From Candidatus Rokuibacteriota bacterium (GTDB lineage Bacteria > Methylomirabilota > Methylomirabilia > Rokubacteriales > CSP1-6), in contig QHSO01000022.1 of NCBI GenBank assembly GCA_003220475.1, forward strand, positions 19,848 through 60,216: a DNA stretch of 40,369 nt, written 5' to 3'. Both the position numbers and the translations under genes were made by a program. The notes beneath the pieces were generated by a model. It saw nothing but the letters and a program-made list of their open reading frames with translations, had not been told where the DNA came from and did no database searches. The first letter of the stretch is position 1. Every line of letters starts with the position of its first letter. Positions 1 through 40,369 of this stretch are shown piece by piece.

Positions 1-203
1 AGCATCGCGATCGCATCTTCGACCCGTTCTTCACGACGAAGCCCGAGGTGAGCGGCACCGGCCTGGGCCTCTCGGTCAGCCTTGGCATCGTGCAGAGCCA
101 CGGCGGGACGATCGAGGTGGAGACGGAGGTCGGGCGGGGCTCGACGTTCACGGTCGCGCTGCCGCTGCGGCTGGAGGACGAGTCGGCGGCGGAGCGAGCC
201 TAG
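1..203 (+). CDS. Sensor histidine kinase, C-terminal fragment (HATPase_c), truncated by window start
   Basis: Frame 3: [56 protein letters not shown]2-type GTGLGLS and GSTFTVALP motifs. Confidence 0.9.
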
Positions 204-574
204 CCGGCGGCGCCGAGCATCTCGCGGACGGCCGCCACCATCGCCTCGCAGTCGAACGGCTTGCCGATCGCGTGATCGGCGCCGAACTCCCTGGCGGCAG
301 GCAGATACTCGAGGGTGCCGAGCGTGCCCCCCCCGGACATGGCGATGATCTTCGGCCTCGGCGACTGCCGGCGCAGCTCCTGAATGGTCTCCAGGCCTTC
401 CTGCTCCGGCATGAAGATGTCGGTGATGACCAGCTCTGCCGGCCACTCGCGGTGCATCTCGAGGCCCTCGCGGCCATTGGGGGCCACCACCACGTCGTAG
501 CCCGCCGCCTGTAGCGTCAGCCGCAGCAGCTCGCGGATCTCGGTGTGATCGTCGATCACGAGAACACGTGCCAT
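200..574 (-). CDS. Single-domain response regulator (CheY-like receiver)
   Basis: [28 protein letters not shown]...[16 protein letters not shown]...IIAMSGGG...[10 protein letters not shown]; acidic pair, phospho-Asp and Lys motifs. Confidence 0.93.
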
Positions 575-630
575 GAATCGACCATAGCGTGCTGAGCCCC
601 GAGGCTGTCAATGAGAATGCGCAGACCCGC

Positions 631-1608
631 CTACAACAGCGACAGGGCGACGCGCGCGGCGCCGAGGAGCGCCGTCTTCGGATTCAGCGCGACGAGCACA
701 GGGATCGTCTCCATCAGCGACGACAGCCGGCCCTTGTCGCGAAAGGCGCTGACGAACGCGCCCGCGCGAAGCAGCGGCATGAGCCGCGGCGCGATGCCGC
801 CCGCCACGACGACGCCCCCCAGCGCGAGCGCCTTGAGCGCAAGGTTGCCCGCCTCGGCTCCGTAGACGGACCCCAAGATGCCGAGCGCCATCTCGCACAG
901 ACGGTCCGACCCGCGCATCCCCAGCTCGCCCACGACGGCCGCCGGGTCGCCCTCGCGCATCAGCGCGGCGGTCTGCGGCGATTCCTTCGCCACACCCGTG
1001 TCGCGCAGGAACCGATAGACGTTCACGAGCCCCGGGCCGGACAGCACGCGCTCGCAGGACACCCGGCCGAACTCCTTGCGCAGGTAGCGCAGCAGATCCT
1101 CCTCGACCTCGCCGCGCGGCGCGAAATCGCTGTGGCCGCCCTCGGTGGCGATCACCGTGCGCGTCGCCTCGTGGTCGACGACGATGGCCTCGCCGAGCCC
1201 CGTCCCGGCAGCGATGACGGCAACGTTGCCGTCCCGGAGCCTGCCCCCCTGCAGCGACACGAGCTCGTCCTCGCGCAGCGCCCAGACCCCATGGGCGGTG
1301 GCCTCGAGATCGTTGAGCAGCCGCACGCGCTGGGCTGGAATGGCGGAGGCGAGCCCGCGCTCGTCGACGACCCAGGGAAGGTTCACGGCGACGACGCGGC
1401 CGTCCATCACCGGCCCCGCGATGCCCACGCAGGCCGCGGCGATGTCGGCACGCGGGCCCTCGCCGAGAAAGCGCGCGATGGCGGCCTCGAGCGAGGGGAA
1501 GTCGTGGCTGTGCAACGTGGCCTCGCGGACCACCATGGGCGCGCCGGCGCGCGGCTCGAACAACGCGAGCGTCGTCTTGGTTCCGCCGACGTCGCCGGCG
1601 AGGATCAC
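631..1608 (-). CDS. glk: Glucokinase (GTG start)
   Basis: MILAGDVGGTKTTLALFEP..., LLNDLEATAHGV, GTGLGEA, ATEGGHSDFAPR; matches Glk family. Confidence 0.92.
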   Translation of the reverse strand: MILAGDVGGTKTTLALFEPRAGAPMVVREATLHSHDFPSLEAAIARFLGEGPRADIAAACVGIAGPVMDGRVVAVNLPWVVDERGLASAIPAQRVRLLNDLEATAHGVWALREDELVSLQGGRLRDGNVAVIAAGTGLGEAIVVDHEATRTVIATEGGHSDFAPRGEVEEDLLRYLRKEFGRVSCERVLSGPGLVNVYRFLRDTGVAKESPQTAALMREGDPAAVVGELGMRGSDRLCEMALGILGSVYGAEAGNLALKALALGGVVVAGGIAPRLMPLLRAGAFVSAFRDKGRLSSLMETIPVLVALNPKTALLGAARVALSLL

Positions 1609-1609
1609 A

Positions 1610-2533
1610 CTACTTCTGCGTGCCCGCGTAGAGTCCCATCACGGTGCCGAGGAACTTCAGCGCGTCGGGCTTCTTGCGCTGGAACGAGTTACGCCCGATG
1701 ATCGACCCGAACCCACCGCCATCGCGGATGGCGCGGACCTCATCGAACACCTGGTCGTCCTTCGCGGCGGCGCCACCGGAGAAGATGACGATGCGCCGGC
1801 CGTTGAACGCCGCCTGCACCACGTGGCGCACACGCTCGGCCAGCGTCCCGATCGGCACCTGCGTGGCCTCGTAGACCTTCTTCGCCGCGGCCTGCTCGAG
1901 GTGGGCCGAGGGCAGCTTGACCTTGATGATGTGCGCACCGAGCTGGGCGGCGATGTGCGCGGCATAGGCGGTGACGTCCGTCGCCGTCTCGCCATCCTTG
2001 CTGAGGCCGGAGCCGCGCGGATAGGACCAGATGACGACGGCAAGGCCGCTCGCCTTGGCTTCCTCGGCCATCGCGCGGATCTGCTCGTACATCGACAGCC
2101 GATGCTCGGAGCCCGGATAGATCGTGAAGCCGATGGCCACGCAGCCCAGGCGCAGCGCGTCGCGCACCGAGCCGGTGATGGCCTGGTTGGGATCCTTCTC
2201 TTCGAGGAGGACGTCGTGATTGTTGAGCTTGAGGATGAGCGGCACACGGCCCGCGAACTCGCGGGCGCCCGCCTCCAGGAAGCCGAGCGGCGCCGCGTAC
2301 GCGTTGCAGCCGGCCTCGATGGCGAGCTCGAAGTGGTAGCGCGGATCGTACGCCGGCGGGTTGACCGCGAAGCTGCGCGCCGGGCCGTGCTCGACGCCCT
2401 GGTCCACCGGCAGGATCACGAGCTTGCCCGTGCCGGCCAGCGTGCCGGCGGTGAGCAGACGCGCGAGGTTCGTCAGCGTGCCGGGACTGTCGCTGCCGTA
2501 CCAGGACAGGATCTCTTTCACTCGCTCGCTCAT
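1610..2533 (-). CDS. Class I fructose-bisphosphate aldolase
   Basis: MSERVKEILSWYGSDSPGTLTNLARLL...VILPVDQGVEHGPARSF...IKVKLPS...GGFGSIIGRNSFQR; internal ATG at 2533 preferred over the 2587 ORF start. Confidence 0.88.
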   Translation of the reverse strand: MSERVKEILSWYGSDSPGTLTNLARLLTAGTLAGTGKLVILPVDQGVEHGPARSFAVNPPAYDPRYHFELAIEAGCNAYAAPLGFLEAGAREFAGRVPLILKLNNHDVLLEEKDPNQAITGSVRDALRLGCVAIGFTIYPGSEHRLSMYEQIRAMAEEAKASGLAVVIWSYPRGSGLSKDGETATDVTAYAAHIAAQLGAHIIKVKLPSAHLEQAAAKKVYEATQVPIGTLAERVRHVVQAAFNGRRIVIFSGGAAAKDDQVFDEVRAIRDGGGFGSIIGRNSFQRKKPDALKFLGTVMGLYAGTQK

Positions 2534-2576
2534 GAAGGCCCTCCTCGAGAACCCAGCATACCCCGCGAGTCCGTCC

Positions 2577-5216
2577 TCACTCACCACTCTGCTGCATGAG
2601 CTTGGCGACGAGACCGGTCCACCCCGTCTGATGACTGGCGCCGAGGCCGGCGCCGTCGTCGCCGTGGAAGTATTCGTAGAAAAGCAGCAGATCGCGCCAG
2701 TACGGGTCGCTCTGGAACTTCTCCGTGTCGCCGTGCACGGGCCGCCGGCCGTCGCGCCCGCGCAGAAAGAGCCGGACGAGCCCGCGCGACAGCTCCCCGG
2801 CGACGTCCCAGAGGTTGAGCCGCCGGTGCGAGCCGCTCGGACACTCGACCTTGAGGTCGTCGCCGTAGAAGTGATGGAACTTCTGCAGTGACTCGATGAG
2901 CAGGTAGTTCATCGGGAACCAGAGCGGGCCGCGCCAGTTGGAGTTGCCGCCGAAGAGCGCGGTCGTGGACTCGGCGGGCTCGTAGCCCACGCGATGCTCC
3001 ACGCCATCCACGGTCAGCACGTAGGGATGCGCGCGGTGGTAGCGCGACAGCGCGCGGATGCCGTGCGGCGATAGGAACTCGTCGCGATCGAGCATGTAGC
3101 GCAGCACGCGCGTGAGCTGCGCTCGATTGACGATCGAGAGCAGCCGGCGGACGCCGCCGCCGGCGACGGTCTGCGTGTCGAGGTTGGCGCGGAACTGCGG
3201 CCGGTTGTCGATGAACCACTGCAGGCGACGCATGAAGCCCGGCAGCCGATCGACGACGTCCGGCTCGAGCGTCTCCACCGCGAAGAGCGGAATGAGCCCG
3301 ACCATCGAGCGGACCTTCAGCTGGCGGACTTCGCGGTCGGTGTGCAGCACGTCATAGTAGAAGCCATCCGCCTCGTCCCACAGCGTGAGGCCCTCGCCGC
3401 CGAGGTCGTTCATGGCCCGGGCGATGTAGACGAAGTGCTCGAAGAACTTCGAGGCGATGTCCTCGTACGCCGGGTTCGACTGGGAGAGCTCCAGCGCGAT
3501 GGCGAGCATGTTGAGGCAGTACATCCCCATCCACGATGTGCCGTCCGACTGCTCGATGCGGCCGCCGGTGGGCAGCGGTGCCGAGCGGTCGAAGACGCCG
3601 ATGTTGTCGAGCCCGAGAAAGCCGCCCTCGAAGACGTTCTTGTCCTCGGTGTCCTTGCGGTTCACCCACCACGTGAAGTTCAGCAGCAGCTTCTGGAAGG
3701 CCTTCTCGAGAAAGTCGCGGTCGGCCACGCCGGTCACGCGGCGATCGATCTTGTAGACGCGCCAGACGGCCCACGCGTGCACCGGCGGATTGACGTCGCC
3801 GAAGGCCCACTCGTAGGCCGGGATCTGGCCGTTGGGGTGCATGTACCACTCGCGCAGGAAGAGGATCAGCTGTGACTTGGCGAAGTCCGGATCGATCGGC
3901 GCGAGCGCGATGGTGTGGAAGGCCAGGTCCCAGGCGGCATACCACGGGTACTCCCACTTGTCGGGCACCGAGAGCACGTCTTCGTTGTAGAGATGCGTCC
4001 AGCGCGCGTTGCGGCCGTGCAGGCGCTCGCGCGGGGGCGTGGGCTGGCCCGGATCGCCGGCGAGCCAGCGCCGGACGTCCAGGTGGTAGAACTGCTTGCT
4101 CCACAGGATCCCCGCGTACGCCTGCCGCGCCACCGCGCGCGCGTCGGCCGAGCATGTCGCCGGCACCACGGTGGCGTAGAACTCGTCGGCCTCGCGGCGC
4201 CGCCGCTCGAAGAGCGCGTCGAAGGCGCGGCCGAACGGGTCAGCGTCCGGCGCGACGTCGCTGAGCCGCAGGCGCAGCGTGCGCGTCTCGCCCGCGCGCA
4301 ATGACCATCGGTGATGCGCCGCCGCCTTCGTTCCGACCGCCGCGGGGTTCACCGCGTCGGCCCGGCCGTGGACCACGTAGTCGTGGAACGCGTCCTTTAC
4401 ATAGAGCGTCGTGTTGGCGACACCCCAGAGGCGGCGCGCGTTCGTCTCGTTCTCGGTGAAGAGCAGATCGGCGGCGCCCTCGCCAACGAGCCAGCGCCGG
4501 CCGAGCGTCGCGTGCTCGGCTTCGATCACGATCCCGCCCGCGCCCGGCGCCGTCGCGCGCAGTCGCGGCCGCGGCGAGCCCGCCTCCCACGTCCACGTGT
4601 TTCGAAACCACAGCGTCGGCAGCACGTGCACGTCGGCCGGCTCGGGCCCGCGGTTGGTGACCGCGATGCGGATCAGCATCTCGTCGATGGCGGCCTTCGC
4701 GTACTCGACGACGACGTCGAAGTAGCGATCGTCGTCGAAGACGCCGGTGTCGAGCAGCTCGTATTCGCGCGCTCGCCGGTCCCGGCGCGCGGTCTCCTCG
4801 AGCAGCAGCGCGTAGGGAAACGCGCGCTGCGGATACTTGTAGAGGTACTTCATGTAGGCGTGGGTCGGCGTGTTGTCGAGGTAGAAGTAGTACTCCTTGA
4901 CGTCCTCGCCGTGATTGCCCTGCGTGCCCGTGAGACCGAAGAGGCGCTCCTTGAGGATCACGTCGCGGCCGTTCCAGAGGGCCAGCGCGAAGCAGAGTCG
5001 CTGGTGGTTGTCCGAGATGCCGGCCAGGCCGTCCTCGCCCCAGCGGTAGGCGCGCGAGCGGGCGTGATCGTGCGGGAAATATTCCCAGGCCGTGCCCCCG
5101 GGACTGTAATCTTCGCGTACGGTGCCCCACTGCCGCTCGGACAGGTACGGGCCCCAGCGCCGCCAGTGCGCAACCCGGCGGGTCGCTTCCGCGATGCGTC
5201 GATGCTCCTCGGTCAT
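2577..5216 (-). CDS. Large MGH1/GH63-like glycoside hydrolase (glucosidase)
   Basis: 879 aa; [37 protein letters not shown]..., [43 protein letters not shown]63/MGH1-like family features. Confidence 0.85.
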
Positions 5217-5227
5217 GCTCGCGTTCG

Positions 5228-5252
5228 GGGTATATTAGCGGAATTCCGGAGG
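5228..5252. promoter_or_regulatory. Candidate compact bidirectional promoter: TATATTA/TAATATA plus SD for the + gene
   Basis: Only AT-rich element in the 42-bp gap between divergent starts 5216 and 5259; GGAGG at 5248-5252. Confidence 0.45.
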
Positions 5253-5258
5253 ATTCAG

Positions 5259-6185
5259 GTGCTCCACTACGCGATGTCCCGGCTGCTCTGGCTGGTGCCG
5301 ACACTGCTCGCGATGGCGCTCGTGACGTTCCTCGTCATGCACGCCACGCCGGGCAGTCCCCTCGATCCCGTGGCGGAAGGCGCCAACCCACTGTCGCCGG
5401 AGAGCCAGAAGGCCCTCGCCGCGTACTACGGGCTCGACAAGCCGCTGTGGCAGCAGTTCGCGATCTTCGTCGGCAAGGCCGTGCGCGGCGACTTTGGATT
5501 CTCGTTCGTGTACAAAACGCGGACGGTGGCCGAGATCCTTCGCGAGACGTTCCCCATCTCGCTGCTCCTTGGGTCGATGGCGCTGGTGCTGGCAGTGGCC
5601 GGCGGCCTGACTCTCGGCATCCTCGCCGCCATTCATCAGAACCGCGGTTGGGATTACGTGTCGGTCTCCCTCGCCACCGTCGGCGTCGCCGTGCCCAACT
5701 TCGTCCTCGCCGTCTTCCTGATCATCATCTTCTCGTTCATGCTGCCGCTCTTTCCCACCGGCGGCTGGGACTCGCCGCGCGACTGGGTGCTGCCGACGGT
5801 GACGCTGGCGCTGGCGCCGATGGGAATCATTGCGCGCTTCACGCGCGCGAGCATGCTCGAGGTCATCCGCGCCGACTTCACGCTCACGGCGCGCGCCAAG
5901 GGCCTCGCCGAGGGCCCGGTCATCTTCAAGCACGCGCTGAAGAATGCGCTGATTCCGGTGGTCACGCTGTTGGGGCCCCTCTTCGCGGCGGTCGGGACGG
6001 GATCGTTCTTCGTCGAGTCGATCTTTCGCGTGCCCGGCATGGGTCGCTTCTTCGTGCTCTCGATGACGGGACGCGACTATCCGATGATCATGGCGGTCGT
6101 GCTCACCTACGGCGTGTTCCTCGCGGTCATGAATCTCGTCGTCGACCTCGCCTATGGCGCGCTCGACCCCCGGATCCGTTATTAG
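5259..6185 (+). CDS. ABC transporter permease, DppB/OppB type
   Basis: VLHYAMSRLLWLVPTLLAMALVTFLVMHATPGSPLDP... with EAA-loop region (ARAKGLAEGPVIFKHALKNALIPVVT); GGAGG followed by GTG at 5259. Confidence 0.9.
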   Translation: MLHYAMSRLLWLVPTLLAMALVTFLVMHATPGSPLDPVAEGANPLSPESQKALAAYYGLDKPLWQQFAIFVGKAVRGDFGFSFVYKTRTVAEILRETFPISLLLGSMALVLAVAGGLTLGILAAIHQNRGWDYVSVSLATVGVAVPNFVLAVFLIIIFSFMLPLFPTGGWDSPRDWVLPTVTLALAPMGIIARFTRASMLEVIRADFTLTARAKGLAEGPVIFKHALKNALIPVVTLLGPLFAAVGTGSFFVESIFRVPGMGRFFVLSMTGRDYPMIMAVVLTYGVFLAVMNLVVDLAYGALDPRIRY

Positions 6186-7113
6186 CGTCACCGCCGGGCC
6201 GCGACCCCTCGTCGATCCCGACGGCGTCCGGGCGCCGAGACCCGTCGCCGCCGACGCGCAGCTTAGCGTCCGACCCAGCAGCCTATGGCGCGACGGCGTC
6301 CGCCGCCTCCGCCGCAACCGGCTGGCCATGGCCGGCGGCGCCGTCATCATCATCTTGTGCCTGGTCGCGATCTTTGCCGACGTGCTCATGCCGCTGCCCT
6401 ACACGAAACCGAATTTCGGACGCCTGAATGAGGCGCCCACGCGCGCCTATCCGCTGGGCACCGATCAGCTCGGCCGCGACATGCTCTCGCGCATGATTTA
6501 CGGGGCGCGAGTGTCCATGCTGGTCGGCCTGCTCTCGCAGGTCATCATCGTCGCGATCGGTGTGCCAATCGGCGCCGTGTCAGGCTACCTGGGCGGCCGA
6601 GCCGATCTGGTCATCACCCGCTTCATCGACGTGATGTATGCGTTTCCCCGTCTGCTGTTCGTCATCCTCGTCATGTCCATGCTGGGCGCCGGCCTCTTCA
6701 ACATCTTCATCGCCATCGGCCTGACGGGCTGGGTGGGGATCGCGCGGCAAACGCGCGCGCAGGTGCTCACCATCAAGCAGAAGGAGTACGTCGAGGGCGC
6801 GCGGGCGCTGGGCTCGCGCGCCGGCCGGCTGCTCTTCCGCCACGTGTTGCCCAACGCACTCACGCCGATCGTCGTCGCGGTTACGTTCGGCATTCCGGAG
6901 GCGATCTTCACGGAGGCGGCGCTGTCGTTCATCGGCGTCGGCATCAATCCCCCCATTCCGTCGTGGGGGCAGATGGTCGGCGAGGGCCAACAGTACATCC
7001 GCTCGTACTGGCATCTCTGCGTGTTCCCGTCGATCGCCATCGCCGTCACGATGCTCGCGTTCACGTTCTTCGGCGACGGCGTCCGCGACGCGCTCGATCC
7101 GAAAATGAAATAG
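6154..7113 (+). CDS. ABC transporter permease, DppC/OppC type
   Basis: 319 aa; YPLGTDQLGRDMLSRMIYGARVSMLVG...EGARALGSRAGRLLFRHVLPNALTPIVV...DGVRDALDPKMK; start approximate. Confidence 0.9.
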   Translation: MARSTPGSVISVTAGPRPLVDPDGVRAPRPVAADAQLSVRPSSLWRDGVRRLRRNRLAMAGGAVIIILCLVAIFADVLMPLPYTKPNFGRLNEAPTRAYPLGTDQLGRDMLSRMIYGARVSMLVGLLSQVIIVAIGVPIGAVSGYLGGRADLVITRFIDVMYAFPRLLFVILVMSMLGAGLFNIFIAIGLTGWVGIARQTRAQVLTIKQKEYVEGARALGSRAGRLLFRHVLPNALTPIVVAVTFGIPEAIFTEAALSFIGVGINPPIPSWGQMVGEGQQYIRSYWHLCVFPSIAIAVTMLAFTFFGDGVRDALDPKMK

Positions 7114-7135
7114 GCCTACTAACGAGGAGGTCATC

Positions 7136-8872
7136 ATGAGGCTCCCCCGCATCTCCGACGTCCAGATGGATCTGCTGGCCGCGCGCCTGAGCGCGGCCGG
7201 CGTCGGCCGCCGCGATTTCCTGCGCGTGGCGGCCGGCCTCGCCACGCTCGGAGCGGCCGGCTTCAATGCGCGCCCGGTCTCAGCGGCACCCAAGCTCGCG
7301 GCGGGCGAGAAGCTCGCCCGCGAGCAGCATTTCCGGTACGGCGGAGGCGGCTGGTGGCAAAACGATCCATCCAGCCACGATTTCAACAAGGACCTGTATT
7401 GCAACGGCGTGCCCGCGCTCTGGGCGGGTCTCATGAAGTTCAACGCCGAGTTCCAGCCCGTGCCCTACGTGGCCGAGAAGGTCTCGTCCAACGCGGAGGG
7501 CTCGGTGTGGACGTTCAACATCCGCAAGGACTCCAAGTGGTCGGACGGCAGCCCCTGCACCGCGCGAGACTTCGAGTGGTCCTGGAAGCGCCAGATGGAC
7601 CCGGCCAGCAAGAACCCGTACTCGAGCTACTTCTACGACATCAAGGGCGCCGAGGCGTTCAACAAGAGCAAGGTGCCTGACGCCTCGCAGGTCGGTGTGC
7701 GGGCCAAGGACGAGTGGACGCTCGAGGTCACGCTCGAAGGGCCCCGCGGGTACTTCCCCGTGCTCTCGGCGTACCTCGCTGCCCTGCCAGCCCATCGCGC
7801 GGCGGTCGAAAAGTACGGTGACAAGTGGACGGAGGCCAGCAACATCGTCTGCAACGGGGCCTTCGTGCTCGAGGCGTGGGAGCACAACAAGGCCATGGTG
7901 TTGCGAAAGAACAAGCACTTCTTCGGCGCCAAGGACGTGACGCTGGAGAAAGTCACGATCCCCATCGTTCCCGTGCAGTCCGGGGCGCTTCCGTACGAGA
8001 ACAACGAACTCGACATGACCTCGCTCCAGACCGGCGACCTCAAGCGGCTCCGCGACGACCCGCGCTCGGGCAAGCAGGTCTTCCGCTATCCGTTCCCCGG
8101 GACCTGGTATCTCACTCCGCAGGTGACGAAGCCGCCGTTCGACAACGTCAAGGTGCGCCGCGCGGTGGCGCACGCCATCGACCGCGACAACGTCGTGCGC
8201 GTCGCGGACGGCTTCGCCGTTCCCGCGCACGCGATGATCCCGCCCGGGTTCCCGGGAGCGACCGACGACAAGAAGATCCGCGACATCCAGCGCTTCGATC
8301 CCAAGGCAGCGATGGCCGAGCTCAAAGGCACGCCGTTCGAGGGCGGGCGCAACTGGCCGAAGATCACGCTGACGATGCGGGAAGAGGGCTATGGGTCCAA
8401 GCCGCTCGCCGAAGCCGTGCAGTCGGTCTTGCTCGAGCACCTCAACATGAAGACGGAGCTCGAGGTGCTCGAACAGCGCGTGTTCCGCGCCGGTCTCTGG
8501 AAGAATGACTACCAGTTCGTGTGGATCCGCTGGTTCATGGACTATCCGGACCCGCACAACGAGTACTTCGACACCTTCTACGGCAAGAAGACCGAGGGCA
8601 AGCGGCAGGCGTGGGTGAACGACGCATTCGACAAGGAATTGGAGACGGGACGCGACACGCGCGACGCGAAGAAGCGGATGGCCAACTACGCGAAGGCCGA
8701 GGAGATCATGCAGACCGACGTCGGCTACATTCCCGTGGCGTGGGTCGCGCGGTGGGCCGCGACCAAGCCGCACGTGCGTGGGCTCGAGAAAAACAAGCTC
8801 GGCGAGAACGTGGTCGAGGGCAACATTTACTTCGACATGCTGCCGCACCTCTACATCATCGATCGCGCCTGA
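7136..8872 (+). CDS. ABC transporter substrate-binding protein (SBP_bac_5) with Tat-like signal
   Basis: GRRDFLRVAAGLATLGAAGF twin-arginine signal; SBP_bac_5 body (VWTFNIRKDSKWSDGSPCTARDFEWSWKR, VRRAVAHAIDRDNVV); SD GAGGAGG upstream. Confidence 0.92.
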   Translation: MRLPRISDVQMDLLAARLSAAGVGRRDFLRVAAGLATLGAAGFNARPVSAAPKLAAGEKLAREQHFRYGGGGWWQNDPSSHDFNKDLYCNGVPALWAGLMKFNAEFQPVPYVAEKVSSNAEGSVWTFNIRKDSKWSDGSPCTARDFEWSWKRQMDPASKNPYSSYFYDIKGAEAFNKSKVPDASQVGVRAKDEWTLEVTLEGPRGYFPVLSAYLAALPAHRAAVEKYGDKWTEASNIVCNGAFVLEAWEHNKAMVLRKNKHFFGAKDVTLEKVTIPIVPVQSGALPYENNELDMTSLQTGDLKRLRDDPRSGKQVFRYPFPGTWYLTPQVTKPPFDNVKVRRAVAHAIDRDNVVRVADGFAVPAHAMIPPGFPGATDDKKIRDIQRFDPKAAMAELKGTPFEGGRNWPKITLTMREEGYGSKPLAEAVQSVLLEHLNMKTELEVLEQRVFRAGLWKNDYQFVWIRWFMDYPDPHNEYFDTFYGKKTEGKRQAWVNDAFDKELETGRDTRDAKKRMANYAKAEEIMQTDVGYIPVAWVARWAATKPHVRGLEKNKLGENVVEGNIYFDMLPHLYIIDRA

Positions 8873-9360
8873 TGACCGACGTCGAGCGCCTTCGTGGCGA
8901 GCTGTACGCCGCGTCCAAGAACCGTGCGCTGATGTACTGGCACGTGTTCGACGAGCTGCGGACGGCGCTCGGCGAGTCGCAGGCGAGCACGCTCATGGCG
9001 CGCGCCATCGAGGCGCGCGGCCGCGAGATCGGTCGGCAGTTCGCGCGTTACGCGCCGGTCGACCTGGCCGGCTTGCGCGACGCGTTCGTCGGCGGCGTGC
9101 CCGACGCGGGGCGGATGTTCGCGCCCCGCGTCGAGCGCTGTGACGCCGCCGCCCTGGACATCACGCTGCAGCGCTGCCCGCTGAAGGAGGCGTGGCAGGA
9201 GGCGGGGATCGCCGACGCTGACATCGCGACGCTCTGTCGGATCGCGGGCCGTGTCGACAACGGCACCTTCGAGGCGGCGGGATTCCAGTTCTCCGCAGAG
9301 ACCTGGCGGCCGGGCCGCGACGGCTGCTGCCATCTTCACATCCGCCCGGGGGCTCGCTGA
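8872..9360 (+). CDS. L-2-amino-thiazoline-4-carboxylic acid hydrolase-like protein (PF14196-like)
   Basis: MTDVERLRGELYAASKNRALMYWHVFDELRTALGESQA...LCRIAGRVDNGTFEAAGFQFSAETWRPGRDGCCHLHIRPGAR; ATGA overlap with the upstream SBP gene. Confidence 0.55.
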   Translation: MTDVERLRGELYAASKNRALMYWHVFDELRTALGESQASTLMARAIEARGREIGRQFARYAPVDLAGLRDAFVGGVPDAGRMFAPRVERCDAAALDITLQRCPLKEAWQEAGIADADIATLCRIAGRVDNGTFEAAGFQFSAETWRPGRDGCCHLHIRPGAR

Positions 9361-9410
9361 AGACACTGGCGCTCCGCCTGCTGCCCGGCGCCGCGCTCAC
9401 CGGCGTCACC

Positions 9411-10529
9411 GTGGCGCTTCTCGTCGTTCCCGCGCTCGAGCCGGTCGCCCTGTCGCTGCTGCCCGCCTATCCGCTCGTCTCGTTCTTCGCGGGAGCGCTA
9501 TTGGCCTGGCGGTTTCGCCGCTGGCGCGTGCTCGTCGCAACGCTGTCGCTGGCGGCGGCCGAGCGCGCGCTCGCCGCCGGCCTGGGCTCGTGGATACCCT
9601 TCGCGCACGTCGTGCTGGCGGCCACGTCCGCCGCGCTGCCGCTCAATCTCACCGCGCTCACCTGGCTGCCCGAGCGCGCGCGAGCGGTGTTCGCCGGCAG
9701 CGCCGTCCTCGTCGCCGCCGAGGCGCTCGCGGCCGGTCTGCTCATGCAGCCGGAGGCCGCGCCGGTCGCCGACGTGCTCGCGCGGCCGCTGGGCGATGGG
9801 CGCCTGCCGATGATCGGGATCTTCGCGTTCGCCGGCGCGCTGACCCTGGCGGCGCTGCGGCTGGTGATTCGCCCGCAGGCGCTCGAGTGCGGAATGTTCT
9901 GGGCGCTCATCAACGCGTTGCTCGCATGCGGCGTGGCGGCGCCCGCCTCGGCCTCCATCGCGCTGGCGGGCGCCGGGCTCGTGCTGCTCGTCTCGCTGAT
10001 CGAAACGTCCCATGCGATCGCCTATGGCGACGAGCTCACGGGGCTGCCGAGCCGCCGCGCGCTGACCGAGGCGCTCGGCGAGCTGGACGGCGTCTACACG
10101 ATCGCGATGGTGGACATCGATCATTTCAAGATGTTCAACGACACGTACGGGCACGACGCCGGCGACCAGCTGCTGCGGATGATCGGCGGGCGTCTGGCGC
10201 AAGTCGGCGGCGGCGGCCGCCCGTTCCGCTACGGCGGCGAAGAGTTCGCGGTGATCTTCACCGCCACCGTGCTCGACGACGCGCTGCCTCACCTCGAGGC
10301 GCTGCGTCACTCGATCGAGTCGACGGGCTTCGGTCTGCGCGGGCCCGAGCGCTCGCGACGCCACGACGGGACGCGGCCGACGCGCCCGATACAGCGCGTA
10401 TCGGTGTCGGTCTCGATCGGTGCCGCACAAGCCAGCCGGCGTGCGGCGCCGGCCCACGACGTGCTGGATGCCGCCGACGCGGCGCTGTATCGCGCCAAGC
10501 GCTCCGGCCGCAATCGAGTGTGTACGTGA
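9411..10529 (+). CDS. Membrane diguanylate cyclase (GGDEF; GGEEF active site)
   Basis: Hydrophobic N-terminal half, then DELTGLPSRRALTE...MVDIDHFKMFNDTYGHDAGDQLLR...FRYGGEEFAVIF...VSVSIGAA; may begin at CTG 9357. Confidence 0.9.
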   Translation: MALLVVPALEPVALSLLPAYPLVSFFAGALLAWRFRRWRVLVATLSLAAAERALAAGLGSWIPFAHVVLAATSAALPLNLTALTWLPERARAVFAGSAVLVAAEALAAGLLMQPEAAPVADVLARPLGDGRLPMIGIFAFAGALTLAALRLVIRPQALECGMFWALINALLACGVAAPASASIALAGAGLVLLVSLIETSHAIAYGDELTGLPSRRALTEALGELDGVYTIAMVDIDHFKMFNDTYGHDAGDQLLRMIGGRLAQVGGGGRPFRYGGEEFAVIFTATVLDDALPHLEALRHSIESTGFGLRGPERSRRHDGTRPTRPIQRVSVSVSIGAAQASRRAAPAHDVLDAADAALYRAKRSGRNRVCT

Positions 10530-10538
10530 GCTACGCGG

Positions 10539-12717
10539 CTATGTAAGTGGGGGCCCCGAAATGGCTACGCCCCCTCGGACTCCCCGGCCAAACGCTCGCC
10601 AAATCGACTCTGGTGTCAGCGGCATATCGAGATGGCGGACCCCGAACGGCGAGAGGGCATCGACCACCGCGTTCACGACGGCCGGCGGCACGCCGATGTT
10701 GCCGGCCTCGCCGAGTCCCTTGGCCCCGAGCGGGTTGCGCTTCGTCGGGGAATGCATGTGGTGGATCTCGGCGTGCGGCACGTCGTCGGCGCGCGGCAGC
10801 GCGTAGTCCATCAGCGTGCCCGACAGCATGTGGCCCTCGGCGTCGAAGCGAACGGCCTCGAGCGCGATCTGGCCCCACGCCTGCGCGAGCGAGCCGTCGA
10901 GTTGACCATCGGCGAGCAGCGGGTTGACGATGGTGCCGGCGTCGTCGATCCACACGAGCCGCTCGAGCGTGAGCACGCCGGTCTCGCGCTCGATACGCAC
11001 GGCCGCCACGACCGCGCCACCGCTCCACACCTCGTGCTCCGCCGCCAGCACGTGCGAGGCCTCGAGCCCGGGCTCTTCGCCCGCCGGGAGCGGACCGTGC
11101 CAGGCCACTCGCGCGACGTCCGCCCAGCGCACGAAGCGATCCGGAACGCCGGCGATCGAGAAGCCGCCCGCGCCCAGCCGCACGTCGGCGGCGTGCGCCT
11201 CGAGCAGATGCGCGGCGAGCCGCCGCGCCTTCGCGACGACGGCGTCGGCCGCGTGAGCCAGCGCGCCGCCGCCGAGCGCGGTGCTGCGGCTGCCGAAGGT
11301 CCCGATGCCGGTCGGAATGACGTCGGTATCGCCGTGACGGACGTCGATCGCCTCGGGCTCGAGACCCAGGCGATCGGCCACGATCTGCGCGAACACGGTC
11401 TCGTGCCCCTGGCCGTGTGCGCTCGAGCCGGTGGCCGCGGTCGCGCGCCCGTTGGCCTCGATCCGCACGAGCCCGCGCTCCCAGCCGAGCGCCGAGGGCT
11501 CGACATAGACCGATAGCCCCACGCCCACGAGCTCGCCGCGGCGGCGTCGCTCGGCCTGCGCGCGACGCAGTTGCGCGTAGTCCGCACTCGCCATCACGCG
11601 CGCGAGCAGCCCGGGATAGTCACCGGAGTCGTAGCTCTCTCCGGTCGCGGTCGTGAACGGAAAGCGCTCGGGCGGCACGAGATTGCGACGTCGCAGCTCG
11701 GCGGGGTCCATCGCCAGCGCCCGCGCCGCCTCGTCGACGAGCCGCTCGATGAGGAAGGCCGCCTCGGGACGACCGGCGCCGCGGTAGGGGCCCACGGGCG
11801 GCGTGCTGGTGAACGCGCCGATGGCCTCGATGTCGACGTCGGTGATCGCATACGGGCCCGGCAGACAACGCACGTGATTGCGCGGCGTCCCCATCGCGGT
11901 GTAGCCGATGCTCGGCCCGAGCGGACACAGGATCCCACTTGAGCGGGCGTCCGAGTCGGCGTGCGAGCCACGGGATGAGCACCTCTTCACGATACGGCCC
12001 GCCCTTGACGCCGAATCCGCCGCCGACGTCGGGGGCGATGACGCGCACGCGCGCGGGCATCAGGCCGAGCAGTCGCGCGACCTCGTCGCGGATCCGGTGG
12101 GGGACCTGCGTCGAGGACCAGATCGTGAGCGCGTCGTCGGCCCAGCGCGCGGCGACGCCGCGCGGCTCCAGGGGCACGCCGGCCAGCCGCGCCTGGCGCA
12201 CCTCGACGGCCACCGTGCGGTGGGCGGCCGCGAACGCGCGATCGGTGTCGGCGGTTCGGATCGCATACGTGAAGCAACGATTGTCTTCGCGCCCGACGAT
12301 TGGCGGTGCCCCGGGCGCCAGCGCGGTGTCGGGCTCGGCAGCGCCTGGCAGCGCCGCCCACTCCGCGCGTACCAGTGCCGCCGCGTCGTGCGCGAGCACG
12401 GCCGACTCGGCCACCACCAGCGCCACCGGCGTGCCCTGACAGCGGACAACGTCACCGGCGACGAACACCATCTCCGGGACGACCATGCCCTCGATGACGC
12501 GCGCCATGCCGATCGGTGGAAACGCGTCGACGTCGGCGGCGGTGATGACCGCGATGACGCCCGGGGCCTTGCGCGCGGCCTCGACGTCGAGCTCGACGAG
12601 CCGCGCATGGGCGTGCGAACTGCGCACGAAGACGACGTGGGCGATGCCGTCGATCGACAGATCGTCGAGGAATCGGCCTTCGCCGCGCAGCAACGGCGCG
12701 TCCTCGCGACGGCGCAT
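10539..12717 (-). pseudogene. Xanthine dehydrogenase / CoxL-family molybdopterin-binding subunit, apparently internally deleted and frameshifted
   Basis: N-terminal half in ORF 11620..12717 (RRREDAPLLRGEGRFLDDL..., GGGFGVKGGPYREE...LGRPLKW); C-terminal half in ORF 10539..11990 (CLPGPYAITDV...PPVGPYRGAGRPEAAFLIERLVDEAA...LGAKGLGEAGNIGVPPAVVNAVVDAL). Frames change near 11930 and the region expected between RPLKW and LPGPY is short. Confidence 0.8.
10549..10564. repeat. Copy 1 of GGGGGCCCCGAAATGG at a convergent gene end
   Basis: Exact 16-nt match to copies at 21568 and 35917; lies between the stops of GGDEF (10529) and XDH body (inside its last codons). Confidence 0.85.
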
Positions 12718-12780
12718 GGCGCGACCGACGTGACTCAGGCGGCGAACCTCCTCGGCGGCGCGGGCGGCATGACGGTGTCC

Positions 12781-12794
12781 GGATTGTACAATCC
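12781..12794. promoter_or_regulatory. Perfect 14-bp palindrome GGATTGTACAATCC containing TACAAT on both strands, in a divergent intergenic region
   Basis: Read directly; TACAAT (12787-12792) lies 6 nt upstream of ATG 12799. Confidence 0.55.
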
Positions 12795-12798
12795 CGCC

Positions 12799-14139
12799 AT
12801 GTGCCGCCCTACCCTCGGTAGGACAAGCGCGTGGGGTGGCCTCGCCCTTGCCGCCGCCGTGCTGGCGACGGCGCCGAGCGACGTCGCGGCCCAGGTCTTC
12901 ATCTCGACCTCGCCGCGCCCGGACATCACCATCGGCCCGCTCTTCGTCGGGGCCACCGCGCCGGCGGAGCTGACCGCGCCCGTCAACGTCACGGTGACGT
13001 GGAATCTCGTCCAGCGTCGCGGCGGTCAGCCCTACGTCCGGACGCTCGCGCTGCTGTGGCCATCCGAGATCGCCGCGCCGACGGCGCCCGGCTCCGCCGA
13101 TCCGGTGCTCGTCAACTACGTCGAGTCGCGCGGCTTCAGCTCGACGGGGTCCGGACGGCTCCTCCTACGGGCGCGCAACCAGAGCCAGCTCGGCCTGCTG
13201 GCGCCCGGGGAGAATCTGACCGTGACGGCGTCGTACGTTTCGTTCGTGCGGCGCGACGCGCCGCCGCAGGCCGGCTCGGGCTCGCTCGTCTGGATTCCGC
13301 CCACGCCGCATCTCGGCGACTCGCGTTGGGTGCTGACTCTCCCCTTTCCCGTGCGCGGCATGATCGCCCCGAAGCCAGCGACGTGGCTCGAGGACGTCTT
13401 CTGGGGTCGGCGCAACGCGCTCGCGCTCTCGTGGGGCGACGTCGGCTCGATCGCCTTCTACCCGCTGTACCACGAGCACCGCGATCGAATCCTGCACCTC
13501 GCGCGCGAGTACTCGAGGCTGCTCGTCAACTTCCCCGATGCGGGCCACCTGCGCATCGAGGGCATCGAGCCGGTGGCCGCCGTGCGTGGCGGCAGCCGGC
13601 TGCGCGCCGGCACGGAGACCGTGTCGCTTCCGCTGAACACCGTCGACGCCGCCCCGCAGACGCTGAAGGTGCAGTACGCGTACTATCGCGGCATCTTCGC
13701 GTGGCGGCCGGTGCTCATCTCGCTCGGCCTGCTCGTCCTCGGCAATCTCACGGGTCTCTTGATGGTGAGCGGCCGTCTCTCGACGCTGGTGCGCACCCGC
13801 CTGCGCGTCGCGCGCGGCGCGCCGGAGGACGATGATGCGACGACGCCGATGCCGGATCGGCTGGCCGACATCCGGCCCGGCGAGTCGACGTACGACGACG
13901 TCGTGCGGTGCTGTGGCCTGCCGGAGGAAGAGCACCATCGCGTCGCCTCGGGGTCCAGGCGCACGCTGGTCTATCGTGAGACGCGGCGCCAGCCCGAGCG
14001 CGGCCTGCGCGTGGGCTGGCTCACCACCGTGCGGCACTGGGACATCGAGCGCTACGAAGCGGAGATCGAGCTCGACGGCGAGCGGGTCCAGGACGTCGTC
14101 ATGCACGTGCGCCGCGCGCGCACGAGCTCGCCGGATTGA
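12799..14139 (+). CDS. Signal-peptide-bearing membrane protein with C-terminal SmpA/BamE-like domain
   Basis: MCRPTLGRTSAWGGLALAAAVLATAPSDVAAQ signal; TM PVLISLGLLVLGNLTGLLMV; C-term RLADIRPGESTYDDVVRCCGLPEEEHHRVASGSRRTLVYRETR. Confidence 0.65.
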   Translation: MCRPTLGRTSAWGGLALAAAVLATAPSDVAAQVFISTSPRPDITIGPLFVGATAPAELTAPVNVTVTWNLVQRRGGQPYVRTLALLWPSEIAAPTAPGSADPVLVNYVESRGFSSTGSGRLLLRARNQSQLGLLAPGENLTVTASYVSFVRRDAPPQAGSGSLVWIPPTPHLGDSRWVLTLPFPVRGMIAPKPATWLEDVFWGRRNALALSWGDVGSIAFYPLYHEHRDRILHLAREYSRLLVNFPDAGHLRIEGIEPVAAVRGGSRLRAGTETVSLPLNTVDAAPQTLKVQYAYYRGIFAWRPVLISLGLLVLGNLTGLLMVSGRLSTLVRTRLRVARGAPEDDDATTPMPDRLADIRPGESTYDDVVRCCGLPEEEHHRVASGSRRTLVYRETRRQPERGLRVGWLTTVRHWDIERYEAEIELDGERVQDVVMHVRRARTSSPD

Positions 14140-15140
14140 GCCCGATACCCGCGAGCACGCGCGCGCGGCTGCGCTCGCCGCTCGCCTCCTGGTTCACCGG
14201 CACGGCGGCGGTGCGCCGTTTCCGGCGACGCGTGCTGGGCCGCCGCGTGGCCCTCGTGCCGCCGCGTGACGGCACGTGGCGTGCGCTCGTGCCGTCCTTC
14301 GCCGCGGCGGTCGCGCTCGCGCGCGGTGGCGTGCCGTTCCAGATCGCCTTCGAGCGCCGCTACGATCGCTCGGGCGACGCGCGGCGACTGACGCGAGCGC
14401 TCGCGCGCGGGGCCACCGTCTTCTTCCCACAGGCGCACCAGGTGCTGCCGCGCGTCGCCCGGCTGATGGTCGCCCTGCGCGAGGAGCTGCTCGGTCCCCG
14501 GCGCGACGAATCGTCGTTTCTTTTTCTGGTGGAGGGCCGCGGCCGTGAGGGCATGGGTCTGCACCACGACGGCGACGTGGATGCGTTCTGGGTGCAGCTC
14601 GAGGGCCGTCGAACGGTGACGCTCGGTCCTCCCGTCGCGCCGCGCACGCCGCTCGACCTCGACGGGCGCCGGCGCGGCGAGGCCGGCTGGCACACGCTCG
14701 ATCTGCCGCCGGGCTCGCTCCTCTACCTGCCGCCGCGCATCCCGCACACGGTCGTGTGCCACGGCCGCTCGCTGGCGCTGTCGCTGACGTGGTCGCGCCG
14801 CCGCGCGCGCGTGCCACGCACCGCGTGGGACGTCGTGTCGGGCCGCGCCTCACCGCGGCCCCGTCAGGATCCGCGCTGGCTCTGGACGCAGGTGCCGGTG
14901 ACGGCCGGCGCCGTCGATCGCGTGCGGCGCCGCTTCCGACTGCACACACCCGAGGGCGCGGCGTGGGTGCCGGCACGTGCGCACGCGCTCGCGGGGCGGC
15001 TGGCCGGCATGCCGGCCGTCGCCGCCAGCACGGCCGCGGCGGCGCCGCTCGTCGAGCTCGGTGTGCTCGCACCCGAGGATTTGCCGCTCGTGCTGGTCCC
15101 AGACGCGCCGCACGCGCTCGACGGCTGGCGCTTCGCGTGA
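14136..15140 (+). CDS. JmjC/cupin-type (Cupin_4, ribosomal-oxygenase-like) 2OG-Fe(II) oxygenase candidate
   Basis: FFPQAHQVLP...GMGLHHDGDVDAFWVQLEGRRTVTLGPP...PPGSLLYLPPRIPHTVVCHGRSLALSLTW; HxD...H triad; TTG start in TTGA overlap. Confidence 0.7.
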   Translation: MSPIPASTRARLRSPLASWFTGTAAVRRFRRRVLGRRVALVPPRDGTWRALVPSFAAAVALARGGVPFQIAFERRYDRSGDARRLTRALARGATVFFPQAHQVLPRVARLMVALREELLGPRRDESSFLFLVEGRGREGMGLHHDGDVDAFWVQLEGRRTVTLGPPVAPRTPLDLDGRRRGEAGWHTLDLPPGSLLYLPPRIPHTVVCHGRSLALSLTWSRRRARVPRTAWDVVSGRASPRPRQDPRWLWTQVPVTAGAVDRVRRRFRLHTPEGAAWVPARAHALAGRLAGMPAVAASTAAAAPLVELGVLAPEDLPLVLVPDAPHALDGWRFA

Positions 15141-16453
15141 TCGATCCGCGGCGCCTGCCGTTCTTCTACGGCTGGATCGTCGTCGCCGTCGCCTTCGTCA
15201 CGATGGGCATCGGCGTGAACACGCGCACGGCGTTCTCGCTGCTGTTCCCGCCGATCCTCGCCGAGTTCGGCTGGGATCGCGCGGTCACCGCCGGCGCGTT
15301 CTCCGTCGGTTTTCTCGTGGCGACCGCGTACGTGCCGTTTCTCGGGATGGCGATGGACCGCTGGGGGCCGCGCGTCGTGATCCCGATCGGCATCGTGATC
15401 ACGAGCCTCGGGCTGGCGCTGGCGCCGCTCACGAGCCGGCCGTGGCACCTGCACGTCACGCTCGGCGCCCTCGTCGGCGGCGGCTCGATCTTCATGACGT
15501 ACATCGGTCATTCGCTGTTCCTGCCGCACTGGTTCGTGCGTCGTCGCGGCCTGGCGATCGGTATCGCGTTCTCCGGCGTGGGCATCGGCTCGATGCTGCT
15601 GTTCCCCTGGCTCGGCCGGCTCATCGCCGCCTCGGGCTGGCGTGCGGCGTGCTGGGCGCTCGTGGTCCTGCTCACCGTCGTGCTGCTGCCGCTGAACGTC
15701 ACGCTGCCGCGGGGCCGCCCGGAAGACGTCGGACTCGCCGCCGACGGCGATCCCGCGGCCGGCACGGCGGGTGCGATTCCCGTCGACAACGTCGTCGACC
15801 GCGCGTGGGCGTCCATCGACTGGACGCTGCGCCGCGCGCTGCGCACGGCGCGCTTCTGGTGGCTCTTCCTCGGATTCTTCACCGCGCTGCTGGTCTGGTA
15901 CATGGTGCAGGCTCACCAGACAAAATATCTGCTCGACGTCGGCTTCGACGGCGAGCGCGCCGCCTACGCCCTCGGCCTGGTCGGGCTCACGGGCATCGTT
16001 GGCCAGATCGCGCTCGGCTGGCTCTCCGATCGTGTGGGCCGCGAGTGGGCGTGGACGCTGGCCGGGCTCGGCTTCGCCGTCTGCTATGCGGCGCTGCTGG
16101 CGCTGCCGGCGCATCCCTCGTCGGCGTTGCTCTATGTGATGATCGCGTCGCAGGGCCTGCTCGGCTACGGCCTGGCGTCGGTGTTCGGCGCAATCGCGGC
16201 CGAGATCTTCCAGGGCAAGCACTACGGAACGATCTTCGGCACGCTGACCCTCGGCGCCAACGCGGGCGCCGCGTTCGGGCCGTGGGTCGCCGGCGCCATT
16301 TACGACCGCACCGGCTCCTACACGGCGGCGTGGCTGCTGGCCATCGGCGCGTGCGCGCTGTCGGTCGCCGCGATCTGGCTCGCCGCGCCCCGGCGCGTGC
16401 GCGCCGTGGCCGGCCGGATTAGGACTGCATCAGGCGGGGTAGCAGCGCGCTGA
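15137..16453 (+). CDS. MFS transporter (monocarboxylate/OFA-like)
   Basis: FFYGWIVVAVAFVTMGIGVNTRTAFSLLFPPILAEFGWDRAVTAGAFSVGFL..., MDRWGPRVV loop, many TM segments; GTG start in GTGA overlap. Confidence 0.87.
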   Translation: MIDPRRLPFFYGWIVVAVAFVTMGIGVNTRTAFSLLFPPILAEFGWDRAVTAGAFSVGFLVATAYVPFLGMAMDRWGPRVVIPIGIVITSLGLALAPLTSRPWHLHVTLGALVGGGSIFMTYIGHSLFLPHWFVRRRGLAIGIAFSGVGIGSMLLFPWLGRLIAASGWRAACWALVVLLTVVLLPLNVTLPRGRPEDVGLAADGDPAAGTAGAIPVDNVVDRAWASIDWTLRRALRTARFWWLFLGFFTALLVWYMVQAHQTKYLLDVGFDGERAAYALGLVGLTGIVGQIALGWLSDRVGREWAWTLAGLGFAVCYAALLALPAHPSSALLYVMIASQGLLGYGLASVFGAIAAEIFQGKHYGTIFGTLTLGANAGAAFGPWVAGAIYDRTGSYTAAWLLAIGACALSVAAIWLAAPRRVRAVAGRIRTASGGVAAR

Positions 16454-17180
16454 TCGAGCCGCGCAGGATGATGTCGGCGAGCGAGTCCATCTCGGTCGGC
16501 TCGGCGTTCAGGATCACCACGCGCGCGCCCGCCTCCTTCGCCACGGGTACGATGCCCGCGATCGGATAGACGGACAGCTTGGTGCCGACGGCCAGCATGA
16601 GATCGCAGCGACGGGCGGCGGCGCCGGCGCGCTCGAGGTCCGCCTGCACGAGGCCCTGGCCGAACGAGATGGTCGCGGATTTCAGGATCCCGCCGCAGCT
16701 GCGACACGGCGGGTCGACCTCGCCGGCGCGGACGCGCGCCAGCGCGCGCTCCATCGCCGCGCGCTCGCCGCAGCTCAGGCACACGACCTCGCGCGCGGTG
16801 CCGTGGATCTCGACCACGCGCTCCGGGGACGAGCCCGCCTTGAGGTGCAGGCCGTCGACGTTCTGCGTGACGAGCGTGTCGAGGATGCCGCGACGCTCCA
16901 GGGTCACGAGCGCCCGGTGGCCGTCGTTGGGCTCGCGGTCGTGCATCGGCGACTCGACGCGCGTGCGCCACGCGCGCCGGCGGACCTCGGGATCGGCGAC
17001 GTAGTGCTGGAGCGTCGCCATCTTCTCGGCCTCGGGATTGCGCGTCCAGAGTCCCTGAGGGCCGCGAAAGTCGGGGATGCCGGAGTCGGTCGAGATGCCC
17101 GCGCCGGTGAGGACGACGATGCGCCGCGCGGCATCGATCCAGCCGCGGGCAGTTGCGACGGCGCGCTCGAGATCACTCAA
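16419..17180 (-). CDS. Sirtuin-family NAD-dependent protein deacylase
   Basis: VVLTGAGISTDSGIPDFRGPQGLW...TQNVDGLHLKAGS...EIHGTAREVVCLSCG...CRSCGGILKSATISFGQ; four zinc Cys; TTG start in TTGA overlap. Confidence 0.9.
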   Translation of the reverse strand: MSDLERAVATARGWIDAARRIVVLTGAGISTDSGIPDFRGPQGLWTRNPEAEKMATLQHYVADPEVRRRAWRTRVESPMHDREPNDGHRALVTLERRGILDTLVTQNVDGLHLKAGSSPERVVEIHGTAREVVCLSCGERAAMERALARVRAGEVDPPCRSCGGILKSATISFGQGLVQADLERAGAAARRCDLMLAVGTKLSVYPIAGIVPVAKEAGARVVILNAEPTEMDSLADIILRGSISALLPRLMQS

Positions 17181-19555
17181 TCGAGACGCCGGATCTGACA
17201 GAGGTATGCGCGGTGAGGCACCGAGCCGCTGATCGGATCGATCGCCGCATTGCCGATGACGAGATTGAAGTTGGCCCCATCGGGACCGAACGGATCGTAG
17301 CCGGGAGCGCCGAGCTCGGGACAGGCCTGCCACCAGCCGTGCTGACCGCTCACGACGCGCGGGTGCAGACTCTCGTTCAGCCGAGCGCGTGCGCGCACGC
17401 GACCGTCGGGGGTCTCGACGCTCACCCAGTCGCCGCCGCGGATGTCGCGCTCGGCGGCGGCGGCGGGATGGAGCTCGATCTCGGGATCCGGCGCGCGGCG
17501 CCGTAAGCTCGCGAGGCCACGGTGCTGGCTCTCGCAGAAGTGCGTGTCCTTGGCGCACGTCAATATCAATGGAAAGCGGCCGGCCAGCTCCGGGCGTGCA
17601 AGCGGGCCGACCAAGGGCTCCTCGTAATCCGCGAACGGACGATAGCCCGCGTTCAGGAACGCTTCGCAATAGAGCTCGATCTTCCGCGTCGGCGTGGCGA
17701 ACCCGGTCGGGACGCCGTCCGTTTCCTCGGCGTACTTTCGGTAGCGCGTCTGCAGCGGCACGCGGACGCCTGCCGGGTTCGCGCGCAGGGTGTCGAGCGA
17801 GAGACCGGACGGGGCCAGCTGGTGGCGGTACGCGGCGTCGATGTCGCCGTTCCAGAAGTGCGCGCCGAGGCCGAGACGCCGCGCCAGCTCGAAGACGATC
17901 TCGGTATCGGAGCGCGCCTCGCCGCGCGGCGCGACCACCGGCCGCCTGAGCTGAACGAGCGACTGCGCCGCGGGGCTCACCTCGAAGCCGAGCTTGAGGG
18001 CTTCGCGCTCGAACGGCGTCGCGACGGGCAGCACGACGTCGGCGAGCTCCGCGGTCGGATTCATGAAGACGTCGGCGTGGACGTAAAAGTCGAGCGCCGC
18101 CAGCGCGGCGCGCCCACGGGTGACGTCGGCATGCGCGACGAGAAGGTTCGCGCCGAAGCCGACCAGTCCCCGCACGGCGTACGGTTGTTCGTCGAGGATC
18201 GCGCGATAGAGCTCGGCCGTCGTGACCCACTGCGTGCGCGCGGGGCCCAGCGGCCGCTCGGAAAGGCCGAGCGCGCGGCCGCGCTGCCGCGACGACAACA
18301 GCTCCTCGCCGGCCACGTTGCTGGCCGGCACCGACGGGAAGATCACATTGCCGCCCGGCGCGTCGAAACACCCCGTCAGCGCGTAGAGCAGCGAGATGGC
18401 GCGAGCGATCTGCGTGGCGCTGCTCTGCTGCTCGACGCCGCTCCACGAATAGTACGCGGTGGGCCGTGACTCCCACAGCATGCGGGCCGCGCGCTCGACC
18501 TGCTCGCGCTCGATCCAGCACGTCGCCGCGACGACGTCCGGAGAGAACCGTCGACAATTCTCGGCGATCAGGTCGAACGCGGGCCGGCACGCGAGCGCGC
18601 CGCGCGGCGTGTCGAGCTTGTATTCGCCGAAGAGCGCGGGCTCCGCACCATCGCGCGCGTAGCGGCGGCGCGCGGGGTCGTAGACGAGCGGGCGCTGCAG
18701 CGTCGTATCCCACGCCACGTAGCGCTGCACGCTTCCGGTGGCGGTGAGATCGGCCTCCGTCAGCAATCGGCCGTCGTCGGAGCGCACGAGCAACGGGCCG
18801 TTCGTCCAGTCGCGGACGAACGCGCGATCGTACCAGCCGCGCTCGATCATGACGCCGGCGATGCCGAGCGCGAGCGCGCCGTCGCTGCCGGGGCGGACGC
18901 GCAGCCACAGGTCGGCCTTGCCGGCGAGGCCGGCGCGGCGTGGATCGACGACGATCAGCCGCGCGCCGCGCCTGAGCGCCTTCACGGTCGCCGTCGCGTG
19001 AGCGAGTCGCGCGATGCTCGGGTTGTAGCCCCAGAACAATATGCAGCCGGCGTTTTCGAGATCGGGCATGTGGCCGCCGCCGGTCATGCCGACGCCGAAC
19101 GTGTAGGCCGTCGCGCCGCTGCGCCCCCACCCACACAACTCCATCGAGCCGCACAGGTTCGGGGTGCCGAACGCCCGCATCAAACGCTGCATCCACACGT
19201 ACGAGTCCACGAGCGCCGAGGTCGACCCCGACACGGCACTGAAGGCGACGCTCTCCGGACCGTGGCGCTCGGCCAGCTGTCGCAGCCGTGTGGCGGTGAG
19301 CTCGAGCGCCTCGTCCCAGCTGATCCGCTGCCAGCCCGGATCGCGATCGCTCTTGGGTCGCGTGCGCTTCAGCGGGTAGCGCAGTCGGTCGGCGTGATAG
19401 ACGAGCTCGGGGGCGGCGCGCCCCTTCGCGCACAGCGCCTGGCCGGTCGGGTGAGACGGATCCGGCTCGAGGGCAACGAAGCGGCCGTCCTCCACGACCG
19501 CGATCGCGCCGCACCGGGAGACGCACAGCGCGCAGTACGTCTGGATTCGCTCCAC
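17177..19555 (-). CDS. Molybdopterin oxidoreductase with N-terminal [4Fe-4S] motif
   Basis: VERIQTYCALCVSRCGAIAVVEDGRFVALEPDPSHPTGQALCAKGRAAPELVYHADRLRYPLKR...; molydop_binding C-term (GDWVSVETPDGRVRARA); AAGGAGG-N5-GTG at 19555. Confidence 0.87.
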   Translation of the reverse strand: MERIQTYCALCVSRCGAIAVVEDGRFVALEPDPSHPTGQALCAKGRAAPELVYHADRLRYPLKRTRPKSDRDPGWQRISWDEALELTATRLRQLAERHGPESVAFSAVSGSTSALVDSYVWMQRLMRAFGTPNLCGSMELCGWGRSGATAYTFGVGMTGGGHMPDLENAGCILFWGYNPSIARLAHATATVKALRRGARLIVVDPRRAGLAGKADLWLRVRPGSDGALALGIAGVMIERGWYDRAFVRDWTNGPLLVRSDDGRLLTEADLTATGSVQRYVAWDTTLQRPLVYDPARRRYARDGAEPALFGEYKLDTPRGALACRPAFDLIAENCRRFSPDVVAATCWIEREQVERAARMLWESRPTAYYSWSGVEQQSSATQIARAISLLYALTGCFDAPGGNVIFPSVPASNVAGEELLSSRQRGRALGLSERPLGPARTQWVTTAELYRAILDEQPYAVRGLVGFGANLLVAHADVTRGRAALAALDFYVHADVFMNPTAELADVVLPVATPFEREALKLGFEVSPAAQSLVQLRRPVVAPRGEARSDTEIVFELARRLGLGAHFWNGDIDAAYRHQLAPSGLSLDTLRANPAGVRVPLQTRYRKYAEETDGVPTGFATPTRKIELYCEAFLNAGYRPFADYEEPLVGPLARPELAGRFPLILTCAKDTHFCESQHRGLASLRRRAPDPEIELHPAAAAERDIRGGDWVSVETPDGRVRARARLNESLHPRVVSGQHGWWQACPELGAPGYDPFGPDGANFNLVIGNAAIDPISGSVPHRAYLCQIRRLD

Positions 19556-19630
19556 GCCCGCCTCCTTGGCCACAACGCCGGGGCGCTGAAGTCTAGCGCA
19601 TGCCGGCGGCCGATCGCGCGCCATCCGGCA

Positions 19631-20025
19631 CTAGCCCGCCGGCTTGTTGTGCAGGCCGATCGCGCGTCCGTTACGTGCAGCGACATCAGCTCGTTGGTGG
19701 CGGCCAGCCAACCCTCACCGCCGTGGTACATCGCGTGGAAGTACTGGATGCGCTTGTCGTCGTGGGCGAGCAGCAGCGTGGTGAAGCGCAGCGGGTCGCC
19801 GGCGCGCACCTCGCGGTGATAGGTCACGTGCGCCTCCAGACAGAAGGTGGTGATCGCGTGCGCCGCGCGATGCGCCGCGTTCAGCCCGACCCAGTCGAAG
19901 AAGGCGTCGGTGGCGTAGTCGAAGACGACGAGGTAGTAGCCGACGTTCATGTGCGCGTTGTGATCGATCCACTCCGACCGCACGACGTCGCGATAGCGGT
20001 CGAGCGGCGCGGCGAGGTCAGACAT
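19631..20025 (-). pseudogene. Thioesterase (hotdog fold, acyl-CoA thioester hydrolase-like), apparent internal deletion and frameshift near 19671
   Basis: MSDLAAPLDRYRDVVRSEWIDHNAHMNVGYYLVVFDYATDAFFDWVGL...HDDKRIQYFHAMYHGGEGWLAATNELMSLHV; family-like tail NGRAIGLHNKPAG* is in another frame immediately after. Confidence 0.7.
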
Positions 20026-20479
20026 CGAGCGTGACGATCGTCGCGTCGAGGCGGCGCGCATTCACACTGAGGCGCGCGACGCAGACCGGCAGCCGGAACC
20101 GCCGCGGGCCGGCGCTGCCGGGATTGAGATAGAGGACGCCGTCGCGGCGCTCGACGCGCGGCTGGTGCGAATGCCCGACGATGACCGCGTCGAAGCCCGC
20201 CGCGCGTGGATCGAGATCGAGCTCGTGGAGGTCGTGCAGCACATACAGCGTTCGGCCGGCGTGCTCGACGACTTCGGTTTCGGCAAGCGCCCGCGCCCAG
20301 CGCCCGCGGTCGTTGTTGCCGCGTACGGCGACGACCGGCGCCACCGCGCGCAGCGCGTCCAGCACCTCGGGCGCGCCGACGTCGCCCGCGTGGACGATCA
20401 GCTCGGTGCCCGCGAGCGCGCGGAGCGCCTCCGGGCGCACGAGACCATGGGTGTCGGAGATCACGCCGATGCGTGGCAT
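20018..20479 (-). CDS. YfcE/MJ0936-type metallophosphoesterase
   Basis: MPRIGVISDTHGLVRPEALRALAGTELIVHAGDVGAPEVLDAL...VRGNNDRG...VIVGHSHQPRVER...LNPGSAG. Confidence 0.9.
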   Translation of the reverse strand: MPRIGVISDTHGLVRPEALRALAGTELIVHAGDVGAPEVLDALRAVAPVVAVRGNNDRGRWARALAETEVVEHAGRTLYVLHDLHELDLDPRAAGFDAVIVGHSHQPRVERRDGVLYLNPGSAGPRRFRLPVCVARLSVNARRLDATIVTLDV

Positions 20480-20511
20480 CGCGAGGCGAGCGTAGGCTAT
20501 CATGTCGCTCC

Positions 20512-21564
20512 ATGCCGCAGAGAACCCGTGACCTGCGTATCGAAAGCTTTCGGCCGCTGCTGCCGCCGGCGATCTTGCTGGAGGAGCTTCCGCTCTCCGA
20601 GCGCGGCTCGGAGACGGTGAGTCGCGGCCGCGAGGCGATCGCGCGCGTGCTGAGCGGCGAGAACGACCGGCTCGTCGTGGTGGTTGGGCCGTGCTCGATC
20701 CACGATCCCGTCGCCGCCATCGACTACGCACGCCGCCTCAAGCGCGCCGCGGACGAGCACGCCGCCGACCTGTGCATCGTGATGCGCGTGTACTTCGAAA
20801 AGCCGCGCACCACGGTCGGCTGGAAAGGCCTCATCAACGACCCGCGGCTCGACGGCTCCTTCGCGATCAACGAGGGACTGCGCCTCGCGCGCCGGCTGCT
20901 CGTCGATCTCGCGGACCTCGGGCTGCCCGCGGGCTGCGAGTTCCTCGACCCGATCTCGCCGCAGTACACCGCCGACACCGTCTCGTGGGGCGCGATCGGC
21001 GCGCGGACGACCGAGAGTCAGGTGCACCGCGAGCTCGCCTCGGGCCTCTCGATGCCGATCGGCTTCAAGAACGGCACCGACGGCGACGTGCAGATCGCCA
21101 TCGACGCCGTTCGTGCGGGCGCCCACCCGCATCGCTTCCTCGGCGTGACCGAGCAAGGCCTCTGCGCGATCGTCTCCACGCGCGGCAATCCCGACTGCCA
21201 CGTCATCCTGCGCGGCGGTCAGAGCGGTCCGAACTTCGACGCGGCCAGCGTCGGCAAGGCCGCCTCGGCCCTGACCGATGCGCGACTTCCGGCGCGCCTC
21301 ATGATCGACTGCAGCCACGGTAACAGTGGCAAGGACCATCGGCGCCAGCCGGTCGTCGCGCGCGAGATCGCCGCGCAGGTCGCCGGCGGCGACACGGCGA
21401 TCGTCGGCGTGATGATGGAAAGCTTTCTGGTCGAGGGACGTCAGGACCTCAGCGGCTCCGCGCCGCTACGCTACGGCCAGTCGATCACCGATGCCTGTAT
21501 GGGCTGGGAAACGACGGCCGGCGTCCTCGCCGAGCTCGCGCAGGCCGTGCGCGAGCGTCGTTGA
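20512..21564 (+). CDS. 3-deoxy-7-phosphoheptulonate (DAHP) synthase, AroF/G/H type
   Basis: VVVVGPCSIHDPVAAIDYARRLKR...MRVYFEKPRTTVGWKGLINDP...GAIGARTTESQVHRELASGLSMPIGFKNGTDG...IDCSHGNSGKDHRRQ. Confidence 0.95.
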   Translation: MPQRTRDLRIESFRPLLPPAILLEELPLSERGSETVSRGREAIARVLSGENDRLVVVVGPCSIHDPVAAIDYARRLKRAADEHAADLCIVMRVYFEKPRTTVGWKGLINDPRLDGSFAINEGLRLARRLLVDLADLGLPAGCEFLDPISPQYTADTVSWGAIGARTTESQVHRELASGLSMPIGFKNGTDGDVQIAIDAVRAGAHPHRFLGVTEQGLCAIVSTRGNPDCHVILRGGQSGPNFDAASVGKAASALTDARLPARLMIDCSHGNSGKDHRRQPVVAREIAAQVAGGDTAIVGVMMESFLVEGRQDLSGSAPLRYGQSITDACMGWETTAGVLAELAQAVRERR

Positions 21565-21567
21565 CCT

Positions 21568-21583
21568 GGGGGCCCCGAAATGG
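21568..21583. repeat. Copy 2 of GGGGGCCCCGAAATGG at a convergent gene end
   Basis: Exact 16-nt match; between DAHP synthase stop (21564) and NYN gene stop (21604). Confidence 0.85.
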
Positions 21584-21603
21584 GCTAACGCTCCTCGATC
21601 CTC

Positions 21604-23112
21604 TTACGCGAGGGGCTGGCCGCTGATCCACGACGGCGCGACGTCGCGCGGCGCGTAGCGCGAGGCCACGTCACGCGCGCGGTCGGCCCCGCTGCTGGTG
21701 CGCGGCCCAGCGTCGCGGCTGCGTGGCGGCGTCCCGCCACCGCCGCCTCCTCCGCTTCCTCCGCCTCCGCCGCTCCCTCCACCTTCGCCACCGCGGCGCC
21801 CGCCCCCGCCGTCACCGCCATCGCCGCCACGACCGCGTCGGCGCCGTCCACCTCGGCGCGACCGCCGACGCCGTCGGCCCGTGTCGGCGTCGGTGGCCGT
21901 CTGCAGGTGCGCGCCCTCGCGGTTGCGCGGGTCGGGCACCCCCGCCTCGGCTTCAACGGCGTCGTCCGGCGACTCGGCCGACTCCACCGACTCGTCCAAC
22001 TCCACGGACTCTGTCGACTCCACCCGTGCGACGGGCGGCGCCTCGCTGACGCTCGTCTCGACGACGCGCTCGCTCGACTCCTCGCGCTCCGGAGTCTCGG
22101 TCACCGGCGCTGCGGCCTCGTCGCCGACGAGGGTGATCACGCCGGCGCGATTGACCTCGAGCTCCTTGATGCGGCGAAGACGCGTGATGAGCCGCGGCGA
22201 GGCCGGAGGCCGGCTGAAGCCGCGCGATTTGAGCGCGTTGGCGAGCGAGTCGAGCGTGACGGTGCCGCGCGAGCGCGCGAGGTCGCGCACGACGGCCACG
22301 ATCTCGTCATGCGGCGCGGTGTGCGGCTCGCCACCGCCGGCCTCGACGCGCGGGGCCTGATGGACCGGCACCTGCGGCGCGGGCCGTGGCGCGCCGTGCT
22401 CGCTGCGCCCACGACCGCCGCGACGCCAGCGGCGCCGGCCGCCGCGCTCGCCCTGGGCACGATCGCGCTCGACACGCTCGACCTCGACCGGCTCCGGTGT
22501 CGGCGTACCGAGCAACGCGCGATAGGACAGCCGCCGGAACGTCACGCCGAGACTGGCGGCCACGTCGCCGACCGCGTCGAAGGCGCGATCGTCGGAGACG
22601 ACCTCGATCACGTCTCCGGGCCGCGCGCCCGCCAGCCACACACCCGACGCCACGGCGATGCGCAGGTCACTCCAGTCGCGCACGCCGACGGACGGTGCGC
22701 TGTGCACGAGCGCCGCGCCGTGACGCGCGAGCAGGCGGGCCGTGTCGTGACCGATGACGCGCCAGTTGCCGACGGCGAAGAACTCCGTGCGCCGGCCGGC
22801 GCGGTCGATCGCGAGATGCGCGAGCACCCGCGCGATGTGCTCCGCGCGGCTCGTGTTCTCGACGTCGAAGAAGATGGCCCGCCGGCCCGAGGGCAGCGGC
22901 GGCGCCGGCGCCGCAGGCGGGACCCGCGCGGCAAGCGCGGGCTCGGGAACGCTGAGCGGTAAGCCGTCGAGCGGCTGATCGAGCGCTTCCGTCGGCGGGG
23001 CGCTCGGGGCCTCCTCGGCCGGCGCCGGGGCGGTCTCGGGCTCCGCTGGCGGCCGCGTACGGCCGCGGGCCCGGCGCGCCGGAGTACGTCTGGTCTTTCG
23101 AGCTGTCGCCAC
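21604..23112 (-). CDS. NYN (PIN-like) domain protein with OST-HTH/LOTUS-like domain and long Arg/Gly-rich disordered C-terminus
   Basis: RRAIFFDVENTSRAEHIARVLAHL...DLRIAVASGVWLAGARPGDVIEVVSDDRAFDAVGDVAASLGV; HDEIVAVVRDLARSRGTVTLDSLANALKSRGFSRPPASPRLITRLRRIKELEVNRAGVITLV; GGDGGDGGGGRRGGEGGGSGGGGGSGGGGGGG tail. Confidence 0.8.
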   Translation of the reverse strand: MATARKTRRTPARRARGRTRPPAEPETAPAPAEEAPSAPPTEALDQPLDGLPLSVPEPALAARVPPAAPAPPLPSGRRAIFFDVENTSRAEHIARVLAHLAIDRAGRRTEFFAVGNWRVIGHDTARLLARHGAALVHSAPSVGVRDWSDLRIAVASGVWLAGARPGDVIEVVSDDRAFDAVGDVAASLGVTFRRLSYRALLGTPTPEPVEVERVERDRAQGERGGRRRWRRGGRGRSEHGAPRPAPQVPVHQAPRVEAGGGEPHTAPHDEIVAVVRDLARSRGTVTLDSLANALKSRGFSRPPASPRLITRLRRIKELEVNRAGVITLVGDEAAAPVTETPEREESSERVVETSVSEAPPVARVESTESVELDESVESAESPDDAVEAEAGVPDPRNREGAHLQTATDADTGRRRRRSRRGGRRRRGRGGDGGDGGGGRRGGEGGGSGGGGGSGGGGGGGTPPRSRDAGPRTSSGADRARDVASRYAPRDVAPSWISGQPLA

Positions 23113-23185
23113 GATACCTCCTCGGGGCCAGCGACGGCCCCCGCACGTCAGTGTACGAACCTCACGTCGGCCGCGCGCGGCAAAA

Positions 23186-23773
23186 TCACGGCGACCGGTC
23201 GTTGCGCCGGAGCGTCCGGAAGGTGATCGAGTAGCGCTCCACGCGGCCCGGCGGGATCGCGTGCTGCCACTGCCATCGTGCCGCGCCGTCGAGCACGTAG
23301 GCCGAGCGCGGCCCGAGCGTCACCGTGCGCGTCCGCCTGGCGGCGCCGCAGCCGTGCTGGAAGCGAAAGCGGCACGTGCCGAGCAGCGAGACGCCGATGA
23401 CGACGCCGAAGGCGGGCGCGTCACGATGCCAGCCGATTCCGGCGCCCGTCGGATAATGCGTCACGAGCACCTCGGCGAGCGCCTCGGCGTCGACGGAGGC
23501 GAGAGGCGCCACGCGTGCACGCAACCCGAGTAAGAAATACGGCAACGGCGGGCCAGGCTCCACCCGCCAGGATTCGTAGCCATAGGTCCAGCCGAAGTGA
23601 ATTGTACGTCGCCGCGCCACCTGGCCGCGCATGCGCACTTCGCCAAACGCGAGCGCCCGCACGCCGTCGAGGAGCGAGGACTCCTCGGCCGGTGAAACGA
23701 TTTCGTCGTGATAGACGAATCCCGCCGGAAGATCGGCCGCTTCGGGGAACAGCATCGCCATCGGCCCCAGCAT
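23186..23773 (-). CDS. AlkB-like 2-oxoglutarate/Fe(II) dioxygenase (alternative start 23761)
   Basis: THYPTGAGIGWHRDAPAFGVVIGVSLLGTCRFRF...LDGAARWQWQHAIPPGRVERYSITFRTLR; HxD, distal H and RxxxxxR. Confidence 0.85.
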   Translation of the reverse strand: MLGPMAMLFPEAADLPAGFVYHDEIVSPAEESSLLDGVRALAFGEVRMRGQVARRRTIHFGWTYGYESWRVEPGPPLPYFLLGLRARVAPLASVDAEALAEVLVTHYPTGAGIGWHRDAPAFGVVIGVSLLGTCRFRFQHGCGAARRTRTVTLGPRSAYVLDGAARWQWQHAIPPGRVERYSITFRTLRRNDRSP

Positions 23774-23826
23774 ACCGGTCCGACCTCGCGCTCGGTGGCA
23801 CGTCGTTAGCACCTTAGCCGGCGTTC

Positions 23827-24081
23827 ATGAACGAGTTCACGCCGGAACAAGAACAGTTCATCACGGAGGTCGTCGCGCGCCTCTGCCGTCGCTACGCGGA
23901 CGTCATCGAGAAGCTCGCCACCGAGGTTCATGCCCTCACGATGGTGCTGGTGGAAAAACGGCTGATCACCATCGATCGGATCGAGGCCGCGCGCCGCCAG
24001 CTGGATCTGGCGTACGACCTCACCCAGGCCCTGCAGATTCGCGCGCTCATCAAGGACATCGACGAGCTCGAGACGGGCTAG
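23827..24081 (+). CDS. Small conserved-looking helical hypothetical protein (84 aa)
   Basis: MNEFTPEQEQFITEVVARLCRRYADVIEKLATEVHALTMVLVEKRLITIDRIEAARRQLDLAYDL; amphipathic composition, occupies an otherwise empty gap. Confidence 0.6.
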   Translation: MNEFTPEQEQFITEVVARLCRRYADVIEKLATEVHALTMVLVEKRLITIDRIEAARRQLDLAYDLTQALQIRALIKDIDELETG

Positions 24082-24112
24082 TCGAGACGGTCACGACCTG
24101 TTCGCGGGAGCA

Positions 24113-26011
24113 CTACGTCGACAGCACGCGGACCTGAAACGGACGTAGCGCAAGATTCGTTTGCGCGCCGGCCGCGGCCGGCGCGGCCTGGCCGATTCCG
24201 CCGCTTTCGGTGATGGGCATCGCGCCCCAGGGCCACTCGAGGAGGAAGCTCGGGTAGTCCTGTGGTCCGCAGTTCGCGACGACGATGACCTGTCCCGCCG
24301 ATCCGAGCCGCTGCCCCGCCGAGCGACAGTAGGCGAACACACGCGGTCCGTCGTTGTCATCGAAGGCGGGATGAAATCCACCCGGCAGGCCGAAAAACTC
24401 CACCTCGTTGCGCTGGAGCGCACCATGCCGGCGACGCAGCCAGACCAGCTCGCGGATGCGCCCACGCAGCTCGGCGTGCCCTGGAACGGCGGCGCGCTGC
24501 CAATCGACGGGATCGGACATCTTCAGTCGCCAGTCGTGATGCGGAAGGTCGTGGAGGTCGGCGAATTCTTCGCCGGCGAGAAACATCGGAATGCCGACGG
24601 CGGTCAGCATCAGCGCGAAGCTGGCATGGATCTGCGCGAACACCGTGCGCATGGCGGCGACGGCCTCGTCGAGAGCGGCGAGATCGAGATCGGAGGCGGG
24701 TCGGGATTGCCACGACGGCGCGAGCAGATCCATGAACATCCCATAGAGGCGCTGCTCCGTGAATTGCTCGACGTCGTGAGAGGTCACGTAGGCCACTCGC
24801 TGCGCCAGATCCTCCCAGCCCTTTCGTCCCGAGATCAACGCACGGGCACGCTCCGACCGGGCGGTCTCGCCGTACGCGGTGACGACGCGGTTGGTCGCGA
24901 GCCGCCGGACTTCGTCCCGAAAATCGAAGTCCCACGCCGCGTCCACCGTCTGGCCGCCACCGAGATCGTGTGTGATCTGCGGTCGGCGCCACGAGTCCTC
25001 CGCGATGACGATGAAGGGCCGTCCGGGAAACGCCGCCTGCTGCACCTGCCACGCGCGCTGGCGGAACTCGCGGACGAAATCCCAGTTGTCGATGCCCTTG
25101 AATTCGTCGATGCGGAATCCGTCGACGCGATACTCCCTGATCCAGAACTCCGCCATGCCGTAGTGCAGGTTGCGCGCATGGAAGTCTCCGCGTGCCGGCT
25201 GCCGGTACCGGAACAGTGCGCCGCCCCAGGCATTGCGTGGCGCGCCGTCGGGACCAGGCTCGTCGCGCGCCTCGGTCAGATAGAACATCTCCGGGGCGAG
25301 CGCTTCCAGCGGACAGCCCCGCGAGTGGTTCATCACGACGTCGAGGATCACGCGGATCCCCCGAGTGTGGCACGCCTTCACGAAGAGCTTCAGATCGACG
25401 GGGTCCCCCATGTCGACGTCGGGAGCAAAGAAGAAGCGGGTGCCGTATCCCCAGTTCAGCGTGTCGGGAGAATCCTGCACGGGCAGCAGCTCGATCGCGT
25501 TGACGCCGAGATCGGCCAGGTACGGCAGCCGCTCGAACAGCGCCTTGTCGAAGGTGCCGAGCCCGACCTGGCGATCGACCGCATCGGGCGACGAATCGAC
25601 CCACCGCATCGGCAGCTCGTAGACGACGATCTCGTTGTTATTGGGCAGCTGCACGCCGGCCGGAATCTCGCCCTGCCAGTCGAAGGGCAGGCGCCGACGA
25701 TGGCCGCCGGCCATCCGCAGCACGCCGCGGTAGCCGCCGAAGCGCGTGAGCTCCTCGGCGTAGGGATCGGCCACGAAGACCGGCGCCTGCCCCGCGCGGT
25801 CGATGCGGAAATCGTACTCGTAGACGCCGTCGGCGAGGTTGAGTTTGGCGAGATCGATTTGCCACCACTCGGAGGAGCCGGGAGCCGCGCGCGCCAACGG
25901 AGGCGCCGGCCACGAGTCCGGGCGAAAGTCGCCGGTCCTCGGAAGCGGCGAGACGCGCATCGAGACCGCGCTCGCGCCCACGACCGGGATCCGAAGAATG
26001 TCCAGACTCAT
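24113..26011 (-). CDS. GH13 alpha-amylase-family glycoside hydrolase with N-terminal CBM48-like domain
   Basis: GVNAIELLPVQD, DVVMNHSRG, VDGFRIDEFKGI, FIVIAEDSW, VTSHDVEQFTEQR; catalytic Asp/Glu/Asp present. Confidence 0.9.
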   Translation of the reverse strand: MSLDILRIPVVGASAVSMRVSPLPRTGDFRPDSWPAPPLARAAPGSSEWWQIDLAKLNLADGVYEYDFRIDRAGQAPVFVADPYAEELTRFGGYRGVLRMAGGHRRRLPFDWQGEIPAGVQLPNNNEIVVYELPMRWVDSSPDAVDRQVGLGTFDKALFERLPYLADLGVNAIELLPVQDSPDTLNWGYGTRFFFAPDVDMGDPVDLKLFVKACHTRGIRVILDVVMNHSRGCPLEALAPEMFYLTEARDEPGPDGAPRNAWGGALFRYRQPARGDFHARNLHYGMAEFWIREYRVDGFRIDEFKGIDNWDFVREFRQRAWQVQQAAFPGRPFIVIAEDSWRRPQITHDLGGGQTVDAAWDFDFRDEVRRLATNRVVTAYGETARSERARALISGRKGWEDLAQRVAYVTSHDVEQFTEQRLYGMFMDLLAPSWQSRPASDLDLAALDEAVAAMRTVFAQIHASFALMLTAVGIPMFLAGEEFADLHDLPHHDWRLKMSDPVDWQRAAVPGHAELRGRIRELVWLRRRHGALQRNEVEFFGLPGGFHPAFDDNDGPRVFAYCRSAGQRLGSAGQVIVVANCGPQDYPSFLLEWPWGAMPITESGGIGQAAPAAAGAQTNLALRPFQVRVLST

Positions 26012-27696
26012 CGCAAGCCGACGAAGTAGCGACGGCGCTTCGACTTGGCGCTCTCGGGGTCGAACTGTGAGGGCAGCCAGGCGTTCATCGTGTCCTTGAG
26101 ATAGCCGGCGGTCGGATCGCTGCGGCCCTCGTTCTGCAGCAGGCGCACCACGTAGCGCGCGTAGTGGTGGTCGAAGATGCGCATGTACTCGCCGAAGTAG
26201 ATGTCCGCGACCCGCGTGTCGCCGCGGATCACGAGCATGTTCTCGTCGTTGATCCGCTGCGAGGGGCGGCTGAAGTTGGCCGATCCGGTGACGACCAGCG
26301 GGTCGTCGCCGAGCGGATCGACGAGCATGAACTTCGTGTGGATGTAGTTGTTGCTGTTCAGGGGATTGTCGCGCTCCTTCAGGAAATTCTCGAGCGCGCC
26401 CTCGCCGAGATAGCCGCCCGCCGCGAAGAACACGTCGTGATCGTTGCCGATCGTCTCGCCGGTCGCCAGGTCGTCGTCCTTGACGATGTAGCGCAAGACG
26501 TCATTGTCCTGCGCGATCACGTTCTGGAAGACCTCGTCGAGATTGAAGGCGACCGTGATGCAGGCGATCTCTTTTGCGTCGTTCATCCGATCGGCATACC
26601 ACTGCAGGGTGACGTTGCTGTCCTTGTCATCGCGCGGGCTGAAGAGGGGCACCACGCTGTTCTTGGCGGTCTTCCCTGCCGGCGTGGGCGTCGTCGTCCG
26701 AACCGGCCCGCGCAGCTTCGTCGGCGTGAGGTTCTTTGCGAGCAGCTCCCAGTAGTCGAGGTACTTCTGCGCGACGTCCTTGTCCCACGCGACGTGGGCG
26801 GCGTTCGAATGGCCGAAGATCCCGCCCGCGGAGATGTTGGTCGAGCCCGTCCAGACGGCGAGCGGCTCGTCGCCCTTCATCAGCACCATGAACTTGTTGT
26901 GGCGAATGCCCTCGGTCACCGTTCGCGGGATGACGGCGTCGTACTCCTTGAGGCCCGCCCGACCGATCGCCGTCAGATTGTCCGTCTTGTACGAGCTCTC
27001 GGCATCGAAGACGATCTTGACGTCGGCACCCGCCTGGATCGCCGCGGCGAACGCATTCACCACGGGCTGATAATGGAACTCGTAGAACGCGCCGCGAAGC
27101 TTGAAGCCGTCCTTCGCCAGCGCGATGAAGCCTCTGAGTGCCTCGTACAGTCCCCGCGAGAGCCACACCATCTCGGGCGAGAGTGGATCGTCGGGATTGG
27201 GCGCGCGATTGCCGAACTCCCGAGCGTAGGCCTGAGACCCGATGACGCCGCGGTTGAAGAAGACGTCGTGCCGAATGCTGCCCGCTTCGGGTGCGCCCGT
27301 CGCTTCGGTGGTGACTTCGACGGTGACGGCATCGGCGTCGACCAGCTGGAGATGCTTCGGTGTTCCGCACACCGGCACGATGCGGTAGCGATACTTCGTC
27401 CCCGCGTGAACGGTGTAGTCGCCCCATTGGAATGCCTGGATCGGATGGTCGGCGGTGGGCACGGGCGTTCCGGGCGGCAGTCCCTTGTCCTTGTCTCGAA
27501 ATCGCTTGATCCCTCGCAGCCAGTACTTTTCGACGACCGTGTCCGTCAGGTCGAGCTCGCTGCGCTCGATGGCGAAGCCGAGCAGGTCCGTGCGCGCCGG
27601 CCGCGTGCCATCGAGCGTGTCCCACGCGAGGACGATCACGTACGAACCGGCGATCGCACGGGCGCGGAACGCTCCGCCCTGGGCTGGTACACGCAT
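26008..27696 (-). CDS. Phospholipase D-like (HKD) protein with N-terminal FN3-like region
   Basis: HNKFMVLMKGDEPLAVWTGSTNIS and HTKFMLVDPLGDDPLVVTGSANFSRPSQRINDENMLVI. Confidence 0.85.
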   Translation of the reverse strand: MRVPAQGGAFRARAIAGSYVIVLAWDTLDGTRPARTDLLGFAIERSELDLTDTVVEKYWLRGIKRFRDKDKGLPPGTPVPTADHPIQAFQWGDYTVHAGTKYRYRIVPVCGTPKHLQLVDADAVTVEVTTEATGAPEAGSIRHDVFFNRGVIGSQAYAREFGNRAPNPDDPLSPEMVWLSRGLYEALRGFIALAKDGFKLRGAFYEFHYQPVVNAFAAAIQAGADVKIVFDAESSYKTDNLTAIGRAGLKEYDAVIPRTVTEGIRHNKFMVLMKGDEPLAVWTGSTNISAGGIFGHSNAAHVAWDKDVAQKYLDYWELLAKNLTPTKLRGPVRTTTPTPAGKTAKNSVVPLFSPRDDKDSNVTLQWYADRMNDAKEIACITVAFNLDEVFQNVIAQDNDVLRYIVKDDDLATGETIGNDHDVFFAAGGYLGEGALENFLKERDNPLNSNNYIHTKFMLVDPLGDDPLVVTGSANFSRPSQRINDENMLVIRGDTRVADIYFGEYMRIFDHHYARYVVRLLQNEGRSDPTAGYLKDTMNAWLPSQFDPESAKSKRRRYFVGLR

Positions 27697-27816
27697 GATG
27701 GCCCTCCTGGACGTGGGGATCGTCAGAGCGGTGTCGGGAACTATCGCCGGTTAACGTCGGAGGGTCAAGCGTGCCGCCGGGTGCGGTAGGATACGGGCCA
27801 CCAAAGGGGGTCGTCC

Positions 27817-28929
27817 ATGGCTGAGACCGCACGGATGGCGGTATTCCACGGAACGGGCAAGCCGTTCGAGATCCGCGAATACCCGGTGCCCGAACCCGAG
27901 CCTGGCGCCGCCCTCATCAAGATCTCGCTCGCGAACGTCTGCGGCTCCGACCTGCATTACTGGCGCGGCGAGCAGGACTACGCGCGCATGGGGCGTCCCC
28001 TGCCGCTCAATACGGGGCACGAGCACGTCGGAACGATCGCGAAGCTGGGTGACGGCGTGACGACGGACGCGGCGGGCCGCCCGCTCAAGCTCGGCGATCG
28101 CGTGGCGTACCGATACTTCTTTCCGTGCGGGCGCTGCAAGGCGTGCCTCGCGCGGCATTTCAAGTCGTGCCCGGTGCGGCAGGCGAACTGGCTCGTGTCC
28201 TGCGAGCAGTGGCCGCACTTCCAGGGCGGCTTCGGCCAGTACTTCTATCTACGCCCCAACCACGCGATGTTCGTCCTGCCGCCGGAGATCACCGACGACA
28301 TGGCGGCCGGCGTGAACTGCGCGTACACGCAGGTGTACGCGGGGCTCGACATCGCCGGCCTCAAGGCCGGCCAGACGGTCGTGGTCCAGGGCGCGGGCGG
28401 CCTCGGCGTGTACGCGTGCGCGGTGGCGCGCGAGATGGGCGCCGGCCGCGTGATCGTGATCGACGGCATCGACGAGCGGCTCGAGCTGGCGCGGCAGTTC
28501 GGGGCCGACACGTTCGTCGACCTGCGCGAGTTCAGGACGCCCGAGGCGCGCGTCAAGCGCGTGAGGGAGCTGACCGACAACTGGGGCGGCGACGTCGTCC
28601 TCGAGCTCGTCGGCCACCCCGGTGTCGTGGACGAGGGCCTGCGCATGACCGCGCCCGAAGGCACCTATCTGGAGATCGGCAACATCAACGTCGGCTGGAA
28701 GGCGGAGTTCGATCCGTCCTGGATCATCTTCGGCAACCGTCGCATCATCGGCCTCGCGCACTACGAGGCCGAGCACCTGCGCGGCGCGCTCGACCTGATG
28801 CTGCGCACGCTCACGAAGTACCCGTGGAGCCGCGTCGTCTCCAACAAATATCCGCTGGACGAGATCAACCGCGCCTTCGCCGAGCAGGACAAGGGCCACG
28901 TCACCCGCGCGGCGATCGTGCCTCATTGA
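27817..28929 (+). CDS. Zinc-binding MDR-family alcohol/polyol dehydrogenase
   Basis: LANVCGSDLHYWRGEQ...NTGHEHVGTIAKLGDGV...GRCKACLARHFKSCP...VQGAGGLGVYACAVAREMGAGRVIVID. Confidence 0.92.
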   Translation: MAETARMAVFHGTGKPFEIREYPVPEPEPGAALIKISLANVCGSDLHYWRGEQDYARMGRPLPLNTGHEHVGTIAKLGDGVTTDAAGRPLKLGDRVAYRYFFPCGRCKACLARHFKSCPVRQANWLVSCEQWPHFQGGFGQYFYLRPNHAMFVLPPEITDDMAAGVNCAYTQVYAGLDIAGLKAGQTVVVQGAGGLGVYACAVAREMGAGRVIVIDGIDERLELARQFGADTFVDLREFRTPEARVKRVRELTDNWGGDVVLELVGHPGVVDEGLRMTAPEGTYLEIGNINVGWKAEFDPSWIIFGNRRIIGLAHYEAEHLRGALDLMLRTLTKYPWSRVVSNKYPLDEINRAFAEQDKGHVTRAAIVPH

Positions 28930-28955
28930 AGTAAGGGGGCCTAACCGATCCTGCG

Positions 28956-31046
28956 CTAGAGCTTGCCGCCGAAGTCGCGCCAGGACCAGAGCGTGTTTTG
29001 CTCGATCAGCGCGTTGGCCGTGACGTACAGGGCGAGGATCTGCTGGATGCGTCGCGCGGCGGACGGATCGTCCTCGGGCCAGCGCTGCGGCGGAGCGCGC
29101 AGGCCGAGATCCACGTGCTGCAGCGCGTGTGAGTGGAACAGGTAGAACCAGAACCCGTCCGGGTCCGCGACGCCGGCGCCCGGCTCGTAGACCGTGCTCA
29201 GGTATACGCTGCGCGCCGGCAGACAGTCGGTGCTGAGCGCGCAGCTGACGTCGCGTCCGGCGAACGACGATAGCCGCGGGGTGAGCCCCGTCAACGCGAG
29301 GATCGTGGGCGTGAGGTCGAGCTGGCTCACGAGACCCGACACGATGCGGGGACGGTACACGGACGGTGTGCGCAGCGACGGGTCGAGCCAGACCGCCAGC
29401 GGCGCCATGAAGTGTCCGGCCGAATTCTCCGCTTCCGTGCGGGCGATGCGCTCGTGCCGGCCGTGGTCGCCGAGGAGGAGCACGACGGTATCCCGAAGCG
29501 CGGCGTCGCGCTCGAGACCGCGGAAGAAGCGCTCGAGCTCGACGTCGACGTAGCGCAGCGCCGCCACGTACCGGTCGGGCTCGGCGCTCAGCGCCGCGAC
29601 GTCAGGATGGGTCATCGGCACCGCGAACGGATGGTGAGTGCCGGTGGTCAGGCTGGTGAGGAAATACGGACGCCCGCCCGCGCGGAGCGCGTCGATTTCC
29701 ACCCGCAGGCGATCGAACAGTGCCCCGTCGGTGACGCCGAGCCCAATGCGCGGCGCGCTGCGTGGAAAGCCGCTCTCGTCGATCAGCTCTTCGACGCCGT
29801 TGCGCGCCATGAACAGGCCGAGTCGCGAGTGGCTGCGATCGCGATTCTGGCCGATGACCATCCGCGTGCGATAGCCGCCGCGCGTCAGCAGCGTGGGCAG
29901 GCAGAGATAGTCGTTCGCGTAACGCGCCTTCGTGGCCGCCACGCCCTGACGCGGCAGCCCCGAGCACAGCGACGCGAACAGCCCGTGAAACGTCTGCGCG
30001 CCGTTGGAGTGGAACTGCTCGAAGGTGACGCTGTCGGCGAGGAGCGCGTCGAGAAACGGCGTGACGCGGCGGCCCGCGATCGTGCGGCCGATGAAGCGAC
30101 GATCGAGACCCTCGATGAACAGCAGCAGGACATTCGGCCGCCGTGCAAGCGGTGAGGGCCGTGGCTCCTCGACGTGCACGAGCGGATAGCGGGCCGACAC
30201 GAAGCGTGCGCCCGGCACCAGGATCTCGCGCGCGAGCGGGAACGCACGCGGCTCGGGCATGGCCGCTCGTACGGCAGGCGGGGTGTCGACCCCCTTGCTG
30301 GCCCTGTCCAGCGGCGTCGTGAGGATCCAGATCGGACTCTGCGCCAGCGCGTAATAGGTCGAGCTGGCGATGGGCGCCGCCTGCACGGAGTCGGGCCCGT
30401 CGGGATGCACGGCCCACGCGCCGACGGCGACCGCGACGGGCAGCACGACCGCGGTGGTCCGCGGCCATGCGCGCAGCGCCGGCGCGAGCCGACGGCGGAA
30501 GAGGGCACGCCAGCCCACGATCGCCGCCGTGAGCAGCGCCGCATAGCTCAGCACCCGCACCGCCCACGTCCCCACCTCGCCGAGCTCGGCGGCCGTCTGC
30601 GCGGCCACCTGGCTGCCGCGAATCTCGCCCTGCCGTCCCTGGCCGAGCAGGTCGGTGAAGTACTCGAGGAAGACCGAGTCGAGGCGATTGCCGCTGTAGA
30701 GGTAATAGCCCATGTCGACGGTGAGAATGGCGACGTAGGCTACGGTGAGGACAGCTGCCGCGATCCCGAGCGCCCTGCCCAGCACCATTCGCGCGCGCGC
30801 GAGGCTCATGAGCGCGATGGGGGCGGCGACGACGGCCGCAACGGTCAGCGCGGCCAGCATGCCGAAGCCGGCGGTGACGAGATCCGCGCGTAATCCCGTG
30901 AAGAGCGTCAGCCCGAGCACCGTCGGTGACGGCGTGTCGCGCCGCGCCGCGACGGCGATCAGGAAGACCCGCTGCGCCTGCTGCGCGACCACGAGCAGCA
31001 GCCACCAGAAAACGAACCGGCCCGCGAGCGAGGGGGTCGCGCTCAT
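28956..31046 (-). CDS. LtaS/OpgB-like membrane sulfatase (phosphoglycerol transferase family)
   Basis: N-terminal TM helices then RRPNVLLLFIEGLDRRFIGRTI...HSNGAQTFHGLFASLCSGLP...LLLGDHGRHERI; start 31046 in ATGA overlap with permease. Confidence 0.85.
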   Translation of the reverse strand: MSATPSLAGRFVFWWLLLVVAQQAQRVFLIAVAARRDTPSPTVLGLTLFTGLRADLVTAGFGMLAALTVAAVVAAPIALMSLARARMVLGRALGIAAAVLTVAYVAILTVDMGYYLYSGNRLDSVFLEYFTDLLGQGRQGEIRGSQVAAQTAAELGEVGTWAVRVLSYAALLTAAIVGWRALFRRRLAPALRAWPRTTAVVLPVAVAVGAWAVHPDGPDSVQAAPIASSTYYALAQSPIWILTTPLDRASKGVDTPPAVRAAMPEPRAFPLAREILVPGARFVSARYPLVHVEEPRPSPLARRPNVLLLFIEGLDRRFIGRTIAGRRVTPFLDALLADSVTFEQFHSNGAQTFHGLFASLCSGLPRQGVAATKARYANDYLCLPTLLTRGGYRTRMVIGQNRDRSHSRLGLFMARNGVEELIDESGFPRSAPRIGLGVTDGALFDRLRVEIDALRAGGRPYFLTSLTTGTHHPFAVPMTHPDVAALSAEPDRYVAALRYVDVELERFFRGLERDAALRDTVVLLLGDHGRHERIARTEAENSAGHFMAPLAVWLDPSLRTPSVYRPRIVSGLVSQLDLTPTILALTGLTPRLSSFAGRDVSCALSTDCLPARSVYLSTVYEPGAGVADPDGFWFYLFHSHALQHVDLGLRAPPQRWPEDDPSAARRIQQILALYVTANALIEQNTLWSWRDFGGKL

Positions 31047-31900
31047 AGGCGGCGGCCCACGCGCGGGTCGAGCCGATCGCGCAGCCCGTCGCCGAGCATG
31101 TTCACCGCGAGCACCGTGGCGGCCAGGAAGATCCCGGGGAAGAGGATGTTGTGGGGGAAGACGCGGAACAGGGCGCGGCCCTCGGCCATGATGTTGCCCC
31201 ACGTCGGCGTCTCCGGCGGAATGCCCACGCCGAGGAACGAGAGAATCGCCTCGAGCAGGATGGCCGAGGCGCACACGAAGGTCGCCTGCACGACGAGCGG
31301 CGCCAGCGTGTTGGGCACGACGTGGCGCCGCAGTAGCGCCGGCGTGCGCGCGCCCAGCGCGACGGCCGCCTCGACGTACGGCTCCTCGCGGATGGAGAGC
31401 ACCAGCGAGCGCACCAGGCGCACGACGCGCGGCACCTCGGGAATGACGATGGCGAGGATCACGCTGCGCAGCCCGGCGCGCGACAGCGAGACGAGGCCGA
31501 TGGCCAGCAGGATGGCCGGGATGGCCATGAGCCCGTCCATCACGCGCATCACGACGCCGTCGAGCGCGCGTACGTAGCCGGCGATGAGGCCGATCACGAG
31601 GCCGGCTGCCGCGCTGACGAGCGCGACCGTGACGCCCACGACGAGCGAGACCCGCGCGCCGTACACCACACGACTATAAACGTCTCGACCGAGCGTGTCT
31701 GTACCCATCCAATGCCGGACGGCCCGTGGCCGCCCGTCTTCGCCCCGTACCATGTGCTCGGCCCCCGGCTTGCGGTTGCGGGCGGTGGGGTCGATGGCGC
31801 TCGGATCGGTGGTGGCCAGCACGGGCGCCAGGACGCCGACGGCGACGATGATCCCGAAGATCGCGCCGCCCAGCCGCACGCTGCCGTTGCCGAGCCGCAT
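31043..31900 (-). CDS. ABC transporter permease, DppC/OppC type
   Basis: MRLGNGSVRLGGAIFG...WMGTDTLGRDVYSRVVYGARVSLVVG...AVALGARTPALLRRHVVPNTLAPLVV...GDGLRDRLDPRVGRRL. Confidence 0.92.
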   Translation of the reverse strand: MRLGNGSVRLGGAIFGIIVAVGVLAPVLATTDPSAIDPTARNRKPGAEHMVRGEDGRPRAVRHWMGTDTLGRDVYSRVVYGARVSLVVGVTVALVSAAAGLVIGLIAGYVRALDGVVMRVMDGLMAIPAILLAIGLVSLSRAGLRSVILAIVIPEVPRVVRLVRSLVLSIREEPYVEAAVALGARTPALLRRHVVPNTLAPLVVQATFVCASAILLEAILSFLGVGIPPETPTWGNIMAEGRALFRVFPHNILFPGIFLAATVLAVNMLGDGLRDRLDPRVGRRL

Positions 31901-32841
31901 CAGTAACGGATTCGGGGATCGAGCACGGTGTACGAGAGATCGACGAGCAAATTGATCAGGACGTAGGCGACCGAGAACAGGAGAATGACCGCCTGCACCG
32001 TCGGATAGTCGCGCGCCTGGACCGCGTCCACGGTGAGGCGTCCGAGACCCGGGATGCCATAGACCGACTCGGTGACGACGACGCCGCCGATGAGGACGGC
32101 GACGCCGATGCCGATCACCGTGACGATCGGCACCGCCGCATTGCGCAGCACGTGGCGCAGCAGCACGGGAAGCTCGCCGAGTCCCTTGGCGCGCGCGGTG
32201 CGGACGTGGTCGGCGTTCAGCACCTCCAGGACGCTGGCACGGGTGATCCGCGCGATGAGGGCCACGAAGACGACGGCGAGCGTGACGCTGGGCAGGACCA
32301 GCCGCGCGAGAAAGCCGCCCACGCCATCGGCGAGGCGCTGATAGCCCTGCACGGGCAGCCAGGCGAGCTCGATCGCGAACAGATAGATGAGGGCATAGCC
32401 GATCACGAACACCGGCACGGAGAAGCCCAGCACCGAGAAGCTCATCACCGCGCGATCGATCCACGTGCCGCGCTTCCACGCGGCGAGCACGCCAAGCGGG
32501 ATGGAGACGGCGATCGTGAGCAGAAGCGTGGTCGTCGCGAGCGCGAGCGTCGGCTCCACCCGATCCAGGATGAGCTGGCTCACCTGCTTCTTGAAGAAGA
32601 ACGACTCGCCGAAGTCGCCGCGAAGGATGCGGCCCAGCCAGATGACGAACTGCTCGACGAGCGGACGGTCGAGGCCGAGGTGCGCGCGAATGGCCTCCAC
32701 ATCGGCCGACGTCGCGTTGTCACCGGCGATGATGGCGGCCGGATCGCCGGCGGTCAGACGCAGCAGCGAGAAGACGACCACCGCCACCACCGCCATGACG
32801 GGGATCGTGGCGAGGAGGCGGCGGCCGATGTACGGCAGCAT
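31900..32841 (-). CDS. ABC transporter permease, DppB/OppB type
   Basis: MLPYIGRRLLATIPVMAVVAVVVFSLLRLTAGDPAAII...ARAKGLGELPVLLRHVLRNAAVPIVT...YTVLDPRIRY. Confidence 0.93.
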   Translation of the reverse strand: MLPYIGRRLLATIPVMAVVAVVVFSLLRLTAGDPAAIIAGDNATSADVEAIRAHLGLDRPLVEQFVIWLGRILRGDFGESFFFKKQVSQLILDRVEPTLALATTTLLLTIAVSIPLGVLAAWKRGTWIDRAVMSFSVLGFSVPVFVIGYALIYLFAIELAWLPVQGYQRLADGVGGFLARLVLPSVTLAVVFVALIARITRASVLEVLNADHVRTARAKGLGELPVLLRHVLRNAAVPIVTVIGIGVAVLIGGVVVTESVYGIPGLGRLTVDAVQARDYPTVQAVILLFSVAYVLINLLVDLSYTVLDPRIRY

Positions 32842-32861
32842 CCCGCGACCGCCGCGTCAGC

Positions 32862-34433
32862 TCACTGCTTGGTGACGTTCCAGAAGACCGGCACCGGCGC
32901 CTGGATGATGCCGTCGACGCTCTTGCGTACCGGCGACGGCAGATACCACTGTCCGAGCGGCACGTGGGTCGGGTAGTGCGTCTCCCGCACCTGCACGGCC
33001 TCGGCGATCGCCTTCTGCTTGGCCGGATTGGTCTCGCGCGCGAACTGGTCGCGCAGGCTCTCGATCTCCTTGTCGCACGGCCAGCCGAACATCGCCTTGT
33101 CGCACGAGGCGTTCATGAAACCCATCATGACGGGGTTCAGGATGTCGGCGGCGACCCAGGAGGTGAGGAAGGCATGCCAGCCACCCGCGGTCGGCGGGTC
33201 CTTCTTGGCCCGCCTCGCGACGAGCGTCTGCCAATCCATCGAGACCATGTCCACCTTGAAGCCGCCCTTCTCGAGCAGTGACTTCGCCACCGGCGCAAGG
33301 TTCGCGAGCACCGCGAGATCGGTCGAGTGCATGAGCACGATCGCCGTGCCGTCGTAACCGGCTTCCTTGAGCAGGGCCTTCGATTTTTCGAAATTCGACT
33401 CGAGCAGGCCCTCCATGCCTTTCGTGCTGCTCATCGGCGAGCCGCACGGGAAGAACGCCTTGCAGACCTTGTAGTAGGCGGCGTCACCGACGACGGCCTT
33501 GAGGAAGTCCTCCTGGTTGAAGGCGTAGAGGACCGCCTGGCGCACCTTGGCGTTGTCGAATGGCTTGTGCAGCGTGTTGAAGCGGAACGTGAACTGATTG
33601 CCGAGCGGGTTGACGTCGACGAGCTTGACGTTGGGATCGGCCTTGGCGACGGGCAGCAGGTCGTGGGGCGGCGCCTCGAGATAATCGACCTCGCCCGCGA
33701 TCAGGGCGTTCATAGCCGTCTGGTGATCGGGAATCCACTTCCACTCCACGCGATCGACCTTCACGATCTTTCCCCCGGCGAGTCCCGACGGCGCCTCGGC
33801 GCGCGGCTTGTACTTGTCGAACTTCACGTAGACGGCCTTGTCGCCCGGCTTCCACTCGTCCTTCTTGAAGACGAAGGGGCCGGAGCCGGTGGTGTCGGAG
33901 ATCTGCGTGTTGGGATCGGTCTCGGCCACGCGCTTGGGCATCATGAACGGGACGTTCGAGGACGGCTTGCCGAGCGCGCCGAGCACGAGGCCCGTCGGCT
34001 CGTTGACCACGATCTTGAACGTCCTGGGATTGACGATCTGGATGTCCTTGACGAACGTCATCAGCTTCTGGCCCATCGAGTCTTTGGCCGCCCAGCGCTT
34101 GATCGAGGCGACGCAGTCCTCGGCGGTGACGGGCTTGCCGTCGTGCCACACGAGGCCGTCGCGCAGCGTGAGCGTGTACGTGAGCTGGTCCTTGCTGATC
34201 TCGTACTTGTCCACCATCTGCGGCTTGATCTCGCCCTTGGCGTCCATGGCGAAGAGCGTGTCGTAGACCATGTAGCCGTGATTGCGCACGATGTAGGCGG
34301 TCGTCCAGATCGGATCGATGATCTTGAGATCCGAGTGCAGGACCACGCGCAGCGTCGTCTCGGCGCGGACAGGCGCGACGCCCGCGAGCGCGGCGAGCGC
34401 GGCGGTGACCGCGACGAGTCGTCGAAATGTCAT
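32862..34433 (-). CDS. ABC transporter substrate-binding protein (SBP_bac_5), Sec signal
   Basis: MTFRRLVAVTAALAALAGVAPVRAETTLRVVLHSDLKIIDPIWTTAYIVRNHGYMVYDTLF...LRDGLVWHDGKPVTAEDCVASIKRW; SD GGGAGGAG. Confidence 0.93.
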   Translation of the reverse strand: MTFRRLVAVTAALAALAGVAPVRAETTLRVVLHSDLKIIDPIWTTAYIVRNHGYMVYDTLFAMDAKGEIKPQMVDKYEISKDQLTYTLTLRDGLVWHDGKPVTAEDCVASIKRWAAKDSMGQKLMTFVKDIQIVNPRTFKIVVNEPTGLVLGALGKPSSNVPFMMPKRVAETDPNTQISDTTGSGPFVFKKDEWKPGDKAVYVKFDKYKPRAEAPSGLAGGKIVKVDRVEWKWIPDHQTAMNALIAGEVDYLEAPPHDLLPVAKADPNVKLVDVNPLGNQFTFRFNTLHKPFDNAKVRQAVLYAFNQEDFLKAVVGDAAYYKVCKAFFPCGSPMSSTKGMEGLLESNFEKSKALLKEAGYDGTAIVLMHSTDLAVLANLAPVAKSLLEKGGFKVDMVSMDWQTLVARRAKKDPPTAGGWHAFLTSWVAADILNPVMMGFMNASCDKAMFGWPCDKEIESLRDQFARETNPAKQKAIAEAVQVRETHYPTHVPLGQWYLPSPVRKSVDGIIQAPVPVFWNVTKQ

Positions 34434-34505
34434 GGGCTCCTCCCGGGTGCGGAACATATCACAGCGAGGGTGTAAGATCCCCGGCGCACCGTGAGGGAGG
34501 ACGCG

Positions 34506-35912
34506 ATGGAAACCGATCTGTGGCGCTGGGACGCCGTCGAGCTGGCTGCCGCCATCCGCACACGCCGGATTTCGAGTCGCGAGGCCACGCGCGCGGTGCT
34601 CGACCGGCTCGCCGCCGTCAATCCCGCGCTGAACGCGGTGACCGTGCTGCTCGCCGACCAGGCGCTGGCGGCCGCCGATCGCGCCGACGCCGCCGTCCGT
34701 CGTGGCGAGGCGCTCGGCCCTCTGCACGGCGTGCCCGTCACGATCAAAGAAAATGTCGACCAGGAGGGCGCCGCGACCGCCAACGGGGTCCCCGCGTTCA
34801 AGGACCTCATGGCGGCGACCGACAGCCCGCCGGTCGCCAATTGGAAGCGCGCGGGCGCCGTCATCGTCGGTCGCACCAACACACCGGCGTTCAGCCTGCG
34901 CTGGGACACCGACAACGAGCTGCGCGGGCGGACCTTCAACCCGTGGAGCCGCCGTCACACGCCCGGCGGCAGCAGCGGTGGCGCCGCGGCGGCGCTCGCG
35001 GTCGGTATCGCGCCGCTCGCGCACGGCAACGATCTCGGCGGCTCGATCCGCTATCCCGCCTACTGCTGCGGCGTGGCCGGCATCCGTCCCACGCTCGGCC
35101 GCGTCCCGTCCTACAACCAGACGGCGGCCGACGAACGTCCGCCGGGCACGCAGCTGATGTCCGTGCAAGGGCCGCTGGCCCGGCGCGTGCGCGACGTGCG
35201 GTTGGGGCTGGCGGCAATGAGCGCGCGCGATCCGCGCGATCCGTGGTGGGCGCCGGCGCCGCTGCTCGGCGAGCCGGCGGCGCGGCCGGTCCGCGTCGCG
35301 CTGACGATCGACCCGGCCAAGGGCGGCGTGCGCGCCGACGTTGCCGCCGCCGTGCGTGAGGCCGGCAATGCGCTCGCGAACGCCGGCTACGCCGTCGAGG
35401 AGATCGAGCCGCCCGACGTCGAGGGCGTGGCCGCCACGTGGGCCACGATCTGCATCAACGAGATGCGCCACGTCACACAGCCGTGGATCCGCAAGTACGG
35501 CGGCGCGGCCATCAATCGTTCACTCGATCTGACGCTGGCCGCGGTGCCCGACGTCGGCCTAGATGGCTACATGCAAGCGCTCGCGCTACGCGCCAAGCAC
35601 ATCCGCGACTGGACGCTGTTCATGGAGCGCTACCCGCTGGTGGTCGGGCCCGTGTCCACCGAGCCGCCGTTCGAGATCGGCTTCGACACGACGAGCGCCG
35701 AGCGCCACGCCGAAGTGACGCGCGCGCAGCGCCTGCTCGTCGCCGTGAACCTGCTCGGCTTTCCCGCGGTCTCCGTCCCGACCGGCGTCGCCGGCGGGCT
35801 GCCGCTGGGCGTGCAGGTCATCGGCGCGCGCTATCGTGAGGACCTCTGCCTGGACGCCGCCGAGGCGATCGAGGCTCAGCGCCCGCTGCCGACACCGATC
35901 GAGCCTGTGTGA
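34506..35912 (+). CDS. Amidase (amidase signature family)
   Basis: GPLHGVPVTIKENVDQEGAATANG...TPGGSSGGAAAALAVGIAPLAHGNDLGGSIRYPAYCCGVAGIRPTLGRVPS; Ser-Ser-Lys triad positions present. Confidence 0.92.
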   Translation: METDLWRWDAVELAAAIRTRRISSREATRAVLDRLAAVNPALNAVTVLLADQALAAADRADAAVRRGEALGPLHGVPVTIKENVDQEGAATANGVPAFKDLMAATDSPPVANWKRAGAVIVGRTNTPAFSLRWDTDNELRGRTFNPWSRRHTPGGSSGGAAAALAVGIAPLAHGNDLGGSIRYPAYCCGVAGIRPTLGRVPSYNQTAADERPPGTQLMSVQGPLARRVRDVRLGLAAMSARDPRDPWWAPAPLLGEPAARPVRVALTIDPAKGGVRADVAAAVREAGNALANAGYAVEEIEPPDVEGVAATWATICINEMRHVTQPWIRKYGGAAINRSLDLTLAAVPDVGLDGYMQALALRAKHIRDWTLFMERYPLVVGPVSTEPPFEIGFDTTSAERHAEVTRAQRLLVAVNLLGFPAVSVPTGVAGGLPLGVQVIGARYREDLCLDAAEAIEAQRPLPTPIEPV

Positions 35913-35913
35913 G

Positions 35914-35940
35914 ATGGGGGGCCCCGAAATGGCCCCCCAT
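35914..35940. terminator. Copy 3 of the word (35917..35932) inside a perfect 10-bp stem hairpin; candidate bidirectional terminator
   Basis: ATGGGGGGCC-CCGAAAT-GGCCCCCCAT between amidase stop (35912) and molybdopterin oxidoreductase stop (35948). Confidence 0.65.
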
Positions 35941-35947
35941 ACCCCCC

Positions 35948-38203
35948 TTACGCTCGTCGCGCCCCGAGTGAATCGTGGCGCTCCTCGGTCTCGCTGGCTG
36001 TCTCAATATCGACGAAGCAGGTGTTGAAGGTCGCGGCGGCCGCGGGAGACGCGCGGTCGGCCGTCAGCATGTTCGAGCAGCCGCGCGTGTCGGCGCCCGT
36101 TTCGTCGAGCGCGAACCACACGCCCTCCTTGATGGACACGACGCCGGGCGCGATGCGGTCGGTCACGCGCGCGCGCGTCACGGTGGCGCCGCGCCCATTG
36201 AACACGCGCACGCGCTGGCCGGCGGTGACCCGGCGCACCGCGGCGTCGGCAGGGTGGATCCAGACCTCGTCGTGGTCGGCGCGCATGAGAATGGGCTGGT
36301 TGTCGTGGATCGAGTGGGTGCGCGCGCGCGACTTCGGGCTGACGAGCCGGAGCGGATAGAGGCCTTCCGCCTCGTCGGGAATCCACGTCGGAATCGGCGG
36401 AATCGCGCCGAGCCCGTACGGATCGGGATTGGTGGCGATGGCCATCGAGTAGATCTCGATCTTTCCCGACGGCGTGGTGAAGGGATGGCGCACGGGATCG
36501 CGGATCTCCCGGGCAAACGCCACCGCGTCGTCGGGCACCGGCAGACGCGCGAGCCCGCGCTCGCGGAAGGTGTCGAAGTCGTCGATCGTGTCGCGCGTGA
36601 GCTCGCGCAGCCACTGCTCTTCCGTGCGATCGGCGTAGTCGTCGATACCCAGGCGCCGCGCGAGCTCGGCGCAGATGTCGAAGTCGTTGCGGCACTCGCC
36701 GACCGGCGGAATCGCCTGGCGCATGAAGATCACGTAATGGCCGGCGCCGGCCCACGGCGTGTGCACGTCGTTGCGCTCCCAGAACGTCGTCGCGGGCAGC
36801 ACGATGTCGGCGTAGCGCGCGGTCGGCGTGATGAAGTGGTCGTGCACGACCATGAACTCCACGCCTGACACGGCAGCCACGGTCTTCGCGACGTTCGGGA
36901 GCTGATTGAACAGGTCGCCGGCCGCCGAGTAGATCAGCTTGATGTCGGCGGGGTAGCCGCCGGCCCGGCCGCGCTCGAGCAGGTCGGCCAGCATCGGCGT
37001 GGCCACGCGCGCGGCGGCCGGGTTGGCCCCGACGGGCAGGCTCTTGATGCCGCCGCGCCCCGTGGCGCCGTTGCTGACGCCGGAATTGCCGCCGGGCGTG
37101 CCGACGCTGCCGGTCATCGCCGCCAGCGCATAGGCGGCGCGGTGGAACTGCTCGCCGTGGGCCGTGCGGCCCGGAGCATAGCCGCACTGCAGCGCCGCCG
37201 GCTTCATCGTCGCGTACTCGATCGCCAGTCGGCGGATCGTCTCCGCGGGCACGCCGGTGATGGCGGCCGCCCACTCGGGCGTCTTGCGCACGCCGTCGGC
37301 GAGACCGAACACGTACGAGCGGTACGAAGCGCCTGCGGGCGCGCCGGGCGGCAGATGCGCCTCGTCGAAGCCGAGCACGTGCCGGTCGAGGAACGCCTGG
37401 TCGTGCAGTCCTTCGCTGGCGATGACATACGCCATCGCGATGAGCGCGGCGGCGTCGGTGGACGGGCGGATGAAGACGTGCTCGTCGGCGAGCTCGTAGC
37501 TCGTGCGCGTGACGCGCGGATCCACGCACACGATGCGTGCGCCGTGCTTCTTCGCGAGCTTGAGGTACTGCAGCGTTCCCGTTCCGAACGTCCCATCGCC
37601 TGGGCTCCAGCCCCACATGATGATGAGCCGCGAGTTGACGTAGTCGCTCGGCTCGCGCCCGGCGCTCTTGTAGTCGGCCTTGGCGCCGTAGGTCATCTTG
37701 ACCCCGAAGACCTCGGCCTCCGCCGAGACGTTCGACCAGAGCTCGGTGCAGCCGCCGAGCTTGTGCAGCAAGCGCTGCACGACGGCCCGACCGTTGTGCA
37801 GCATCGAGAGGCTGCCGGTGCGCGAGCAGTCCAGGATCGCCGCCGGGCCGTAGGTATCGCGCACGCGCCGCAGCTGGCTCGCCACCTCGTCGAGCGCCTC
37901 GTCCCACGTGATGCGCTCGAACTGGCCGGCGCCACGCGGTCCCGTGCGACGCAATGGATGGCGAAGGCGGTCGGGATGGTTGACCCGCTCGGCCTGGCCG
38001 AATCCGCGCACACACGCGTGGAGCGGTGGGACTTCGGGCGTCCACTTGCGAGGATCCGTGCTGATCTTGACGATGCGCCCGTCACGGACGTGGGCGTTGA
38101 CGACGCAGCGGCCGCCGCAGTTGTGACCGCAGGTGCTGGTGACGACACTCTCGCCGGGCGCGGCGTGCACGCGCGGCGCCTCGTAGAGAATGCGACTGGC
38201 CAT
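35948..38203 (-). CDS. Molybdopterin oxidoreductase, DMSO-reductase superfamily
   Basis: VVTSTCGHNCGGRCVVNAHVRDGRIVKISTDPRK...ACVRGFGQAERVNHPDRLRHPLRRTGPRG...FERITWDEALDEVASQL...MWGWSPGD. Confidence 0.88.
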   Translation of the reverse strand: MASRILYEAPRVHAAPGESVVTSTCGHNCGGRCVVNAHVRDGRIVKISTDPRKWTPEVPPLHACVRGFGQAERVNHPDRLRHPLRRTGPRGAGQFERITWDEALDEVASQLRRVRDTYGPAAILDCSRTGSLSMLHNGRAVVQRLLHKLGGCTELWSNVSAEAEVFGVKMTYGAKADYKSAGREPSDYVNSRLIIMWGWSPGDGTFGTGTLQYLKLAKKHGARIVCVDPRVTRTSYELADEHVFIRPSTDAAALIAMAYVIASEGLHDQAFLDRHVLGFDEAHLPPGAPAGASYRSYVFGLADGVRKTPEWAAAITGVPAETIRRLAIEYATMKPAALQCGYAPGRTAHGEQFHRAAYALAAMTGSVGTPGGNSGVSNGATGRGGIKSLPVGANPAAARVATPMLADLLERGRAGGYPADIKLIYSAAGDLFNQLPNVAKTVAAVSGVEFMVVHDHFITPTARYADIVLPATTFWERNDVHTPWAGAGHYVIFMRQAIPPVGECRNDFDICAELARRLGIDDYADRTEEQWLRELTRDTIDDFDTFRERGLARLPVPDDAVAFAREIRDPVRHPFTTPSGKIEIYSMAIATNPDPYGLGAIPPIPTWIPDEAEGLYPLRLVSPKSRARTHSIHDNQPILMRADHDEVWIHPADAAVRRVTAGQRVRVFNGRGATVTRARVTDRIAPGVVSIKEGVWFALDETGADTRGCSNMLTADRASPAAAATFNTCFVDIETASETEERHDSLGARRA

Positions 38204-38229
38204 GGTGCGGCTCAGGATACCATTGGGCC

Positions 38230-38475
38230 GTGCCGATCCGCTGGGTCCTGCCGTTCGTCGTCCTGGCCGCGGCCGCATGCGCCACGCCCGCGAGCCGCCC
38301 GCTCACCGACGTCCGGGTCGTGGACGAATGCCGTGATTTCGCCGAGCAGACCGTGCCGAGCGAAGTCGCGCGCGGCAACGGCGCCGGCCGCTCGACGATC
38401 TACCCCTCGCGCAATCCCGAATCGCTGCGCACGCTCTTCGAGCTCTGCATGCAGGCGAAGGAGGCCCTGAAGTAG
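38230..38475 (+). CDS. Small putative lipoprotein (81 aa, GTG start)
   Basis: MPIRWVLPFVVLAAAACATPASRPLTDVRVVDECRDFAEQTV; signal with lipobox-like AAAC. Confidence 0.6.
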   Translation: MPIRWVLPFVVLAAAACATPASRPLTDVRVVDECRDFAEQTVPSEVARGNGAGRSTIYPSRNPESLRTLFELCMQAKEALK

Positions 38476-38482
38476 CGAGCGC

Positions 38483-39259
38483 CTACCAGTGGATGCCGAG
38501 GCCGCCGTACAGAAGGTGGCCGGAAAATACGGCGCGATCGCGAGCCGTTTCCGTGACCGGAAAGCCGCCGAACGCCGTTCCTGATTCCTTGAAGGTGAAC
38601 GAGAACACCTGCGTCTGGACGAACTTGTATTCGGCGAACAGGGCGATGTGGCGCGTCACGAACCAGCGGGCGCCGGCCAGCGCCTGAACCCCCGCGCGCA
38701 CGTCCGTGTCCGAGATGTCTTTGTTGACGTCGAACGGCGAGGTGGTGGTGGCCAGCCTCGCGATGTAGGCACCGGCGCCCACTCCCACGTATGGCTGGAA
38801 TCGACCGCGCGGATACTCGCGGTCTGCCGCGAGCCGAAACCGGTAGAGCGCGTTGATCGTGACCGCCGTGATCTCGATGTCGGCCGGCTGGATCTGCGTT
38901 CGCGTATCGCCGGTGAAGCCCGCCAGTTGGCCGCTGAACTTCACGGTTTGCCGGGGAACGTCCGGTTCGAAGTGATAGACATCCAGCTCGATGCCGGTAT
39001 TTCCGCCGAGCAGGTCGGCGTCGAAGAAGTAGCCGAGCTTGGCGCCGAACACCGGTGCCGCGTCGAAGCGGACGTCACGGGCTCGCCCGTTCGCGACCGG
39101 CGCGCCACTCAGCTCGATCTCGGTCCGCAGATCCGTGCTCTCGGTGAAGGCGGCGCCGAGGTAGCCGGCGAGATAGGGTTCGGCCGATGCGGGCTGCGGG
39201 GCCGCGCCGAGAAGCGCGATTGCAAGCATGAGTCCCGTGACGCAGGGCAGGAGACGCAC
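38483..39259 (-). CDS. Outer-membrane beta-barrel protein
   Basis: Signal MRLLPCVTGLMLAIALLGAAPQPASAEPYLAGYLGAAF; RFQPYVGVGAGAYIARL, ALFAEYKFVQTQ; C-terminal aromatic (GLGIHW). Confidence 0.85.
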   Translation of the reverse strand: MRLLPCVTGLMLAIALLGAAPQPASAEPYLAGYLGAAFTESTDLRTEIELSGAPVANGRARDVRFDAAPVFGAKLGYFFDADLLGGNTGIELDVYHFEPDVPRQTVKFSGQLAGFTGDTRTQIQPADIEITAVTINALYRFRLAADREYPRGRFQPYVGVGAGAYIARLATTTSPFDVNKDISDTDVRAGVQALAGARWFVTRHIALFAEYKFVQTQVFSFTFKESGTAFGGFPVTETARDRAVFSGHLLYGGLGIHW

Positions 39260-39342
39260 ACTGAATCAAAGCATTAACGGCCGCAAAAGGTCAAGAAAAG
39301 CAGCATGCCGCCGAACGACACGCGGCTGGCGAGGGCCGACGG

Positions 39343-39744
39343 TCAGCGTCGATATAACGTCGAGGCGATCGAACGGAGTGTCCGCCCGGGCGACGGCCGC
39401 TCGTTGCGCTTCGACGACGCGGCACCCGCATCGCCCATCGGCGCCTCGTCGAGCGAAGAAAGAAGGGCGGAAGGTAGCGGCTCGGCGATCGCGAGGCCGA
39501 CGCCGTGCTCGCCGACGTGACGGACTTCGGCCTCGCGCGAGAACGTCGCTTCACCGCCTGCCAGAGAGACCTCGACGCGGCATTTCCCTCCGCGAGGGAG
39601 GACCGCCGCGACCTGATCGGCAGCGAGTCGCAGCCCGTGCCGGCTGGCCTCAACCGCCTTGGCCACGATGACGACACCTTCATCGAGCAACACGCGCGCG
39701 ACCCAAGCGACCTTCTGACGCGGCCAACGACGACGTTCGATCAC
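39343..39744 (-). CDS. PilZ-like domain protein (ORF extends to 39981; GTG at 39744 preferred)
   Basis: VIERRRWPRQKVAWVARVLL...AKAVEASRHGLRLAA...GEHGVGLAIAEPL; RxxxR and ExSxxG-like motif; GAGG 8 nt before GTG. Confidence 0.55.
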   Translation of the reverse strand: MIERRRWPRQKVAWVARVLLDEGVVIVAKAVEASRHGLRLAADQVAAVLPRGGKCRVEVSLAGGEATFSREAEVRHVGEHGVGLAIAEPLPSALLSSLDEAPMGDAGAASSKRNERPSPGRTLRSIASTLYRR

Positions 39745-40369
39745 GCGGCACCTCAAGCGTTTGAGGAAAATCGGAGCGGACCGTTGCCGCCGGAGCAGCA
39801 AGGGGTGGGCCAGATGCGGTAGCCGAACGATGTCAGGATTTCCGCCGTAAAACGCGGCCTCAAAAACTTCGGAGGGCCAGCGCTGGCGAAAACTGCCACT
39901 CACGTGACGAATGGGCACGACCATTATTATTGCTTGAGGGGCGACCCTGCGCCGACGCTGGCCTGATTCATGGCCGAGCACCAGGCGGTCGACGAAATTC
40001 GTGGGTCATATTCCATGCTCGGGGTCCCGCCGACCCGCCAGCGGTACCTGCGTCTCGCGCGGATCAAGGACGTCTCGCGACCTTCGTCGTCCTGGTCGCA
40101 TCTGATTCGTTCACGTCCAATCTGTTGACGGCCGGTTGGCTCGGTCTCTGCCTCGGTCTGTACGCGCTCGGAGACAGCCTCGTCGCGTTGTTCGGTGTCA
40201 CCCTGATACGCGACAGAAGCGCGCGCCTCGAGATATCCGCCAGCTTCGGCGGTGCCGCGGAACGGATTCTCGCGCTGAGGGCGGTCCTCGGGCGCCTGCA
40301 GTCCTCGCGGCCGACCGCGGCGTTGCGGTCATCTGCGGCGTCCTCGGACTGTGGTCGTTGCGGTCGGAG

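Follow-up and report, generated by a model that had tools for sequence, protein, structure and literature searches.

Among the repeat families described so far, the GTAG REPs and BIMEs are high-copy short palindromes found mostly between convergent or tandem genes, where they lie <20 bp from 3' ends, sometimes provide a stop codon and are patchily distributed across species (PMC3733652, PMC2817692). No CGTC REPs are reported in Rokubacteria in PMC3733652. Most of what is known about REP-like repeats comes from cultured phyla, and RAYTs are often invoked to account for them. MITEs, ERIC and RU sequences are short, dispersed and hairpin-forming, and are able to donate C-terminal codons to neighbouring genes. 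Within a 40,369-nucleotide stretch of DNA from an uncultured member of the Candidatus Rokuibacteriota (the whole of which is referred to here as the window), a recurrent 16-nt word is likely to mark a REP-like, non-autonomous family of short palindromic repeats that is probably mobile. This family looks undescribed, no account of such a repeat in Rokubacteria having been found in the literature searched, and appears to lack the transposase on which such repeats usually depend.

The exact word is present at 10549-10564, 21568-21583 and 35917-35932, all on the + strand, and no further matches were found in the window when <=3 mismatches were allowed. Each copy is located at a tail-to-tail junction (10529/10539, 21564/21604 and 35912/35948 in our own gene calls), as the first-pass annotation had observed. 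The source genome (G000, a draft MAG of 4.8 Mb in 329 contigs, 92% complete) contains 57 exact copies (32 on the forward and 25 on the reverse strand), and in 55 of these the word continues into GGGGGCCCCGAAATGGCCCCC; the two exceptions are window copies 1 and 2. Rather than being a functional unit, the word represents the 5' arm and loop of one hairpin (hairpin 1) in a longer element, the hairpins of which have been lost from copies 1 and 2. The features of the window are as follows:

35912-35988, + strand: complete element, copy 3, the sole intact copy in the window (covariance model R1, 84.8 bits, E 1.5e-13; RNA fold z -4.0)
35914-35940, + strand: copy 3 hairpin 1, ATGGGGGGCC, loop CCGAAAT, GGCCCCCCAT (sequence and fold; a perfect 10-bp stem)
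35942-35947, + strand: copy 3 second C-run (C6), the length of which co-varies with the hairpin-1 runs
35959-35981, + strand: copy 3 hairpin 2, GCGCCCCGAGTGAATCGTGGCGC (family covariation)
35984-35987, + strand: copy 3 conserved right-end motif CTCG (right-end base table)
10548-10598, + strand: copy 1, deletion relic of a three-hairpin variant (comparison with L027/L073)
21567-21600, + strand: copy 2, deletion relic in which the hairpin-1 5' arm and loop are followed by AACGCTC joined directly to CTCGAT (sequence)
35948-35988, - strand: element-derived C-terminus of a molybdopterin oxidoreductase, EERHDSLGARRA followed by TAA at 35948-35950 (translation)
10539-10565, - strand: relic-encoded C-terminus, AISGPPLT and stop, of a MoCoBD (xanthine-dehydrogenase-like) gene (homolog alignment)

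In copy 1 the 5' arm and loop of hairpin 1 are joined to the 3' half of a middle hairpin (CTACGCCCCCTCGGACTCCCCGGCC) and a AACGCTCG linker, with ~26 nt missing between the two loops relative to the three-hairpin variant. Copy 2 lacks the 3' arm of hairpin 1 and has lost hairpin 2 from between the CTCG repeats, a join of the kind that would be expected if a palindrome flanked by short repeats had been deleted. The RNA folds of these relics are no better than those of shuffled sequences (z -0.02 for copy 1 and 0.60 for copy 2). At both copy 1 and copy 3 the minus-strand gene finishes inside the element, and the alignments of the best homologs break off ~10-20 residues sooner: 14 homologs of the molybdopterin oxidoreductase align only up to residues 733-742 of 751, and the best homologs of the MoCoBD protein only up to residues 432-441 of 451. 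Translation bears out the earlier report that copy 1 encodes the terminal AISGPPLT, and annotators should be aware that such repeat-derived C-termini get read as protein. The MoCoBD gene (window 10539-13337, - strand) itself seems to be broken, with 506 codons compared with open frames of ~770-890 in relatives; antisense homology runs on as far as 13337 and changes frame near 11930, which suggests either a pseudogene or an assembly indel.

When copies are lined up, they define an asymmetric element of about 77 nt with two hairpins, in the order NNATG6CC-CCGAAAT-GGC6CAT, second C-run, CGCTCG, hairpin 2 and CTCGAT. Hairpin 1 has an N-N-A-T-G5/6-CC stem and a CCGAAAT loop; a short spacer precedes the second C-run, and A(A/G)CGCTCG lies between this run and hairpin 2. 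Base tables place the left end at NNATG-G5 and the right end at CTCGATNNC, the right-end motif being CTCGAT in most copies. Hairpin 1 shows almost no variation in its inner stem, even among model-found copies, unlike hairpin 2, which is very variable in sequence but keeps its pairing, with changes on both sides in 8 of its 9 pairs across the family. When 95 copies that the model had found in this genome were aligned, 94.7% of cells were paired; this alignment was fitted to the covariance model and is hence biased towards the structure. Hairpin 2 is supported by compensatory changes: 116 compensatory cells were observed compared with 29.8 in shuffles, none of 500 shuffles reached the observed value, and sliding the partner destroyed the signal. 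Orthologous copies from two species gave 4 usable pairs, too few for compensatory change to be assessed between them.

The lengths of the three runs (G-run, first C-run and second C-run) change together among 211 copies parsed from several genomes (6/6/6 in 96 copies and 5/5/5 in 44), and the correlation between the G-run and the second C-run (0.42) was reached in none of 2000 permutations. These linked lengths could be explained by two co-inherited subfamilies and are not proof of alternative pairing. A longer variant contains a third hairpin between hairpins 1 and 2 (L027, L035 and L073), tandem units are found ~75-90 nt apart (L059, L079, L095 and L291), and subfamilies with other hairpin-1 loops (CCTCGAAGGG, CTCCGAGCG and ACTATCGAAG) have the same architecture. 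Contigs of one public MAG (JACPDG) show nested palindrome growth, whereby a GGTGCGCGGACGCACC hairpin is inserted into hairpin 2, sometimes twice (L060, L087, L088, L102 and L128). A hairpin similar in layout but with a different apex (GGGGGGTGTAGGGGGGAGCGGCGGTCGCTCCCCCC) lies at a gene 3' end in L328 and L351, on the right-hand side of the matched gene, and is possibly a sister family.

Well over a hundred copies of the element per genome are present in some uncultured Rokubacteria. Model R1 identified at least 139 copies in G000 (150 candidates were scored) and matched 45 of the family's 57 genomes, with the copy counts in three genera to be read as "at least". The 21-nt hairpin-1 core was found in none of 38 searched genomes from other families of the phylum, the same 21-nt form retrieved only Candidatus Rokuibacteriota records among the listed matches in public genomes, and it had no occurrence in viral_contigs, which were searched for viral carriage.

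Junctions compared within the genus show the element present/absent in 9/6 cases in one direction and 13/12 in the other, counts that come from a regular expression that misses some copies and that mostly leave gain versus loss unpolarised. For example, three tandem units are present at L291, where the sister locus L183 has 4 nt between the matching flanks. The junction corresponding to copy 1 holds a complete element in G001 and, in G002, a hairpin with a different loop; the copy-2 junction is occupied by an element of the CCTCGAAGGG subfamily, in the same orientation in G002 and the opposite orientation in G001; and at the copy-3 junction the element is absent in nearly all relatives. These differences suggest that the same gene ends have been repeatedly hit or rewritten, and mobility would account for an element that is present or absent, or exchanged for another subfamily or the opposite orientation, at a single junction in sister species. 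Element sites common to different species also exist (e.g. L290/L187), and the sharing of many sites by several species suggests that movement is infrequent.

The suggestion in the first-pass annotation that a small repetitive element occupies convergent ends is supported, and the copies are non-randomly placed with respect to gene orientation (convergent versus divergent, Fisher p 1e-9 in G000 and 2e-11 in sister G002). Exclusive location at convergent ends holds within the window but not genome-wide: in the sampled regions of G000, hairpin 1 is present in 20 of 52 convergent (38%), 34 of 246 tandem (14%) and 1 of 92 divergent gaps (1%) of >=40 nt, with 6 copies inside predicted genes, and in G002 the corresponding values are 33/61 (54%), 27/187 (14%) and 3/74 (4%). 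These statistics cover ~0.93 Mb (G000) and 0.80 Mb (G002) around elements sampled by word or model, which inflates the absolute gap fractions and not the contrast between gap types, and genes were called by our own codon-usage caller with uncurated starts. Four other convergent junctions in the window do lack the word, as had been pointed out, but their genes overlap or are separated by gaps of <= ~31 nt, too short for a whole element. Where a gene points at hairpin 1, the G-run mostly begins 0-8 nt past the stop codon (mode 6), and where a gene points away, hairpin 1 is upstream and the start codon is mostly 7-11 nt off. A similar 3'-end habit is known for published REPs (PMC3733652). With respect to tandem genes the two orientations are about equally frequent (32 versus 29). 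At L019:1418-1571 the element begins directly after a tRNA gene. On the minus strand of L232 (~3012 on that strand) a solitary hairpin 1 is followed by AGGAGGTCGTATG and apparently sits in the 5' leader of a gene.

No RAYT (Y1_Tnp, PF01797) was found in G000 (92% complete, as above), G001 or G002, the three genomes of the genus, and a link to RAYT/Y1 is rejected for this genus. Elsewhere Y1/RAYT genes are found mainly in element-poor genomes, with the exception of G012, which has a partial match and many elements. We also considered a long, autonomous copy in which hairpins 1 and 2 would flank a gene, but the far matches listed look like chance in a distance scan of hairpin-1-only sites in which the regular expressions overlap and many "solo" rows do carry hairpin 2; neither a mobilising gene nor an autonomous copy was found in these searches. 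Long flanking direct repeats are present at ~6 of 179 single copies compared with ~1 expected, some of these being tandem remnants, and general target duplication is unsupported. Direct repeats of 21-26 nt flank the elements at L238, L244 and L164 and are possible target duplications. Hairpin 1 is also found within another repeat, starting GCTGTTGCAAGCTC..AAAAGAGATG, at L150:7000-7120, L161 (minus, ~4893-5010 on that strand) and L185 (minus, ~7850-8040 on that strand); in L161 it is inside a predicted gene and is followed by an inverted GCAACAGC. The sequence suggests that the GCTGTTGCAAGCTC repeat may be a MITE with TGTTGC ends enclosing hairpin 1.

A REP-like repeat of this kind would be moved in trans by a candidate enzyme acting on the folded single strand, and would settle, or survive, immediately behind stop codons, growing by tandem duplication and decaying by loss of palindromes. 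Placed at gene 3' ends, the element would be included in transcripts from one strand or from both, and the GC-rich hairpins would most likely influence mRNA 3' ends in a passive way, as a block to 3'-5' exonucleases and a brake on polymerase.

The 3'-end bias could instead reflect selection for a host function, the element being an old, host-maintained bidirectional non-canonical terminator, or a 3'-end processing or stabilising element, that has been selected at gene ends. This is possible but doubtful. It would fit the strong enrichment at convergent gaps and near absence from divergent gaps, the pairing of hairpin 2 retained despite sequence change, and the copy directly behind a tRNA gene in L019. 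U-tract terminators are found at 1.9% of element-free tandem ends compared with 1.9% in shuffled sequence, and at 3.3% compared with 1.5% of element-free convergent ends; the lack of an excess at tandem ends implies that another 3'-end signal may be needed. However, the element is missing from ~60% of the G000 sample's convergent gaps of >=40 nt, two window copies have decayed while their junctions persist, and the placement of hairpin 1 shortly before the start codon of genes that point away is not what this explanation would lead us to expect. Most copies also lack a U-tract, and a canonical bidirectional terminator is not supported. The bidirectional terminator proposed in the first-pass annotation is not borne out, as U-tracts rarely follow the hairpins and a stem with a T-rich tail is present at 7-8% of element-bearing gene ends; some three-hairpin variants (L027 and L029) have one.

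Mispairs in hairpin 2, read on the element's strand, are more often A-C (46) than G-T (13), an asymmetry seen in all three main gene contexts. It follows the strand of the element and not the transcribed strand, which counts against a host 3'-end element, and selection for RNA pairing in the transcript of the flanking gene is rejected because the bias stays the same whichever way the gene points. On the opposite strand the A-C mispairs would be read as G-T wobbles, a hint that it is the folded bottom strand that is important, although non-independence of the copies has to be allowed for and an equal asymmetry could arise from mutation bias. It is conceivable, but unlikely, that these are strand-specific, 3'-end-targeted mobile palindromes moved by a non-RAYT enzyme with the bottom, G-rich strand as substrate. 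This substrate would be G6-TNT-G6-loop-C6, in which the C-run could pair with either G-run, and subfamilies with different apical loops would repeatedly hit the same post-stop sites.

Binding sites for gyrase- and IHF-like proteins are one role of E. coli BIMEs, and positive supercoils meet between convergent genes, where the elements lie. A role of the element as DNA target of a nucleoid or topology protein of this type, with the invariant hairpin-1 core as putative recognition sequence, is consistent with the near invariance of this stem compared with hairpin 2, but the subfamilies with other loops in the same architecture make it improbable. Chance recurrence in GC-rich DNA, for which 0.6 matches would be expected in the window at <=3 mismatches, is refuted by the 57 exact copies compared with none of the reversed word and by the single ~80-nt context common to complete copies, and can be dismissed. 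A REP-like mobile repeat with passive effects on mRNA 3' ends is favoured because of the Y1/RAYT, U-tract and mispair results.

Compared with known systems, the element resembles intrinsic (Rho-independent) terminators in having a GC-rich hairpin right after the stop codon, but it is mostly without a U-tract, and nothing in such terminators corresponds to its second hairpin or second C-run. A search of ten element loci against Rfam 15 (E<=1) gave only tRNA and one sub-threshold BjrC68 match (23.7 versus 39 bits). Like MITEs, ERIC and RU, it is short, dispersed and hairpin-forming and donates C-terminal codons to adjoining genes; unlike MITEs it has no terminal inverted repeats, since its ends are non-complementary and hairpins 1 and 2 are unrelated, and target duplications do not seem to be general. 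The CGTC REPs have the same location habit and likewise lack a dedicated transposase (PMC3733652), but the terminal CGTC is absent from the Rokubacterial element, which is bipartite. With the GTAG REPs and BIMEs it shares high copy number, extragenic location and proximity to 3' ends. In contrast to these repeats of 20-40 bp, which are accompanied by a RAYT, it comprises ~77 nt with two dissimilar hairpins that keep the same order and orientation, lacks the palindrome-end GTAG in both end base tables, and is found in a genus without a Y1/RAYT gene. An abundant, structured, stop-adjacent family from an uncultured phylum, in a genus without RAYTs, therefore provides a test of whether 3'-end palindromes need RAYTs.
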